The notes: a model not told the origin generated them from the letters alone. 64,000 bases of DNA from Methanomicrobium antiquum (GCF_029633915.1 NZ_CP091092.1:1116001-1180000); one strand, 5' to 3'; numbered from the stretch's first letter, positions 1-64,000 are shown. Numbers and translations: made by a program.

Positions 1-642
1 TATGTCTTCAATATACCAGTCGTTTCCTTCATCGTAAAAATAGCAGTGAGGTTTTGTAATCCTTGATACAGCTCCATAAAATTCCGGGAAAACAATATCT
101 CCCTCTTCAGGAACATAGGTATGGTCATTGTCATTTCTTCCAACACGAATTTTTTTGTGATTTAAAAGGTAAGCGGTTTCGTCATGTGGTCCGCCGACAA
201 TAAACACAACAGGAATATCTCCTTTTATCTCATCAGAGATCTGAGCTTTGAGATTTTTTATTCTGTCTGCAAGGATTTCATTGTCAGGAGTCAGATTAAC
301 ATCATTGAATATCTGAAGATTTTTAAAGACTGCTTCAAGTCCTCCAGGCATTATTGAATATTTCCAGACAGGATGGACACCTTTTGTTTTTCTGCTGCTT
401 ATTCCGGTTTCTTTTTTAATAACTCCGGCAAGGTGAAGCTTTTGAATATGTTTTTTTGTATTTTCATAGCTTATGCCAATCTCATAGGAGATTTCACGAA
501 CATCTTTTTGATTTTTTTCAATACATTTCAATATCTTAAGTCTTGCCGGATTGGACAAAACATCAAGATAATCGGATAATTCTTCGAGAAAATCATCATC
601 ATTTTCAATAAATATTGTTCCTTTGGCTTCTTCCTGAGACAT
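1..642 (-). CDS. ArsR-like HTH protein with C-terminal FHA domain (partial)
   Basis: The frame is open from an ATG at 642 to the window edge, so the 3' end is missing (214 codons visible). Residues about 15-75 form an ArsR-like winged helix, with the signature LDVLSNPARLKIL followed by a recognition-helix segment (ISYENTKKHIQKLHLAG). After a helical linker, residues about 160-214 look like an FHA domain: a VGRND motif, then a GAVSR-x5-H phosphopeptide-loop pattern. FHA domains bind phosphothreonine peptides, so this would be a transcription factor responding to Ser/Thr phosphorylation. That role is inferred from the domain pair. The downstream partner lies outside the window. Confidence 0.75.
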   Translation of the reverse strand, partial: MSQEEAKGTIFIENDDDFLEELSDYLDVLSNPARLKILKCIEKNQKDVREISYEIGISYENTKKHIQKLHLAGVIKKETGISSRKTKGVHPVWKYSIMPGGLEAVFKNLQIFNDVNLTPDNEILADRIKNLKAQISDEIKGDIPVVFIVGGPHDETAYLLNHKKIRVGRNDNDHTYVPEEGDIVFPEFYGAVSRITKPHCYFYDEGNDWYIEDI

Positions 643-1005
643 CTTCTGATATTCCCCTGTCCTTTTTTCTCAAACCCGAATTTTATAGAGATTTGCCCGG
701 ATGCTTTTGTTATGAAAGTTAAGATTCCGGATAAACTTATCAGGATTTTTGTGTGATGAAAAACGCATTCATCATGAGGCTTTTTTATGAAATTTACTTC
801 GTAACTTACATAAAGCCGTGCATGAAATTTAATTTTGGGCAACATTTTCATTTAAGTCACGAAGCAACTTTTATGTAAATCTATTAATTATTAGAGTAGT
901 GACTCAGATAAAAATGTATCATACTATTTAGATACCCCTGTTTAACCGAATGGTTAAAGAGATAACTGTTAAAAAATAGTCATCAGGACAAAAGGATTAA
1001 AAAAA
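643..1005. other. Intergenic region with a hairpin-repeat copy
   Basis: No credible gene. The stretch lies between the divergent start of the HTH-FHA gene and the 3' end of the HAD gene. It holds a copy of the dispersed hairpin repeat (711-880) and AT-rich sequence. Confidence 0.5.
711..880 (-). repeat. Dispersed hairpin repeat, copy A
   Basis: Read on the minus strand, this matches the 15403-15540 copy over about 130 bp. Shared blocks include a hairpin with arms AAGTTAC/GTAACTT around GAA, a CATGAAAT-type hairpin and a TGATAA/TTATCA hairpin. A second, diverged AAGTTAC-like hairpin in the opposite orientation lies at about 845-880. It is intergenic, like the other copies. Confidence 0.65.
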
Positions 1006-1986
1006 TCATTTCAGACCTAGTATTTCAGGAAGGTTTGATACGGAATTTAAGATAAAATCAGGTTTGATGCCGGATGATATCAGTTTATCCTCACGGAATT
1101 TACCAGTTCTAACAAGTGCACCGGAGATACCGGCATTTTTTGCTCCGCCGATATCTGTTATAATGTCATCACCAACCACCAGAGTTTCATGAGGATCTTT
1201 TCCAAGTGATGAAAGTGATGAGTTGAAAAAAAGAAGAGAAGGTTTTCCGATAAGATAAGCATTTGTTTCGGTCGCATATTCAAGTCCTTTTATGAAGGGT
1301 CCGGCTGAAAGAGAAAGACCGTCCTTATCCATCCAGTATTTATCCATTTCAAGAGCAAAAAAAGAAATTTGCTTACATTGAACCTTGTTTGCAGGAACAG
1401 AATTTATGTGTTCAGTCCTAATCTCTGTCATATTTTCATCCTTTTTTTCAGATTTTGCCATATTGTTTTTATTACTGTATCCATTTTTGTTTGTACTTTT
1501 ATCTACGATGATTTTCTTCCGGAAAAAAACCTCGTTGTTTTCGATAGATTTGTTTTTGTTATATCTGTTGTTTTCAATTAAAATTCTAAAAACACGGTTA
1601 AGTCTTTCATAATTAAAATTCTGACCTGCATCACCGATAACAACTGCCTCAGGATTTATTTCATCGGAAATAAGACCTGATGAGTAAAAATCATCACAAA
1701 CATCTTCCGTTACTAAGAAAAAGCATTTCTTTATATCCATGAGATTAAGTATTTTAGATACAACAACTGCAGGCGTTATAATATTCTCTTTTGGAATTAT
1801 AAATCCAAAATCTTTTAATTTTTCAGAGATCGAATCAGAGGATTTTCTTGTTGTGTTCGAAAGGCACCGGAATTGAATTTTTGCATCAGCTATAAGATTT
1901 AGTGCATAACATGCACCATCAACTGCTTCTTCGCCGGAGTATAAAACTCCGTCTATATCAAATATTATTCCGGTAATTTTTTTCAT
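1006..1986 (-). CDS. HAD-IIA family hydrolase with low-complexity insertion
   Basis: This is a 326-residue HAD phosphatase of the NagD-like IIA class. Motif I is FDIDGVLYSG (residues 9-18), the threonine motif is CLSNTTRKS (41-49), and the C-terminal motif is VVGDDIITDIGGAKNAG, which binds Mg2+. NagD-like family members hydrolyse small phosphomonoesters such as phosphoglycolate or nucleotides; the substrate here is unknown. Residues about 141-206 are an Asn/Lys/Glu-rich tract absent from ordinary family members, in the cap just before the conserved segment FFALEMDKYWMDKDGLSL. Both flanks align with the family, so the tract is a true in-frame insertion. No operon partner is evident. Confidence 0.85.
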   Translation of the reverse strand: MKKITGIIFDIDGVLYSGEEAVDGACYALNLIADAKIQFRCLSNTTRKSSDSISEKLKDFGFIIPKENIITPAVVVSKILNLMDIKKCFFLVTEDVCDDFYSSGLISDEINPEAVVIGDAGQNFNYERLNRVFRILIENNRYNKNKSIENNEVFFRKKIIVDKSTNKNGYSNKNNMAKSEKKDENMTEIRTEHINSVPANKVQCKQISFFALEMDKYWMDKDGLSLSAGPFIKGLEYATETNAYLIGKPSLLFFNSSLSSLGKDPHETLVVGDDIITDIGGAKNAGISGALVRTGKFREDKLISSGIKPDFILNSVSNLPEILGLK

Positions 1987-2036
1987 AAAAGGTTATTTTT
2001 TTCATAAAATTTTAAAATATAATGTTTAATATCGGT

Positions 2037-2519
2037 TTAAAAAGGCTGTCCCGAATTATCAGAGATTTTATTTATTGCAATCGCGGCCTTTTTTCTAACC
2101 GGATTGCTTTCATCCAGTAATACATCCCTTAAAGCCGGAAGTGCTCTTTCATCTTTGATTGTACCGAGAGTTTCTGCAGCACAACAGCGGACATATGGAT
2201 TATCGTCATATAATGCTTCAATAGCGGTATGAATGTCCGGATTGTAGCCTGCTCTCATCAAAGCACGGAATCCATATGGTATGAACCACTTGTGAGTCTT
2301 TAAAGACTCTTCAATTGCTTTTAACACATTTTCGTCATGGACTGATGAAAGGCCTTCTCCAACAGACTCGCGGATATACCACTTCTCATTTTCCAAAAGT
2401 GACATCAGTTCTTCAACATCGTTGGGCTTTAGCGAGATTCCAATTTCAGAAACTGCCCTGCATCTTTCCTTCCAGTTTTCATTCTTTAATTTCCCGATAA
2501 TTTCTTCACAATTAGTCAT
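2037..2519 (-). CDS. HEAT-repeat protein
   Basis: The 160-residue protein is built of about five HEAT-like helical pairs of the PBS-lyase type, with recurring units such as PYVRCCAAETLGTIKD and NPVRKKAAIAINKISD. Such solenoids usually mediate protein-protein contacts or scaffold modifying enzymes; no catalytic residues are visible. It is transcribed in the same direction as amt-glnK upstream, but a strong hairpin (2674-2710) separates them, so it is probably a separate unit. The partner is unknown. Confidence 0.8.
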   Translation of the reverse strand: MTNCEEIIGKLKNENWKERCRAVSEIGISLKPNDVEELMSLLENEKWYIRESVGEGLSSVHDENVLKAIEESLKTHKWFIPYGFRALMRAGYNPDIHTAIEALYDDNPYVRCCAAETLGTIKDERALPALRDVLLDESNPVRKKAAIAINKISDNSGQPF

Positions 2520-2673
2520 TTATAAAATCCCCCTTCACAATATGTAAATCATATTTTAGATTCTTTTAATAAGACCTGGAAAAAGGCTTTAAAGTCAGAT
2601 TTTTCATGCGAATCTCACATATAAAACCAAATCCCTGATTTATTATAAATCACAGGCTGACTCTTAAAAATTT

Positions 2674-2710
2674 AAGAATGAATCAGAAATTTTTTTTCTG
2701 ATTCATTCTT
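2674..2710 (-). terminator. Perfect 16-bp hairpin after glnK
   Basis: The arms AAGAATGAATCAGAAA and TTTCTGATTCATTCTT pair perfectly around a five-T loop. The hairpin lies about 45 bp downstream of the glnK stop codon. It is likely a transcription stop or RNA-stabilising structure for the amt-glnK operon. Confidence 0.55.
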
Positions 2711-2755
2711 CATTTTTCCTGAATTTTTCTCAACATTTTTAGAGATTTTTCCGGT

Positions 2756-3073
2756 TTATTCACTCCTTACATTAATGGTTTTTTCAACTTCATACAGGAA
2801 AATTTTCCCGTCTCCATTTTTACCTGTATAGGCATTCTGACTGATTATTTCAATTATTTCTTCAGTAGCCTCCTCTGATATAACAATCTCAATCTTAACT
2901 TTTGGGATAAGATTTACCATAATCTCCTTTCCACGAAACTGAAGTGCGACTCCACGCTGTGCTCCTCTTCCGCGAACATCACTGACGGTCATAGCATGAT
3001 ACCCTTTTTCTATGAGAGCATCTGAAACCTTCTCAAGTTTTTCCGGACGGATTATTGCCTCAATCTTCTTCAT
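2756..3073 (-). CDS. glnK: P-II nitrogen regulatory protein GlnK
   Basis: The 105-residue length and fold are typical of P-II. The N-terminus MKKIEAIIRPEKLEKVSDAL and the segment YTGKNGDGKIFLYEVE (B-loop and C-loop area) are diagnostic. The T-loop segment GAQRGVALQFRGKE lacks the E. coli-type Tyr51 uridylylation context (no YRG[A]EY), so control is probably by ATP/ADP and 2-oxoglutarate binding. P-II proteins of this class plug the Amt trimer when nitrogen is sufficient. It starts 12 bp after the amt stop in one transcription unit, the usual archaeal and bacterial arrangement with the order reversed (amt first). Confidence 0.93.
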   Translation of the reverse strand: MKKIEAIIRPEKLEKVSDALIEKGYHAMTVSDVRGRGAQRGVALQFRGKEIMVNLIPKVKIEIVISEEATEEIIEIISQNAYTGKNGDGKIFLYEVEKTINVRSE

Positions 3074-3085
3074 TTTAAATCCACC

Positions 3086-4360
3086 TCAGATCTGTGTAGA
3101 CTCACCATGTTGTGAGATATCAAGTCCGACATATTCCTCATCCTCATCTACACGAAGGCCAATTGTCTTATCAACAATTAATGCCAGGACATAAGTTACA
3201 ACAAATGCGTATGCCATTGCTGCAACTGCATCAATCACCTGAATGAAAAACTGTCCTGCATTGCCGTATAAGAGTCCGTCAACTCCTCCAATTGCAGCTG
3301 TACAGAAGATTCCTGTCGCAATTGCGCCAAAAAATCCTCCCACACCATGAATTGCCCATGCGTCGAGTGATTCATCAAGGCCTTTTTTAGAACGGAATAA
3401 CAGTGCGGCATAACAGAGTAATCCGGCAATTAGCCCGATTATTATTGCAGATGTTGCATTTACAAAACCTGCGGCAGGTGTAATTGCAACAAGTCCTGCA
3501 ACTGCTCCTGAAATCATGCCAAGTGAACTTGGTTTTCCGTTTATTGATGATGCTCCCATCCATGCCAGTGCTCCTGCTGATGCAGCTATGTTTGTTACCA
3601 CAAATGCATTTGCAGCAATCCCGTCAGCTGCAAGTTCACTGCCGGCGTTGAATCCAAACCAGCCAAACCAAAGCAGAGCTCCTCCAAGGAGGGTCAAAGG
3701 AATATTTGAAGGCTTCATTGATTCCTGGCCAAAACCGAGACGTTTTCCTATCACAAGTGCGGCTGCAAGTGCTCCAAACCCGGAACTTATGTGAACAACT
3801 GTTCCTCCTGCAAAATCAAGTGCGCCAAGCTGTGATGCCCAGCCGCCTCCCCATGCCCAGTGGGCAAGAGGATCATATACAAGAGTTGTCCACAAAAGAC
3901 CAAACAGGATAAATGATCCAAGTTTAATCCTTTCTGCAAATCCGGATGTTAAAATTGCAAGAGTTAATCCTGCAAAGACCAGCTGGAAAACCATGAACAA
4001 CATATCAGGTATTCCATCTCCATCAAGACTTACTCCGTTTAATAAAACATAATCAAGTCCACCGATAAAACCCCCGATATCTGTTCCGAAAGCCAACGAA
4101 TACCCAAATAGCACCCATTGGATGCTGACCACAGCAAATGCCACAAACGCAAGCGATATCATGGAGATGATACTCTTTTTTCGGACCATTCCACCATAGA
4201 AAAGCCCGACACCAGGAGTCATCAGCATAACCATTGCTGTACATATTATGATAAAAGCCGTATCTCCACTGTCAATCATTTTTAGCTCTGCTCCATTTAA
4301 TCTCCACATTGTGCAAAACCACTGCCAGACTTTATTATTAGCAGAGGCTGAGTCTTGCAT
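3086..4360 (-). CDS. amt: Ammonium transporter Amt
   Basis: This 424-residue Amt/Rh-family channel has about 11 membrane helices. Landmarks are [18 protein letters not shown] followed by [13 protein letters not shown] (Amt signature), the DPLAHWAWG pore segment, [17 protein letters not shown] (first conserved pore His) and [17 protein letters not shown] (second pore His). It moves ammonium/ammonia into the cell and is coexpressed with GlnK, which gates it. The start at 4360 fits a TATA-like element near 4391-4401; Met28 (4279) is an alternative. Both would be controlled by the NrpR-type operator at 4375-4388. Confidence 0.95.
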
Positions 4361-4374
4361 CTAATGTGTTAGAA

Positions 4375-4388
4375 GGAAGTTAGCTTCC
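4375..4388. promoter_or_regulatory. Candidate NrpR operator upstream of amt-glnK
   Basis: The sequence GGAAGTTAGCTTCC is an exact GGAA-N6-TTCC match to the operator described for the archaeal nitrogen repressor NrpR in Methanococcus maripaludis. It lies between a TATA-like element (about 4391-4401, minus strand) and the amt start at 4360, where a bound repressor would block initiation. An NrpR-domain protein is encoded 8 kb away at 12475. Confidence 0.8.
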
Positions 4389-4715
4389 ACCTTTAATAAA
4401 TCTTTTTATTGGTATGATATAATACAAAGCTGTAATAAATACAAAAAGTCAATAGAATTGAAATTAAATCTAAAATTAAAATTCTTTTCAATAATATTTA
4501 ATTTTAAAAAATTTTTAATTTACACATTAGATTTTTTTATATCAGCGCGTATTAAAAAATTTTATCTTAAAGAATTTAAAAGACAATATTGCAAAAAAAG
4601 ATTAAATTAAGCTTAAATTCACCGATAATATATTATAGATTTTTAATTTTTTCTTCTTTTTACAATTAAAAAATAAAGTTCAAGTTTTTAGATAGAAATA
4701 ACCTTCCATATAGTA

Positions 4716-4725
4716 ATATATATAA
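4716..4725 (+). promoter_or_regulatory. TATA element of the glutamate synthase operon
   Basis: TATATATAAG lies about 80 bp before the gltB1 start, implying a leader of about 50 nt. No GGAA-N6-TTCC site is seen here, unlike the amt promoter. Confidence 0.4.
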
Positions 4726-4796
4726 GCTATACATTCATTTATAATATGCAAAATGAAAAGAAAAAGAACAACATTACATTGGAAATGTGAATGATT

Positions 4797-5849
4797 ATGT
4801 GTGGAATTATAAGTGTTATAGACCAATCAAAAAATTTTATGACCGGTGAATCCATTAAAAACGCTCTTGCCCTGATGAATGAAAGAGGCAGTGGGGAAGG
4901 TGCCGGATATGCTGTTTACGGAGCATATCCCGACTTTAAGGATTATTATGCCCTCCACGTATTCTATGATAACCTGGTTGAACCAAAAAAAGAGGTTGAA
5001 TCACTTCTCAACAAATGGGGTGAAATAGAATATGCAGAAGAAATTCCGACATATGAACAGGACAGACTAAGGCGTGTACACATACCATGGAGATACTTCT
5101 TTAGGCCGGACAAAAATCTTCTTGCAGGAAGCTTCTCCCCGGAAGATGACGCCATAATAAACCTTGTAAATAAAGTAAATATCGAGATAAAAGGCGCTAC
5201 ACTGTACTCTTCCGGAAAAAACATAGGAGTTTTTAAAGCCGCGGGATGGCCGGAAGACGTTGCAAACTTCTATAAAATTGAAGATTATGAGGGTTACATC
5301 TGGATGGGTCATAACAGGTATCCTACAAACACTTCAGGATGGTGGGGCGGTGCTCATCCGTTTAATCTTCTGGATATAAGTGTGATTCATAACGGAGAAA
5401 TCACTTCTTATGGAACAAACCGGCGTTACATTGAAAGTTTTGGATATAAATGCACAATGAAGACAGATACAGAAGTTGTTGCATATTTATCTGATCTCTT
5501 AGGAAGAAGACACGGACTTACAGATGAATTTACAGTAAATGCACTGGCTCCTCCATTCTGGGATGAAATCGACAAAATGCCTGAGAATAAACATAAAATA
5601 CAAAAAGCCTTTAGAATGGCATATGGTTCTGCTATGATGAACGGCCCGTTTGCAATTGTTATTGCAAAACCAGACGGGATTGTAGGATTCACAGACAGAA
5701 TTAAATTAAGACCGCTGGTAGCCGCAGAATCAGGCGATTGTTTATATATATCAAGTGAAGAGGCCGCAATCAGGACAATGGAAAATAATTTAGATAATAT
5801 CTGGATGCCCTGTGCCGGTGAGCCTGTAATAGGGAGAGTTAAAAAATGA
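4797..5849 (+). CDS. Glutamate synthase glutaminase-domain subunit (GltB1)
   Basis: This is a class II (Ntn) glutamine amidotransferase that releases ammonia from glutamine. The ATG at 4797 gives MCGIISV, placing the nucleophilic Cys directly after Met as the mechanism requires; the upstream ATG at 4791 would bury it. Other class II landmarks are GHNRYPTNTSGWWGGAHPF and VIHNGEITSYGTNRRYIE. At about 350 residues it is one of three proteins into which methanogens split the large GltB chain. It overlaps the next gene by 4 bp (ATGA), indicating translational coupling. Confidence 0.9.
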   Translation: MCGIISVIDQSKNFMTGESIKNALALMNERGSGEGAGYAVYGAYPDFKDYYALHVFYDNLVEPKKEVESLLNKWGEIEYAEEIPTYEQDRLRRVHIPWRYFFRPDKNLLAGSFSPEDDAIINLVNKVNIEIKGATLYSSGKNIGVFKAAGWPEDVANFYKIEDYEGYIWMGHNRYPTNTSGWWGGAHPFNLLDISVIHNGEITSYGTNRRYIESFGYKCTMKTDTEVVAYLSDLLGRRHGLTDEFTVNALAPPFWDEIDKMPENKHKIQKAFRMAYGSAMMNGPFAIVIAKPDGIVGFTDRIKLRPLVAAESGDCLYISSEEAAIRTMENNLDNIWMPCAGEPVIGRVKK

Positions 5850-7357
5850 CAATTGGAAGCATACCTCCTAAATATAAAATAAGTATTGACAATTCTCTTT
5901 GTATGCTATGCGAACGCTGTATTGAAAATTGTTCATACGGTGTTTTTAGACGCGAAGAACAGAGAATTGTTCCGGATTCAAAGAAATGCACTGCCTGCCA
6001 CAGATGCATTTCTATGTGTCCCCGTGATGCAATAACTCTTCAGAAAAAACCAAATGACTATCGCTATCATCCTGTCTGGACACGTGATGCAAGAGAAGAC
6101 ATATATAAACAGGCTAAAACAGGTCAGATCATTCTATCAGGGATGGGAAATGCCGCAGAATATCCGATAATATTTGACAGTCTCTTACTTGACGCATGCC
6201 AGGTTACAAATCCAAGCATCGATCCCCTGCGTGAACCAATGGAGCTTAGAACCTATATCGGAAAAAAGCCAAAACAAATTGAACTTACTAAAACTAAATC
6301 CGGAGATTATGATTTAAAAACAGAACTTTCTCCAAATCTGAAACTTGAAACACCCATTATGATCGGGCACATGAGTTACGGTGCAATTTCTCTTAATGCA
6401 CAACTTGCAATGGCAAAGGCCGCGGCAGATACAGGCACATTCATGGGGACTGGTGAGGGAGGTCTTCATGAAGCACTCCACCCGTATCAGAATAATATGA
6501 TTGTTCAGATTGCATCCGGACGCTTTGGTGTTGATATAAATTATCTTGAAAGGGGCGCCGCAATTGAAATTAAAATTGGACAGGGAGCAAAACCAGGTAT
6601 TGGGGGTCATCTTCCGGGAGAGAAGGTTTCAGAAGATGTATCAAAAACAAGGATGATTCCGCTTCACAGCGATGCAATAAGCCCTGCACCTCATCATGAC
6701 ATTTACAGTATCGAGGATCTGGCACAGCTTGTAAGAAGCTTAAAAGAAGCAACTGAATGGAAAAAACCGGTTTTTGTAAAAATAGCCGCTGTTCATAATG
6801 CCGCAGCAATTGCGGCCGGAATTGCACGTTCGTCTGCAGATGCAGTAGTAGTTGACGGCTTTCGCGGAGGCTCGGGTGCAACACCAAAAGTTTTTCGTGA
6901 TAATGTCGGGATTCCTATTGAAGCGGCAGTTGCGGCAATCGATTCCAAATTAAGAGATCAGGGTGTGAGAAATGAAATATCTGTTATCGCAAGCGGCGGT
7001 ATCAGAAACAGTGCAGATTTGACAAAAATAATAGCACTTGGCGCAGATGCTGTATACATTGGAACAGCCGCCTTAATCTCCATGGGATGTCGTGTATGCG
7101 GATCATGTTATAAAGGACTTTGCCCATGGGGAATTGCCACACAAAGGCAGGATCTTGTTGACAGATTAAATCCTGATGAGGCATACAAAAATGTTTCAAA
7201 CCTGATAAATGGCTGGACACTTGAGTTGTCAGAATTAATGGGCGCCGCCGGAATAAATTCTATTGAAAGTCTGCGTGGAAACCGTGACAGATTAAGAGGA
7301 TATCTTCTGGATGAAGAAATAATGAATATTTTGGATGTACAAATGGTTGGAGCATAA
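5846..7357 (+). CDS. Glutamate synthase FMN/Fe-S synthase subunit with ferredoxin domain (GltB2)
   Basis: The 503-residue protein has an N-terminal 2[4Fe-4S] ferredoxin module (CMLCERCIENC and CTACHRCISMC, residues about 19-60), then the FMN-binding synthase barrel. Diagnostic segments are PIMIGHMSYGAISLNAQ, GFRGGSGATPKVFRDNVG, ASGGIRNSADLTKIIALGAD and the 3Fe-4S cluster loop CRVCGSCYKGLCPWG. It forms glutamate from 2-oxoglutarate and ammonia delivered by GltB1, using two electrons through FMN. The ferredoxin module replaces part of the function of bacterial GltD as electron input. The next gene follows after 2 bp. Confidence 0.93.
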   Translation: MTIGSIPPKYKISIDNSLCMLCERCIENCSYGVFRREEQRIVPDSKKCTACHRCISMCPRDAITLQKKPNDYRYHPVWTRDAREDIYKQAKTGQIILSGMGNAAEYPIIFDSLLLDACQVTNPSIDPLREPMELRTYIGKKPKQIELTKTKSGDYDLKTELSPNLKLETPIMIGHMSYGAISLNAQLAMAKAAADTGTFMGTGEGGLHEALHPYQNNMIVQIASGRFGVDINYLERGAAIEIKIGQGAKPGIGGHLPGEKVSEDVSKTRMIPLHSDAISPAPHHDIYSIEDLAQLVRSLKEATEWKKPVFVKIAAVHNAAAIAAGIARSSADAVVVDGFRGGSGATPKVFRDNVGIPIEAAVAAIDSKLRDQGVRNEISVIASGGIRNSADLTKIIALGADAVYIGTAALISMGCRVCGSCYKGLCPWGIATQRQDLVDRLNPDEAYKNVSNLINGWTLELSELMGAAGINSIESLRGNRDRLRGYLLDEEIMNILDVQMVGA

Positions 7358-7359
7358 AA

Positions 7360-8106
7360 ATGAGTGATATATTAGAAATTGATGCAAAAGGCCTTCACTA
7401 CACTCCTCTTAACAAAATGCTTCGTGATGCTGTTGCAAAAGGCAGGAAAAAAATTGTTATTGATAACATAAGAGGACAACGTTTCATAGGAGATGGTCTT
7501 CGTGGGGAAGGAGTGGAAATCGAAATAAACGGCGTTCCCGGAGGGGACCTTGCGATGTTTATGAGTGGCCCGACACTCATCGTACATGGAAACTGTGATC
7601 ATGCACCTGGAAATACCATGGATTCGGGCAGAATTATAATTCACGGAAGTTCAGGTGATGCAACTGCTCACAGTATGAGAGGCGGAGAAGTATATGTTCG
7701 GGACAACATCGGATACCGGGGTGGAATTCATATGAAAGAGTATCAGACAAAGCGTCCGGTTCTTGTGGTAGGTAAAAGTGCAAGAGCATTTCTTGGAGAA
7801 TATATGGCAGGAGGTCTTTTGATTGTGCTTGGTCTTGGTGAGGATAAACCTGCTGAAGGCAGAGGAATAGCCAGTGGGATTCACGGAGGAAAAATATTTG
7901 TCAGGGGAGAAATTGATGAATCAAATCTTGGAATAGGAGCACACATAGAAGAGATGAATGATGAAGATCTGGAAGTTATCCGCCCCTTTATTGAAAATTT
8001 TTCAAAATTTTTTAATTATGATGCAAAGGAGATTATGAATTCAAAGTTTTCTAAAATTGTGCCTTCCGGTTCAAGACCGTTTGCAAACAAATACTGCTGG
8101 GAATAA
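7360..8106 (+). CDS. Glutamate synthase GXGXG-domain subunit (GltB3)
   Basis: This 248-residue right-handed beta-helix protein has repeated glycine pairs characteristic of the GltB C-terminal GXGXG domain: GPTLIVHGNCDHAPGNTMD, GRIIIHGSSGDATAHSMRGG and GGKIFVRGEIDESNLG. In full-length glutamate synthase this domain is structural and holds the other two together. It sits 2 bp after GltB2 and 17 bp before the FrhB-like gene, so all four are surely one operon. Confidence 0.9.
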   Translation: MSDILEIDAKGLHYTPLNKMLRDAVAKGRKKIVIDNIRGQRFIGDGLRGEGVEIEINGVPGGDLAMFMSGPTLIVHGNCDHAPGNTMDSGRIIIHGSSGDATAHSMRGGEVYVRDNIGYRGGIHMKEYQTKRPVLVVGKSARAFLGEYMAGGLLIVLGLGEDKPAEGRGIASGIHGGKIFVRGEIDESNLGIGAHIEEMNDEDLEVIRPFIENFSKFFNYDAKEIMNSKFSKIVPSGSRPFANKYCWE

Positions 8107-8123
8107 AAAAAGAGGTTTAAAAT

Positions 8124-9152
8124 ATGCAGCAAATTAATTATAAAAAATTAAAGGAAGAGGTCTGGGACTTAAATAAGTGTTCAGGGTGTGGTGCATGCTG
8201 TACAGTGTGTCCGGCAGATGCCCTTGTTTTTATAAAGTCTGATAATTCTCATCCTGTAAATACAGGATACTGTAAAGATATAACAGACTTTGTCAAATGT
8301 GGCGCCTGTTATAATGTCTGTCCAAGAACAGATTCTAATGAAGATAAAAAGGATATGCTTGGAGAGTATATTGAAATCAAAGCAGCAAAAGCTATAATGG
8401 ATATTCCCGGCAGACAAAGCGGCGGGGCGGTTACGGCAATTCTAAAAAATGCTCTTAAAAGAGGAATTATTGATGCTGTTGTAACTGTTTCTGAGGACAG
8501 ATGGACTCATATGCCAAAGTCTGTTCTTATAACTTCAGATGATACAATCGAAAAAACTGCAGGTAGCATATATAATTGGTGGACACCCACACTACTGGCT
8601 CTCTCAGATGCAGTTATATTAAAAAAATGCAGGAATATTGCAGTTGTTGGAACACCTTGTGCTGTATCTGCACTGCGGCTGATGAAAAACAGCGAAAATG
8701 ATCTTGTAATGCCGTTTGGGAAAACAATACGACTGATTATCGGCCTGTTCTGTACTGAAACATTTGACTATCAAAAACTGATGAATGATAAGATAAAAAC
8801 AGATTTAGGAATTGATTCCTGGAAAATAAAAAAAATGGACATCAAAGGAAAGCTTGAAATAACACTTGGTGATGAATCAAAAATTACAGTTCCTCTCTCA
8901 GAGCTTGAAAATACAATTCGCACAGGATGCAGAATCTGCAAGGATTTTACAGCAGTTGATTCTGACATCTCGGCAGGTTCTGTTGGTTCTCCTGAAGGCA
9001 ATACAACCCTTATCATCAGAAACTCAGAAGGGCTGGAATTTTTTGAAAGTGCTGTCAATGAAGGATTTCTTGAAGTATCAAATGAAATAGACATAACTTC
9101 AATTATAAAACTGGCTGAAAAAAAGAAAAAAACAGCTGAGGATAAAGAGTAA
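8124..9152 (+). CDS. FrhB/FdhB-family F420 oxidoreductase subunit of the glutamate synthase operon
   Basis: This 342-residue FrhB-type iron-sulfur flavoprotein has two N-terminal [4Fe-4S] motifs (CSGCGACCTVC and CGACYNVC). They are followed by the FrhB core, with GGAVTAILKNALKRG, AVVGTPCAVSALRLM, an FCTETFDYQKL segment and a late Cys pair (TGCRICKDF). The family oxidises or reduces coenzyme F420 through bound FAD. Its position as the last gene of a gltB1-B2-B3 operon that lacks a GltD suggests it feeds electrons from F420H2 to the synthase. That role is an inference from context. It starts at ATG 8124 after an AAGAGGTTTAAA ribosome-binding region. Confidence 0.85.
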   Translation: MQQINYKKLKEEVWDLNKCSGCGACCTVCPADALVFIKSDNSHPVNTGYCKDITDFVKCGACYNVCPRTDSNEDKKDMLGEYIEIKAAKAIMDIPGRQSGGAVTAILKNALKRGIIDAVVTVSEDRWTHMPKSVLITSDDTIEKTAGSIYNWWTPTLLALSDAVILKKCRNIAVVGTPCAVSALRLMKNSENDLVMPFGKTIRLIIGLFCTETFDYQKLMNDKIKTDLGIDSWKIKKMDIKGKLEITLGDESKITVPLSELENTIRTGCRICKDFTAVDSDISAGSVGSPEGNTTLIIRNSEGLEFFESAVNEGFLEVSNEIDITSIIKLAEKKKKTAEDKE

Positions 9153-9387
9153 TTATATAAAAGGCAATATGAAGAATATAATGAATGAGAAGGAATCTAA
9201 AGAAAATTGTCTGAAATTAAAGGAAATAATCTGAAAACTAAGTTGAAAAAAATAATTAAAATAAGATAAAATAGCCTCTTATAATAATTAAATAAATCAA
9301 GACCTCGATTTTTTTGTTTTTCACATTTTAAAAGAGCATTTTTTATTATAGAATCACATCATATTTTTACCTGTAACAGGGTTAAAA

Positions 9388-9885
9388 ATGTCAGTTGTTA
9401 AAAAAATGAGTTTATATTCAAACCTGGAAAAATTTTTTAAAAGCCCTTTTTTTTTAAGTCTTACAATAGGCATTCCCTTTTGTATCTTTAAATTGCTTTT
9501 TGGACTGGTCGCATACCGGACTGCCGAAATATCAATGGATTTCTGGCTTTTTTTATTTGGTCAGATTATAATCATCTGGGCAATCATTGATATCTTTATG
9601 AATGCCGGCAGAATTCTTTTAAATCTTACCGATAGACCGGATTTTTTTGATTACTGTACGTTAGCGCAGATAGGAAGAATTTTTAATCTCCCTTCTGTCT
9701 TTCTTGCTATTGATACACTGATTTCCTTTCTTATTATTTGTTTTATGCTTTGGTCAGGATGGATAGTTCAATTAAGTGTCCATGAGTCATATATGTGGTA
9801 TTTTGCAACAACTCTGAATCTTGTTAGTCTTTCACTTGTCTCATTATTTACTGAGATCATGCGTTCAAAGAAAAAAGTTACATAA
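9388..9885 (+). CDS. Hypothetical four-helix membrane protein
   Basis: The 165-residue protein has four clear hydrophobic segments (about residues 20-42, 50-75, 105-130, 138-158) and a basic C-terminus (MRSKKKVT). No known family is recognised. The loop DRPDFFDYCTLAQIGRIF carries most of the polar residues. It stands alone, 235 bp after the glutamate synthase operon, so joint function is uncertain. Confidence 0.6.
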   Translation: MSVVKKMSLYSNLEKFFKSPFFLSLTIGIPFCIFKLLFGLVAYRTAEISMDFWLFLFGQIIIIWAIIDIFMNAGRILLNLTDRPDFFDYCTLAQIGRIFNLPSVFLAIDTLISFLIICFMLWSGWIVQLSVHESYMWYFATTLNLVSLSLVSLFTEIMRSKKKVT

Positions 9886-10477
9886 AAACCTGTTAAAATA
9901 AAAACTTAGAGATTACTTATAATTTTGACTCTTCGCCATATTTCTGATCACCCTAATTTGGAATTGATTTGTCGCGATGTACACAATAACCCCGGGAACC
10001 GGATGGGCTTGCCCCCCTCCGGTGACCTATCGTAAGCGGGGTGGGTTTAAGGGAGGGGCCTGTCCCCTCCCTTGCTAATAATCGATTATCTTTGATTTTC
10101 TTCCAGTCAAGGCCAGTAACCTAAGAAACTGATGAAATCTTCCATATCAATAATCTTAAAAGCCCACAAATGAGAACATAGATGTGAATGCAGAAATGCA
10201 TTCCCTCCATTTGTAATGTTTATTGGACATATCATCATATTTGGAGGTTATTCTCTAAGTTGTTTCTCTTTTTGGATAGTCCTAACTTTCAGAAAAATGG
10301 AGAAGAACCATAATTTTTTGGACTGTGCATTAATTTTTTAGGACCTGGGTAAACAACTACAAATTTTAAACCTTAATAAATTGCAAGAATTTAAAAAGAA
10401 GTTTAGAGTTTTAATTGTGACCATAACAAAAACTAAATATCCAAAATTCGGCTTTTTTTAATTAAAAAAGAAAAAAA
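9886..10477. other. Non-coding region with a GC-rich island
   Basis: No intact gene. The stretch 9990-10074 is strikingly GC-rich against the AT-rich surroundings and can fold into two hairpins (separate entry). The rest (about 10080-10440) is broken in all frames. A minus-strand patch near 10110-10230 looks vaguely coding but is too degraded to name. Confidence 0.5.
9990..10074. ncRNA. Candidate structured RNA: GC-rich double-hairpin island
   Basis: Two GC-rich inverted repeats stand side by side. ACCGGA (9998-10003) pairs with TCCGGT (10018-10023), with GGG/CCC inside. GGGAGGGG (10051-10058) pairs perfectly with CCCCTCCC (10064-10071) over a CCTGT loop. In AT-rich archaeal genomes such islands often mark structured RNAs. 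The strand cannot be settled, and it could instead be a mobile-element end. Confidence 0.35.
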
Positions 10478-11224
10478 TTATTTTTTAGTCTTTGAGCCGG
10501 GAGCATCAGATACAATTAAAACTGCTTCTGCAATCTCTTCTATCATCTCTCCAGGAATGCCCATTACCATAAGTTCATCATTTATTCCTGAAAATTTTCT
10601 TGAGCCGTCACATCCTAAGGAGATATTGGGTTTTCCTGTAAGATATGGCTGTGCACACGCATCTGCACATACTGACTGAATTCCTGAAAATTCGGAGTGA
10701 ATTCTGCCGCCCATCTTGTAAAGAATTGCCTGAGCAAACTTTAGCATATGAACCGGTTGTGCGACAATAATCACAACATGCGGATCAAAAGGTGTCTTTT
10801 CAAGAGGTGCATAAACAGTTGCATAAGTCGCCGGCTCAACAGAGGCCGTCTTGTGAACAAAAGGAACACTCTTAATTGTCCTCATACATGATGCCCAGGA
10901 TTCATATTTTCCCAGCTTAAAATAAAATTCTCCTGTCTGAAGTGAAGGTGTAATTTCTTTTACACCAAGAGCCCATCCCCCTCCGGCACATGCATGCTTA
11001 TCGCCTTTGGCATAGAATATTTTTCCTTCAACTCCTGCCATTGCAACCATCTGACAGTGTCTTACTGCCTTTTCAATCTCATTTACTCCTTCAGGAATTC
11101 CTTCAGGTGATTTGGCAAGTTTTACTGCAACAGGCGACTGTGGAAGATTTAGTGTGTCTACAAGTTTTTTTGAGATTTCTGCATAATCCGGTTTATTCTG
11201 CATTTCATCATTCATTTCGATCAA
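10478..11224 (-). CDS. DUF169 family protein
   Basis: This 248-residue DUF169 protein has the family features SPVAVKLAKSPEG near the N-terminus, CQMVAMAGVEGKIFYAKGD and the Cys/Gly-rich CAGGGWALGVKE, plus late cysteines in SVCADACAQPYLTG. The family's function is not established; the conserved cysteines suggest metal or Fe-S binding. It follows two YeeE/YedE genes in the same direction after about 38 bp, hinting at sulfur metabolism. The listed start is a TTG at 11224; ATG 11215 is an equally good choice. Confidence 0.8.
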   Translation of the reverse strand: MIEMNDEMQNKPDYAEISKKLVDTLNLPQSPVAVKLAKSPEGIPEGVNEIEKAVRHCQMVAMAGVEGKIFYAKGDKHACAGGGWALGVKEITPSLQTGEFYFKLGKYESWASCMRTIKSVPFVHKTASVEPATYATVYAPLEKTPFDPHVVIIVAQPVHMLKFAQAILYKMGGRIHSEFSGIQSVCADACAQPYLTGKPNISLGCDGSRKFSGINDELMVMGIPGEMIEEIAEAVLIVSDAPGSKTKK

Positions 11225-11262
11225 TTCTTTCTTTTTTTAACTACATTTAGCTTTATTCATCT

Positions 11263-11820
11263 TTACAATCCAAAGTACTCTAAGGCATACAAAATAACTA
11301 TTCCTGCAATTAAACAGAAAACAATCAGATATGCCTGTTTCACTCCAAGCAGTTCATAAAGGGTTTCGTGCTTTATGGGTTTGTAATTCAAAATTCCACT
11401 GCTCAGTTTAGGATAAAGTCCTGCAAATATTCCTGTTCCAAGAATTATTCCAACAACTCCTCCAAACAAAGCATCCATATATCCCTGTCCAACTGCTCCT
11501 GCAACAGTTCCCGGACAAAGACCTAAGATTGCAAATCCAACTCCAAATATCAGACCACCTATTATAGCCGTTCCAAAAGAGCCTTTGTTAATATGCTTTT
11601 TTGCATATCCATAACGCTGAAGAAGATACACTCCGGGCATTCCAACAAGAACTGCCGCCGCAATTACTTTTACAACAGTAAAATCGATGAGTAAAAGCTG
11701 ACTGATGATTACATCATATTCTGTAACCCCGCCTTTCTGGAGGAAAAAACCAAATCCAATCCCTATCAATAACCCGATTATAAGCTGAACAGATTTGTTC
11801 TTATGAAGATTTTCAGCCAT
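11263..11820 (-). CDS. YeeE/YedE family protein, second half-transporter
   Basis: The 185-residue membrane protein has five to six helices. The conserved YeeE/YedE cysteine motif is GLCPGTVAGAVGQGYMDALFGG. In bacterial YeeE (TsuA) these cysteines pass thiosulfate across the membrane. Here the transporter is split into two proteins, with this one corresponding to the second half. It begins immediately after the stop of the upstream partner, so the two are coexpressed and probably form a heterodimeric pore. The substrate is inferred from the family. Confidence 0.82.
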   Translation of the reverse strand: MAENLHKNKSVQLIIGLLIGIGFGFFLQKGGVTEYDVIISQLLLIDFTVVKVIAAAVLVGMPGVYLLQRYGYAKKHINKGSFGTAIIGGLIFGVGFAILGLCPGTVAGAVGQGYMDALFGGVVGIILGTGIFAGLYPKLSSGILNYKPIKHETLYELLGVKQAYLIVFCLIAGIVILYALEYFGL

Positions 11821-12372
11821 TTAAATCACTCCATATATTAAAAATGCAGTAGCAATTCCGCCAACAAACATAAAAATGACTGCAATTATGCTTGTGAGGG
11901 AAAGTTGTGTTGTGCCGGATATGCCATGCCCGCTTGTGCATCCTCCTGCAAAACGGGCTCCAAATCCCATAAGAATTCCGCCTGCAATTGCAACAATTAT
12001 TCTTACTACCGGATTGTCACCAAAACGTCCTGAAAACATGTCAGGAATCCATTTTAATTCAAATACACCGGAAAGGTATGAAGATATAAAAGCGCCGAAC
12101 ACAATTCCTAAAACAAGCATCCACTGCCATTCTATCTCCGGTTTGTACTTTTGATAATAAGGGTTTTCATCAATTCCTTTTTTACTGACTGCTTTTCTAA
12201 GCATTCCATAGGTTCTGAAATACGTTGTCGAACATCCAAGAGGTTTATTTGAAAGATAAAAAGAAAGCCAGCTCAAAACTCCTATCCCGGCTCCTGCAAT
12301 ATATGGCGACCAGGTCACCTGAGTCAGAAACTCCATCATAATATTACCTGAATTTTCCATAGACAATAACAT
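11821..12372 (-). CDS. YeeE/YedE family protein, first half-transporter
   Basis: This is a 183-residue membrane protein with the conserved cysteines in SNKPLGCSTTYFRTYGM and in RFAGGCTSGHGISGTTQLS, the latter a hallmark of the YeeE/YedE family. It is the partner of the following gene, which starts at the next base after its stop. Together they equal one full-length sulfur-compound transporter. The ATG at 12372 is followed by Met5 (MENSG), an alternative start. It is divergent from the NrpR-like gene. Confidence 0.82.
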   Translation of the reverse strand: MLLSMENSGNIMMEFLTQVTWSPYIAGAGIGVLSWLSFYLSNKPLGCSTTYFRTYGMLRKAVSKKGIDENPYYQKYKPEIEWQWMLVLGIVFGAFISSYLSGVFELKWIPDMFSGRFGDNPVVRIIVAIAGGILMGFGARFAGGCTSGHGISGTTQLSLTSIIAVIFMFVGGIATAFLIYGVI

Positions 12373-12474
12373 TATTTAAAGATATCTCAACAATTCAATA
12401 TGTAGCAAAAAAATAAACTCAAGATATATGAAGTATATACTGATAATGCTATTTCAATAAAATAAGGGATGTTT

Positions 12475-13221
12475 ATGCAAAAACCACTAAAATTCGTCAA
12501 CCATAAAATAGAGGAGAATGCCCTAAAGCTTACATATGATCCGCTCGAAAACAGCGGGAATATCATATACAATCTTTCCCTGATAAAATCAAAAGATATC
12601 GAAGTTGCAATAAAAATATTAAAAGAAGCTTATTCAACAGGACTTTGCATAAGCGACAGGGTATTGTTTGCCGAAGAAAAAACAAAATTTGGAGATTACA
12701 TTGTTCCAAGAGGGTACACCGGAATATGTACAATGTGCAGTCTTATTTTTGACTCTATATTATACAGAAAAGGAATTCCTATAAATCCCATCGGCGGTGG
12801 CCTGTTAGAGGTTGAAAAACTTGCTCCAAGAAGATTTACTGCAATTATTGAATATGAATACACTACAATTGACCCAATTACTGTTATGATATCACAGAGA
12901 AACACATCAGTTATGGATGTTATAAAAAAAGGGAACGGAACTATAACTGCTAATATCAGAGAATGTCATATGGAGACAGAATCCGCTGTTTTAGAAGTTA
13001 TAGATGACTTGAGCTCTGCAGGATTTAATGGTGTACTGGATGTAGGAGCTCCCAATTCTCCTCTTTTAGGAGTTCCTGTAACTCCAAATTATCAGGGAAT
13101 TGCTATGATCGGAGGAACCAACTATATCGCCGCTTTTAAGGAGAACGGAAAATGGGCAGAGGTTCAGTCAATGAAAGGTCTTATGGATATATCTGCACTT
13201 GACTATCTTGGAAACTATTGA
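12475..13221 (+). CDS. nrpR2: NrpR-domain (DUF128) nitrogen regulator without DNA-binding domain
   Basis: The protein of about 248 residues corresponds to one NrpR regulatory domain. Key segments are VPRGYTGICTMCSLIFDSIL, GIPINPIGGGLLEVE, GTITANIRECHMETES, and the ligand-site-like stretch GVLDVGAPNSPLLGVPVTPN followed by GIAMIGGTNYIAAFKENG. Full NrpR represses nitrogen genes and releases DNA on binding 2-oxoglutarate. This protein has no winged helix. It resembles the NrpRII protein of Methanosarcina mazei, which lacks that domain and works with a DNA-binding NrpRI. ATG 12475 is preferred because a GGG element sits 6 nt upstream; ATG 12469 is possible. The DNA-binding partner must lie elsewhere. 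Confidence 0.85.
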   Translation: MQKPLKFVNHKIEENALKLTYDPLENSGNIIYNLSLIKSKDIEVAIKILKEAYSTGLCISDRVLFAEEKTKFGDYIVPRGYTGICTMCSLIFDSILYRKGIPINPIGGGLLEVEKLAPRRFTAIIEYEYTTIDPITVMISQRNTSVMDVIKKGNGTITANIRECHMETESAVLEVIDDLSSAGFNGVLDVGAPNSPLLGVPVTPNYQGIAMIGGTNYIAAFKENGKWAEVQSMKGLMDISALDYLGNY

Positions 13222-13354
13222 GAATTAACATAGAAACTATTAATAAAAATATAACTTTCAGGATTCTGAAAAAAATAATTTTATATAATTACTAAAATAA
13301 TTAAAATAAATCAAATATCAGCAAAATTTAAAATCAAAAATTAAAAATTTTATA

Positions 13355-13418
13355 AAAGCGTCCATAGAATTATATTTCATTCAACGTATCATGTAAGTTA
13401 TGAAATAAATTTTATAGC
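13355..13418 (+). repeat. Dispersed hairpin repeat, copy B (diverged)
   Basis: It matches the first half of copy C with mismatches: GCGTCCATAGAATTATATTT, then TCATGTAAGTTATGAA. Both hairpins are weakened by substitutions. It has the same orientation as copy C, and the two flank the zinc-ribbon gene and the IS1634 element. Confidence 0.6.
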
Positions 13419-13445
13419 AAATTAACCCTGATGTTCAATCCTTTT

Positions 13446-13595
13446 TTATTTCCATGGCTTTCCACATCCGGGACAAATCATTACAACCTGTCTTCCACAG
13501 TGCGGGCAGTACAATCCAGATTTATTCTCAATAAGTGACGTCTTGCATTTCCTGCATCTTATGTCTTCTTCATAACCGCATTTGTGCTTAAGCAT
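13446..13595 (-). CDS. 49-residue zinc-ribbon protein
   Basis: A short ORF from ATG 13595 to TAA 13446-13448 encodes a protein with paired cysteine motifs CRKC, CPHC and CPGC, plus an N-terminal KCGYEED. It resembles a rubredoxin-like or double zinc-ribbon protein that binds one or two Zn ions, likely for nucleic-acid or protein contact. The regular spacing of cysteines and a clean reading frame argue that it is real. An IS element inserted 47 bp upstream of its start, so its promoter may have been displaced. Confidence 0.7.
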   Translation of the reverse strand: MLKHKCGYEEDIRCRKCKTSLIENKSGLYCPHCGRQVVMICPGCGKPWK

Positions 13596-13642
13596 GAGTT
13601 TGATATAATACTTTTAAGATAAAAAAGATTTTCTCTCAATAT

Positions 13643-15362
13643 CCGACTTTCCGCAGGTATTTCTTCAACAATAGTATTTTTCATACTCTCCCCCCAATAA
13701 CCGCAATATCTTTTTCAATTCATCATTCAGATTTGTAATTCGTTTTATTCTTTTATCACCCTCAACAAATGAGAACTCCCTCACCCTCCTGAACAGGAAA
13801 AATGTCCATTTCAATGCCGGTCTTTGTGTCTGCTTTTTTGTCTGGCTGGTGACTGTTTCACCAGACTGTACCAGCATCTTTCTCAGCCGAAACTCAGTCA
13901 TAGAGTAAATAAAAAGACACAATACCATGATCATAGCCAAAGCCTGAATCCGCGAATTTTTCTTTAAATAGACCTCAGCAACCCGGAACGACTTGTCTTT
14001 CAGGAACCTAAATCCTCTCTCAACTGTTCCTTGAGCTTTATAATTCCTGAGCAATTCATCGGCAGACATCTCAGTGTCATTCGTTGCCAGAACAAAACGT
14101 CCAAGATTTTGGCGTTCCTGCTCGACTACGCTGTCATTGTATTCGATATCAGCAGTAATCTTATATGAATTAACTAATGGTTCACCGGCTTTTGGTCTAC
14201 CTCGTTTTTTCTCTTCTTTCCTTTGAATCATGAGAATTTCAAGCTCGCTAAACTGATACTTATGATTTTTTTCTAACCATTTCTCTGCTGCAATGCGTGC
14301 GTCAGGTTCACATGCATATTCCTGTGCACAGACTTTTCGAAGAGATGTTTTGGCTTTTTCCAGTTCTTTTACCAGATTCTTATCAAACGTTTTACTCTGT
14401 TGTTCATGCATTGGTTTTGAATGGTACATCACCCATTTCTGTCTGATTCCTGCATATTCACTGAAAGATTCACTATATGAATAGCGATTATCATCGCACG
14501 GTATGAACTGACAATCTGATTTGACCAGTTCCTTAGCCTCTTTAATGATAACCGGTACACGACTAATCCAGAAAGTGTGCTGACCTAAAGTCTGGAGATT
14601 TTTTTCGGTATAAAATGCAGCATCAGCTACATGATAGACTTTTTCGCCTGATTTGAGACTGTTCTGAAGTTTTTCAATAATGATTCGGAGTGTCTCTTTA
14701 TCCGATTCATTCCCGGAAAAAGTCTGGAGAAATAATGGTACACCATGCTGATTTGATGCCATGCCAAGGACAAAACGCTTGAGATCCCATCGGCCATCCT
14801 TCGGATGACCGTAGGTAATCTGAATTCCTTCTGTGTTGAAATCGGATTCGTATTCGCCTGTCACACTAAAGTTAGTGGTATCGACGTGAATGCAATGCGA
14901 GCCATATTCTGTTGGAATAAGGCAATTTGCTACGATATCGTTGAATAACTCAGTTGGACCATATTCTGCAATAGCATCCAGTGTTCTGCCTAATACATCA
15001 TCATTTATCTGTTCTCGGGAAATTCCCTCCCCAAATAGTCTTTCAACGGCAATATCATCAAAAAATTCCGGAAAAAGATAAAGACGGCGTTCGATGAATC
15101 CAAGACCATTGATCACCATAGCTTTCACGGCCTGAGAATGGGTGAGATTATGGTTTCGGGTCTTGGGTATTGCATTGTCGATTATATTCGCGATACCAAG
15201 AGAGTCGTAGGCTCCGGCTACGATGCCAAGATGGCCAACGGAAAGGATTGATTCGTCATCAAAACCGTCAATGAAGGGCATATTATAGGTTATTCCCTCA
15301 AAGTACAAGGATCTTGCGGTCGAATATTGTGAAATGTGTGGATTTTTAGTGCGGATGGTCGG
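13643..15362 (-). mobile_element. Complete IS1634-family insertion sequence
   Basis: The ends are imperfect inverted repeats: CCGACTTTCCGCA at the left and, read inward from the right, CCGACCATCCGCA. The flanks are a perfect 5-bp direct duplication AATAT (13638-13642 and 15363-15367). With one intact transposase ORF this is a full, probably recently active, element of about 1720 bp. Confidence 0.85.
13665..15308 (-). CDS. IS1634-family DDE transposase
   Basis: The 547-residue transposase begins with the DUF4277-type N-terminal region (LTHSQAVKAMVINGLGF, then RRLYLFPEFFDD). The RNase H-like catalytic domain follows: first Asp in HVDTTNFSVTG, second Asp in YHVADAAFYTEKN, and Glu in GTVERGFRFLKD. 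The intact frame and flanking repeats indicate a functional element. It catalyses cut-and-paste movement of 13643-15362. Confidence 0.92.
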   Translation of the reverse strand: MYFEGITYNMPFIDGFDDESILSVGHLGIVAGAYDSLGIANIIDNAIPKTRNHNLTHSQAVKAMVINGLGFIERRLYLFPEFFDDIAVERLFGEGISREQINDDVLGRTLDAIAEYGPTELFNDIVANCLIPTEYGSHCIHVDTTNFSVTGEYESDFNTEGIQITYGHPKDGRWDLKRFVLGMASNQHGVPLFLQTFSGNESDKETLRIIIEKLQNSLKSGEKVYHVADAAFYTEKNLQTLGQHTFWISRVPVIIKEAKELVKSDCQFIPCDDNRYSYSESFSEYAGIRQKWVMYHSKPMHEQQSKTFDKNLVKELEKAKTSLRKVCAQEYACEPDARIAAEKWLEKNHKYQFSELEILMIQRKEEKKRGRPKAGEPLVNSYKITADIEYNDSVVEQERQNLGRFVLATNDTEMSADELLRNYKAQGTVERGFRFLKDKSFRVAEVYLKKNSRIQALAMIMVLCLFIYSMTEFRLRKMLVQSGETVTSQTKKQTQRPALKWTFFLFRRVREFSFVEGDKRIKRITNLNDELKKILRLLGGEYEKYYC

Positions 15363-15402
15363 AATATAATTTTAATACAGGATTTCTCAACCAAATTATA
15401 TT

Positions 15403-15540
15403 AAAAACGTCCATGAAATTATATTTCATGCACGGTTTCATGTAAGTTACGAAGTAACTTTCATGTAAAACGCACATGATGAGCTTTTTTAATCACACAA
15501 AAAGTGATGATAAGTTTATCAGGAATTTTGACTTTCATAC
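15403..15540 (+). repeat. Dispersed hairpin repeat, copy C (best copy)
   Basis: Three successive hairpins: CATGAAAT-tat-ATTTCATG (15411-15430 area), AAGTTAC-gaa-GTAACTT (about 15443-15460), and TGATAA-gt-TTATCA (about 15507-15521). It matches copy A over its whole length in the opposite orientation and copy D over the first two hairpins. Confidence 0.75.
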
Positions 15541-15614
15541 CAAATTATTTTTTTGTATTGAATAACAGCATAATTGGATAACAGGATCATGAAAATAGAG
15601 AATAGAAAAATTTC

Positions 15615-16217
15615 TTACTCTTCGTCCTGATCTCCCTCAACAATTCTTGCTACTGTTATTGCACCGTTGGGACATGTTTTTTCACAGGTTTTACATCCTG
15701 TGCATTTTTCAGGGTGAAGAATTGTTAGTTTTGAGTTTTTAACCCGCATTATTACATCATCGCTTGAGGATGTTGCATTATATGCAAGATTCGGATCTAT
15801 CACTTTGTTAATCGGGCATGCAACAGAACAGTTACTGCACCTCATACAAAGAGAATCATCAACATTTAAACGATATGATGAAAGATATGAAGTTCTGTCA
15901 GTTTCATTCTGCTCAAGAATACGACCTGAGGCAAGAACATTATCAGGGCACACCTCAACACATAAACCACAGCGTATACAGTGACCCTTATAGATTACAG
16001 GTTCCCATCTCCCATCATCGGTTTTTAAAACCTCTATTGCACCGGGTGACGGGCATATCATCATGCACCTGAGTTCATGTGTGCATTCATTTCCGGTAAG
16101 ATGCGGATAATCCCTGAAATATGAGGGAGATGTAAGAGGAGGAGTTTTAGCGAATAAGAATTTCTTCCACCACTCAGGACGCAAAAATTCTTTTATATAA
16201 CAAAATACTGATAGCAT
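15615..16217 (-). CDS. Polyferredoxin of the Eha hydrogenase operon
   Basis: The protein of about 200 residues has four [4Fe-4S]-type cysteine groups: CTHELRCMMICP, CIRCGLCVEVCP, CMRCSNCSVACP and CTGCKTCEKTCP. It probably carries electrons between the hydrogenase small subunit and soluble ferredoxins or downstream enzymes. ATG 16217 is chosen because an AGGTGA site overlaps the end of the large-subunit gene just upstream; ATG 16247 would lie inside that gene. It is the last gene of the eha operon and matches the position of the EhaP/EhaQ polyferredoxins. Confidence 0.85.
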   Translation of the reverse strand: MLSVFCYIKEFLRPEWWKKFLFAKTPPLTSPSYFRDYPHLTGNECTHELRCMMICPSPGAIEVLKTDDGRWEPVIYKGHCIRCGLCVEVCPDNVLASGRILEQNETDRTSYLSSYRLNVDDSLCMRCSNCSVACPINKVIDPNLAYNATSSSDDVIMRVKNSKLTILHPEKCTGCKTCEKTCPNGAITVARIVEGDQDEE

Positions 16218-16227
16218 ATTATCCAAT

Positions 16228-17313
16228 TCACCTCTCATTGCATGCAATACATGGATCTGAACTTATGAAAGTCGATGTTACATCTGCGGCAGAGTCAACA
16301 TTTTTTAGCATGTGATGTGCACAGGCCTCAATATTCATAATTGACGGAGTCTGAATGGCAATTTCAGCAACCCTTCCATATTTGTCTGTCTTAACATGAT
16401 ATGTCAGTTCACCACGTGGTGCTTCACCAATCCAGGTATATTCACCCTCTGTTACAACTCCTCCGCCTCTGATAAGACCTTTTGGAAGTTTATCTAAACA
16501 TTTCCTGATTAATTCAATACTTTGGAAAACCTCTTTGAAGCGAACCATTACACGTGCATAACTATCACATGAATCCATTACAATCGGACTGAACCCAAGC
16601 TCCTGGTAGGTCGGATGATTTGTTCTTTGATCTGCGTTTATACCACTTGCCCTCGCAGTCGGGCCTACTGCATGCGATAAAATTGCATCTTCACGTGTTA
16701 ATATTCCTACATTTTTACTTCGAAGCCCAATCAAAGGACCGCTTTCAAACATATTTGTAAACCTGATAAGATCTTTTTCCATTTTATCCATTGCAAAACT
16801 TAATTTTTCAGCATCATTTTCTTTCAAATCAAACCTGACACCACCAGGAATCATATATGCACATGTAATTCTTGCACCGGTAATAAGTTCAAGCTGATCA
16901 ATGGCTGTTTCACGAAGATTAATCAGGTACATTGCAAGGGTTTCATGCTCAATAGTATAACAGTATGAATAATTTGCAAGCATATGCGACTGTATCCTGT
17001 CAAGTTCATTTACAATTACACGAAGATAAGCAGCTCTTTTTGGAACATTAATATCGCTTAATTTCTCTACCGTTTCTATAAAGACCATGTTATGGATTAC
17101 AGAGCAAATACCACATATTCGTTCGGCAAGAAACATGACCTCCTGCCAGGGTCTTCCAACCATGATTCTCTCAATGCCTTTTTTGACATATCCAAGTTCT
17201 ATCTCTGCAGAGAGTACTTTTTCGCCTGTTGTCTGGCATTTGATTCTTGCAGGTTCTTTAAAGCATGGATGAACAGGACCAACAGGGAGTGATACATCAA
17301 CAGTCTTCTTCAT
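16228..17313 (-). CDS. ehaO: Energy-converting hydrogenase A large subunit EhaO
   Basis: The 361-residue group 4 [NiFe]-hydrogenase large subunit carries both Ni-binding motifs: RICGICSVIHN (N-terminal) and DPCIACNER (C-terminal). The protein stops right after the second motif, so there is no C-terminal tail to be clipped by a maturation protease, as noted for some group 4 enzymes such as CooH. It splits or forms H2, coupled to the membrane module, to reduce low-potential ferredoxin. Start ATG 17313 overlaps the small-subunit stop by 4 bp. Confidence 0.93.
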   Translation of the reverse strand: MKKTVDVSLPVGPVHPCFKEPARIKCQTTGEKVLSAEIELGYVKKGIERIMVGRPWQEVMFLAERICGICSVIHNMVFIETVEKLSDINVPKRAAYLRVIVNELDRIQSHMLANYSYCYTIEHETLAMYLINLRETAIDQLELITGARITCAYMIPGGVRFDLKENDAEKLSFAMDKMEKDLIRFTNMFESGPLIGLRSKNVGILTREDAILSHAVGPTARASGINADQRTNHPTYQELGFSPIVMDSCDSYARVMVRFKEVFQSIELIRKCLDKLPKGLIRGGGVVTEGEYTWIGEAPRGELTYHVKTDKYGRVAEIAIQTPSIMNIEACAHHMLKNVDSAADVTSTFISSDPCIACNER

Positions 17314-17771
17314 TTTTTCATCTCCTTCTCTTCGTAATCCTTAAAAACAACAGGTGCAAGCTTTAGTATAGTTTCAATAATCTCTGTCGGACGTGGGGGA
17401 CATCCCGGAATAGATGCCGCAACAGGGATATGCTTTGATACCGGCGGATCTACAAAACTTCCTCTTCTGTTGAAAGTACATCCTGATACAGGACAGTTTC
17501 CAATTGTTATTGCTGCTTTTGGCTCAGGAATAATATCCCATATATTTTTCAGCTTGTCTTCCCACTGTTCACAAAATGCTCCTGTAATCAGGAGTATATC
17601 AGCATCACGGGGATTGTTGTGGACATAAATTCCATATTGTTCAATATCGTATCGTGGTGCAAGACAGGCTAAAATTTCTATATCACAACCGTTGCAGGAT
17701 CCAACATTGACATAGCAAACATGGATTGAACGCTGTCTTACTGTGTTTTTGATTTTTTGTATTATACCCAT
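17310..17771 (-). CDS. ehaN: Energy-converting hydrogenase A small subunit EhaN
   Basis: At 153 residues it has the size of compact group 4 small subunits that hold only the proximal [4Fe-4S] cluster. Ligand motifs are VGSCNGCDIE, GNCPVSGC and IPGCPPRP. It passes electrons from the NiFe site in EhaO to the polyferredoxin. It overlaps the upstream ehaM gene by 10 bp and the large-subunit gene by 4 bp. Confidence 0.93.
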   Translation of the reverse strand: MGIIQKIKNTVRQRSIHVCYVNVGSCNGCDIEILACLAPRYDIEQYGIYVHNNPRDADILLITGAFCEQWEDKLKNIWDIIPEPKAAITIGNCPVSGCTFNRRGSFVDPPVSKHIPVAASIPGCPPRPTEIIETILKLAPVVFKDYEEKEMKK

Positions 17772-18160
17772 GCTAAGAAAATCTCCCTTATCAAAATTTT
17801 TCCTTTTAAGACTGCTTCATCCTCCGGTATTCCTGATTTAATTAATGAATCTACCTTCTCTTTTATAATCAAAACATCTTCGTGTGCTAAAACAGGAATA
17901 TACTCAGAAAAAAGAGTAATGCAAAGTCCGGAGGTAACAGGATCCTCCTCTTTCAAACTCATAATTTTCCATGAATTATAGCGTGCAGGAATATTTTCAA
18001 GAAAAGACATGTCAAGCCTTTCAATCAAGATTTTTCTAAATTCCTGAACATTCATATCAAGGCAGTCTGCAATCTGTGCTATTGTTTTTTCATGAAACGG
18101 AGATGAAACTATCTTATATTTCATGCCGAACAGATCTTTTTCATATATATAATTGATCAT
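17762..18160 (-). CDS. ehaM: Eha subunit EhaM (DUF1959)
   Basis: This 132-residue soluble, acidic protein has no membrane helix. Its position directly before EhaN, its length and segments such as IAQIADCLDMNVQEFRKILIERLD match the DUF1959 family, known only from Eha-type operons. The exact role is unknown. It overlaps its neighbours by 4 and 10 bp. Confidence 0.75.
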   Translation of the reverse strand: MINYIYEKDLFGMKYKIVSSPFHEKTIAQIADCLDMNVQEFRKILIERLDMSFLENIPARYNSWKIMSLKEEDPVTSGLCITLFSEYIPVLAHEDVLIIKEKVDSLIKSGIPEDEAVLKGKILIREIFLAWV

Positions 18161-18405
18161 AAAACCCCCGTGACGACAAGTAATCCATAGAGAACAAAAA
18201 GATACAAACAGCCCCAGACTGCTGCCATCTCAATACTTTTTATCTTTTCAGTCTCTTTTGCCCAGATAAGCCCGGCCGGCACTAAAAGAGCTAAAATTAT
18301 GCAGACTGTCTGAATAAAAAGCCCGTTGTTTAGAAGGTACTGCCACAATGCAATTATTATATATACAACTATTCCGGCAAATACTGCAATTCCGATTTTA
18401 TTCAT
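18157..18405 (-). CDS. Small membrane subunit of Eha (EhaK/EhaL-like)
   Basis: The 82-residue protein has three hydrophobic helices: residues about 6-26, 30-50 and 60-80. The KETEKIKS loop lies on one face. By position between EhaJ and EhaM it corresponds to EhaK or EhaL of Methanothermobacter; only one of the two is present here. It overlaps both neighbours by 4 bp. Confidence 0.65.
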   Translation of the reverse strand: MNKIGIAVFAGIVVYIIIALWQYLLNNGLFIQTVCIILALLVPAGLIWAKETEKIKSIEMAAVWGCLYLFVLYGLLVVTGVL

Positions 18406-19247
18406 CCAATAACCCCCAAAATAACTGCATAAATAATAACCAGTATTATGACTCCAATCTGTATTGTTACAGCATCATATGGTGAAAGCATTGGCGTTAT
18501 TGCACATATAAATGACATTGTAAGAAGAAGAATCAGTGATGCCAAAACCAAAAGCCAAAATGGCATTGCACCTATGAAAAGCGTGATAAATGTTGCCAGA
18601 AGAACAAATGTCTTTATTGCAAAACCTACTTCAAGACCGGCTCTCCAGACTCCAAAATGTTCAGTCTTATTTCCACTAACTAATTCTTTTGCTTCTATTA
18701 TTCCAAATGGACTGTAAGGAACTTTTGATAGGACAATTACATACATCGCAATTGCAATTGGAAATGCGGTTAATAGAAGGACTCCATTCGATGCTTGATA
18801 ACTCTGAATGTCAGAAATCATCAAAGAACCTGTAATTAAGTATATTACAGCAATTGATGCAAGTAAAGGAATCTCCGATGCCGCTGAAATTACAGAACGG
18901 ATTGCACCAAATTTTCCATACGGTGAACCTGATGAAAGACCAAGACCATGCTCTGTAATTTTGTGAAGCAGATATACTCCAAATATTATCAAAAGGCTTC
19001 CGCCGGTTATAAGCACATATAAAGCACCGGACCAGATAGCAATTACTGCAATTACAATTGAAACATATAAGATATGCGATGCTGTTTTTGGAATCCAGGT
19101 CTGTTTAAAGGAAAATTTAAGGACATGCAAAATCTCCTGCCATATCGGAGGGCCGGGCCTTATCTGTATTCGTGCAATCACTTTTCTGTGAATGCCATGA
19201 AACAAAAGACCTGCAAGGACTGCAAATAAAATGTATAACAAAATCAT
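18402..19247 (-). CDS. ehaJ: NuoH-like membrane subunit EhaJ
   Basis: The 281-residue protein has about eight membrane helices and is homologous to complex I NuoH, the subunit joining the redox and membrane arms. Diagnostic segments are ARIQIRPGPPIWQEILHVLK (cf. RxGPxxxGxxG in NuoH) and YSPFGIIEAKELVSGNKTEH, the E-rich loop facing the quinone-like cavity. It couples ion flow to ferredoxin reduction. Confidence 0.88.
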   Translation of the reverse strand: MILLYILFAVLAGLLFHGIHRKVIARIQIRPGPPIWQEILHVLKFSFKQTWIPKTASHILYVSIVIAVIAIWSGALYVLITGGSLLIIFGVYLLHKITEHGLGLSSGSPYGKFGAIRSVISAASEIPLLASIAVIYLITGSLMISDIQSYQASNGVLLLTAFPIAIAMYVIVLSKVPYSPFGIIEAKELVSGNKTEHFGVWRAGLEVGFAIKTFVLLATFITLFIGAMPFWLLVLASLILLLTMSFICAITPMLSPYDAVTIQIGVIILVIIYAVILGVIG

Positions 19248-19248
19248 T

Positions 19249-19452
19249 TCAATAACCTACAAACGGGTAGTCTCCCTCTTTATCAGAGGCTTTCCAGTAC
19301 AATCCAAGTGATATAACAAATACAGGAAAAAATACAACAATAAGAGCCGCACAAATCCAGTCTTCGATTATTCCTTCAAATCCAAGCACTGCAGAAATAA
19401 TACATATGAGTGTAGAAATTGCCAGTATTGTTTTTATGCTGTTTTTCTTCAT
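19249..19452 (-). CDS. ehaI: Small membrane subunit EhaI
   Basis: The 67-residue protein has two membrane helices and a charged C-terminus (WKASDKEGDYPFVGY). Length and position match EhaI (DUF2104). Spacing to neighbours is 1-5 bp. Confidence 0.65.
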   Translation of the reverse strand: MKKNSIKTILAISTLICIISAVLGFEGIIEDWICAALIVVFFPVFVISLGLYWKASDKEGDYPFVGY

Positions 19453-19457
19453 TTAGA

Positions 19458-20126
19458 TCACATCGAAATTACTATCTCTATTACTCTTAAGAACAGCACA
19501 AGTGAGCTTACATGGACCATTAAAATGTAAGGTGCACCGGGTGCTCTTGTAATTTCTGCTTTAGCAACGTAGACAGGGGCCATTCCTTCAGCAATCACTC
19601 CAATTACAAGCAGTAATTTTGCAACCAGAGGAACACAAACAGCAGATGTGAAAAGTATCCACATGCTTAAAGTTCCGGTTGATGCAAGAATAATTGCAGA
19701 ACCTCCAAAAAGCGGAAGTGTCCCAATCATTGCAAGTATTCCATACTCAAAGACGTTGTCTAAAATATGTTTGTTTTTAATTGACGCAACTATACCAATA
19801 TTTGCAATACCAACCATTGCAGTAAACAATGCAAAGTTGAATACATCTCCGCTCAGGATACCTCCCATTGTTGCAAGACCACATGCTACAGCCATGAATC
19901 GCTGAAATTTCATCTGTTTGTTAGAGATGTCTTTTGTGTAATATGCATCGCCGCCAAAAGCAATATCAACCTGCCTTTCAGGTTTGGAGATTAGAGCAAT
20001 TATTGTAAATACAAGTGCAAATGTTAAAAGAATTGCAGTATATGGCGTTATATAATCAACAATGTCGCCAAAGGGGATATAAGCCAATACCTGACCCTCA
20101 ATAGCGGTATTTTCAAACTCAAACAT
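19458..20126 (-). CDS. ehaH: Antiporter-like membrane subunit EhaH
   Basis: This 222-residue protein of about six helices is a short relative of the NuoL/NuoN antiporter subunits. Conserved parts include FMAVACGLATMGGILSGDVF, NFALFTAMVGIANIGIVASI and KLLLVIGVIAEGMAPVYVAKAEITRAP, with a buried Lys/Glu set expected for ion translocation. It overlaps ehaG by 8 bp. Confidence 0.8.
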   Translation of the reverse strand: MFEFENTAIEGQVLAYIPFGDIVDYITPYTAILLTFALVFTIIALISKPERQVDIAFGGDAYYTKDISNKQMKFQRFMAVACGLATMGGILSGDVFNFALFTAMVGIANIGIVASIKNKHILDNVFEYGILAMIGTLPLFGGSAIILASTGTLSMWILFTSAVCVPLVAKLLLVIGVIAEGMAPVYVAKAEITRAPGAPYILMVHVSSLVLFLRVIEIVISM

Positions 20127-20730
20127 CTCTGTTACCTCTCATTGTGCCAACAATTGACATTTTAGCCGCAACCTTTGCAAATATACCTGTGCCTGCAAGC
20201 ATCACAGCAAAGAACCAATATTGAGGTGCTGCCATGAATGTGATGAATGCAACAACCCAGCAGACCCATGCATAACCACTGACAGTCTCAATAATCTCTG
20301 TCTTCTCATGACTTTTCTTACAGAGGAAATAAAACAAAACACCAAGTCCTGCAACAGCGCCGCCTGTGAATCCTGAGAGAATTATTCCGTATATAAGAAG
20401 AATTACAGAAAGTATCCCCGGTGCTGAATGCATTATCTCAATATCCAGAAATCTCTCAGGTGCTCTGACAAGATTTTCTTTTTCTATGTATATCTCTGCC
20501 ATTGCAAGAATTTCTGCAATTCCTACAACCAGACCTGGAAGAATCAGTGCTTCAGAGAGATCTGTTCCGACAAGTGCTATAATTACAAGTGCAACAATCT
20601 CTACAAGATCTGTTAGAAGCAGACGATGTAAATCATCTGTTTCTCTCATCATTGAGAAAAAGACAATTAAGACACAGGAAAACGCAATTAAAAGCCCTAA
20701 TGAATATTCATCAATTATTGGGAGAATCAT
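20119..20730 (-). CDS. ehaG: Membrane subunit EhaG
   Basis: The 203-residue protein has about six helices. The acidic segment LLLTDLVEIVALVIIALVGT and the loop YIEKENLVRAPERFLDIEIM match the EhaG (DUF2105) type. It is part of the ion-translocating arm. It overlaps ehaF by 4 bp. Confidence 0.78.
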   Translation of the reverse strand: MILPIIDEYSLGLLIAFSCVLIVFFSMMRETDDLHRLLLTDLVEIVALVIIALVGTDLSEALILPGLVVGIAEILAMAEIYIEKENLVRAPERFLDIEIMHSAPGILSVILLIYGIILSGFTGGAVAGLGVLFYFLCKKSHEKTEIIETVSGYAWVCWVVAFITFMAAPQYWFFAVMLAGTGIFAKVAAKMSIVGTMRGNRDV

Positions 20731-21185
20731 TCCTCCTCACGCCTCCTGAACAAAAACATAGCAATTGAAAATGCAACAAACAAAATTGCCGTCTCTGCTA
20801 TTGTGTCAAGACCCCTTGTATTATACAAAATCTCATCAATAATTCCGCCCGGATGTGCAACAATAGTTGTTCCGGCATAGAGGGTATTATACGCAATTAA
20901 AAGGGAAAGAGGAGTTAAATATGCTGTAACATATCCAAGATAAGGTGAATTTTCAGGATATTGTGCTTTTACATCTGCTCTTTCAAAAGGCTCTCCTCCT
21001 CTGTCATATGGGTTTAAAGGATTATTTATGTCAATGACCTTCGGATATAGCTGATTGTTTTCATAGTTTATTGTTGGAATTGATGCAATTCCAATTAATA
21101 CAACAATTATTACTATGAGAGAATAGACATTTACAAGATTATTGTGATTCTGAAGAACCCTTGAAACTTTTCTTATTATGCTCAA
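20727..21185 (-). CDS. ehaF: Membrane subunit EhaF
   Basis: The 152-residue protein has three to four helices: an N-terminal helix, a long outside loop (YPKVIDINNPLNPYDRGGEP), then helices containing GGIIDEILYNTRGLDTIAET, a MrpB/NuoJ-like signature with RGLDTIAE. Matches EhaF (DUF2106) by size and position. It overlaps both neighbours by 4 bp. Confidence 0.8.
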   Translation of the reverse strand: MSIIRKVSRVLQNHNNLVNVYSLIVIIVVLIGIASIPTINYENNQLYPKVIDINNPLNPYDRGGEPFERADVKAQYPENSPYLGYVTAYLTPLSLLIAYNTLYAGTTIVAHPGGIIDEILYNTRGLDTIAETAILFVAFSIAMFLFRRREEE

Positions 21186-21418
21186 TTAATCTCCCTCCTT
21201 TCAAGAACTCTTACAAGCACAAATGTTGCAATAGCTGTAACTGCGATAAATGTTAGAAGAGCAAGTGTTTCATTATAATAAAGCATCACAAGCAGGAGTC
21301 CAAAACCTGAAATCTCCAAATTTATCAGCCGATTGAGATAGGTCTTTGGATTTGGAAAAGCCGCAGAAACACAGCCGATTATTAAAATTCCAAGACCAAG
21401 CAGAAATAATGAATTCAT
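21182..21418 (-). CDS. ehaE: Small membrane subunit EhaE
   Basis: The protein of about 78 residues has three helices and is MnhC/NuoK-like. ATG 21418 is chosen because a perfect GGAGGTG site stands 6 nt before it and it overlaps the ehaD stop as ATGA; an upstream ATG at 21433 lies inside ehaD. Matches EhaE (DUF2107). Confidence 0.78.
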   Translation of the reverse strand: MNSLFLLGLGILIIGCVSAAFPNPKTYLNRLINLEISGFGLLLVMLYYNETLALLTFIAVTAIATFVLVRVLERREIN

Positions 21419-21645
21419 TTTCCGCACCTCCACACTGCCTGAAGAAGAATTATTGTAGTCATTGGAATTATAAGCGATATTGCAATGGAAACGTCCAGAT
21501 AGCCGGCAAATGCAACGAAAGGAATTATTCCTGCAAATAAAACTCCAAGAGATATTAACTTGTCATAAGGATCTTTTTGAATAGCTGTCGCTGATGCACC
21601 AAGAACTGCAATTACTGAAAATATCAAAAAGAGAATATCAGTCAT
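21415..21645 (-). CDS. ehaD: Small membrane subunit EhaD
   Basis: The 76-residue protein has three helices and the segment QKDPYDKLISLGVLFAGIIP, a MnhG/EhaD-type feature. The start is ATG 21645, which overlaps the ehaC stop (ATGACTGA). A longer in-frame ORF upstream reads through ehaC in another frame and is not real. Matches EhaD (DUF2108). Confidence 0.78.
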   Translation of the reverse strand: MTDILFLIFSVIAVLGASATAIQKDPYDKLISLGVLFAGIIPFVAFAGYLDVSIAISLIIPMTTIILLQAVWRCGK

Positions 21646-21886
21646 CCGGCTTCTCCTTTCTTTTTGCAATTGTACTTGCAATTGCGTTTGACTCAAGCGT
21701 TCCTCCGACAAAGTATGCCACTGCAAGCAAAATTCCAAGAGGATGTGGAATTAAAAGAGCCAGCAATCCTGCAATTGCAAAGTTTAAAATATTTAAGAAA
21801 TTTAATTTTCTCAACGTATTTTTCTCTGCAATAATTCTCACTGCGGCATATAATGCAATAAAAGCACAGATTAATTCGGCAATCAA
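21638..21886 (-). CDS. ehaC: Small membrane subunit EhaC
   Basis: The 82-residue protein has two to three helices and a basic tail (IAKRKEKPDD). Length, order and the segment IPHPLGILLAVAYFVGGTLE match EhaC (DUF2109). It overlaps ehaB and ehaD by a few bases. Confidence 0.75.
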   Translation of the reverse strand: MIAELICAFIALYAAVRIIAEKNTLRKLNFLNILNFAIAGLLALLIPHPLGILLAVAYFVGGTLESNAIASTIAKRKEKPDD

Positions 21887-22371
21887 ACCCGAAGCCTCCA
21901 GATTCTGCCTAAAATTCTGCTGGCATATTTGTGTGATATTCCCTGAATAGTAAGTATTGCAAGAACCATTCCGGCAATAAACTGCTCAGGAACAAAACCG
22001 CCATATGCTGTAAATCCATAAATTACAAGTGTTGCTATAAAAGCTCCTGTTGTGCCTGCATAACCTTTATCATGGCATATGCGATTTCCTATCCAGACCA
22101 GGACTGCGGCAGAAAGTCCTCCCCATATTCCTGCAATGTAAACTCCACATGCCGCAAGTAAAAACCCTCCTGAGGCATCCGGCGAACAGACAATGTTTCC
22201 CATCATATATCCGCCATTTATATCGCCGCCGGCCTTTTCTATCTCTTTGCCGATTGCCTCTGCACCACTGACTCCTCCTGTTTGCGGCAACCGAAATATG
22301 ATGTCTATAGCAACAAAGAGAATCCAGGCGACCGCAAAAGCCACAATTATGTGTGCTATTTCGGTAAGCAT
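21883..22371 (-). CDS. ehaB: Membrane subunit EhaB, first gene of the eha operon
   Basis: The protein of about 162 residues has four to five helices and a soluble glycine-rich loop (AGGDINGGYMMGNIVCSPDA). Position and size match EhaB. ATG 22371 follows an AGGA site by 7 nt; a TTG at 22377 is also in frame. No EhaA-like gene precedes it: the next 600 bp upstream hold no membrane ORF. Confidence 0.75.
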   Translation of the reverse strand: MLTEIAHIIVAFAVAWILFVAIDIIFRLPQTGGVSGAEAIGKEIEKAGGDINGGYMMGNIVCSPDASGGFLLAACGVYIAGIWGGLSAAVLVWIGNRICHDKGYAGTTGAFIATLVIYGFTAYGGFVPEQFIAGMVLAILTIQGISHKYASRILGRIWRLRV

Positions 22372-22377
22372 ATCCAA

Positions 22378-22986
22378 TTCCTAATCTCCAGTATAAATTC
22401 TTTAATTTTGGCTAAACAATAAATGTTTTGATTAATACACCATTTTTTATTGTTTTTTTAAGCCTTTGTTTTTGAATATTATATTCTGGTTCATCATTTT
22501 ATTTTATATCAGCAGACCTGAATTTGCCTGAATAAAAATAAGAATTAATTAAATATTGTTGATTTTTTTAAAAATTAACTTTTAATGTAATGATTTGTTT
22601 TTTCCATTTATTCTTTTTTTAGCTTCTTTTTGTTATAACTGAATAAACCGCGCCGGAATTTTTAAGACTTTTTCAAAAAAATATATGCTTTGTAAATTCT
22701 TTTCTTTTATGCACTTATATCTTCATCAGACTTTTAAATAGATAGTTTTACTGACATTTTTTCTGATTTTTTAGCTGACTATGTTATGACTTTATTTATA
22801 ACTTTACAGTAGCGGTTGTCAAGTGTAATACAATCAATTAATAAGAAATACAGGCTAAATAAAATCTACAAACTTAAACAGTCATAGAAAGCTCATGAAA
22901 TGTATATTTCAGATATTTTTCAAATAATGATTTCAGATAATATTTCATGCAAAGCAAAACATAATTTCTATTCATAATTAGTTTTT
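22378..22986. other. AT-rich region upstream of eha and tRNA-Leu
   Basis: No gene seen. The region is very AT-rich and presumably contains the eha promoter (minus strand) and the tRNA-Leu promoter (plus strand). A partial CATGAAAT...ATTTCA motif at about 22895-22912 recalls the dispersed repeat. Confidence 0.5.
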
Positions 22987-23071
22987 GCGAGAGTTGCCGA
23001 GCTTGGTCAAAGGCGCTGGATTTAGGGTCCAGTCTTGTAGAAGTTCGCAGGTTCGAATCCTGCCTCTCGCA
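22987..23071 (+). tRNA. tRNA-Leu (UAG)
   Basis: The acceptor stem GCGAGAG/CTCTCGC, a long variable arm typical of leucine tRNA, the T-arm GGTTCGAATCC, and an anticodon loop TTTAGGG inside CTGGA/TCCAG give anticodon UAG. No intron and no encoded CCA; discriminator A at 23071. Confidence 0.95.
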
Positions 23072-23223
23072 TTTTTTTGGGACTTTCAAAAAATAGTTTC
23101 GTTAAATTTTTTTTCACTTTTCTTTGAATCCTATTCCGCCATAAAGACAAATTGAATTTATCAAATTTCAAAAATTCCGGTTTTTCTGATGAAAGAATAT
23201 CATTCCTTTAATCAAATTATTGT

Positions 23224-24228
23224 TTATTTGCTGCTGTTATATTCAGATGCTTTTTCAAATGCATTTGCTGCCTCATCCATTTTCCCCACGCCGGATAATG
23301 AAGCACCATACAAATCCATGTACATCTCAGGAGTAATCAAAAGCCCAGAAAATAAAGTATCTAAATTTTCAAAATCAACACACTTTAAGATCTCAACAGA
23401 TTCACAAAAACGTCCAAGGTCGTTTAATGCAACTGCTCTGACAAATGAGGCGGCGGCATTATCATATTCAGTCATCTCATAGGATTCATCTGAGTTATAG
23501 GTATCTTCTGATAATACAAGAGTTTCTAATGCATCTTCTGATTCACCCGTCTTTGCAAGTGCATAGGCTTTTAAGAATAAAAGCTGTCCCTTCCACCATT
23601 TATCCGGGTTGTATTTTTTAAAAGCTTTATTGGCTGCATCAATTGCATCAGTGTAATTCCCAACAACAATTGCATAATAAGCTTCATTGGATGAATAAAG
23701 CAATGTCGGATTTAAAAAATTAGCTTTTTTAAACGCATCAAAGGGCTCGTTTAAATCTGCATCCAGGTTTTTTACGGCAAGCCTGTCAAGTGAACAGCCT
23801 AAATAGTTCCAGGCCTGATCATCGTTTTTATCCGCCTCCACTGCTTTTAATGCGGCAAAATATGAAAGTTTGAAGTCCTCAACAGGTTCGCTGAAAAGTA
23901 TTTCACAAGCAGTTTTCCATTCTTCTGCATCTGCATCTTCAACGGCGAGAGATCTATTAAAGGCCGCATAAGAGTCAGTATTCTCAGATGAAGACTCATT
24001 CCAGATTGCTCTTCCAAGACCGGCCCATGCAGACGGTGAATTTTTTCCGGAGACTGTTGCAACCGCTCTAGCGAATAAATCCTCTGCCATTTTGTTGTTG
24101 CCGCTTTCAAGCGCAATGAATCCTGCATCAATTAAATCTTCTGTTGAAGGAGATGCTGCCGCCGGAGTGAATAACAGCAAAAGAGCAGTCATCAGCAGAA
24201 AAAAAGTCAGGAATACTTTATACTTCAT
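23224..24228 (-). CDS. Secreted TPR-repeat protein
   Basis: The 334-residue protein has a Sec signal peptide (MKYKVFLTFFLLMTALLLLF..AAAS) and at least six TPR-like helical pairs, for example AFIALESGNNKMAEDLFARA-type units and a C-terminal GKMDEAANAFEKASEYN. It is likely an extracytoplasmic scaffold anchored or free outside the membrane. No catalytic domain is visible, and no operon partner. Confidence 0.75.
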   Translation of the reverse strand: MKYKVFLTFFLLMTALLLLFTPAAASPSTEDLIDAGFIALESGNNKMAEDLFARAVATVSGKNSPSAWAGLGRAIWNESSSENTDSYAAFNRSLAVEDADAEEWKTACEILFSEPVEDFKLSYFAALKAVEADKNDDQAWNYLGCSLDRLAVKNLDADLNEPFDAFKKANFLNPTLLYSSNEAYYAIVVGNYTDAIDAANKAFKKYNPDKWWKGQLLFLKAYALAKTGESEDALETLVLSEDTYNSDESYEMTEYDNAAASFVRAVALNDLGRFCESVEILKCVDFENLDTLFSGLLITPEMYMDLYGASLSGVGKMDEAANAFEKASEYNSSK

Positions 24229-24440
24229 GAGGTTAGGTAGGTATCAATTCTATTTATAGAAGATATAACTAGCAATACCAGAATTCACAAAATTATAATA
24301 GAAAAAAAAGGCAACAGAAATCAATAAAAAAATTATAGTTATACTATAACTGATAGTTATTATATAACTTAAAGTCAATTTATTACTAATAAACTCAAAC
24401 AAAAAAGTTCTCAAAATCTAAAGAATAAAACGGAGATAAA

Positions 24441-25241
24441 ATGAAAACAGAATCAGTAAATCTGGTGTATTTTTCACCGACAGGAACTACAAAGGCAGTT
24501 ATCAGTGCAATTGCACGTGGAATTAATCCCGAAAGAATGACAATCACCGATATAACAAAGCCTGATGAAAGAAAAAAACCTCTGGAATTAAAAAATGACC
24601 ACCTATTAATCATCGGTGTTCCGGTTTACATGGGAAGGGTGCCGGCATTACTTTCAGAATGGCTTGGCATAATAAAGGGAAACAATACTCCTGTTGTATG
24701 TGTTGTTGTATATGGAAACCGCGTGTATGAAGATGCTCTTTTAGAGCTTTCTGACATACTTACAGAACGCGGTTTCATAACTGTGGCCGGTGCGGCATTT
24801 ATCGGTGAACACTCTTTTTCCACAAAGAGTACACCAATCGCAAAGGATCGCCCTGATAAAGACGACATCTCTAAAGCAGAGTTCTTTGGAAAAAAAATAC
24901 AGGAAAAGTTAAAGGCCATCTCTTCGCCCGAGAAAAATTCAAATCTTATTATTCCGGGAACTCATCCCTACCGCGGTGATTCAAAGCTCTGGATAACTGA
25001 TTTCATTGAGGTAAGCGATGCCTGCATTCAGTGCGGAGTCTGTGCAGATGTCTGCCCATGTGGTGCAGTAAGCCCTGATAAAAGCAGTTCTGTTGACATA
25101 GAAAAATGCATCACCTGCTGTGCCTGCATAAAAAAATGCCCGGAGCATGCAAGGTCTATTAAGCCCGGAATGGTTAGTGATGCATCCAATCGTCTGTTTA
25201 CACTTTATAGTCAGAGAAAAGAGCCTGAGTATTTCCTCTGA
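24441..25241 (+). CDS. EFR1-type flavodoxin-ferredoxin fusion protein
   Basis: The 266-residue protein has two domains. Residues 1-160 are flavodoxin-like with the FMN phosphate loop FSPTGTTKAVISAIARG and the IGVPVYMGRVPALLSEWL segment. Residues about 190-245 carry a 2[4Fe-4S] ferredoxin (CIQCGVCADVC and CITCCACIKKC). This is the EFR1 ferredoxin family, which may shuttle electrons between FMN and Fe-S partners. A GGAGATAAA site precedes ATG 24441. The adjacent TetR gene may regulate it. Confidence 0.88.
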   Translation: MKTESVNLVYFSPTGTTKAVISAIARGINPERMTITDITKPDERKKPLELKNDHLLIIGVPVYMGRVPALLSEWLGIIKGNNTPVVCVVVYGNRVYEDALLELSDILTERGFITVAGAAFIGEHSFSTKSTPIAKDRPDKDDISKAEFFGKKIQEKLKAISSPEKNSNLIIPGTHPYRGDSKLWITDFIEVSDACIQCGVCADVCPCGAVSPDKSSSVDIEKCITCCACIKKCPEHARSIKPGMVSDASNRLFTLYSQRKEPEYFL

Positions 25242-25250
25242 TTCACCATG

Positions 25251-25291
25251 AAAACGGCCATGAAAACTTTTTTTTTCATGAACGTTTTTTT
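25251..25291 (+). terminator. Hairpin of the dispersed CATGAAA family, copy E
   Basis: AAAACG-gc-CATGAAAA pairs with TTTTCATG-aa-CGTTTT, followed by further T residues. It begins 10 bp after the EFR1 stop codon, as expected for a terminator, yet its arms match the dispersed repeat motif. Confidence 0.55.
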
Positions 25292-25370
25292 GAAAAAGAA
25301 GGATAACAGGAATTGGAAAAAAAAGATTGCAAATATTAGTAAAAAAATCAACTTTTAACGGAGAAGTGAT

Positions 25371-26057
25371 ATGGGAACAGCTGAGAGAAGACAAAGGGAA
25401 AAAGAAAAGCGAAAAAAAGAGATACTGGATGCGGCAAAGCGTTTGTTTTTTTCAAAAAGCTATGATGACGTCTCAATGGATGAGATAGCAGATGCAGTAG
25501 AACTTAACAAAGCAACACTTTACCTTTATTACAAAAACAAAGAGGCTCTTTTTGCGGCTGTGGTTCTTTTGGGCGTTGAAATCCTAAAAGAAAAATACCA
25601 GCGTTGTATGGAGAAAAAAACCTTCGGAATCGTAAAAGTTGCCTTAATGGGCCAGGCTTATTATGAATTTTCTCAGGAGCACCCCGACTATTTAAGACTG
25701 ATTCACTTTTACGGGTCAGAGCGGTTTTCAAAGGAAAATCCATATACTGAGGATATAGGAAAAGGATATGGCATATGCAGAAAAATTTTAGAAGATGCGA
25801 TACGGCAGGGTATTGAGGACAAAACAATCCGCTCCGATATCAATCCTTTTTCCGCATCAATGTATCTAATGATATCTTTCATGAACATTCTTTCACTTGA
25901 GAATAAATGGAAGAAGGTAATATCCAATGAAGGAATAAGCTTTGAAAAGTTTGCAGGTGATTTTTTTAAGTTTATTTTTCCTGCAATAGCAAATACAGAA
26001 AACAAAAAATTAGAGATTCAGGAAATATTATCATCAGAGGATTTTTTTATCAAATGA
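25371..26057 (+). CDS. TetR/AcrR family transcriptional regulator
   Basis: The 228-residue protein has an N-terminal TetR helix-turn-helix: ILDAAKRLFFSKSYDDVSMD, then EIADAVELNKATLYLYYKNK. The C-terminal ligand-binding helices are unremarkable, so the inducer is unknown. A GGAGAAGTGAT site precedes ATG 25371. It probably controls itself and the upstream EFR1 gene or a distant target; it is convergent with mscS. Confidence 0.9.
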   Translation: MGTAERRQREKEKRKKEILDAAKRLFFSKSYDDVSMDEIADAVELNKATLYLYYKNKEALFAAVVLLGVEILKEKYQRCMEKKTFGIVKVALMGQAYYEFSQEHPDYLRLIHFYGSERFSKENPYTEDIGKGYGICRKILEDAIRQGIEDKTIRSDINPFSASMYLMISFMNILSLENKWKKVISNEGISFEKFAGDFFKFIFPAIANTENKKLEIQEILSSEDFFIK

Positions 26058-26078
26058 ATTTATTTAGGAGATAAATTA

Positions 26079-26921
26079 TCAATCAGACACTGAATTCTTA
26101 AAATCCTTAGGCATCTCTATTACTGCCCCTGAAAAAGAAGGGGGCATTATTTCGTTTTTGTTAAACTCTACCCATGCTCTTCTTGTAATATCTGATTTAA
26201 ATTCAAACTCATATCTTAAATCATTAACATACGCTTTTGCCCGAAGTCTTTTGTAAAACGGAAATTCGTCAACTAATACAGTATATCGATTTGATTTTGA
26301 GATGTAGACATATTTTGATGTTACAATGCACTCTTTCAGAAGTCTTACAGCTTTTTCAAAATCTGAATTATTATCTATGAAAAGATCGGTTACAACCATC
26401 ATCTCGGTCTTTCCGGCATTGGCACTTGCCGCTGACTTGTTGAATATGGAAAAATTTGGAATTGATACAACCGTATCATCCGGTGTTACAATCCGTGTTG
26501 ATCGAAGTCCAATATCAGTTACCTCACCGTATTTATCTCCAATTGTAATCTTATCCCCGATTAAATACGGCCTTTCAAAAGCAATTACTATTCCACCAAT
26601 AATATCAGAAAAAATGTCCTTTAGACCAAAACCCAGTGCCGCTCCAAAAAGACCGGAAAATGCAACCAGCTGAGTAAGAGATGGTTGTATTACAGCCGTT
26701 ACGATAAGATATGAAGATGCAATATAAACAATAATCTTAAAAAGCGGAATTATCATATTCGCAGTTATACGCCTGTATCCTGCCTTATCTCCAATTTTTT
26801 TAATCAGAAATGATACCAGACGTATCAGAAGATATGAAAGTATGATAATATAGATTATGTAAAGCGCAGTTGCGACATCAAAATTGATTATTTCCATCAG
26901 AGAGTTTGTATCTTCTGCCAT
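26079..26921 (-). CDS. mscS: MscS-type small-conductance mechanosensitive channel
   Basis: The 280-residue MscS-family channel has three transmembrane helices. The third lines the pore: FSGLFGAALGFGLKDIFSDI, followed by IIGGIVIAFERPYLIGDKI and the beta domain. It opens under membrane tension and protects against osmotic shock. It starts at the base following the stop of the upstream degenerate ATPase-like gene (26922), so the two form an operon. Confidence 0.9.
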   Translation of the reverse strand: MAEDTNSLMEIINFDVATALYIIYIIILSYLLIRLVSFLIKKIGDKAGYRRITANMIIPLFKIIVYIASSYLIVTAVIQPSLTQLVAFSGLFGAALGFGLKDIFSDIIGGIVIAFERPYLIGDKITIGDKYGEVTDIGLRSTRIVTPDDTVVSIPNFSIFNKSAASANAGKTEMMVVTDLFIDNNSDFEKAVRLLKECIVTSKYVYISKSNRYTVLVDEFPFYKRLRAKAYVNDLRYEFEFKSDITRRAWVEFNKNEIMPPSFSGAVIEMPKDFKNSVSD

Positions 26922-27917
26922 TTACCACACCATCCTGTTCTTTTCAAGCTCATCTATGACGGAATTTACAGCCTCGGGATAAATTTTGTAAAATCTGTCT
27001 GAATCCTCAATAAGCCCTTTATTTACAAGATTATACAATTTTTGCTTCAGAAGAGAATCATTTTTTACTATTGATGAAAGCTCATCAAAGTCTATTCCAT
27101 CCATTGCAAGTATATTTCCCAGGATAAATAACTCATCGATATCTGATATTTCTACTTCAGACGGTTGAGGGATTCTGGAAAGTCTTACTTCTCCATCTTT
27201 TAAGCTTTTTTTCCATATTTTTCTTGCAACATCATATTTTCCGCCTGCAAGAGTGGTTATATCCATAAATGCTTCTTTTTGGATGTCTTCCATGGTTTTA
27301 TTATTTTTTTTTCTTTTTAGTGCATTAAAATTGAATTTAATCTCTGATATGTTGACTTCCTTATTAGAGAGAGGCATACGAATCAGGCATTCTTCAAAGC
27401 AGATGAATTTCTTATCCTCAGAGACTCTGTCATCAATGAATGTTACTTTGTCACTCACATCAGACATAATAAGATTCATAATGGTTTTGCTGTTAAGTTC
27501 AGGAACGGTTATTATTTCCTGAAACATACTTTCAATATTTGAGATTTCTTTTAAGTAATTCCAGGCAAATTTGTTCCAGCCCGTTATATACATCTTATTT
27601 GATGAAAATAATATATCCAAAAATTCCTCTAAAATTGCAAAACCACAGCATTTTCTGCTGAAGAGGTACTGGCAGTTTTGCATCATTATTATGTCCTGGT
27701 TTGAGTAAAAATTTGAAAAGAAATCTGTATCTTTAACCGGGTTAAAAATCTGAATATTATTTATTTTTTGAGAATTGTCACCAAGTATCCTGTTATAGAT
27801 ATGTTCTACACGTGAATACGGCTCAGAGATTATTGCTATGTGATTTGGACTTCCGCTTTTAAATATGTCAATTTCGTCCTGAATTTTTTTTATTTCCTCT
27901 TCAAATATGGATTTCAT
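26922..27917 (-). CDS. ATPase-like protein with degenerate P-loop, paired with MscS
   Basis: The protein of about 331 residues has the layout of an archaeal AAA/STAND-like ATPase. The P-loop position reads IAIISEPYSRVEHIYNRIL, lacking the GKT. The Walker-B-like region is uncertain. A KIWKKSLKDGEV segment and a C-terminal winged-helix region (FDELSSIVKNDSLLKQKLYN, then LVNKGLIED) follow. It is probably a nucleotide-independent scaffold or regulator of MscS, as it is coupled to that gene with no gap. ATG 27917 is preferred (AAAGGTAAATGGG precedes it). A longer ORF to 28091 would begin inside a hairpin repeat. Confidence 0.6.
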   Translation of the reverse strand: MKSIFEEEIKKIQDEIDIFKSGSPNHIAIISEPYSRVEHIYNRILGDNSQKINNIQIFNPVKDTDFFSNFYSNQDIIMMQNCQYLFSRKCCGFAILEEFLDILFSSNKMYITGWNKFAWNYLKEISNIESMFQEIITVPELNSKTIMNLIMSDVSDKVTFIDDRVSEDKKFICFEECLIRMPLSNKEVNISEIKFNFNALKRKKNNKTMEDIQKEAFMDITTLAGGKYDVARKIWKKSLKDGEVRLSRIPQPSEVEISDIDELFILGNILAMDGIDFDELSSIVKNDSLLKQKLYNLVNKGLIEDSDRFYKIYPEAVNSVIDELEKNRMVW

Positions 27918-28495
27918 CCCATTTACCTTTCGCTCCGGCTCAGGCTCATCCATATTATTATAAGTGTTGGTCGTTGATGATATTTCTTTTGGGGGTGAAT
28001 TGGGTGTGCAGTGTCTTAATCTGGATAAATTATTATGACGATGAATTTGATTTCGGCGAGATTTTAAAAAAACGTTCATGAAACACCACATGAAAAATTA
28101 GTTACATGAACGTTTTTATTGCCAATTTCAGATTCAGATTCGGAAGCTTCAGGACCAGGCTTTAATCTGGAGACTTTATTGCAGGATTTCCATTATTATT
28201 ACCAATCCAAAAACCTTCAATTTGGCCTTCTTTTAAGATTTCACACCTGTTTTTGAAGAGTGAATCTAAAAGATATCAATCCACTATATTTATACCAATT
28301 AAACGCCGGAAATCATCGATATTACGGCACGTATTTACCCGGTTTTTTTAGAGGATGTTTATGTTAGATGAAGCCTGACCCATCTATTCTGAGGCTTCTG
28401 TACGGATGTTAAAAATGGCGATTTGGATTTTTTTTGAATATATTTAAGATTTACTGTAATATTTGAATTAATTCTCTAAATCAAAAAAGAAAATC
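27918..28495. other. Region upstream of the ATPase-like gene
   Basis: Holds hairpin copy F (28067-28118) and an inverted repeat GAAGCCT...AGGCTTC at about 28370-28398. No other convincing gene was found. Confidence 0.4.
28067..28118. repeat. Dispersed hairpin repeat, copy F
   Basis: AAAAACGTTCATG (left) and CATGAACGTTTTT (right) form a 13-14 bp perfect inverted repeat around a 24-nt centre that itself contains CATGAAAAA. It matches the outer arms of the other copies. Confidence 0.6.
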
Positions 28496-29095
28496 TTAAA
28501 AATTAAAATCCCCACAGCTTATTGCCTCATCTTCGAGTTCGTCAGCAAAATTCTTTAGTAGTTCATGCCTTTCTTTTGCTAACTCTTTCGCGGCGTTTGT
28601 GTACATCAGCTCATTTAGTTTCAGCAGTTTTTCATGGAGATGAGAAATTGCATCATTTATTCCATCCCCATGTTCTCCTGCCTGCATAAAGGTCCTTGCA
28701 ATTCCTATTGCCCCCATTGCATCCAGTTTGTCAGCGTCAGATAGAACTTTTGCCTCTAAGGTTTCAGGTTTTTCGCCTGTACTGAAACGATGAGAACGTA
28801 TGGCATGAACAATCGCACAGATACTGTTTTCATCACAGCCACTGGATTTTAGATACTCCTCTGCAATCCGTGCTCCTTCCTCTTCATGCGGTATTTTAGT
28901 TTTCTTCTCCAGCGGACGGGCAATATCATGAAAAAGAGCGGCGGGGATAAGAATTTTTATATCCGCACCCTCTGCTTTTCCTATTTCTGCACAGAGGCGG
29001 GTGACACGAAGTGTGTGTGAAAGACCATGTGATCCTGACTGTCCAAGGAAGTTTTCAACAAACGCCAGTATATTCTTAATCTCAGTATTTTCCAT
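28496..29095 (-). CDS. HD-domain phosphohydrolase
   Basis: The protein of about 199 residues is of the YedJ/HDc type. The metal-binding pattern H...HD...D is seen in GLSHTLRVTRLC, PAALFHDIARP and LSDADKLDAMGAIGIARTF. It would hydrolyse phosphoesters, perhaps of nucleotides; the substrate is unknown. ATG 29095 is favoured because the 20-residue upstream extension is unlike the family. Confidence 0.82.
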   Translation of the reverse strand: MENTEIKNILAFVENFLGQSGSHGLSHTLRVTRLCAEIGKAEGADIKILIPAALFHDIARPLEKKTKIPHEEEGARIAEEYLKSSGCDENSICAIVHAIRSHRFSTGEKPETLEAKVLSDADKLDAMGAIGIARTFMQAGEHGDGINDAISHLHEKLLKLNELMYTNAAKELAKERHELLKNFADELEDEAISCGDFNF

Positions 29096-29332
29096 GTTAA
29101 AATAGATTGTCGCTGAGCAAAAATAAGATGTTTGCCACAGAGAAAATTTGTTCACATATACGAACAGTAATTATAATAAATTATTCTCTGATGCAGAAAA
29201 ATTAGTAAAGCCTTTGCCCTCTAAAAAAGGCAATCACAAAAAACACTCAATAAATATCAAAGCACTCTTTTTTATAAAATAGATAATTATAAATTAATCA
29301 TTCAATAAACTTGTTTTTATGGGGGTGTCTTT

Positions 29333-30358
29333 TTGTCTTCTGTTTGTGAGTTAATCAAAAAATATCAACTGATATCATATTTTGTACTGGCATTTGCCAT
29401 TACATGGGCAGTATTTAGCACACCGTTCTTCTATAGTATAAGCGACCCATCAACCTTCATTCTGACTATGGGCATTGGAGGAACAGGACCAGCATTTGCC
29501 GCAATTATTCTCTCCCGCATAATAAAACCGGAAAAAGTCGATACCGACTCCCGGATGCATTTGGCAATCTTTTTAACTGCATTTGCTTTAACCGCCGCCT
29601 GTATCATCCTATACCTTGGGATAAGTTTGTCAGCCGCTTCCATCCCGCTACTTATGCTTGTAATCATCAACTCCGCCATTGCGGCCTATATCATCAGCAG
29701 TGGGTTGTCCTCCCGCGAAGGGATCAGGAATCTCTTAAATAAACTCTATATATGGAAGGTCGGATGGGTATGGTATGTAGCGGCACTCGCACTAATTCCT
29801 GCCATAATGTACATAACAATGATTATCTGCTCGGCTATCACCGAAAATCCCTTAGGCGAGATAATCCCTGAGGTTTCCTTAGGCGTTGCATCATCGGTAA
29901 TCATTGCATTAGGATACGTAACTCTTGTCAGGGGACCTTTAAGAGAAGAGATCGGATGGAGGGGTTTTTCACTCCCAAGACTTCAGTATCTTTATTCACC
30001 ACTGGTTGGTACTCTCCTCCTTGGAGTAATCTGGACAATCTGGCACCTGCCGCTTCACTTAAATGGTGTATACGGAAACGGGATGGACGGGTTTATCGAG
30101 AGATTCTACTTCAACATCGGAGTCACATTTCTCTTCACCTGGATCTACAATCATTCAAGAGGCAGTCTTTTAATGACCACATTCTTCCATACATCTGTAA
30201 ACACCACCGCAACGGTGCTTTTAATCCCGGCGGCAATAACGGGGCCATATTATCTGGTATTCTGTGTTCTGGTAAATATTGCCGCGATTGTCGCAATAAT
30301 TAAGGATAAGATGTGGAAAAAACTGCCCGGAGACCACGAGGCAGTTTACAAATATTAA
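29333..30358 (+). CDS. CPBP family intramembrane protease
   Basis: The 341-residue protein has about eight membrane helices and the Abi/CPBP (CAAX protease-like) motifs: EE in PLREEIGWRGFSLPRLQ, TIWHLPLHLNG and the late FFHTSVNT. The catalytic Glu/Glu and His residues are all present. It cleaves membrane substrates of unknown identity. The start is TTG 29333, supported by GGGGGTG 6 nt upstream; no ATG fits as well. Confidence 0.85.
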   Translation: MSSVCELIKKYQLISYFVLAFAITWAVFSTPFFYSISDPSTFILTMGIGGTGPAFAAIILSRIIKPEKVDTDSRMHLAIFLTAFALTAACIILYLGISLSAASIPLLMLVIINSAIAAYIISSGLSSREGIRNLLNKLYIWKVGWVWYVAALALIPAIMYITMIICSAITENPLGEIIPEVSLGVASSVIIALGYVTLVRGPLREEIGWRGFSLPRLQYLYSPLVGTLLLGVIWTIWHLPLHLNGVYGNGMDGFIERFYFNIGVTFLFTWIYNHSRGSLLMTTFFHTSVNTTATVLLIPAAITGPYYLVFCVLVNIAAIVAIIKDKMWKKLPGDHEAVYKY

Positions 30359-30438
30359 AAAATCTTTTTTAAAATGTAAACTGATATTATTATGTCTATC
30401 TTTTTCATTTACACAATTCTTAACCCTAAATCATGTAT

Positions 30439-31164
30439 TTAGTCAGAGTTTTGTAAAATCGTCTTTTTAGTGTAATAATGGTTTGAATTTTTTTCTTTGT
30501 TTATACTTACAAGATTGCCAGAACTAAGTTTTTCAATGTGCCATAATACTGTAGAGTATGATAATTTTGTATATTCTATAAGGTCTTTCTGAGTACATCC
30601 CGGGTGTCTGTTAATGTACCTGTAAATATTTTCAGTTGTAGAACAGTTCAGAACTAACCTGAAAATTTGGTCTTCCGTGTTATATCTGCTACCATTACCA
30701 AAATAGTGGCGTGTTTTAAAAAATTTTCTTGAAGATATTTTGCCTTCCCGCATTAGAATTCTAAGATGATACTTAAGTGAACTTCTGTTTATTCCTGTTA
30801 CATTTTCGATTTCATTATGACTTATTCCGGGGTTATCCATAATTGTCTGAAAAATATCCTGTCTTCTTTTATTTTCAAGAACATTTTTTGGATGTATAGT
30901 CCTTATTCCAAATGAAAAACAGGAAAGTATTACAATAATTCCCGTTATCGGGATCAGAAAAGGTAGATATAATCCAATCATTGTTAAAAAATAGTGCACA
31001 GGAGAGACTTCCCACCAGTCAAGGACAGAAACATTGTCTTCTCTTATCAAATCAGACGTTCCTTCACTGGGTATTACAATAACATTCGACTCTACAGAAA
31101 CCTGATGTATGTATGCTAAAATAAAAATCATAATTATAGCAATTAGTGTCTCCCTGCGATTCAT
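30439..31164 (-). CDS. Membrane-anchored double winged-helix regulator
   Basis: The 241-residue protein has an N-terminal signal-anchor helix (residues 5-25), an external loop, a second helix (65-90), then two winged-helix domains. The first (DNPGISHNEIENVTGINRSS, then LKYHLRILMREGKI) and the second (HPGCTQKDLIEYTKLSYSTV, then LWHIEKL) are typical of archaeal membrane-bound ArsR-like regulators. It may sense an external signal. It is next to, and convergent in order with, a small secreted beta-protein gene at 31208-31669. Confidence 0.82.
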   Translation of the reverse strand: MNRRETLIAIIMIFILAYIHQVSVESNVIVIPSEGTSDLIREDNVSVLDWWEVSPVHYFLTMIGLYLPFLIPITGIIVILSCFSFGIRTIHPKNVLENKRRQDIFQTIMDNPGISHNEIENVTGINRSSLKYHLRILMREGKISSRKFFKTRHYFGNGSRYNTEDQIFRLVLNCSTTENIYRYINRHPGCTQKDLIEYTKLSYSTVLWHIEKLSSGNLVSINKEKNSNHYYTKKTILQNSD

Positions 31165-31207
31165 AACAGATATCTGTATCTATTAAAATAAGTTATATAT
31201 TTCTCTG

Positions 31208-31669
31208 TTAAATAAGTGAATAGCTGACGGATGACCCTGAAACCTCTCTTCCATAAACGTTAAGTTTCCAGTCTCCAATAGGCAGGTAACCTGATGCTGT
31301 TTTTATATCGATATCAATCATGCCGTCTTTTTCGGAACTGTCGTAAAGATCAGTATAGTGCCCGATAAATGTATTATCCGGTTGGTAAACGTATAGTTCA
31401 AGTTCTCCATACTGCTCATCCCATGTTAACGTGACATCGATCTTCGAGGTAAACGGCCAGATATAGCGGGAATGATAAACCATCTCTCCCTGTGAAATGC
31501 TGTTTTGAGCCTTTGTCCCCAAAAGTTCGGAACCGGATTTGTCAATTGAAGGTAAAACAATTATTTCATTTTTTTCAATTTCATCTATGACATTTCCAGC
31601 CATGACTGGTGCAGTAAATAATGCCACAAGTATTGTTGCAATTAATAAAGCTGATATTTTTTCTGACAT
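31208..31669 (-). CDS. Secreted beta-sandwich protein (PPC-like)
   Basis: The 153-residue protein has a Sec signal peptide ending near VMAG. The remainder has the alternating hydrophobic pattern of a PPC-type beta-sandwich: IDVTLTWDEQYGELELYVYQ, then DGMIDIDIKTASGYLPIGDW. Such domains are usually extracellular and bind polysaccharide or act as chaperone-like tails. It is transcribed toward the regulator at 30439-31164. Confidence 0.65.
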   Translation of the reverse strand: MSEKISALLIATILVALFTAPVMAGNVIDEIEKNEIIVLPSIDKSGSELLGTKAQNSISQGEMVYHSRYIWPFTSKIDVTLTWDEQYGELELYVYQPDNTFIGHYTDLYDSSEKDGMIDIDIKTASGYLPIGDWKLNVYGREVSGSSVSYSLI

Positions 31670-31707
31670 TATTTTGTATTTATAAAATTATGATAAATAA
31701 CTGTTCA

Positions 31708-31752
31708 GGCCAGATAGTCGTTAGAAACTTTTTTTATCACGATTATCTGGCC
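31708..31752. promoter_or_regulatory. Large inverted repeat between divergent secreted-protein genes
   Basis: GGCCAGATAGTCGT (31708-31721) and ACGATTATCTGGCC (31739-31752) pair with one mismatch in 14 bp over a 17-nt T-rich centre. It is placed between two divergent gene starts, so it may be an operator or a structured leader. Confidence 0.5.
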
Positions 31753-31916
31753 AGAGCAAGTATTTACTGTGGGGTAAAATTAGCACTTTGGTAAATATCT
31801 CACTTGAAAATTTCGTGAAAATTAAGAAAAACGAAATTTTTGAGAAAGATATCATAAAATTCTATTTATGAAAAGAAATGAGAAAATTTGCCAAAAAATA
31901 TTATAGGTGTAAAGAA

Positions 31917-32537
31917 ATGAAAATAAAAATCAAAGCATTGCAGATATTTCTTCTTTCCGCATTTTTGCTGGTTAGTGTAGCAATGATGCCGGTAAGTGCA
32001 GAAAAAATGAGCATTTCCAGTTTTTTTAGTGAGATGGGCGGAACTGAAGTAAATGCCGGAGAATATCTGGAAATTGTCGATCCGAGTAACTTTAAAAACC
32101 TCACGGAAAAACAAAAAAATCAGTTTTATTCAATGAAAATCGTTGTTCCTGATCTATCCAAAAGCACTAAGGGCAACTCAAGTGTTATTGAGATAACTGA
32201 GTCTTCCCAAAGCCGGGCGGTATATCTTGTCCATAACCATAACAGTGTAAGCCCTGCACTTTTGGGAATAGACTGGAAAGCCAGTTCTGAAACGACAGCA
32301 ATATTTCCTGAGGTAAATGTTGCCGCCCAGCTGTTTTCAAGTAGTGACGAAGATTCATGGGAAGAGGAGGAAAGCGAATCTGAAAGCGGGAGTGCGACAA
32401 GCTATGTAGAAATTTCAAAATATAAATTTTTACCATCTACAGCGTACTATAAAGTTGTATCCACGCATTGGGGATATACGCCCGGAGGAAATCCTTATAT
32501 GGACACTCTCACTTCTAACACTCTGTATTACTCCTGA
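31917..32537 (+). CDS. Secreted protein of unknown function
   Basis: The protein of about 206 residues has a signal peptide (MKIKIKALQIFLLSAFLLVS, cleaved after SA near residue 28) and an acidic Ser/Glu-rich stretch (DSWEEEESESESGSATSY). ATG 31917 is favoured (AGGTG upstream, signal peptide begins there); the longer start at 31878 adds a basic tail. No family is recognised. It lies on the other side of the large inverted repeat from the PPC-like gene. Confidence 0.6.
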   Translation: MKIKIKALQIFLLSAFLLVSVAMMPVSAEKMSISSFFSEMGGTEVNAGEYLEIVDPSNFKNLTEKQKNQFYSMKIVVPDLSKSTKGNSSVIEITESSQSRAVYLVHNHNSVSPALLGIDWKASSETTAIFPEVNVAAQLFSSSDEDSWEEEESESESGSATSYVEISKYKFLPSTAYYKVVSTHWGYTPGGNPYMDTLTSNTLYYS

Positions 32538-32672
32538 ATCACAGGAGATTAAAATCCTTTTTTTTATCAGACCCCGTTTTTTTGTATACTTTAAATTGCA
32601 GTCCTGTAAAAACCAAAAAAACCCGCCCGGTTGGGATAGATTTTTCAGTTGTCTAAACAAAAAAAGGGTATT

Positions 32673-33143
32673 GTGAAGAAATATTCAATAAAAATATATT
32701 TTGTTCTCATTGTCCTTTTTGCCCTTCTTGTGTTCTGTTGCGGGTGCACCGGAGACTATGGTGAAAACGGCAAAGAAAATTTAAATGAATCTGCACCAAA
32801 GACGATTGAAGAACAGAGTTATTATGACCGGGTAGTCGAGGCCGAACCGGATAATGCGACAGCGTGGTGTCTAAGGGGGATGTATTACAACAATAACCTC
32901 AACAGGTACAAAGAAGCGCTGAAAAGTGCGGATAAAGCTATTGAACTCAGTCCTGAATACGGTCTCGCATGGCTTTTGAAAGGTTACATCCTTTTAAACA
33001 CAGGCAATATCAGCAGAGCGGAGTCATCGTTTGAGAATGCGACATCCTATAACCCTGAACTAAAAGAATATGTCCCTGATGCAAAAGATTACAGTCCCGA
33101 AAGCTCTGATTCTTTCTGTCTGTTCTATTCGGTTTTAGACTAA
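32673..33143 (+). CDS. TPR lipoprotein
   Basis: The protein of about 156 residues has an archaeal lipobox-type signal (FALLVFCCGCTG). Two TPR units follow, AEPDNATAWCLRGMYYNNNL and IELSPEYGLAWLLKGYILLN. It is likely anchored to the outer face of the membrane. GTG 32673 is preferred because the signal peptide then has normal length and GGG lies just upstream; TTG 32649 is an alternative. Confidence 0.6.
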   Translation: MKKYSIKIYFVLIVLFALLVFCCGCTGDYGENGKENLNESAPKTIEEQSYYDRVVEAEPDNATAWCLRGMYYNNNLNRYKEALKSADKAIELSPEYGLAWLLKGYILLNTGNISRAESSFENATSYNPELKEYVPDAKDYSPESSDSFCLFYSVLD

Positions 33144-33258
33144 AACCCTCTTTATTTATTTCAGAAAACAATAAAAAAACAAACATTTTGAACGTATTTC
33201 GAAATATTTATAACAATTTAGTGCGTATATTGTAGAGCACCACGCGAAAGCAACAAGT

Positions 33259-33330
33259 GCGCCGATAGTGTAGTGGTTATCACTAGGCGTTGCCAACGCC
33301 TAAACTCGAGTTCGAATCTCGGTCGGCGCA
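33259..33330 (+). tRNA. tRNA-Gly (GCC)
   Basis: Acceptor stem GCGCCGA/TCGGCGC, anticodon stem AGGCG/CGCCT with loop TTGCCAA (anticodon GCC), T-arm GAGTTCGAATCTC. Discriminator A at 33330; no encoded CCA. Confidence 0.95.
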
Positions 33331-33403
33331 TTAAACATTTTTCAGAATTTTTTTTTGGTTTCTTAGCGCAATTTATTTTAGCCATTATGCCTGAAAACAT
33401 ACT

Positions 33404-34891
33404 ATGTCTCAATTTTCCAATGTTGATCTTAAAAAACTTGCAAAGAGTACTATGCAAAAATATGGATTTGATCCTTTTTTCTCTGATGATATAATAGATG
33501 AAATAGGAAGTTTAAATCCTGAAATTCTTTTAAAAAAGCAGAAAAAGACAATGGATCTTAGAAATCTGCTATGGTCATCTATTGATAACTTTGATTCAAT
33601 GGACCTTGATCAGATAGAATTTGCACGTAAGAATCCCGATGGTTCAATTGAGATTTATATAGCAATAGCAGATGTTGACGTATTTGTTCCAAAAGCATCA
33701 CACACTGACAAAAGAGCCGCACACAACGGAACTTCAGTCTATACCGGAATTGAGACATTCCCAATGCTTCCAGACAGACTTTCAGCAGATATTTCATCCC
33801 TTCTACCCGGTAATGAATGCATGGCAGTCGTTATTTCATACACTGTTTTGGAAAACGGAGAGATAAACAGGGGCGATATATTCAGAGCTGTTGTGAGCAA
33901 TAAAGCAAAACTTGTTTATGAAACAATTGGCGACTGGCTTGAAGGAAAAACAGAGGTTCCGGAATCTGTTTACAAGATTCAGGGTCTGAATGAGCAGATT
34001 CTTATTCAAAACGAAGCCGCCCTTCTCCTTAAAAAAAGAAGGATTAAAGAAGGCGCACTTGTTCTTCAGACAATTGAAGCCTCACCTCTGATTGAGGATG
34101 GAAAAGTAATTGATCTTGTCATTCAGGAGCAAAACACTGCAAGAAACATAATTGAAGAGTTCATGGTCGCAGCGAATAAAACAGTTGTTTCATTCATATC
34201 AAACGCTAAGATGCCAATGATACAAAGAGTTGTAAAACAACCAAAAGACTGGGAAGGTATTGTTGCAACGGCAAAAAGATATGGTGAAAAACTGCCGGCA
34301 AAGCCCAATTCAAGAGCACTTACAAAATTTTTGATCAGGCAACTCAAAAACGATCCCGAAAGATTCCCTGATCTTTCTGTAACTATTATAAAACTAATCG
34401 GACAGGGAGAATATATGCCGCTTAAAGCCGGAAAATCACCAGTAGGACATTTTGCTCTTGCTGTAACTGACTATACTCATGCAACAGCGCCAAACAGAAG
34501 ATATGTTGATTTAATAAATCAGCGATTGGTAAAAGCCGCACTGAAAAGCAAAAAATGCCCATATACCTTTGAAGAACTGGATGAACATGCACAATGGCTT
34601 TCGGATCGTGAAAGAGCTTCTAAGAAAGTTGAGAGATTTATGAGAAAAGCGGCCGCCGCAGTTCTTCTTCAGGACAGAATAAATGATGTTTTTGACGGAT
34701 TTGTAACAGGCTCTTCTGTAAAAGGTGTTTATGCAAGGCTTATTAATCCTCCAGCTGAAGGCAGGGTAATGGAAGGTGAAAAAAATCTCTTTGTTGGAGA
34801 AAAAGTGAAGCTGAAATTAATTCTGGTAGATCCTTATAATGGATATATTGATTTTGAATGTATTGGAAGAGAAAATGATTCACAAAATTAA
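33404..34891 (+). CDS. RNB-domain ribonuclease (RNase II/R family)
   Basis: The 495-residue protein consists mostly of the RNB catalytic domain. The metal site pattern is SSIDNFDSMDLDQIEFA: three of the four classical Asp are kept and the fourth position is Gln, a variation I believe occurs in other prokaryotic RNB proteins. Later hallmarks are VGHFALAVTDYTHATAPNRR and YVDLINQRLV. A short S1-like tail ends the protein. It degrades RNA 3' to 5'. It is a compact version of RNase R without N-terminal cold-shock domains. It stands just after tRNA-Gly. Confidence 0.9.
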   Translation: MSQFSNVDLKKLAKSTMQKYGFDPFFSDDIIDEIGSLNPEILLKKQKKTMDLRNLLWSSIDNFDSMDLDQIEFARKNPDGSIEIYIAIADVDVFVPKASHTDKRAAHNGTSVYTGIETFPMLPDRLSADISSLLPGNECMAVVISYTVLENGEINRGDIFRAVVSNKAKLVYETIGDWLEGKTEVPESVYKIQGLNEQILIQNEAALLLKKRRIKEGALVLQTIEASPLIEDGKVIDLVIQEQNTARNIIEEFMVAANKTVVSFISNAKMPMIQRVVKQPKDWEGIVATAKRYGEKLPAKPNSRALTKFLIRQLKNDPERFPDLSVTIIKLIGQGEYMPLKAGKSPVGHFALAVTDYTHATAPNRRYVDLINQRLVKAALKSKKCPYTFEELDEHAQWLSDRERASKKVERFMRKAAAAVLLQDRINDVFDGFVTGSSVKGVYARLINPPAEGRVMEGEKNLFVGEKVKLKLILVDPYNGYIDFECIGRENDSQN

Positions 34892-35279
34892 TTTTTAATA
34901 ATTTCTAAGAACTTATTTTAGTGGTTCAAATTTCCAAAAATTGCGGATAAACTACACAGAATAATCTCACAAAAAATAACATATAATATAATTTCATTCT
35001 GTTTTCGAGAACCATATTTTATTTGCCCACATAATTTTGCATCACAACAGGATAAATTGAGATTTATGCGCACCAGAAGATAGCTAATTAAAACATATAC
35101 CTGCACCACCAATTGATCTCCACTTTAAAACAACAATATATCAAAAGACATTTTCCCAAAATGTAATTTTAATCAATTATGCTTCCCAAACTTTCATAAA
35201 AAGAAAATCCGGTTTATTTAGGATTAATTTTTTTGTAAACAATACTCTTTATCATCTTACGACTATAAATTTAGAAAAG
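34892..35279. other. Intergenic region before cofH
   Basis: No gene seen. A TATA-like CTATAAATTT (about 35264-35273) close to the cofH start suggests a short or absent leader. Confidence 0.45.
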
Positions 35280-36401
35280 ATGACTTTTGATGCTGAAGAT
35301 AAATTATGTTGGTGCAGTCCAAAGACCGGCAAAATTCTAAAAGATGTACTTGCAGGTCACCGGCTTACAAAAGAAGAGGGAATTTTTTTATTAAATGCTA
35401 AAGGAAGGGATGTCTTAGCTATTGCATCTGCCGCTGATTTAAAAAGGGAAGAAAAAAAAGGCCCTTATGTTACATATGTCAGGAACCAGAATCTTAATTT
35501 TACAAACAATTGTATCAATTCCTGCGGGTTTTGTAGTTTTTGTCGAAAGCCAGGAGCTACAGATCTATTTACACTTGAAAGGGATGAAATAACTGCAAAA
35601 GTAAACCTTGCAAAGAAAAGAAAAGTTACAGAAATCTGCAGTGTTGGAGGACTTCATCCTGATTTTGATGCGGATTCATACATTTCAATCCTGTCGCTGA
35701 TTAAAAAAACCGCTCCTGATATTCATATACATGCACACAATCCAATGGAGGTCTGGTACGGAGCAGAAAAAAGCAAAATTTCAACTATTGAAATGCTTAC
35801 CCGTATGAGAAAAGCAGGTCTTGGTTCAATGTGCGGAACCGCCGCGGAGATTTTAGTAGATGATATAAGAAAAAAGATATGTCCCGGGAAAATTTATACA
35901 CAAACATGGGAGAGAATAATTCGTGAAGCACACAGTCTTGGAATAAAAACAACTGCAACCATTATGTACGGCCATACAGAATCGCCCTGCGATGTTATAG
36001 AGCATTTAGACATTTTAAGAAATATTCAGGATGATACAGGCGGATTTTTAGAGTTTGTTCCTCTTTCTTTTGTCCATAAAAACACACCCATATATATGGC
36101 CGGAAAAGCCCGTGCAGGTGCCACAGGACGTGAGGATATTTTAATGACTGCTGTTTCAAGACTTTATCTTGATAATTTTGATAATATTCAGGTTTCATGG
36201 GTTAAAACCGGCAGGAAATTAGCACAGGTTCTGTTAATGTCTGGCGGAAATGATCTTGGAGGAACGATGTATGAAGAAAGCATATCTAAAGAAGCCGGTG
36301 CATCAGATACCGAATACTTAAGTCCAACTGATATGGAAAGAATCGTAAAAGACTGCGGAAGAAAACTTGTTCAAAGAACAACTCTTTATGAATCAACATG
36401 A
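35280..36401 (+). CDS. cofH: FO synthase subunit 2, CofH-type radical SAM enzyme
   Basis: The 373-residue radical SAM protein has the cofactor motif in NLNFTNNCINSCGFCSFCRK (CX3CX2C). Other family parts are EICSVGGLHPDFDADSYI, HAHNPMEVWYGA, MCGTAAEILVDDIRKKI and FVPLSFVHKNTPIYM. CofH joins tyrosine-derived 4-hydroxybenzyl to the ribityl-aminouracil in F420 synthesis. CofG is not nearby. It overlaps the start region of the CGGC gene. MqnE/MqnC-like relatives are the main alternative, unlikely in a methanogen. Confidence 0.85.
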   Translation: MTFDAEDKLCWCSPKTGKILKDVLAGHRLTKEEGIFLLNAKGRDVLAIASAADLKREEKKGPYVTYVRNQNLNFTNNCINSCGFCSFCRKPGATDLFTLERDEITAKVNLAKKRKVTEICSVGGLHPDFDADSYISILSLIKKTAPDIHIHAHNPMEVWYGAEKSKISTIEMLTRMRKAGLGSMCGTAAEILVDDIRKKICPGKIYTQTWERIIREAHSLGIKTTATIMYGHTESPCDVIEHLDILRNIQDDTGGFLEFVPLSFVHKNTPIYMAGKARAGATGREDILMTAVSRLYLDNFDNIQVSWVKTGRKLAQVLLMSGGNDLGGTMYEESISKEAGASDTEYLSPTDMERIVKDCGRKLVQRTTLYEST

Positions 36402-36414
36402 AATGGGTGTAATT

Positions 36415-36861
36415 ATGAGTGAAAAAATAAAAATTGGTATAATTATCTGCGATCGCTACAGCACATGTGCAGGAGGTAAATGTCTGAGATCTTTTCATAA
36501 CAGGGAAGGCGCATTTAGTATATATGAAGGAAAAGAAGCAGAGATTGTAGGTTATACTTCATGCGGCGGTTGTCCTGGCGGAAATATTGAATATGCACCG
36601 GAAGAGATGAAAAAGAACGGTGCTGAAGTGATTCATCTTGCGACAGGAATGGTTGTTGGATATCCGCCATGTCCGAGAATTAAATATTTTAAAGATTTTA
36701 TAGGTGAGAAATACGGTTTGGAAGTTGTTATCGGTACACATCCAATTCCTGAAAAATATTACAAAACGCATAGAAATTTAAAAACATGGGATTCAAAACT
36801 TTATGAAAAATTGATTGCTCCAACATTGGCTGATGAAAAAACAAGATTATCATATGATTAA
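36415..36861 (+). CDS. CGGC-domain protein
   Basis: The protein of about 148 residues belongs to the CGGC family: IGIIICDRYSTCAGGKCLRS near the N-terminus and GYTSCGGCPGGNIEYAPEEM. These cysteines suggest Fe-S or metal binding. The start is ATG 36415 after GGGTGT; the longer ORF start at 36367 lies inside cofH. It is only 13 bp behind cofH, so it is probably coexpressed. Function unknown. Confidence 0.8.
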   Translation: MSEKIKIGIIICDRYSTCAGGKCLRSFHNREGAFSIYEGKEAEIVGYTSCGGCPGGNIEYAPEEMKKNGAEVIHLATGMVVGYPPCPRIKYFKDFIGEKYGLEVVIGTHPIPEKYYKTHRNLKTWDSKLYEKLIAPTLADEKTRLSYD

Positions 36862-36988
36862 AGAAATAATGATATTCATAAAGTAGATGCATAGTAAAGA
36901 TTAATAAATTATTCAAAAAAAAAAGATTTGGCTTTAAGGGCAAATTATCCAAATTTCAATAAATTTCAGATTCCCAATTTTTAAATTC

Positions 36989-38245
36989 TTATTTTTTCAA
37001 ACTGTCATTTTTCTGTGGTTTCATGAATAAACCGGCTATCGCAATTCCTATTAGTGAAAGAACTGTTACTAATAAAAACACATCAGCATATCCGCCTGTT
37101 GTCGTTTTGATAAACCCTGCAATCTGCGGGCCTGCCAGAGCACCGGCACCATATGCAAGAAAAACCACACCATAACAGCGGGGATAATCACATGTACCAA
37201 AAAATCTGCCAGTTGCGGCTGGTGCTATAGCCAGCCATCCGCCAAGACATCCCCAAAGTAATGCAAAGGAGACTATATATACCGGAACTGATGGCAAAAA
37301 CCATATTGCAAATGATGCCACAGCAATCAACACAAAGGATATTATTGCTGTATTTGACGGATTTAAACGATCAGATAAAGAACCAAAAAAAGGTCTTCCA
37401 AACCCGTTGAATATTGCAAAGAATCCAACAAGCAATGTACCAAGCGCCGGGGCTACTCCTGCCATCTCTGTTCCAACCGGTTTTGCAATTGATATTGCCA
37501 TAAGTCCTGCTGTACAGCCGATAAAATAGCATATAAAAAGGCCATAAAAAGTCTTTGTCTTAAGCATATTATCTCTGGTGCATTCACAGTATTCACCATC
37601 CTTATCTAAAGGAGGCACATAACCGGGAGGCATCCATCCTGATGGAGGAAATCTGAGTGGCAGTGCGAAAAGAACAATCAGAAATATAAATGCGATTCCA
37701 AATATTCTGAAAGTATTCATAACGCCGAAATCCTTTATTAAAAAATCTGCCGCATTTGCAGTAAGAAATGCTGAAAATCCAAATCCAAGCACTGCAAGTC
37801 CGACTGCAAGTCCGCGTCTGTCCGGAAACCATCTTGCGGCAACTGCTACCGGAACTCCATAGGCTATTCCAACTCCTATTCCTCCGATTATGCCATAAAC
37901 TATGTAGAGCATTCCAACAGAGTCTGTCATTGATGCAAGAATCCAGCCCGTGCCTGTAAGTATTCCACCAACTATTGCTGTATTTCTCGGACCCCATTCT
38001 TCAATGTATTTTCCGGCAAGAGGCATTGCTATTGCAAAACACGCCAAAAATACTGAAAAAGGCATCAGAATTTCATTTGCTGAAACATCATGACCAAGAG
38101 TGTTTGTGAAATAATCCATCAGCGGATTTACAAAGACACTCCATGAATAAATACTGCCCAGACAGAGATTTATCAAAAGACCAAGAACTACAAGAACCCA
38201 TCTGCCTTTCTCAGCCGGAAGTTTAAATAATGTTATATTTTCCAC
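36989..38245 (-). CDS. OFA-family MFS transporter
   Basis: The 418-residue, 12-helix major facilitator belongs to the oxalate/formate antiporter-like group: INLCLGSIYSWSVFVNPLMD, GIGVGIAYGVPVAVAARWFP and DRRGLAVGLAVLGFGFSAF. Substrates are small carboxylates. Its position 60 bp after the acetyl-CoA synthetase gene, in the same direction, points to acetate or formate uptake. This is an inference from context. Confidence 0.88.
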   Translation of the reverse strand: MENITLFKLPAEKGRWVLVVLGLLINLCLGSIYSWSVFVNPLMDYFTNTLGHDVSANEILMPFSVFLACFAIAMPLAGKYIEEWGPRNTAIVGGILTGTGWILASMTDSVGMLYIVYGIIGGIGVGIAYGVPVAVAARWFPDRRGLAVGLAVLGFGFSAFLTANAADFLIKDFGVMNTFRIFGIAFIFLIVLFALPLRFPPSGWMPPGYVPPLDKDGEYCECTRDNMLKTKTFYGLFICYFIGCTAGLMAISIAKPVGTEMAGVAPALGTLLVGFFAIFNGFGRPFFGSLSDRLNPSNTAIISFVLIAVASFAIWFLPSVPVYIVSFALLWGCLGGWLAIAPAATGRFFGTCDYPRCYGVVFLAYGAGALAGPQIAGFIKTTTGGYADVFLLVTVLSLIGIAIAGLFMKPQKNDSLKK

Positions 38246-38305
38246 AAACTTTCACCTGACTTTTTGATTACCAATTAATAATTTACAAAAACAAAAAAAA
38301 TTGAG

Positions 38306-40198
38306 TTATTCATCCAGAGTTGAGATATCACCTGGATCAAGGCCCATTTCTTTTGCTTTTAAGACACGTCTCATTATTTTACCACTTCTTGTTTTTGGAA
38401 GTGTATCTACAAACTCAATCTCGGAAGGCATTGCAATTGGTCCAAGGCTCATTCTGACGTTGTAGATTAGATCGTTTTTGAGCTGTTCGCCAGGCTCATA
38501 TCCGACACGAAGTGTTACAAATGCCTTGATTGACTGACCCTTTAATACATCAGGCTTTCCTATAACAGCGGCCTCTGCAACAGGTTCCTGTGCAACAAGG
38601 GCGCTTTCAACTTCAGCTGTTCCAATGTTATGCCCGGCAACGATTATCACATCATCTGCCCTTCCAATTATCATGATGTAGCCTTCTTCATCTTTTACAG
38701 CTAAATCCCCTGCTGTGTAGTATCCGCCTGCACCGCTCCAGTACTGCCTGTAACGCTCGTCATTATTATGAATAGTTCTCATCATTGAAGGCCAGGGTGT
38801 TTTAATAACCAAAATACCTCCTATTCCCGGCTCTACAGGATTTCCATCCTTGTCAACAACATCAGCAATAATTCCGGGGATTGGCTTTCCTGCAAATCCG
38901 GGCTTCATCTTTTCTCCTACAAGCGTTGCAATCATGTGCATACCTGTTTCAGTCTGCCACCAGGTATCGATTATAGGACATTTTGATTTGCCGATATTTC
39001 GATAATACCACTCAAAAGCCTCAGGATTTAGAGGCTCTCCTACAGATCCAAGAACTCTTAATGAGTCCAGATTGTATTTTTTAGCCCATTCCTCCCCGTA
39101 TTTCATAAACATCCTGATAGATGTCGGAGCTGTGTAAAAGATTGTAACACCAATATCTTCTATAATCTTCCACCAGATTCCGGGATCAGGGTAATCAGGA
39201 ACAGTTTCTGAGATAAGGACTGTAGCTCCGGTTGCAAGCGGACCATAGACAATATAACTATGGCCTGTTATCCATCCAGGATCAGCTGTGCACCAGTGAA
39301 CATCCGTATCCCTCATGTCAAAGACATATTTTGTAGTATAATATGTTCCAACCATGTAACCGCCGCATGTATGAACTACGCCCTTTGGGGTACCTGTAGT
39401 TCCGGATGTATACAGGATAAAGAGGGGATCTTCAGAGTCCATTTCTTCAGGCTCACAATAATTTTCTGCCTGTTCCATTATTTCATAGAAATCAACCTCT
39501 TTTTCCTGTATAAGCTCGACATTCAGGTTAGAACGGCGAAGGACAATCACTTTTTCAACACTTGGTGCGTTTGTTATTGCTTCATCCACAATTGATTTTA
39601 GCATTATAGCCTTGCCACGCCTGTAGCTAACATCTGCAGTTATTACAATTTTGGCTTTAGAATCACGGATTCGACTGTTTAAAGCATCTGCTCCAAAACC
39701 GCCGTAAACAATTGTGTGGACTGCACCGATTCTTGCGCATCCAAGAATTGCCACAACATGCTCTGGAACAAAAGGCATGTAAAGACAGACTTTATCACCT
39801 TTTTTAACGCCGAGATTTTTAAGAGCATTTGCAAAACGCATCACCTGTGTGTGAAGCTGACGGTATGTCATTACGCGTTCTTCAAGATCGTTTTCTGCCC
39901 TCCAGATTAAAGCGACCTTGTTTCTTCGATCGCCTAAAACATGCCTGTCAAGACAGTTACAGGTGATATTTAGTTTTGCGCCGGTGAACCATTTTGCATA
40001 AGGATGATTCCATTCAAGAACCTTGTCCCAGGGTTTTATCCAGTCCAGTTCATGTGCAATTTCACTCCAGAATCTCTCAGGATCATCTAAAAACCTGCGG
40101 TAAGCCGGTTCATATCTTCCCATCCATGTGTTGTCAATGTATGAGTATTCAGGAAGGTGAGATTTGTTATCCAGTTTCACATCGAAGTTTTCACTCAT
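38306..40198 (-). CDS. acsA: Acetyl-CoA synthetase (AMP-forming)
   Basis: The 630-residue Acs contains the AMP-binding loop YTSGTTGTPKGVVHTCGG (residues about 263-280), WWQTETGMHMIA, GRADDVIIVAGHNIGTAEVE and the C-terminal PKTRSGKIMRR with the acetylatable lysine. It activates acetate to acetyl-CoA for biosynthesis, as expected in hydrogenotrophic methanogens that assimilate acetate. A strong GAAGGAGGT site precedes ATG 40198. It is cotranscribed with the MFS gene and divergent from the HTH-PAS regulator. Confidence 0.95.
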   Translation of the reverse strand: MSENFDVKLDNKSHLPEYSYIDNTWMGRYEPAYRRFLDDPERFWSEIAHELDWIKPWDKVLEWNHPYAKWFTGAKLNITCNCLDRHVLGDRRNKVALIWRAENDLEERVMTYRQLHTQVMRFANALKNLGVKKGDKVCLYMPFVPEHVVAILGCARIGAVHTIVYGGFGADALNSRIRDSKAKIVITADVSYRRGKAIMLKSIVDEAITNAPSVEKVIVLRRSNLNVELIQEKEVDFYEIMEQAENYCEPEEMDSEDPLFILYTSGTTGTPKGVVHTCGGYMVGTYYTTKYVFDMRDTDVHWCTADPGWITGHSYIVYGPLATGATVLISETVPDYPDPGIWWKIIEDIGVTIFYTAPTSIRMFMKYGEEWAKKYNLDSLRVLGSVGEPLNPEAFEWYYRNIGKSKCPIIDTWWQTETGMHMIATLVGEKMKPGFAGKPIPGIIADVVDKDGNPVEPGIGGILVIKTPWPSMMRTIHNNDERYRQYWSGAGGYYTAGDLAVKDEEGYIMIIGRADDVIIVAGHNIGTAEVESALVAQEPVAEAAVIGKPDVLKGQSIKAFVTLRVGYEPGEQLKNDLIYNVRMSLGPIAMPSEIEFVDTLPKTRSGKIMRRVLKAKEMGLDPGDISTLDE

Positions 40199-40273
40199 TT
40201 TTTACCTCCTTCATGATTAATCATGTAGAATGTTTTTCCTGCACATTCTTTTTTGACAAAATTTGCAAAAAAG

Positions 40274-40284
40274 ATATGCAGTGC
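40274..40284. promoter_or_regulatory. ATATGCAGTGC repeat, acs side
   Basis: The 11-bp word ATATGCAGTGC lies 76-86 bp before the acs start. An identical copy lies at 40338-40348 over the presumed transcription start of the HTH-PAS gene. The pair may be operators for that regulator. Confidence 0.45.
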
Positions 40285-40337
40285 GTTTCAACTTAATTTT
40301 ACATTGAACAGGTATAAATGTAACTTATGCACCACAT

Positions 40338-40348
40338 ATATGCAGTGC
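40338..40348. promoter_or_regulatory. ATATGCAGTGC repeat, regulator side
   Basis: It is an identical copy of the 40274 word, about 25 bp downstream of a TATAAATG element at 40313. It is embedded in an inverted repeat, TATGCAC (40326-40332) with GTGCATA (40345-40351). Confidence 0.45.
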
Positions 40349-40350
40349 AT

Positions 40351-41769
40351 ATGAATATGGACACATATAGTGATAATAATAAAATGCAACAGGAATTTCA
40401 GGATATAATTCATATTAAAGAACTTTTGAAAAAATTCCCTCTAGGACTTAACATAACAGAAATATCTAATGCACTGCATATGCATAGAAATACATGCGCC
40501 AAATATCTGGATATGATGAGAATTAAGGGAGATATTGACAAAAAACAAAGCGGAACTGCAAAAAATTATTTTTTAGTGCAGAGGATGCCGTTATCCTCAC
40601 TTCTTAGATTTGAAGAGGGCCCTGCCATAATTATAAATTCAAAACAGGAAATTTTAATGGTAACAAAACCTGCTCTTGATTTGTTCAAATGCCCGCTTGA
40701 TGTTATGTACGGTGAGAAAATACAAAACCTGCCCTATCACATTTTTAAAGATAATGAATTTATTGAAAGTGCAGTAGAAGCAGTAAACGGCAAAAATTCC
40801 AATTTAAAAAGAGAAACTTTTATTTTAGGAAAAAAATACTATTTTTCAATCAGGTTTATTCCAATAATTACAGATTCAGGAAAAACAGGCTGTGCAATTC
40901 TGATTCAGGACAATACAGATTTTTTTGAGGCGAAAGATAAGCTATTCATTTGCAAAAAACAGTATGAGGCAATAACATCAGATCAGACAGAATTTATTGT
41001 ACATACAGATGTTGATCTTCTAATTACTTTTGTAAACGAAGCTTTCTGCCGGTATCTTGGAAGAAGTTTTGAAGGACTCTGCGGCCTAAGATTTATACCG
41101 ATGTTTCAGGCGGATGAGCGTGAAAAGATAAAAAATGTATTATCCTCACTTTCACCACAAAACCCTTCCGGGTCAATTGACATTAAAACAATACAAAAAG
41201 ACGGAAGTTTTGGTTTTGAACACTGGATTTTCAGAGGAATTTTCAATGATAATAAAGAAATTTCCGGTTATCATGCAATCGGTAGAAACACAACAGATCT
41301 TAAAAAAAGCGAAGTTCAGTTAAGACAGTATTATGACAATCTTGAAAGGTTAATTCAGGAGAGGACAAAAGAGCTTCAGGAGGTAAACAAAAGACTCCTG
41401 GGAGTGATCTCCGAAAAAGAGGAGATTGAAAAAGAGCTCTTATTCACACAATTTGCGTTTGACAATGCTTCAGATTCAATCATTTTATTTGATGATTCAG
41501 GAGCTGTTTACAAAGCAAACAAAACTGCAGGAGAACTTCTGGGGTATTCTAAAGAAGATTTCGGAGAAAAATCTGTTTATGACATAAACCCTTCAATATT
41601 ACCTGAAGAATGGAGAAATATGTGGGCTGAAGCACATCCGGGCAAAAAAGAGAGAATCATATCAATTCACGCCAAAAAGGATGGAAAAATATTCGATGTG
41701 GATGTGTCAAGAACATTTGTAAGATTTCATGGAAATATGTATTTCTGTTCAATTGCAAGAGAAATCTGA
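40351..41769 (+). CDS. HTH-PAS-PAS-PAS sensor-regulator without kinase domain
   Basis: The protein of about 472 residues has an N-terminal helix-turn-helix (KKFPLGLNITEISNALHMHR, NTCAKYLDMMRIKGDI). Three PAS-like domains follow at about residues 75-185, 195-310 and 360-470, with a coiled coil between the second and third (ERLIQERTKELQEVNKRLLG). No histidine kinase or receiver follows, so it should act as a one-component transcription factor sensing a ligand or redox state. Because a TATA element at 40313 predicts a start of transcription near 40340, ATG 40351 or 40357 is more likely than the upstream ATG at 40327. It is divergent from acsA, its probable target. Confidence 0.82.
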   Translation: MNMDTYSDNNKMQQEFQDIIHIKELLKKFPLGLNITEISNALHMHRNTCAKYLDMMRIKGDIDKKQSGTAKNYFLVQRMPLSSLLRFEEGPAIIINSKQEILMVTKPALDLFKCPLDVMYGEKIQNLPYHIFKDNEFIESAVEAVNGKNSNLKRETFILGKKYYFSIRFIPIITDSGKTGCAILIQDNTDFFEAKDKLFICKKQYEAITSDQTEFIVHTDVDLLITFVNEAFCRYLGRSFEGLCGLRFIPMFQADEREKIKNVLSSLSPQNPSGSIDIKTIQKDGSFGFEHWIFRGIFNDNKEISGYHAIGRNTTDLKKSEVQLRQYYDNLERLIQERTKELQEVNKRLLGVISEKEEIEKELLFTQFAFDNASDSIILFDDSGAVYKANKTAGELLGYSKEDFGEKSVYDINPSILPEEWRNMWAEAHPGKKERIISIHAKKDGKIFDVDVSRTFVRFHGNMYFCSIAREI

Positions 41770-41868
41770 TGAATTTTCGGCAAATACCAGATAATTATCA
41801 GGATTTTTGAATTATATGATTCATTCCATATTTTATCTGATTCAAAGGAGTGCCTGAAACATTTACTT

Positions 41869-41940
41869 AAAAAACGTTTATGAAATTATATTTCATGCTA
41901 ACTGTTTCATGTAAGTTACGAAGTATCTTTCATATAAATT
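41869..41940 (+). repeat. Dispersed hairpin repeat, copy D
   Basis: The first two hairpins of copy C are retained: ATGAAAT-tat-ATTTCAT and AAGTTAC-gaa-GTATCTT (one mismatch). It lies between the converging HTH-PAS and alkylation-repair genes. Confidence 0.7.
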
Positions 41941-41943
41941 TTT

Positions 41944-42657
41944 TCACCAGTCCTTTTTCATCGCCTCTGCCTTTAACTTCTTTGGCATAAGCTCGATTGC
42001 GTATCGAAGCGATGTTCTGGGCATATTTTTTTTATTCTTTATTACATATTCAAAAATTTCTTTTGTGTGAATGCGGCTCTGCTCTTTTAAAAGCCACCCG
42101 TAGCCTTTCTGTACCATGTCATCAGAATCCGAAAACAAAAGATCGGCAATTTCTATTGACTCTTTTAAAAATTCACCCTTCTTTGCAGGAATAATTAAAG
42201 ACACCGCCGCCGCACGCCTCATCCACCTGTTCTCTGACTTTGTCCAGATTTTTAATTCTTCAATATATTCAGGATATTTCTTTATGAAATCGCCGATCGC
42301 ATGATTGCAAAATCCGTCACATGAGGCCCAGTTTGTGATGTATGAATCAATCCAGAGCTTAAAGACGAAGATGTCATCTTTTTCAAAACGCTCTGACATC
42401 GACTGTGTCCAGTTTGAAACGATAAATGACTCCTCCATGTATCCGGATTCATAGAGCTCTTCGCAGAGCTCAAAAATTTCAGACTTAGGCCTGTCAGAAA
42501 TCTCCTTCCAGTATTTCTTTGCAATTTTTGTGACATCGGCAGTCTTCATCCCGTAGCACTTCGGCTCCTCCTTAAAAAATCTCTTAGAGCTTTCACGAAT
42601 CGCAGGGTCTGCCTTTTCTAAAAGCTCCTGCCTTATCTTTTCTATCACTACATCCAT
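41944..42657 (-). CDS. DNA alkylation repair (AlkD-like) protein
   Basis: The protein of about 237 residues has the AlkD HEAT-like architecture: KCYGMKTADVTKIAKKYWKE, SESGYMEES-type turn and SYITNWASCDGFCNHAIGDF, then RWMRRAAAVSLIIPAKKGEF. AlkD enzymes remove N3/N7-alkylated purines without base flipping. ATG 42657 is chosen because the family starts near here; the upstream 99 codons of the open frame do not resemble it. Confidence 0.85.
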   Translation of the reverse strand: MDVVIEKIRQELLEKADPAIRESSKRFFKEEPKCYGMKTADVTKIAKKYWKEISDRPKSEIFELCEELYESGYMEESFIVSNWTQSMSERFEKDDIFVFKLWIDSYITNWASCDGFCNHAIGDFIKKYPEYIEELKIWTKSENRWMRRAAAVSLIIPAKKGEFLKESIEIADLLFSDSDDMVQKGYGWLLKEQSRIHTKEIFEYVIKNKKNMPRTSLRYAIELMPKKLKAEAMKKDW

Positions 42658-42804
42658 TGGAATAAATTTTAAAAAGTATATAATATAATGATTTGGCGTG
42701 CAGTGTGTATGTATCCGGTCTGCATGCAATGTGTAAGGGAATGTCTTAAAAGAAAAATTGTTATCTCTTAATATGAATAAAGGATGTTGCAGGAGAATCT
42801 TATA

Positions 42805-43623
42805 ATGCCGGTAATAACAGTTGATGAAAAACTCTGCACGGGTTGCGGCACCTGTAGCCGGATTTGCCCGGGAAGAATTATAATACAGCCTGAGGATAAA
42901 GAAATCCCGTATGTTCCAAAAGAGCTTGAGAACATGTGCATTAACTGCGGGCACTGTGAGGCTTTCTGCCCGGAAAATGCCCTTCTTGCAGGAAGTCCGC
43001 AGGGAGTGTCAAACCCTGTTTTAAAGGGAACAGGAGAAATTTCAACAGAAGATATTGAATTATATCTTAAAAAACGCCGCTCAATAAGAAGCTACAAAAA
43101 AAATCCGGTTTCTCGTGAAATAATCCTTAATATTTTAGATATTGCCCGCTACGCACCATCAGGATGCAATGCACAATCTGTCGGGTGGACTGTTGTGTAT
43201 AAAAGAGAAAAGGTCAGAAGAATTTCAGAGCTTACCATTGAGTGGATGAAGACTCTTGTAAATACTCCTCATCCTATGAGCTGTTTTGCGCCCGGACTTA
43301 TTGATGCATGGGAGAGCGGATACGATGTCATATGCCGCGGAGCGCCCCATCTTGTCGTTGCCCATGTTCCTGAAAATAATCCTCTTGCACAGGTTGATTC
43401 AATCATTTCACTATCTCATTTTGAGATTGCCGGACAGGCTTTTGGTGTCGGTTCCTGCTGGGCCGGGTTTGTTGCAGGCGCTGCAATGTTTTATGAGCCG
43501 ATTTCAAAGGAGCTTGAAATCCCTAAAGGAAGGAAATTTGCAAATGCACTTATGTTTGGCTATCCGAATTACACACCACACGCAATTCCAAAGAGAAAAC
43601 CACTTGATGTTTCATGGATTTGA
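42805..43623 (+). CDS. Ferredoxin-nitroreductase fusion
   Basis: The protein of about 272 residues has an N-terminal 2[4Fe-4S] module (CTGCGTCSRICP and CINCGHCEAFCP), then a nitroreductase FMN domain with RRSIRSYKKNPVSREIILNI, ARYAPSGCNAQSVGW and a C-terminal GKxxxNxL-like GRKFANALMFGYP. It would reduce an unknown substrate using ferredoxin-level electrons. ATG 42805 gives MPVITVDEK, with GCAGGAG upstream. Confidence 0.9.
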   Translation: MPVITVDEKLCTGCGTCSRICPGRIIIQPEDKEIPYVPKELENMCINCGHCEAFCPENALLAGSPQGVSNPVLKGTGEISTEDIELYLKKRRSIRSYKKNPVSREIILNILDIARYAPSGCNAQSVGWTVVYKREKVRRISELTIEWMKTLVNTPHPMSCFAPGLIDAWESGYDVICRGAPHLVVAHVPENNPLAQVDSIISLSHFEIAGQAFGVGSCWAGFVAGAAMFYEPISKELEIPKGRKFANALMFGYPNYTPHAIPKRKPLDVSWI

Positions 43624-43815
43624 ATAATTACTGTATACATAGTATCAGAACTTATGTCTGGAAATATACTCAAAGTAAGAAATGTATTCAGTTTCAGTGT
43701 ATAAAGTAAGGAAATATATTAGTAAATCTACCTGGAAATAAACTCCGGAAAAATTAAAAAAATATCTCCCGGAATAAATATCCCCCCATAATAACAAAAT
43801 CGGGAATGACAAAAG

Positions 43816-44562
43816 ATGAATAAAAAATACAGCTGTAAAGAGATAAGTGGTGAAAAATCCTTTCCCTGCGAAGTTAATCTTCCTGAAGAATCATCGGTTT
43901 TTGTGTATGTAAACGGAAGGCAGGCGGCAACGGCGGTTGTAAGTCCAGAATTGCTTTCAGAATACGCCGCCGGCTATCTTTTAACTGAAGGGATAATAAA
44001 AAATGCAGAAGAGATTGAATCGGTTTTTGAAGAAGGCAACAGAGTCAGCATCATAACATTAAACCCAAGAAAAATGCTTTTCACCAAAAGGACAGTTCTC
44101 TCAGGCTGTGGCGGAGGAACAATAATTGTTGATTATTCATCTATTCCTTCAGCACCAAAAGGAACTTCTTTTTCCTCAAAAAGAATTATGGAAGCGTCAG
44201 AAATAATAAAATTATATGAGAAGACAGACCTGACCGGTGAAATATACTTTGCAGGACTTTTTACAAAAGATAAAACACTTGCAGTAGCAGGCGACATCGG
44301 GCGAGAAAACGCACTTGACAAAGCGATTGGAAAGGCATTTCTTGAAAAGTGTCTTTTCCCTGAGTGTTTTGCTTCATTTAGCGGCCGTATCTCGGCTGAA
44401 ACAGTCAGAAAATGTCTCTTTGCGCAGATCCCGGTTATCGCAACAACAGGCTCAGTCACATCTCTTGCCTGTGATGTTGCACGTGAGCGGAATATGACAC
44501 TAATCTCATTAGAAGAAAACCGGATGTGCATCTTTTCAGGAGACGAAAATATTTGCGAATAG
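43816..44562 (+). CDS. fdhD: FdhD-family sulfurtransferase
   Basis: The 248-residue protein resembles FdhD, which transfers sulfur to the Mo/W-bisPGD cofactor of formate dehydrogenase. Matching parts are the leading YVNGRQAATAVVSPELLSEY, the SGCGGGTII loop (Cys97), LTGEIYFAGLFTKDKTLAVA and DIGRENALDKAIGKAFLE, and ATTGSVTSLACDVARERNMT. E. coli FdhD has two loop cysteines (CxxC); here only the first remains. The next gene includes a cysteine desulfurase, the usual sulfur donor for FdhD. Confidence 0.85.
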   Translation: MNKKYSCKEISGEKSFPCEVNLPEESSVFVYVNGRQAATAVVSPELLSEYAAGYLLTEGIIKNAEEIESVFEEGNRVSIITLNPRKMLFTKRTVLSGCGGGTIIVDYSSIPSAPKGTSFSSKRIMEASEIIKLYEKTDLTGEIYFAGLFTKDKTLAVAGDIGRENALDKAIGKAFLEKCLFPECFASFSGRISAETVRKCLFAQIPVIATTGSVTSLACDVARERNMTLISLEENRMCIFSGDENICE

Positions 44563-44644
44563 ATTTTTTAAATTTTAAAATCTAATCTGCAAAAAAGTCG
44601 CAATAATCATTACTCTTATACCCCTAAAGCCCCCTTTTATTAAT

Positions 44645-47353
44645 GTGATACGTGACCCTCCGGTTAAAAAAATACTATACTGGTGCCCGAATTGTAATCT
44701 GCCGCTGATCAATAAGAGTTGTTCATGTGGCAGTGAATCAATAAGCATACAGCTTCAAAAACCATTTGAGCTTCGGCCAGCACTGTCAGCCGATGTTACA
44801 TTAATAAAAGAGCTTCTTTTAGAAAAATACGGGCAGGTCCCGGTTCCTAAAATTATTCTTCTCAACAAATACGGCGGAGATGACAGAGCAGAGCTTGTCA
44901 TAATAAACGGAGTAAAGTTCGGCTGGCTTTTGTTTGACCCGGTTGAGAGAAAACACAGGCTGGACATTGCTGTTGATGGCATTCCTTATATCATTGGTCA
45001 TGCAGATAAGGGAATTATTGATATTGACGCAGACACCGACTATACAAAAGATAAAGGAAGAATAGGTGGCAAACGTGTTAATCTTAAAAACCCTTACGAA
45101 AACGGAACTTACATTGTAAAATTCAGAAAAAAATACGGAACGGGGATTGTAAGAGACGGCACAATAAAAGTAAAAGAGCTTGTTTCAGTTGAACCTTTAC
45201 CTCCGGCCTTAAATCCTGACTGGAAAGAGGCAATAGCAAAAAACAAAAATCATCTTAAAAATTTAGAGCACACCGCAATAAAAACAATAAAAAAACACAT
45301 GAAAGATCGCCCGACTGTCAATGTATCTTTTTCAGGCGGAAAAGACAGCACAGCAATTCTTCATCTTGCCAAAAAAGCAGGTATAAAAGACGCTTTTTTC
45401 ATTGATACAGGGCTTGAATTTCCGGAAACAATTAATTTTGTAAAATCATGCGGTGTTGAAATTATCCAAAAAGGCGGGGATTTCTGGAAGGGGGTTGAAA
45501 GGGCAGGTCCGCCTGCAAAAGACAACCGCTGGTGCTGTAAACTTCTTAAACTAAATCCACTGAAAGTTTATCTGTCCGGAATCGGCTCCTGCGTTACCAT
45601 TCAGGGAAACCGCTGGTATGAATCATGGAATCGTGCAGATCTTGGTGAGACAAGTCAGAATCCCGCTAACCCTCTTCAGCTTAATGTATCTCCGATAAGG
45701 AGCTGGAGGGCATTTGAGGTTTTCCTCTATCTTTGGTGGCAGAATAAAAAGATAAACCCGCTGTATGATATGGGTCTTGAAAGAATTGGCTGTTATTTAT
45801 GTCCTTCAATGCTTGAAAGCGAATATGAAACTATGCGTGTGCTTCATCCTGATTACACCAAAAAATGGGATGATTTTCTTGAGTCGTGGTCTGATAAGAA
45901 AGGTTATCCTCCCGAATACAAAGACTGGGGACTTTGGCGCTGGAAGGCGCTCCCGCCTAAAATGCGTGAAATTTGCAAAGAAAGAGGAATTGCAATAAAT
46001 CATGACTATACCTTAAAGACCGGACCTGCAAGAGAGAAAAATATTGATTCTGATTTTTCAAAAAATACAGGTTCAAACGAAATTTTGGAAAATTCATCTA
46101 AGACAATTAAAAAAGAGGATAAAAAACCTGAAAATATTTTTCAAAATAAAGAATTTTCAGCAGATTCAGATTTAAATTATGATATCTTAAAAATACGGGA
46201 TGATTTCTCAATTCTCGGGGATGTCATATATCTGGACAACGCCGCAACAGGTTTTTCACCACAGCAGGTTATTGATGCAATGGTTGATTTTGAGCACAAT
46301 TACCGTTCAAATGTCGGTCGCGGTGTCCACAGCCTGACACAGATTGCCTCTCAGAAATACTGGCATGCACATGAAAAAGTCTCCAGGTTCATCGGCGGAG
46401 AAAAAGGAGTAACGGTTTTTACAAAAAATACAACTGAAGCCATAAACATGGTTGCAATGGGACTTTCGTGGAAGCCAGGCGACAGAGTTATTACAACTGT
46501 TCTTGAGCACCACTCAAATCTTCTACCATGGAGGGCACTTTCAAAATACGGCGTTGAAGTGGATGTTATCGGGATTGACTCTTCCTATATGCCCAACTTA
46601 AAAGAGCTTGAGGAAAAAATAACTCCTTTTACACGCCTGGTTGCAGTGACTCATGCATCAAATGTCTTAGGAGTTGTAACGCCGGTTAAGGAAATTTCTG
46701 AGATCTGCCATAAACATGGTGTAAAACTCCTTGTTGACGGTGCACAGAGTGTTCCTCATATTCCTGTAAATGTCGCAGAAATTGGATGCGACTATTTCGT
46801 GTTTTCCGGGCACAAAATGCTCGGGCCGACAGGAACCGGCGTTTTGTGGATGAAGGAGGCCGACATCGAGCCGCTCTTTTTGGGCGGCGGGATGGTTGAG
46901 TCTGTAACAGCTGACGGCTTTACTCCTGAGACAGGCTACCGTAAATATGAGGCAGGAACATCAAATATCGCAGGCGGTATAGGGCTTGGCGCCGCAGTTG
47001 ACTATCTGACAAAAATCGGGATGGAAAACATTTTCGAGTATGAAGAAACCCTGACAAAGAGGCTGATTGATGGTTTGTCTGAAATTCAGGGTGTTCAGTT
47101 GTATGTAAACCCAAATCCAAAAAAGAGAATTGGTGTTGTATCTTTCACAGTCGAAGGTATAAATTCTCATGAGATTGCACAGATGCTTGATGAAACATCT
47201 GATATCATGCTCCGGTCAGGAAAGCACTGCTGCCATCCGCTGATGGACTTTTTAGGACTTAAGGACGGGACAGTCAGGGCAAGCATTGGCCTTTACAACA
47301 CGATGCATGAAATTGATCTCCTGATTGCGTCGGTTGAAGAGATTGTCCGGTAA
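44645..47353 (+). CDS. Fusion of PUA/PP-loop PAPS-reductase-like protein and SufS-type cysteine desulfurase
   Basis: This 902-residue protein starts at GTG 44645. Residues 12-32 form a zinc ribbon (CPNC and CSCGS). Residues about 60-190 hold a PUA-like RNA-binding region. A PP-loop ATPase domain of the PAPS-reductase type follows, with SFSGGKDSTAILHLAKKAG near residue 230, a DTGLEFPET segment and later cysteines (WCCKLLKLNP, IGCYLCPSM). A polar linker (about 465-510) leads to a group II cysteine desulfurase: DNAATGFSPQQVIDAM, HHSNLLPWR, PLP lysine in SGHKMLGPTGTG (about 723) and catalytic Cys in GKHCCHP (about 861). Joining a sulfur donor to a sulfur-using ATPase suggests direct sulfur handover to RNA or a metabolite. 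The product is unknown. Confidence 0.9.
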   Translation: MIRDPPVKKILYWCPNCNLPLINKSCSCGSESISIQLQKPFELRPALSADVTLIKELLLEKYGQVPVPKIILLNKYGGDDRAELVIINGVKFGWLLFDPVERKHRLDIAVDGIPYIIGHADKGIIDIDADTDYTKDKGRIGGKRVNLKNPYENGTYIVKFRKKYGTGIVRDGTIKVKELVSVEPLPPALNPDWKEAIAKNKNHLKNLEHTAIKTIKKHMKDRPTVNVSFSGGKDSTAILHLAKKAGIKDAFFIDTGLEFPETINFVKSCGVEIIQKGGDFWKGVERAGPPAKDNRWCCKLLKLNPLKVYLSGIGSCVTIQGNRWYESWNRADLGETSQNPANPLQLNVSPIRSWRAFEVFLYLWWQNKKINPLYDMGLERIGCYLCPSMLESEYETMRVLHPDYTKKWDDFLESWSDKKGYPPEYKDWGLWRWKALPPKMREICKERGIAINHDYTLKTGPAREKNIDSDFSKNTGSNEILENSSKTIKKEDKKPENIFQNKEFSADSDLNYDILKIRDDFSILGDVIYLDNAATGFSPQQVIDAMVDFEHNYRSNVGRGVHSLTQIASQKYWHAHEKVSRFIGGEKGVTVFTKNTTEAINMVAMGLSWKPGDRVITTVLEHHSNLLPWRALSKYGVEVDVIGIDSSYMPNLKELEEKITPFTRLVAVTHASNVLGVVTPVKEISEICHKHGVKLLVDGAQSVPHIPVNVAEIGCDYFVFSGHKMLGPTGTGVLWMKEADIEPLFLGGGMVESVTADGFTPETGYRKYEAGTSNIAGGIGLGAAVDYLTKIGMENIFEYEETLTKRLIDGLSEIQGVQLYVNPNPKKRIGVVSFTVEGINSHEIAQMLDETSDIMLRSGKHCCHPLMDFLGLKDGTVRASIGLYNTMHEIDLLIASVEEIVR

Positions 47354-47363
47354 TTTCCTTTTT

Positions 47364-49028
47364 AACCTAAGTTTGCCACTTACGTATAAAGTACCAATCA
47401 AATGATTTGAATAAATAGCTCAAAAATCCAATTAAAAAGAAATAAGACTGTTCTTAGTGATGTTACAAATGATCAAACATGCAAACAAAACTAAGAACCT
47501 ATGTAGTTGAGCCTAATGACAATATATCCTTTCCTATTGGCATCATCCTGCTTGTCAAAACACTATATGAAATACTTAATTTTTCAGAAATTTTTGGCAA
47601 GCATAAGAAAAAAGGAATAAGTATCGATGATTTACTTATCGCGCTTATCAGTTACAAGCTGACTGATAATTTCAGCATCAAGCGCTCACATGGATGGATA
47701 AATCGCTTAGAGGTTTTGCAGATATTTAACCTGATTTCTTTCAGTGAAAGAACGATTTATCGTCTTCTTGAAACAATCGGAGCAAACAGAGAAGAAATCA
47801 TCTCAGATATTCAGGATAGAATCTTTGATAGGTATGATTTTGATCTCACCGACATCAACATGGACTGGACCAGTATAGTTCTTCACGGAAATAAAGCAGA
47901 ACTTGGTAAATATGGATATAGTCGGGATCACAGACCTGACAAAAAACAGATAACTATTGGATTGGCTGAACTGGCTAATCCAATCAATATTCCGATAGGA
48001 ATGACTGTTGAACCCGGAAATCTCAACGATCAGAAACATTTCAAAAAGACGTATCTTCAGGTAAAAGATAGATTAAAAGAAGATTCTCTAGTAATATTTG
48101 ACAAAGGTGCAAACAGCATTGATAATACTCAGATGATTCGCTCCGATAACCTGCAGTATATCACAGGAAAGAAGCTTAACAAAAGTGATGATAAGATAAT
48201 TGCAAAATTCGAAGAATATAGTCCTGAAATTATTGATGATGAAGCCGGCATTCGCGGCATTAAAATTGTGAAACCAAACAGCATCAATTACTTCTATTTT
48301 TCAAAGAAACTTCAGAAAGAACAACTTGAATCCAGGGCGAGAAAAGTTGTGAAACAGATTAAGGAAGCAAAAACGATTCAGGAATGTATTGAAAAAAATA
48401 AAAAACTCCCTAAGAAGTTTCGTATAAATAATTTGCTTGTTGATGTTGATTATTCCATCCAGACAAAACTTGTTCAAATTTCAGAGGATGAAGCTGTAAA
48501 ACTCCTTGAAGATAAATTAATCACTGGCAGAGAAGGATTTTTCTGTCTGAAATCAAGTAAGAATTTGACACTTGTTGAGGCCCTAAATACATATCGAAAA
48601 AAAGACTCGATTGAGAAGATATTCCACTCTTTAAAGAATGAAATTGAAATTAAACCATTGAGAGTCTGGACAGATAACAGCATTTATGGTGCGTTAATCA
48701 TCGGATTTATTGCACAGCTTTTTATTTCACTGATTCGATTTGAAATCCCGGAAATGAAGCATACATCTACAAAATTCATAAAAAAATCATTATCGAATTT
48801 GACAGTTACCATTGATTTGTGGAAAAGAAAGACAAAAAAGTACATTCACTCGAATTTTGACTCCATAAATACGAAGATTTTACTCTATGACTGGGGCATT
48901 TCATGATTTTAAAGTAGTAAAATAGCCAACTGTCAAATTCTATTTCCTGACAAAAATTTGAAAAAATCGAATAGAGATAGTGGACAGTATCTTGAGGGGG
49001 ATTGAACTCTAACTGGCAAAGTTAGGTT
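47364..49028 (+). mobile_element. IS element of the IS4/IS1634 superfamily
   Basis: The ends are imperfect inverted repeats. Left reads AACCTAAGTTTGCCACTTA and the right, read inward, AACCTAACTTTGCCAGTTA (17 of 19 identical). One intact transposase lies inside. The target duplication is unclear because flanks are T/A-rich. About 1665 bp. Confidence 0.75.
47479..48906 (+). CDS. DDE transposase, IS4/IS1634-like
   Basis: The 475-residue transposase differs from the one at 13665. Catalytic residues appear as Asp in DINMDWTSIVLHG, Asp in LVIFDKGANSIDN and Glu in RKKDSIEKIFHSLKNEIEIK, followed by the LRVWTDNSIYGALIIGFIAQ segment of the IS1634 group. The frame is intact, so the element may be mobile. 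Confidence 0.88.
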   Translation: MQTKLRTYVVEPNDNISFPIGIILLVKTLYEILNFSEIFGKHKKKGISIDDLLIALISYKLTDNFSIKRSHGWINRLEVLQIFNLISFSERTIYRLLETIGANREEIISDIQDRIFDRYDFDLTDINMDWTSIVLHGNKAELGKYGYSRDHRPDKKQITIGLAELANPINIPIGMTVEPGNLNDQKHFKKTYLQVKDRLKEDSLVIFDKGANSIDNTQMIRSDNLQYITGKKLNKSDDKIIAKFEEYSPEIIDDEAGIRGIKIVKPNSINYFYFSKKLQKEQLESRARKVVKQIKEAKTIQECIEKNKKLPKKFRINNLLVDVDYSIQTKLVQISEDEAVKLLEDKLITGREGFFCLKSSKNLTLVEALNTYRKKDSIEKIFHSLKNEIEIKPLRVWTDNSIYGALIIGFIAQLFISLIRFEIPEMKHTSTKFIKKSLSNLTVTIDLWKRKTKKYIHSNFDSINTKILLYDWGIS

Positions 49029-49056
49029 TTAAGAGAAATGCCGGTAAAATTGATAT

Positions 49057-49375
49057 TCAATATAGCCTAAAGGACTTATATTTGTAAATTATACTTTTCC
49101 CCATGATGTCAAATTCCACGAGGATGCCAAAATAAAAATTGAGCTTTTCTGGAATTTTGTCAGTATTAGAGGAGGAGCTAAACACATGCGCTACTCCTCC
49201 AGATATATTGATAAATTGCACAACTACCAGTTTATCGCATTCACACCCACATTTCACACAGATAGTCCGGATGCCCTCGGACTGAATAAATCAAGGCACG
49301 GATTATTTAGGTTAATCCTGATTAATTACCAGATAACATTCGATCTATTGAATTGTTTACGTTGCACCTGGTTTT
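49057..49375 (-). pseudogene. Truncated tandem copy of the 168-residue gene
   Basis: Minus-strand reading gives NISGGVAHVFSSSSNTDKIP and LNFYFGILVEFDIMGKS, clearly matching NISGGGAHVFSPNSTKDENP and LNFYFGILVEFNLEGKK of the neighbour at 49414. Similarity continues 5' to about 49375 but with frame breaks. The 3' part ends about 30 bp from the IS right end, which probably removed it. Confidence 0.7.
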
Positions 49376-49413
49376 TACTCCCTCCTAGTGTTGTCAGGTC
49401 ATAAAATATTCCC

Positions 49414-49920
49414 TCAGTTTAGCCAGGAATTCAGCTCAAAACCACTGACACCGCCTTTAATCTTGTATATCATCTCAATCATCCCGTCGGGTAAGCTTAC
49501 GATACACAAAATACAGGAGCCTTTACCCTGAAATACAAAGTTACCACCTATCCACCAGTTATTTCTAACTTGATGTCCTTGACCGAGATATAAATTCATC
49601 ATGTATTTCTTTCCTTCGAGATTAAATTCCACGAGGATACCAAAATAAAAATTGAGCTGGCTTGGATTTTCGTCTTTTGTAGAGTTAGGGCTAAACACAT
49701 GCGCTCCTCCCCCTGATATATTGGTAAATTTCTCAGCCACCGATTTATCGCCTTTGCGTCCGCAATTCAGATCAATAGTCCAAATATCACCGGAATTTGA
49801 AATATCAGGCGGGAGCGAATTAGGTTGTTCCGGGGTAATTACCAAGGAATTCTCGATAAATTTGATAGATTGGATTGCACTGCATTTGATTTCAACTATG
49901 TTCTCTTGCGATTTGGACAT
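49414..49920 (-). CDS. Unknown beta-rich protein with a decayed tandem copy
   Basis: The 168-residue protein has no recognised family. It has no signal peptide or membrane helix. It is rich in Gly, Asn and aromatic residues with alternating patterns (LNFYFGILVEFNLEGKKYMM, NNWWIGGNFVFQGKGSCILC), suggesting a beta-sheet fold. A GGAGAATTT site precedes ATG 49920. A truncated second copy stands just downstream next to an IS element. Confidence 0.6.
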   Translation of the reverse strand: MSKSQENIVEIKCSAIQSIKFIENSLVITPEQPNSLPPDISNSGDIWTIDLNCGRKGDKSVAEKFTNISGGGAHVFSPNSTKDENPSQLNFYFGILVEFNLEGKKYMMNLYLGQGHQVRNNWWIGGNFVFQGKGSCILCIVSLPDGMIEMIYKIKGGVSGFELNSWLN

Positions 49921-50162
49921 TATAAATTCTCCTTTTTCATATATCTTGAAATAATTTTATAAGAATATAATACTATCCCTATATTTTATGAAGTTGCATA
50001 AATATTTTAGATATTTTTCTGTGTGTTTCTTTAGGTTACCCTGTTTATATTTTCACTGAGAACCTTTCACAATCTTACATGTGACGAATTTTGACACAGA
50101 GATAATATTACTAAAATCTATGCATAGTGTACGAAAAAAGACCTTTTCCGATAAAAATCGGT

Positions 50163-51038
50163 CTAGCCAAAAGTTGCTCTCAGGATGTGATCCTCAGAGA
50201 TATTTAATATAGTATATTCAATGGTGGCTCCAACTGATGACCCGCTATAAACTGTAGCACCATCCAGTTTTATAGTCACTACTGCCTTTCCTGCATCTGG
50301 CATGAAGTAAATTGTCTTGCTGCTTCCGGTAGGGATATTGATTCCTCTTGAATTCTCTAGCGGGTCAGGCGGTGACAGAGAGGCATATCCATCTGATGCG
50401 GGTGACCAGATAATCATTAATTTTTTTGTTGAAATGGTTGCGGTAGCTGTAGCAGTTGCTGTTGGGGTAGATGTCACAGTTGCCGTGGATGTGTAAATTG
50501 AGGTTGTATTGTTTACGGAAGACATTGTGATTTTTTGACTGTAGATAAGTACGTCGCTGACAGTATCAATAATATTAACAGTGATCTCATTGCCCAGAAA
50601 TGCCATAGGTGTTCCATTTATTTTGTTTGGATCATCTGTAACCGTATATCCGGCGTCTGTCCGGATAATGAACAGGTATGTCCCAGGCGCCCATTTAAGA
50701 CCAACAGGGTATGGACTGGCGGTTACGCTTCCACCTGGTGTTGTGATCTGAACTGCAATGGGATAACCATCGCCAGAACCGGAAAGCAGGCCGGTATCTC
50801 CGGCACGATTGGATAGTGTAATCAGAGGATAACCATATTGTGTATTATATTTTGCCTCAGCAACGACATAAGCAGTCTTTTGGTGCATATCGCCGATTAA
50901 GCCAAAGAAGAAAACCGAGATTACTGCAGTCATAATAACCACCAGAGCAACTAAGAGAATTACTCCTATAAGAGCACTTACTGCTGAGTCATTTTTATCT
51001 GTGACTTGAACCGGAGATTTTAGGATTAGCAGTATCAT
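50163..51038 (-). CDS. Archaeal type IV pilin-like protein
   Basis: The 291-residue protein has a class III signal: a short basic leader followed by KNDSAVSALIGVILLVALVV and further hydrophobic residues, the pattern of archaeal pilins (DUF1628). A Thr/Ala-rich stalk (STATVTSTPTATATATATIS) separates the first domain from a C-terminal beta-domain of the InlB-B-like repeat type (IPTGSSKTIYFMPDAGKAVV). It is likely assembled into a surface pilus after prepilin peptidase cleavage, and the stalk may be glycosylated. AGGAGAAG precedes ATG 51038. Confidence 0.85.
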   Translation of the reverse strand: MILLILKSPVQVTDKNDSAVSALIGVILLVALVVIMTAVISVFFFGLIGDMHQKTAYVVAEAKYNTQYGYPLITLSNRAGDTGLLSGSGDGYPIAVQITTPGGSVTASPYPVGLKWAPGTYLFIIRTDAGYTVTDDPNKINGTPMAFLGNEITVNIIDTVSDVLIYSQKITMSSVNNTTSIYTSTATVTSTPTATATATATISTKKLMIIWSPASDGYASLSPPDPLENSRGINIPTGSSKTIYFMPDAGKAVVTIKLDGATVYSGSSVGATIEYTILNISEDHILRATFG

Positions 51039-51068
51039 GTTCTTCTCCTGTGTGAGCTATTGTGATGG

Positions 51069-51401
51069 TTATCTGTCGGGAACGTCTTTTTTTACAGAAT
51101 AATCATTACCAGCTTCTTTGAGGGCACAATCCCTGCAATAAGTATAAAGAGAACTCCTGTAGCGACAGGAATAAAGTTGCTCCTGAGACTCTTTTCTCTT
51201 TTTCTGCATGCAAATCACAATCCCTGAACTCAGTAAAGAGGCGAGGATTAGAGCCATAGTCACGACAATGACTGTCGTTGCATTTGGCGACAGAAGCAGG
51301 AGCATACATAAAATAAGAATTGCAGCGATAAATATCCCAAGACAGATACCTATTAGGAGGCCTCCTTCCATACCCAGACGATATGAGATTTTTTTGAACA
51401 T
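51069..51401 (-). CDS. Small two-helix membrane protein upstream of the pilin
   Basis: The protein of about 110 residues has two membrane helices (residues about 13-40 and 45-65) and a basic, Cys-rich C-terminal half (CRYRSSLYTYCRDCALKEAG). ATG 51401 is preferred: the longer frame to 51596 overlaps the start of the divergent U32 gene. It is 30 bp before the pilin gene, so the two are probably cotranscribed. No family recognised. Confidence 0.55.
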   Translation of the reverse strand: MFKKISYRLGMEGGLLIGICLGIFIAAILILCMLLLLSPNATTVIVVTMALILASLLSSGIVICMQKKRKESQEQLYSCRYRSSLYTYCRDCALKEAGNDYSVKKDVPDR

Positions 51402-51553
51402 ACAATAATGGTTGTTGTTGAGATATCGGTATTTATAGATATCTGACAGATATGCATTGGAAAATAGAAAAAACAGCTGCGGGGGAGATGCAGGAAACAA
51501 TGCTTCAAAAAAAATAGTTTTAATCAGACATAAACCAAAATGTTCACTATCAA

Positions 51554-52771
51554 ATGAGAATACCTGAACTGCTTGCACCTGCCGGAGACTGGTCATGTTT
51601 AAAGACAGCTGTAGAAAACGGTGCGGATGCTGTTTATTTCGGCATCAAAAATATGAATATGCGGGATAATGCCGGCAACTTTGAGATAAGCGAACTTCCT
51701 GTCGTCATGCATTATCTTCATGAAAATAATAAAAAAGGATACCTAACCTTAAATACTATTTTTTATAACAGTGAGCTTTTAAAAATTAAAAAGATTATAG
51801 CGGAAGCCAAAGAAGCCTGTGTTGATGCCATAATCTGCTGGGATATGGCAGTTCTTGATATGGCAAACAAGGCAGGAATTCCTGTTCACATTTCAACTCA
51901 GGCGAGTGTCTCAAATTATCAGGCGTTTAAGTTTTACGCAGGATTAGGCGCAAAACGAATAATCCTTGCAAGAGAGTGCTCACTTTCAGACATTTCAGAA
52001 ATCAGAAAAAAGGCTGATTCCGATAATCTTGATTGTGAGATTGAGACTTTTATTCACGGTGCTATGTGTGTGAGCATGTCAGGCAGGTGTTTTTTATCGG
52101 CCGATACATTCCATAAATCCGCAAACAGGGGCCAGTGCCTTCAGCCCTGTCGGAGGCTTTACTCTATTACTGATGTTGAGGATGAGGATAACTCCTATAT
52201 ATTAGGCCACGATTATGTTTTAAGCCCAAAAGATCTCTGTTCTATAGAAATCCTGCCGGAGCTTATTAAGGCAGGAATCAGCTCTTTTAAGATTGAGGGG
52301 AGAAACAGGCCGCCTGATTATGTTAAAACAACAGTCTCCTGCTACAAAAAAGGTTTGAATGCTATAGATTCGGGGGAGTTCACACCTAAGCTTGCTATGG
52401 AATTAAAAGAAGAACTTTCCAAAACCTATAACCGGGGATTTTCAGGAGGTTTCTATAAGGGTCTTGAAAAGGACTGGATAAGTCCTGGTCCCTCTGCCAA
52501 AGAAACAAAGGAGTATTGCGGGGAGGTTGTCAATTATTATAAAAAAGTTCAGGTGGCAGAGTTTCTGATACGCTCAGGGAGCCTGAAGACAGGCGATAAA
52601 ATTCTTGTCTACGGCAAAACAACCCCTGCAGAATATAGTATAATTAAAGAGATACAGATAAATCACAAGAATGTTTTATCTGTTGCGAAAGGTGAGCGGT
52701 GCGGGATTAAAGTGCCGTTTTTTGTCAGACCCGGGGATAAGCTGTTTTTGGTTAAGGATAGCGTTAATTGA
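51554..52771 (+). CDS. U32 family protein (TrhP/RlhA-like)
   Basis: The 405-residue U32 protein contains ELLAPAGDWSCLKTAVENGA, ADAVYFGIKNMNMRDNAGNF, VHISTQASVSNYQAFKFYAG and the Cys cluster region GAMCVSMSGRCFLS, then RGQCLQPCRRLYSI. FKIEGRNRPPDYV is the family's late motif. Bacterial relatives hydroxylate tRNA or rRNA uridine or cytidine using an Fe-S cluster and prephenate. A 63-bp piece of its 3' end is repeated exactly at 55695. Confidence 0.88.
   Translation: MRIPELLAPAGDWSCLKTAVENGADAVYFGIKNMNMRDNAGNFEISELPVVMHYLHENNKKGYLTLNTIFYNSELLKIKKIIAEAKEACVDAIICWDMAVLDMANKAGIPVHISTQASVSNYQAFKFYAGLGAKRIILARECSLSDISEIRKKADSDNLDCEIETFIHGAMCVSMSGRCFLSADTFHKSANRGQCLQPCRRLYSITDVEDEDNSYILGHDYVLSPKDLCSIEILPELIKAGISSFKIEGRNRPPDYVKTTVSCYKKGLNAIDSGEFTPKLAMELKEELSKTYNRGFSGGFYKGLEKDWISPGPSAKETKEYCGEVVNYYKKVQVAEFLIRSGSLKTGDKILVYGKTTPAEYSIIKEIQINHKNVLSVAKGERCGIKVPFFVRPGDKLFLVKDSVN
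52688..52750 (+). repeat. 63-bp exact repeat, copy 1 (3' end of U32 gene)
   Basis: Bases 52688-52750 are identical to 55695-55757. This copy encodes KGERCGIKVPFFVRPGDKLF near the C-terminus of the U32 protein. Confidence 0.9.
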
Positions 52772-53092
52772 ATGCAGAAAATAACAGTCATTTTTTTCAT
52801 ATCCAAATTTAATTCCTGATAATTCTTATAAGAGTTTCTTCAACTTCTTTTATCTTGTCAGGTTTTAGTCTGATTGTTTTATCGATATAGATAATTATCA
52901 ATTTATACGCCGGAAGTTCCTATACTGGAAAAGGAGCCGGAACATGCAATTGCTCAACTTTTGACAAGGGAGTGAATTTGAGGTTCAATAAAATTAAAAA
53001 AAATCATGATTTATGAAATCATTGTTCAAAGATATATGTTTTGATTTTTAGAGAACCAAAAAAATAATGAGGAATTTAGTTAATTTAATGAT
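52772..53092. other. Non-coding stretch with a weak coding remnant
   Basis: No intact gene. On the minus strand near 52817-52920 a stop-free patch reads IIIYIDKTIRLKPDKIKEVE, which may be the tail of a lost gene. Confidence 0.3.
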
Positions 53093-53800
53093 ATGATAGA
53101 TGCAGTCCCAAATATTGATCGAAATCAATTTCCTTTTCAGAAAATACAGAAAATTCAAGACACTTATAATGGCAGTAAGTTGTTTGATACGAAAAATAAA
53201 TTTTGCAGTATTGAATTTGGTCGGGCTTTGCATGGATTTGAATACAGATATATTTCATCAAAAACTCAGGAAAAAAGGTACTTTGACATAACTTTGAAAT
53301 ATGGGGATACACCTCCTGTAGAACCAATAAATTACAGATTTCTTCAGGATGAAACAATTTATTTATTTTTCACTTGCTGTTTATCACTTTTTGATTGCTA
53401 TGCATATGCTCTATATGCTGCATGTTCTCATTTGGATCCATCTAGAATTCCCTTAAACAATTTAAAAGATGGTAATGTCTCTTTTCATAAAATAAAAGAT
53501 AAAAAATCATTATATAATTTCTTAAAAGACAAAACAATTTATAAAATAATTGAGAATACAAAAGATGATCCAAAATATAAGGATATTCAAAACTTTAGAA
53601 ATTATTTAAATCATCGAGCACATCTACCACGAACAATTTTTCTTTCAACTGATTCTCATATCTTAAGTAGAATTGATACAATTGAATATTTAAATATGGA
53701 AATAAAACCGAATGCACTTTGCGAGTATAAAGATTGGATTGACCAAAATATAAATGGTCTTCTTGAAGAATTTTATTTATTCTTAATGGATCATTTTTAA
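53093..53800 (+). CDS. HEPN-type (Cthe_2314-like) putative ribonuclease
   Basis: The 235-residue, mainly helical protein carries the HEPN signature RNYLNH (R169, N170, H174), i.e. RNxxxH, in the context IQNFRNYLNHRAHLPR. Aromatic and Cys-rich helices precede it (IYLFFTCCLSLFDCYAYALY). HEPN proteins with this motif are usually metal-independent RNases in toxin-antitoxin or anti-phage systems. No antitoxin is visible next to it. The AT-rich composition and decayed neighbours suggest an acquired gene. Confidence 0.6.
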   Translation: MIDAVPNIDRNQFPFQKIQKIQDTYNGSKLFDTKNKFCSIEFGRALHGFEYRYISSKTQEKRYFDITLKYGDTPPVEPINYRFLQDETIYLFFTCCLSLFDCYAYALYAACSHLDPSRIPLNNLKDGNVSFHKIKDKKSLYNFLKDKTIYKIIENTKDDPKYKDIQNFRNYLNHRAHLPRTIFLSTDSHILSRIDTIEYLNMEIKPNALCEYKDWIDQNINGLLEEFYLFLMDHF

Positions 53801-54117
53801 TGATCTTCATGTCCACAACAAGTTACTGCTGATAGATCCATTCTCTGACGATCCGCTGATATGTAGAGATTCTGTAAACTTTTTGAAGCCTTTAGTCTGG
53901 GAAAACAATGAAAAAAATGTTTCTGATCAATGTGGATACTCGTGTTACAGATATTTACCTTACTAATTTTGATCGCATCTTCCGCCACTTCTATTTCCGC
54001 AAGACTGCAAATTAAATCGCAGAAAAAGAGAAAGAATTGTTGAAAGGTGCGTTTCTTTATGAAGACAACGGCTGGACAAAAGATTATTTCCAGCCAGACA
54101 ACTTGATGGGTAAATAA
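53801..54117 (+). pseudogene. Phospholipase D-family nuclease remnant (3' end)
   Basis: Reading frame 1 gives HVHNKLLLIDPFSDDPLICR, an HKD motif (HxKxxxxD). After a frameshift, frame 2 gives TRVTDIYLTNFDRIFRHFYF, then an in-frame TAA at 54013, and finally KDYFQPDNLMGK before the stop at 54115. This order is that of the C-terminal half of PLD-family endonuclease proteins. The 5' half is missing, replaced by the HEPN gene. Confidence 0.7.
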
Positions 54118-54171
54118 TGCATGTAGATGAGGAAAAAAACCAAATACATCCAAAATAGATAACCACTTATC

Positions 54172-54603
54172 ATGAGTCTGACAGAAGCACAAAAAAAAGA
54201 AGTCAGGGTGGCGATGGAAGCATATGCAGCCGCCTATAAAACAAAGGATTTCGATGGAATGATGAATATATTTTCTCCGGGCATCTGTGGATTCGGCAGC
54301 GGGCCGGACGAAATAATAAAGAACCATGAGAGTTTTGCCCGGCAGATAAAACGCGATATGATCCAGGCGGATGTTGAATCAGTGGTATTCAGTGAGACGC
54401 AAATCAACGGCGAAGGAAAGGTAGCCTGGGTAATGACTCAAAGTGCCATTGTATTTACAGTCTCCGGGTCGGAGAAGCAGACTGTCAAAGGCAGATCCAC
54501 TATGGTTCTTCGAAACACTGATGATAAATGGCTCATCGAGCAGATCCACTTTTCGATGCCATATGGCAGACAGGCAGAAGGGCAGTCCTTCCCTGAGGCA
54601 TGA
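54172..54603 (+). CDS. SnoaL/NTF2-like protein
   Basis: The 143-residue protein has the cone-shaped NTF2-like pattern of the DUF4440/SnoaL type: EAYAAAYKTKDFDGMMNIFS, SFARQIKRDMIQADV, then RSTMVLRNTDDKWLIEQIHF at the end. Such proteins bind or isomerise small ligands; no specific activity can be assigned. Confidence 0.82.
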   Translation: MSLTEAQKKEVRVAMEAYAAAYKTKDFDGMMNIFSPGICGFGSGPDEIIKNHESFARQIKRDMIQADVESVVFSETQINGEGKVAWVMTQSAIVFTVSGSEKQTVKGRSTMVLRNTDDKWLIEQIHFSMPYGRQAEGQSFPEA

Positions 54604-55046
54604 ATCCCGGAAATAGATGTGTTATTTAGGTAACAGGTCTGTCTCTTCCATGCTATTTTTTGGCTTTTTAATTTAACAGCAAAATTACCTTGGAAATGAT
54701 GAAATATTTTACCCTGCCTCTTTTGTGTAATCAGACTTTATTGATTATCCAATGTGAGAGATGTTTCATCTCTCCTTCTGACATGTAGACGATCGTGGCG
54801 TAAGAATTATGTCTACGTATAATTAATTATCAACCGGGAGGCGGCCAGAGAATCTTTTTTAGGCCAAAAACTTTTGAAAAAATCCAGTGAAAAAACAATG
54901 AAAGGAGCGGGCCGAAGGGATAAAAGTTTTACACAAAACCTCCCTGACTGATCCTTTTTTTACCGGCCAATGCGGCCCGTATCTACTAAATTAACGTAGA
55001 AAAAGATGTATTTTGCATGCTGTTTGTCAATTGTAATAAGGTGAAA
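54604..55046. other. Non-coding region with inverted repeats
   Basis: No gene. A perfect stem GAGAGATG/CATCTCTC (54756-54774, 3-nt loop) is followed by GTAGAC/GTCTAC (54785-54816). The tail (54840-54980) is less AT-rich than average. These may be RNA structures or remnants. Confidence 0.35.
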
Positions 55047-55544
55047 ATGAAAAAATCTACTATTTTTTTGTTATCAGGACTGATTTTTGCGATATTATTG
55101 GTGGCTGTTATCATGACCATAATTTATGGTGAAACCGGTCGGGATGTACCTGATGGAGATAATCTCATAAATATCACTAAGCAACCTGAAATGGATCCAA
55201 GGATAGATTTGACAAAACCAGGATGTACCGGCTATTCCAGCCAGAAAATCCTTAAAGAATACGGGAACTGGTCGAAAATAATATATTATGACCGTGACAA
55301 CTGGAATCTCATCAGACCGTAAGATAAATACTTCGATAAGTACGAGTCAATTAATGGAGGACCTGTCACCGGATGTGGACAGAATACCTGTTTTGGAGGG
55401 CTTTATATCTGGTGGGATCCTGATATTCCTGTCAATGAGACAATAATGGATGAAATCTATTCGCTATTTGCTGAAAGTGCAAAAGCAAACGGCATGGAGG
55501 AGCCTTATCTTATATTTATACCCGGAAAACTAATCCTTGACTGA
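55047..55544 (+). pseudogene. Membrane-anchored protein gene interrupted by an in-frame TAA
   Basis: From ATG 55047 (AAGGTGA upstream) the frame encodes a signal-anchor (STIFLLSGLIFAILLVAVIM) and a Cys-containing region, then TAA at 55320. The same frame then stays open for 73 codons to TGA 55542 (CFGGLYIWWDPDIPVNETIM and more). A single nonsense change is the simplest explanation. No family is recognised. Pyrrolysine is excluded because the codon is TAA. Confidence 0.65.
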
Positions 55545-56159
55545 ATTGATAAGATAATAAAAATCAACCTTTTGATTTTTCTTCAAATTAAAATAAATTG
55601 AAAGCACAGACAAAATATCTTGAACTGAATCCATCTATTCATGAAATCATGAATATTATATGATTGTTTAAATTATCAAGTATCATCAGCCGGAAAAGGT
55701 GAGCGGTGCGGGATTAAAGTGCCGTTTTTTGTCAGACCCGGGGATAAGCTGTTTTTGATTTTGGAGACAGAGAAATGACTGGAATAAATGTTATCATCAG
55801 GAAGGATGCTGGTGTTTGACATTAAAAAAAAGGCAGTAAATATTTTGCTTTGAATAATCCGGGAAATCTCTCTGCAAATCTCATTTTTTTTAAATTAACA
55901 GTTCAAGTAAATAATGAGAGAGAATGTAAAGACTGATATATTACATTCAAAAGTGGGAGACTCATGGAATATTTTTTCCTTTTGTCAAAACTAAAAAATC
56001 AATCAGGTTTAGTGAAATTTGAAAAGAAGGACCTGTATTTATCTAACCAATCCTATATCCTTCTTTTCCAAAAGATTAATCCTCCGGTTGATACAACCGA
56101 CATTTATTATTAAAAGCTTCATCGCAGATAAAAGTTTGCATGCCGTTTGTTAATTGTAG
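55545..56159. other. Non-coding stretch with a duplicated fragment
   Basis: No gene. It holds copy 2 of the 63-bp repeat (55695-55757). It also holds a 24-bp near-repeat of TTTGCATGCYGTTTGTYAAT at about 56136-56159, also present at about 55011-55034. Confidence 0.45.
55695..55757 (+). repeat. 63-bp exact repeat, copy 2 (orphan U32 3' fragment)
   Basis: It is identical to 52688-52750 and stays in frame to a TGA, ending FLILETEK instead of FLVKDSVN. The upstream U32 coding sequence is absent, so this is a fragment of a second copy. Confidence 0.88.
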
Positions 56160-56423
56160 TATCCCGAACGGATTTGAGGCGTCTGCAGGGACGGCAACAG
56201 GGTTTCGATGTCCATCCTGTCAGCTCTTTTTAAGACCATATTCATAGGTGGCCTTCTTGTCAGGCGCCTCGAACATGACCACATTGTCATATTTTCCAAG
56301 CGTCCATCATATGCCTGTATATCAGATATTTTCTTTTGCATCCGTTTCGATATCTTTCATATTATGTTCGATTACTTCCTTTGAAAGCTCTTTTTTGAAT
56401 TTCGCCATTGCAATAAAAAGCAT
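56160..56423 (-). pseudogene. GYD-domain protein remnant
   Basis: From ATG 56423 the minus-strand frame reads MLFIAMAKFKKELSKEVIEH, then, past two TGA codons, WTLGKYDNVVMFEAPDKKAT, the conserved core of GYD-domain proteins. A frameshift near the end is needed to reach ADRMDIETLLPSLQTP. These disruptions mark it as dead. Confidence 0.6.
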
Positions 56424-56550
56424 TTTTTCTCTTCTTTTGGATAATTTATTCTTAGGGAGTATTGTATTTGAATTTAGGGCCTCAGGGTTTTAGGAGAGTG
56501 GAATCTTATTATCAGCACCGTTATTACGAAATATAATCATAATATTGTAA

Positions 56551-57858
56551 ATGAAATCGGCCGTTCTGACAATACTTGTGATAATTCTTTTCATTATTGC
56601 ACTTTTTATTGGCAATTTTGCCCTTTTTGCACAGCCCGATGATTCCGGTGCAAAAACAACTGTGAATCATCTTTTAAAAAAGGAAAACGGCACGTATATG
56701 GACGTAATCCATGTAACAGTCCGTGGAGGAACAGAGGAGGAGATAGGATATGAGCTTGGGAAAGCCGGCATAGATGAGTTTGACTCATTCCTTTTGCCTT
56801 TCGCTGACATAAAATACGGAGAGGAAAAGGAGCAGTACATCAAAAGTTATGACGATGTTTTATACGAGCGGATGCTTGGAATAAAGAAGGCATATCAGCT
56901 CAGTGAAGACGATTACAGCTATGATGCCAGTTTTCCTATATATATATCACTTTATCCTTCATGTTCCGCTCTTTATTTTCCTCCTTCATCAACAAAGGAC
57001 GGCCATGCAATTGTAGGCAGGAATATGGAATGGGATTATACCCCTGATTTAGATGCATTTACCGGTATTGAAGATGGAAACTTCGAAGACACAATCGTTA
57101 GTGAAATGGGAACACTTGTACATGTTGTCGAGATATATCCTGATGAAGGATATGCCAGTCTGGTATTGGGGACCATGGATCTCCTCAACGGTATCGTTGA
57201 CGGAATAAATGAAAAAGGACTGTACGTTGCGTCTCTTCAGGACGGAGATACTTATAACGATCCCCTGGATGACCTCGCCGGATCAACGAGTACAGGACTG
57301 AATTTTATGCAGGTGCTTAGATCAATCCTAGAGCATTGTGCAACGGTTGATGAAGCAAAAAAGCAGCTGTCAGAGACAGAGGTTTTTATGCCGTATATGG
57401 GCCAGCACTTCCTTATATGCGACGATTCCGGAGACGCGACAATTGTAGAGTTTGATAACGAAACACGTGATATTATTTTTATAGATTACCAGGACACTCC
57501 TGTTCCGATTACAAACTATGCTATTCACCTCCGTCCTGACATCAGCCTGTGTCAACCGGAAAATCCTGATGATCCTCATGACGATTACCTGAGAAGTGCA
57601 AAACTTCATAACTATATTTCCGGTCATGAAGGAGATTTCACGACAGATGACGCATGGGCGGCATTGAAACAAGTTGAGGCAAATGCTGATGCAGGTAACA
57701 AAACTGTTGACAGGCTTTTGTGGAGGGTTGTAACTGATTTAACCAACAGGACAATGACTGTTAAATATTTCTTAAAAGACGGCCCGATAAATAACCAGAC
57801 GCTTAAAACCCGTGATCTTATTATGTCAGAGCCGTTTACCTTCAGTCTTGAGAGATGA
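56551..57858 (+). CDS. Membrane-anchored C45-family Ntn hydrolase
   Basis: The 435-residue protein begins with a signal-anchor helix (residues 4-28). The Ntn-hydrolase core resembles acyl-CoA:6-APA acyltransferase: the probable nucleophile is Cys138 in YPSCSALYF, followed by GHAIVGRNMEWDY. MDLLNGIVDGINEKGLYVAS and QVLRSILEHCATVDEAKKQL are typical. C45 enzymes are activated by self-cleavage before the Cys. It would act on acyl-amides outside the cell. It is convergent with the alpha/beta-hydrolase gene. Confidence 0.82.
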   Translation: MKSAVLTILVIILFIIALFIGNFALFAQPDDSGAKTTVNHLLKKENGTYMDVIHVTVRGGTEEEIGYELGKAGIDEFDSFLLPFADIKYGEEKEQYIKSYDDVLYERMLGIKKAYQLSEDDYSYDASFPIYISLYPSCSALYFPPSSTKDGHAIVGRNMEWDYTPDLDAFTGIEDGNFEDTIVSEMGTLVHVVEIYPDEGYASLVLGTMDLLNGIVDGINEKGLYVASLQDGDTYNDPLDDLAGSTSTGLNFMQVLRSILEHCATVDEAKKQLSETEVFMPYMGQHFLICDDSGDATIVEFDNETRDIIFIDYQDTPVPITNYAIHLRPDISLCQPENPDDPHDDYLRSAKLHNYISGHEGDFTTDDAWAALKQVEANADAGNKTVDRLLWRVVTDLTNRTMTVKYFLKDGPINNQTLKTRDLIMSEPFTFSLER

Positions 57859-57894
57859 CAGACAAGAGGGATTATCGTATAATCCCCTATTTCT

Positions 57895-59304
57895 TTATTG
57901 ATTTATACCCATTTTATCATCAAGCCAGTCAAATTTGGCACCGAAAGACTGTCCGAACGCCCCGAACTGGCAGTGCGACCCGGCACCGTATTCGTCCTGG
58001 AATAATATGAATTCCTTCTCGCAGGCAAGGCTGTCATAAAGCTCTTTTGCCTGAATCGCGTCTTTGTCTAAGCTATCGGCTTCACCGGCGCAGACAAGAG
58101 TCGGGCAGCGTATCTCCCCGGCGATTCCCGCGAGTGAAAAATCCATCCATTTTGCCCAGAACTGTGCAGGGGAGCCGGCATTGAAGACGAACATTCCGTT
58201 TTCGTTCATCCAGCGAGTGCCAGTACTCTCTGCCATTGCATCCCGTATGGCATCGTTGAACTCAGCCGGGTCTGTCTGCAGCCATTCCTTTAGGTCTTCT
58301 TTTGTCATGTTCGCATCCGCTCCTTCTTCCTGCAGGTTTCTAAGGAGATTTTCTCCGACGTCGTATGTGCCGGGGTCTGCAATGAGCGCTGCAATCCTGC
58401 TTTCATATGCGGCGCCGCGTGGGGCAAGGTAGCCGCCTAGGGAAATTCCCCAGAGTGCTATCCTGTTTTCATCGACATCGGGCCGGCTTACTGCATAATC
58501 AACGACAGGCGTGATGACATTCTCCCAGTCGTAACGAAACGGAATATGCTGAATCCGTATCACTTCGCCCTGTCCAGGCCCCTCGAATGTTAAGACATTG
58601 TATCCGCGTTTTATTCCTTCATTCACATATGTATGAAGCTCTTCCTGGCAGCCGTCAAAGCCTGTCTGAACAATTAGGAGCGGATGAGGTGTGCCGGAAT
58701 TATCTGCTTTATAGAAGTACCCCGGTAGTGTTGTATTTTCATACGGGATGCTTACAATCTCGTATGAGACATCATCGAGTGCGAGTGCATCGCGAAATGT
58801 TTCTCTGCTTTTTTCCCACGTCTCAACGATGCGGGAGTCCGTTGAATTTCCATGCAGGAAGAACTCTGCTGTGCGGTAGTATGTTGCAGCCCGGTAATAA
58901 GCATTCATTGCTGTACGGTTATGCCCTTCCCTGAGACTTTCATCTCCTATATTTCTGATTGCATCCGCTGTTTTTTTCCATTCGCTGTACCAGCTCTCAA
59001 AATCTCCTTCGTCTATTCTGGATGCTGTTTTAAGGCATTCGCCGATATCAGCTTCTCCTGAATATGAAGCGCCGATTGTTCTTAGGAACTGAAAAGCGAA
59101 TTCCTGGTCGCTGAATATTTGTGCGGCAGAGCCGGAAGAGCAGGTGGAGGCGGATTGAGGTGTTTTTGTTTCAGTCGCGGCAGAAACAGCCACAGACTGC
59201 AATTCTGTTTCTGTGCAGCCTGCAGATATTGTAAAGGCAAGAGTGGCTGTTACCAGGAGGGTAAAAGTTATTGCATATTTTATGCAGGATTTCGAGGGCT
59301 TCAT
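57895..59304 (-). CDS. Lipoprotein alpha/beta hydrolase (FrsA/DPP-like)
   Basis: The 469-residue protein has a lipobox (TISAGC) near residue 29. An N-terminal helical region follows, then the hydrolase fold: nucleophile elbow ALWGISLGGYLAPRG, oxyanion region LLIVQTGFDGCQEELHTYVN, GPGQGEVIR, and the late acid/His pair (CAGEADSLD and GAGSHCQFGA). It is likely an exported esterase or peptidase of the FrsA/dipeptidyl-peptidase relatives. Confidence 0.85.
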   Translation of the reverse strand: MKPSKSCIKYAITFTLLVTATLAFTISAGCTETELQSVAVSAATETKTPQSASTCSSGSAAQIFSDQEFAFQFLRTIGASYSGEADIGECLKTASRIDEGDFESWYSEWKKTADAIRNIGDESLREGHNRTAMNAYYRAATYYRTAEFFLHGNSTDSRIVETWEKSRETFRDALALDDVSYEIVSIPYENTTLPGYFYKADNSGTPHPLLIVQTGFDGCQEELHTYVNEGIKRGYNVLTFEGPGQGEVIRIQHIPFRYDWENVITPVVDYAVSRPDVDENRIALWGISLGGYLAPRGAAYESRIAALIADPGTYDVGENLLRNLQEEGADANMTKEDLKEWLQTDPAEFNDAIRDAMAESTGTRWMNENGMFVFNAGSPAQFWAKWMDFSLAGIAGEIRCPTLVCAGEADSLDKDAIQAKELYDSLACEKEFILFQDEYGAGSHCQFGAFGQSFGAKFDWLDDKMGINQ

Positions 59305-59755
59305 AGCTGACTCTTAAGTTTTAGAATAGCAGTTAAGATAATATTTACGAAAATTCAGGATTTTACGAAAATACTGAGTTTATGCAGATTTGCATAAAAA
59401 TTAGATTCCTTTTGGATAATTGCAGAAAAAGAAAAATGAGTGTTCCAGTTTTTAAGAACTCCGAAAGGAAAACAAATACTGAATGTACATCAGCAGGGAA
59501 ATCCTGGAAATTACACATATAAAGATTAGTGAAACGGGGGAGTATGGCAGAGGAGTAATATTTGAACTAATCATCCCGAAGGAGTATTCGAGGTTTGAGT
59601 CTACCGGGGTTGGGTCCCCATGAATTGAATCCTCCAGAGTTGAGTCCAGTGACTCTTCTGGGAAAAAAGGCTTGTATTAGTCTTTGGATGATTTATATTC
59701 GACTTTTTTAGGCAGCCTGATACCTGAGAAATAATACTTCCCCAATTAAAAATCC
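59305..59755. other. Non-coding region with a kinase remnant and short tandem words
   Basis: It holds the histidine-kinase tail remnant at 59483-59623. It also has four spaced TTGAGTCC-like words between about 59592 and 59655. No intact gene. Confidence 0.4.
59483..59623 (+). pseudogene. Sensor histidine kinase C-terminal remnant
   Basis: A 46-codon frame reads SREILEITHIKISETGEYGR and GVIFELIIPKEYSRF before its stop. This matches the last part of the GHKL ATPase domain of methanogen PAS-histidine kinases. The catalytic N, G1 and G2 boxes are missing. Confidence 0.45.
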
Positions 59756-61081
59756 TCAGAGATATGCCTTTAGTCTCCAGATAAGATATAGTGGAATCTC
59801 TAAAATCTCCCCGTATTCATTCGAATGCCTGGCAATATTGTTTAGACTGGTTCTGACAGCAACACGGGGGCTGTATTTTTTCCTGTACTCGCCAAGGCTT
59901 CTTGATCGAGTCCCTCTTGCTGATTTAACTTCGATAGGGACTACATCAATGCCTTCCTGTATGATGTAATCAACCTCGGCAATCCCGCCGGATTTCCAGA
60001 AAAAGGCTCTTTGGAAATTGTTTGAAATAATTTCTGTCAACACGAAATTTTCCGTTAAAATCCCACGCATGTCGGCGGTCAGTGAAGAAGTGTCAAAAAC
60101 AACATCTGCCGGAAATTTACTCATTCTGCGTAAAAGTCCCACATCAGAGAAATAAATCTTGAAGTATGTATTATCTGCATATGTTGTAACCGGAATGTAG
60201 GGCCGCTCTATTTTTTCGACCTTATAGATGAGTCCTGCTGAAATAAGCCATTGAAGGGAATCTTCCAAATCACGGGCACGCATTCCATACTTTACGTGGG
60301 AGAATATAAATTTCTGATTGTCCTTTGCGAGCTGTGCAGGAATTGCATTCCAAATCAGGGAAAGTTTTGGAAATTCGGATACGGATGCATATTTGACGAA
60401 ATCCTTTTCGTAATTACTGAGAATGTCGTTTTGTATTGTCTCTACAAGGCCGATTTCGTGGTTCTTTAACCATGAACTGACAACTTCCGGCATACCTCCT
60501 GTAATCAGGTATTCACGATATGATTCTTCCAGTTTGCCGGTAAATACATCGGATATCTCTTCATCCAGAGATAAATTATTCAGGTATTCGTAAAGAAGCT
60601 CTTCATCCTTTGCCAGGAGAAATTCCGGGAAGTTAAGGGGGTACATCTTAAGCATCTGCACTTTTCCAACCGGAAATGAGACATTTTTTCCCATCTGTGC
60701 AACAGCTACACCCAAAAGGGAACCGGCGGCAGCAACGTGGAGTTCGGACAGGTTTTCGCAGAAGTATTTGAGAGATGTTATTGCACGTGGACAAATCTGG
60801 ATTTCGTCCAATATGAGGATAGTTATTCCAGGATTAATGGATTTATTCCTCAGAATGCCAAGGTCTTTGATAATTCTTGAAACATTCAGGTCGCCTTCGA
60901 ATATCTTTTGCAGACGGTCATCATATTCAAAGTTGAAATAAGCGACATCTTTGAATTCCGCATCTCCAAAATTCTTTAATATCCAGGTTTTCCCGCACTG
61001 GCGAATTCCTTCAATAATGACAGGTTTACGATCCCCCTTTTCTTTCCATTCGAGTAAAGTATCGTAAATGAACCGCTTCAT
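59756..61081 (-). CDS. AAA_14/DUF4143 ATPase
   Basis: The 441-residue ATPase has Walker A EGIRQCGKTWIL (residues 24-35), Walker B ITILILDEIQICPRA, and the DUF4143 C-terminal half, ending with the nuclease-like segment EVDYIIQEGIDVVPIEVKSA. These proteins are widespread in archaea and bacteria, often in many copies. Their function is unknown, though a nuclease fold is predicted. It is a single-gene unit and a typical accessory gene. Confidence 0.9.
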   Translation of the reverse strand: MKRFIYDTLLEWKEKGDRKPVIIEGIRQCGKTWILKNFGDAEFKDVAYFNFEYDDRLQKIFEGDLNVSRIIKDLGILRNKSINPGITILILDEIQICPRAITSLKYFCENLSELHVAAAGSLLGVAVAQMGKNVSFPVGKVQMLKMYPLNFPEFLLAKDEELLYEYLNNLSLDEEISDVFTGKLEESYREYLITGGMPEVVSSWLKNHEIGLVETIQNDILSNYEKDFVKYASVSEFPKLSLIWNAIPAQLAKDNQKFIFSHVKYGMRARDLEDSLQWLISAGLIYKVEKIERPYIPVTTYADNTYFKIYFSDVGLLRRMSKFPADVVFDTSSLTADMRGILTENFVLTEIISNNFQRAFFWKSGGIAEVDYIIQEGIDVVPIEVKSARGTRSRSLGEYRKKYSPRVAVRTSLNNIARHSNEYGEILEIPLYLIWRLKAYL

Positions 61082-61463
61082 ATTATTGCTTATGTATGCT
61101 TAAGTACTAATTATGTGTTTCCCGTACACATTTTTCCAACTTATTTTGTGTATGATATGCACATTTTTCTAACTTAAGGATTTAGGAGGGGGGTGCTGTA
61201 TTAAAAGGAAGTTTATTAAAAAGAGCAAAAGAATTTCTCATTTCCCCCGTTTTGTCAAAAGCTTACTGCAATCAGTGAATGATTCAGGGCTGATATTTTC
61301 AATATCAGACCAGAGCAAAAATACTGTCTGCCCAGCTTTCAGCCTCTGAAAATAATTTTTTAAGGCATTTAGTGTTCCCCGTTCCGGGAAGTCCCGTGCA
61401 CACTGTGTTTACCGATGAGCAGCCTCTTAATGCAGGTTTGAGATTATAATTGGAGAATCTGTT
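61082..61463. other. Region with an Orc1/Cdc6 remnant
   Basis: No intact gene. It contains the minus-strand remnant at 61238-61460, then the promoter region for the small operon starting at 61464. Confidence 0.45.
61238..61460 (-). pseudogene. Orc1/Cdc6 replication-initiator remnant
   Basis: The minus strand reads LKPALRGCSSVNTVCTGLPG, then TGNTKCLKKLFSEAESWAD: the N-terminal AAA+ part of archaeal Orc1/Cdc6 with a mutated Walker A (GTGNT instead of GTGKT). A frameshift follows, then SDIENISPESFTDCSKLLTK and a stop at 61238. All downstream domains are gone. Confidence 0.55.
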
Positions 61464-61712
61464 GTGAAGAAATACATTTCAAATACCATCTTATCTGATT
61501 TTACACGAGATGCTGAATTAGGGGGTTCTTTTGAAAAAATTAAGGATTATAAATTAAAAGCATATCCAGAATCTATAGCCTATCTTAAAATGTATACTCC
61601 CTATTTTGGAATGTTAAAGATTGAGGATACCCCAGTAAATTTAGAAAAAATCGATGAAATCCTAGAAAAAGTAAGGGGGTATTATGAATTAGTTGCCACA
61701 AAAGGAAGATGA
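61464..61712 (+). CDS. 82-residue hypothetical protein in a three-gene unit
   Basis: Starts at GTG 61464 after TTGGAGAA. The protein is soluble and mixed-charge with no recognised domain; the tail DEILEKVRGYYELVATKGR is helical. Its end overlaps a tiny ORF (61693-61791), which overlaps the AAA+ gene, so the three appear translationally coupled. Confidence 0.55.
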   Translation: MKKYISNTILSDFTRDAELGGSFEKIKDYKLKAYPESIAYLKMYTPYFGMLKIEDTPVNLEKIDEILEKVRGYYELVATKGR

Positions 61713-61791
61713 TAATTCATTAAGTCCTGATAAAGAAGAAATGAATCTTATTGATGTATATGATGTAATTTTAGCAGGAATTGAACAATAA
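61693..61791 (+). CDS. 32-residue ORF between two coupled genes
   Basis: TTG 61693 to TAA 61789-61791 encodes an acidic peptide with a helical tail (MNLIDVYDVILAGIEQ). It overlaps the stop of the upstream gene and its TAA overlaps the next ATG (TAATG). The overlap pattern, rather than homology, supports it. Confidence 0.4.
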   Translation: MPQKEDDNSLSPDKEEMNLIDVYDVILAGIEQ

Positions 61792-62476
61792 TGGATAAAA
61801 TCTTTCTTTATTATGGCCCTAAAAAAGGGTTTGAGGAACTTCTTGAAAAAGAAATTAAGGAAAAAGAGACTCGGACTACTCTTTCAGTTGCAATAAGGAA
61901 AACGGATGAATTAATTAAAAAAGTAACAATGATTCATAAAACTGAATCAAAGCCTGAAGAAGAAGATGAAGAAGAAAAAATAATCCAAATTGAAGAAAAA
62001 ATAAAAATTGATATAGGTCACTTAATTTCTTATTCAGATGAATATTCAAGTGTAAAAGAACATGCAATATTAAATTTTGATGAGTTTCTTTCCTCATTGA
62101 AAATCAATAAATTATTCCTTCAAAATACTCCAAAACATATAGCTGATTTACTTAATAATTCCTATTCGGAAATTACCACGGATGAAGTTTATTCCTATCC
62201 ATCAATAGATGAGAGTAAAATATATGAGATCTACTCCAATTTTGAAAAGAGAATTATTGGGCAAGAAAAAGTAAAAAAAAATTGCTAAAAGTCTTAACCC
62301 TTCTAACATATGGTAAAGTAGAAAAAACACTTGTAATTCTCTTTTATGGACCTTCTGGTGTTGGAAAAACAGAGACTGCAAAATATTTAGCAGAGATATT
62401 AGGAGGGGAATTATATCGAAAAGAATTCTCAATGTTTCAGGGTAATGAATACCTTTCCTTTCTCTTCGGAGTGTAG
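61791..62476 (+). pseudogene. AAA+ ATPase gene, frameshifted in an A9 run and truncated
   Basis: The first 166 codons (61791-62288) have a charged coiled-coil-like region and FEKRIIGQEKVKK, the usual lead-in to a Clp-type AAA+ domain. At A9 (62273-62281) the frame must shift to join the second ORF, which holds the Walker A GPSGVGKTETAKYLAEILGG and FSMFQGNEYLSFLFG. The protein then stops at 62476 before Walker B. So it is broken at least once, by truncation; the A9 shift could be mutation or slippage. Confidence 0.6.
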
Positions 62477-62570
62477 TATCCCGAAATAATTTTCCCGGAC
62501 ACAGAAATTCTGGAATTGAGCCGGAATAATCGCCAAATGATACGGATTTATAAATCCGGAGGTTTTAGAT

Positions 62571-63812
62571 TTGAGTATGTACACCTGTGAGGCCTCGTCC
62601 CTTGACCTTTTCACAGATTCAATCAGGCTCATTGGGGATGCCACACTTTGTGGTGTAATGGAGTTTGACAGAAGAATTGATCCCACCGCTCTTCAGGAGG
62701 CTGCCCAGGCATGTCTCATGGCCCATCCTGTTCTTCGCAGCCGGCTTATCCGGGGAAATGGCCCGGCAATCTGGGAGACAGCCGAGGATGTCAGATATCC
62801 TTTTGTGTCTGTGGAGGAGTGCACTGATAAATACTATTCCCATGTCATCGGGCCGGTTGATCCTTACGGTCCGCTGCAGTTTCGCGTACGACTGCTTAGA
62901 AGACCTTTGGGAGATGTTATCATCGTCAACCTCGCTCATGCTGCCGCTGATGCGTTTGGTCTTCACACTCTTATGTCCCAGCTTCTGCAGGAATACCAAA
63001 AACCCGGCAGTATCTGTCCTGTAAATGGTGAGATTCCTGAGCGTGACACACTCTGGACCGGCAGAGCCGATCTGCACGGACAGCCGGTATCTCAGGATCT
63101 TAAAGTGGTTAATCCTTTGTGGCCCGATCCTTTTGGCACTTCCTCTGAGCCTTCAAATTTTCACAGGGAATGCGTAAACCCTCAGGTAATGGAGGCAATT
63201 CGTGTCCGGACCCGTGAGCTTAGCGGGAGTATTAATGATGTTGTGATGGCGGCATACTTCCTGTCAATGAGTGACTTAACAGGTCATATGGGGCCTGTTG
63301 ACGTTTTTTTCCCCGTCAACCTGCGTCAGTACTTAAAGGACGGATCGCGGGTGATGAGCAACCAGGCCGTCAATATCTCTTTTTCTCTTGATCGCAGGAT
63401 GGGAGAAGGGATGAAAGATACTCTTCCCCGTGTGATCAGAGAAACAACACTGCTAAAGGAGAAATCCATCGGCATCAGTGAACAGGCCATAATGGACAGG
63501 GCCTGCGACCCGGAGGGCAGGCATATTCACCAGATGGTCGAGGAGATAGCAACTCTGCAGAAATCAGGCTTTGCGGATATCTTCATCTCAAATCCCGGGA
63601 CTATAGCCCTGCCGGATATTAAAGGGCTTACCGATGCCTATGTCTGCTTCCCCGGATGTTACATGCCTTCCACATGTTTTATCACCAGTACTTTCCGGGG
63701 GCATATGACGGTCACAATAGGTTACCAGGATACTAAAAGGGCAAGGGAGGGAACACGAAAGGCACTGGATCAATTCATGCAGTATCTCCTTTCAGTGGTG
63801 GATGAATTTTGA
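62571..63812 (+). CDS. Stand-alone condensation-domain acyltransferase-like protein
   Basis: The 413-residue protein has the condensation/AATase fold. The HxxxD motif is LAHAAADAFGLHTLMSQLL. VFFPVNLRQYLKDGSRVMSN and FADIFISNPGTIALPD correspond to later family motifs. It would form an ester or amide bond with an unknown acceptor. TTG 62571 is preferred over ATG 62577 because GGAGGT ends 7 nt before it. It is less AT-rich than its left neighbours and may have a separate origin. Confidence 0.8.
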   Translation: MSMYTCEASSLDLFTDSIRLIGDATLCGVMEFDRRIDPTALQEAAQACLMAHPVLRSRLIRGNGPAIWETAEDVRYPFVSVEECTDKYYSHVIGPVDPYGPLQFRVRLLRRPLGDVIIVNLAHAAADAFGLHTLMSQLLQEYQKPGSICPVNGEIPERDTLWTGRADLHGQPVSQDLKVVNPLWPDPFGTSSEPSNFHRECVNPQVMEAIRVRTRELSGSINDVVMAAYFLSMSDLTGHMGPVDVFFPVNLRQYLKDGSRVMSNQAVNISFSLDRRMGEGMKDTLPRVIRETTLLKEKSIGISEQAIMDRACDPEGRHIHQMVEEIATLQKSGFADIFISNPGTIALPDIKGLTDAYVCFPGCYMPSTCFITSTFRGHMTVTIGYQDTKRAREGTRKALDQFMQYLLSVVDEF

Positions 63813-63936
63813 GATCGGATGCAGTATAAGTTTTGCATGAACATGTTTTTTTTCAATTTTATATCTTTCAGGTCAAATTCAGACAACAGAGGTTTAAACG
63901 GCGTAACTGCCCCCAATCATAACTGAGTGTAAATCC

Positions 63937-64000
63937 ATGAATAGAAAATACATTGTATTTTGCGTCATTATCGCGGCAGTCATTATTCCTGCAGTGTTAA
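63937..64000 (+). CDS. Start of a secreted or membrane protein (partial)
   Basis: ATG 63937 opens a frame that runs off the window with a hydrophobic N-terminus (MNRKYIVFCVIIAAVIIPAV), a signal peptide or anchor. Nothing more can be said. Confidence 0.5.
   Translation, partial: MNRKYIVFCVIIAAVIIPAVL

Follow-up and report, generated by a model that had tools for sequence, protein, structure and literature searches.

A PP-loop protein fused to a SufS-type cysteine desulfurase in Methanomicrobiales and its link to FdhD

In Methanomicrobiales, a PP-loop protein that we predict to be an RNA thiolase is joined in one chain to a SufS-type cysteine desulfurase, and this desulfurase co-occurs and co-localizes with a form of FdhD that carries a cysteine in its loop. 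We examined the fusion in a 64,000-nucleotide stretch of Methanomicrobium antiquum DNA (GCF_029633915.1 NZ_CP091092.1:1116001-1180000; hereafter the window) and in related genomes. We put at about even the chances that the fused SufS is the sulfur donor to the neighboring FdhD and that the N-terminal half (N-half) acts as an Fe-S RNA thiolase, so that two enzymes would share one chain.

The FdhD gene of the window is intact (43816..44562, + strand) and encodes 248 residues that match PF02634 (4.7e-47; score 161.1 against a gathering threshold of 27.2) and fall narrowly below the strict TIGR00129 cut-off (134.3 against 140.9). The protein clusters with SufS-linked FdhDs and belongs to the Cys-loop class. 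A single loop cysteine is retained, as a sequence-only reading of the window had noticed: Cys98 in LSGCGG (44107..44109, +), which was invariant in 14/14 SufS-linked FdhDs of one alignment, the GCGG cysteine being present in every SufS-linked FdhD. Escherichia coli FdhD receives sulfur from IscS via Cys121 (PMC10609526). The window FdhD shares with it PF02634 and the Cys121 equivalent, Cys98 being equated with Cys121 from its place in the motif rather than from an alignment with E. coli FdhD, but it has one loop cysteine, with GG replacing the second, and its donor gene is SufS, often fused, rather than IscS. Also widespread in the order is another FdhD-like class (for example L193:6084-6809, G000:C1:1625155), which, unlike the SufS-linked FdhDs, has no cysteine at the usual loop position; aminotransferase and dapA/lysA-like genes are found nearby. 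Upstream of FdhD in the window is a ferredoxin-nitroreductase fusion of 279 aa (42784-43623, +).

On the same strand, 82 nt beyond FdhD, a 902-residue open reading frame begins with GTG and runs without internal stop (44645..47353, +); a DDE transposase gene (PF01609; 47479-48906, +) starts 126 nt past its stop. All the following features lie on the + strand. An N-terminal zinc ribbon (residues 10-36, 44672..44752) has Cys14, 17, 26 and 28, kept in 98-99 of the fusions covering them, and is followed by a PUA-containing region (residues about 40-185, 44762..45199). The PP-loop ATP-pyrophosphatase domain (residues 191-446, 45215..45982; PF01507, PAPS_reduct, at 225-388, 4.3e-34) has an APS-reductase-like fold and contains the PP motif SGGKDS (residues 230-235, 45332..45349) and the two cysteine pairs of a predicted Fe-S site: Cys297-Cys298 (45533..45538; 103/103 covering fusions), which aligns with the CC of APS reductase, and Cys383-x-x-Cys386 (45791..45802; 104/104 fusions). 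A disordered linker (residues about 457-510, 46013..46174; pLDDT under 50 at 465-509) leads to the desulfurase domain (residues 511-902, 46175..47350; PF00266, Aminotran_5, at 528-893, 1.3e-125), with the PLP lysine Lys724 in SGHK (46814..46816; 101/104 fusions) and the persulfide cysteine Cys862 in SGKHC (47228..47230; 100/103 covering fusions). The AF2 model of the full-length protein has a pLDDT of 87 and a pTM of 0.78. The nearest NCBIfam models are PRK13795 and PRK08557, both 'hypothetical protein', for the N-half and SufS for the C-half. The coordinates and four-domain architecture proposed from the sequence are therefore right, with the PUA part significant only via a paralogue.

The C-half superimposes on solved SufS structures (5b7s, 5xt5) with Z 55 and an rmsd of 1.4-1.5 over about 388 residues, and the catalytic Lys, Cys and His positions of SufS are kept. 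Catalytic residues have been lost in three fused SufS domains (L060/G001, L181, L191). On TIGR01979 (SufS) the fusion scores 411.7 against a strict cut-off of 475.1; because a stand-alone archaeal SufS likewise stays below it, at 410.8, we retain the label SufS-type. The model for Family 2A encapsulin cargo desulfurases (NF041166) gives 397.5 against a cut-off of 800 bits. Apart from the score (412 versus 475 bits), the C-half is unlike known SufS in sitting behind a PP-loop enzyme and in having FdhD as genomic partner. We predict that it is a SufS-type cysteine desulfurase.

On the tree, the fused SufS proteins, split forms included, form a clade nested among stand-alone SufS proteins, which are mostly in tandem with FdhD (Methanosarcina-type G423, G001, G088, G120, and this genome at C1:436-438 kb). 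In a Methanocorpusculum-type genome (G028, L213:1344-5289) the tandem runs SufS, FdhD, two YedE/Sulf_transp halves and TusA, an arrangement that suggests a link to sulfur or selenium import. A genome of the same phylum outside the order (G485, L200:5049-8864) has LarE, SufS, FdhD and NcsA-type genes in tandem.

The N-half retains the motifs of an ATP-using enzyme. Among 130 relatives, SGGKDS is kept in 129, GCxxCP in 130 and RWC[C/S] in 129, and the two cysteine pairs are spaced as CC-X85-90-CxxC; the ECGxH catalytic tail of PAPS/APS reductases occurs in 0/130. A profile search against the PDB returned CysD, APS and PAPS reductases as top matches, the aligned reductases having a degenerate PP motif, and the Fe-S motif of the N-half aligns with 2goy. 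By fold, the N-half is closest to APS/PAPS reductases (Z 16-17), with NcsA, TtuA and LarE at about 11.8; what it shares with the reductases is their fold and the CC-CxxC cluster site of APS reductases. Intact SGGKDS and Fe-S cysteines without ECGxH lead us to expect ATP use and an Fe-S cluster, as in NcsA, TtuA and LarE, and the N-half is most likely an ATP-using, Fe-S-dependent RNA thiolase.

PF01472 (PUA) is significant (2.8e-16) in a 475-aa paralogue of the same genome (L067), over the region aligned to the fusion, and stays below significance in the window protein itself; at E<=1 it matched 3/14 N-half family members, one Methanosarcina relative weakly. AlphaFold models the putative PUA part as an ordered, beta-rich domain (pLDDT about 90). 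The PDB-sequence profile matches of the N-half included no PUA structure, and the structures listed by a structure search with the N-half were all PP-loop ones. Because the domain is significant in the paralogue and undetected by profile in the window protein, with no PUA structure matched, we infer both RNA binding and RNA as the target; an RNA acceptor is plausible, and archaeal s2C17 or s2U33 are candidate targets, taken from PMC7668247 and PMC5372739. The archaeal s2C enzyme has been given as 'to be determined' (PMC5372739), s2C17 has been found in M. maripaludis, P. furiosus and T. kodakarensis and is absent from S. acidocaldarius (PMC7668247), and T. kodakarensis s2C is independent of ubiquitin-like carriers (PMC11323500). 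In control genomes, the N-half family had matches in M. jannaschii, M. acetivorans and B. subtilis and none in H. volcanii or S. acidocaldarius.

Across the order, the N-half was detected in 228 of 232 genomes, usually within open frames of 850-1,140 residues, and a hand count of listed frames gave a fused frame in roughly 95 of 135 Methanomicrobiales genomes at least 90% complete; recurring in this way across the order, the fusion is not a chance joining. The best 80 loci of the named scan all came from Methanomicrobiales genera (Methanoregula, Methanoculleus, Methanocorpusculum, Methanocalculus, Methanospirillum, Methanolinea) or close MAGs, and no fusion outside the order was among the phylum-wide matches listed, whose frames had 618-772 residues and no SufS. 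Fused proteins form one clade on the N-half tree, with later loss or split: SufS is gone from the N-half proteins of g7 and g8, and N-half and SufS are adjoining ORFs in G154 and G010. These results show that the fusion arose once, in Methanomicrobiales, and that some lineages have since split, lost or inactivated it. They also speak against the idea of one closed unit that makes and uses persulfide: in several genera the N-half is kept with no SufS at all, and the SufS domain of three fusions is dead.

The N-half family has other genomic settings. An unfused paralogue, B (L101-L108, L111, L112), has grpE-dnaK-dnaJ, purH and a TIGR01177 methyltransferase gene as neighbors, and FdhD was not found beside it; at one locus (L071) the fused form and FdhD occupy this neighborhood. 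In Methanosarcina-type relatives (L093-L100), the place of SufS is taken by a C-terminal part that matches ferredoxin and, weakly, TBP-like domains. In several f6 genomes ThiM lies directly 3' of the fusion (L047, L048, L055, L057), joined by ThiE in L048 and L057.

Co-occurrence was assessed by profile searches in the 135 genomes at least 90% complete, with class-1 SufS defined by a best E below 1e-150 and Cys-loop FdhD by E below 1e-60. Class-1 SufS was present in 104 genomes, 88 of which had Cys-loop FdhD, compared with 0 of the 31 genomes without this SufS. Twelve of the 16 genomes with SufS but no Cys-loop FdhD are Methanocorpusculum-type (g17), and six of those g17 genomes have a divergent FdhD immediately adjoining a stand-alone SufS. 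As the genomes are related, the Fisher value of 5e-19 is not a probability, and joint absence within genera is the stronger point: SufS and Cys-loop FdhD are missing together from single members of g1, g8 and g19 and from four members of g23. Formate dehydrogenase (FDH; TIGR01591) was found in 119/135 genomes, including some without this SufS and without Cys-loop FdhD. The idea that Cys-loop FdhD goes with the FDH alpha subunit is therefore rejected; genomes can have FDH without the pair, and other sulfuration routes must exist.

Gene positions point in the same direction. In 44 of 48 tabulated same-contig pairs, a partial census into which distant g34 pairs were only partly entered, fusion and FdhD lie within 1.2 kb of each other, and in several MAGs their ends overlap by 1-17 nt. 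Four arrangements occur among the 44: the two genes converge in 34 pairs and diverge in 4, and where they share a strand FdhD is upstream of the fusion in 4 and downstream in 2. In Methanoculleus-type genomes, the only ones with fdhAB linkage, the fusion and fdhA flank FdhD; in G056 the order is fdhA-fdhB-fdhD, then the fusion. In most Methanoregula-type (g34) genomes FdhD does not adjoin the fusion. In many methanogens the N-half occurs with neither SufS nor FdhD, so FdhD goes with the SufS half and not with the PP-loop half, a distinction that can be drawn for the fused gene only through SufS-less lineages. As this reading predicts, G001 has a dead fused SufS alongside an intact stand-alone SufS-FdhD operon. 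Proximity, co-occurrence with co-loss, and the ancestry of SufS in FdhD operons together bear out the proposed link between FdhD and a desulfurase.

Most likely, then, FdhD and probably also the thiolase would draw on a single persulfide donor. As the simplest history, we propose that the SufS gene of a SufS-FdhD operon became joined to a PUA-PP-loop gene, which would have given the N-half a built-in persulfide donor and left FdhD with its own. The C-half would move cysteine sulfur onto Cys862 as a persulfide, to be passed to the loop cysteine of the neighboring FdhD as one acceptor; FdhD would then sulfurate the Mo/W-bis-pyranopterin cofactor destined for formate dehydrogenase. The N-half would bind ATP at SGGKDS, carry a [4Fe-4S] cluster on CC-X85-90-CxxC, hold RNA through its PUA and zinc-ribbon parts, and adenylate and then thiolate a base. 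Its sulfur would come from SufS via the flexible linker where SufS is present, and from sulfide or another donor where it is absent.

FdhD could instead be a by-stander, with the SufS half feeding the N-half alone and the neighborhood a remnant of the operon in which the fusion formed. This would fit the many Methanoregula-type genomes in which FdhD is 10 kb or more from the fusion and the separate tandem SufS-FdhD pair of this genome, but not proximity held in four arrangements, joint loss of SufS and Cys-loop FdhD within four genera, or the dead fused SufS of G001 beside a stand-alone operon; we consider it unlikely. The target of the N-half is a separate question. Thiolation of a small molecule or cofactor, as by LarE, or a role in thiamine or Mo/W cofactor synthesis, would be in keeping with the LarE-type fold similarity (Z about 11.7), with ThiM-ThiE adjoining the fusion in several f6 genomes and with the LarE-SufS-FdhD-NcsA operon of G485. 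However, the paralogue has a PUA domain, the ThiM-ThiE linkage was confined to f6 among the neighborhoods read, and paralogue B lies near purH, grpE-dnaK-dnaJ and the TIGR01177 methyltransferase gene, so that a target other than RNA seems to us improbable. A PAPS/APS reductase for sulfate assimilation, which PF01507, the closest fold and the motif alignable to 2goy might indicate, is hardly credible: lack of ECGxH from all 130 relatives and an intact SGGKDS, degenerate in the aligned reductases, rule it out by motif, as the sequence-only reading had suspected.

The donor-plus-thiolase reading has parallels in known systems. The archaeal PRK13795/PRK08557 PUA-PP-loop proteins are homologous along the entire N-half (zinc ribbon, PUA region, PP-loop and CC-CxxC), but the Methanosarcina-type ones end in ferredoxin where the fusion has SufS. 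The Fe-S tRNA thiolases NcsA, TtuA and TtcA have in common with the N-half a PP-loop ATPase and Fe-S cluster cysteines (Z about 11.8), whereas the N-half belongs to another subfamily, has PUA and zinc ribbon parts rather than a LIM domain, and carries a built-in desulfurase. DndA and DndC of DNA phosphorothioation likewise pair a desulfurase with a PP-loop Fe-S protein (PMC10853773), but are encoded by separate genes and act on DNA, whereas the PUA part of the fusion suggests RNA. That paper does not mention PUA or PAPS, and no dnd genes were noticed in the fusion neighborhoods read. Open-access literature on PUA-PAPS-reductase proteins, desulfurase-PAPS-reductase fusions or MJ0066 contained no description of the fusion, which is not proof of absence.

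The genome also encodes IscU-IscS-ThiI, a second NifS/IscS-type gene, SepCysS, NcsA and the stand-alone SufS-FdhD pair. With two IscS/NifS-type enzymes, that pair, ThiI and NcsA, the organism does not lack canonical desulfurases, contrary to the setting first supposed for the fusion.

Several studied methanogens use sulfide and have no cysteine desulfurase, which bears on the question of the sulfur donor for archaeal thiolated RNA and Mo/W cofactors. M. maripaludis lacks a desulfurase, and its FdhD, which is Cys-less, has already been remarked on in that context (PMC10609526). What is new here is the fusion as an order-wide trait, a co-occurrence rule within one order, and an argument for the N-half family as a thiolase. 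Since Cys-loop FdhD is gained and lost with one SufS lineage in one order, the earlier remark becomes a rule that can be tested, with a named donor. Through the fusion, a PP-loop family widespread among methanogens can also be recognized as a probable thiolase, with a route to its target. It is a long shot that the PUA-PP-loop half is the missing archaeal s2C17 or s2U33 tRNA thiolase and that a single protein of Methanomicrobiales channels sulfur from cysteine into this tRNA modification as well as, via FdhD, into the Mo/W cofactor of formate dehydrogenase. More generally, one protein may feed two sulfur pathways.
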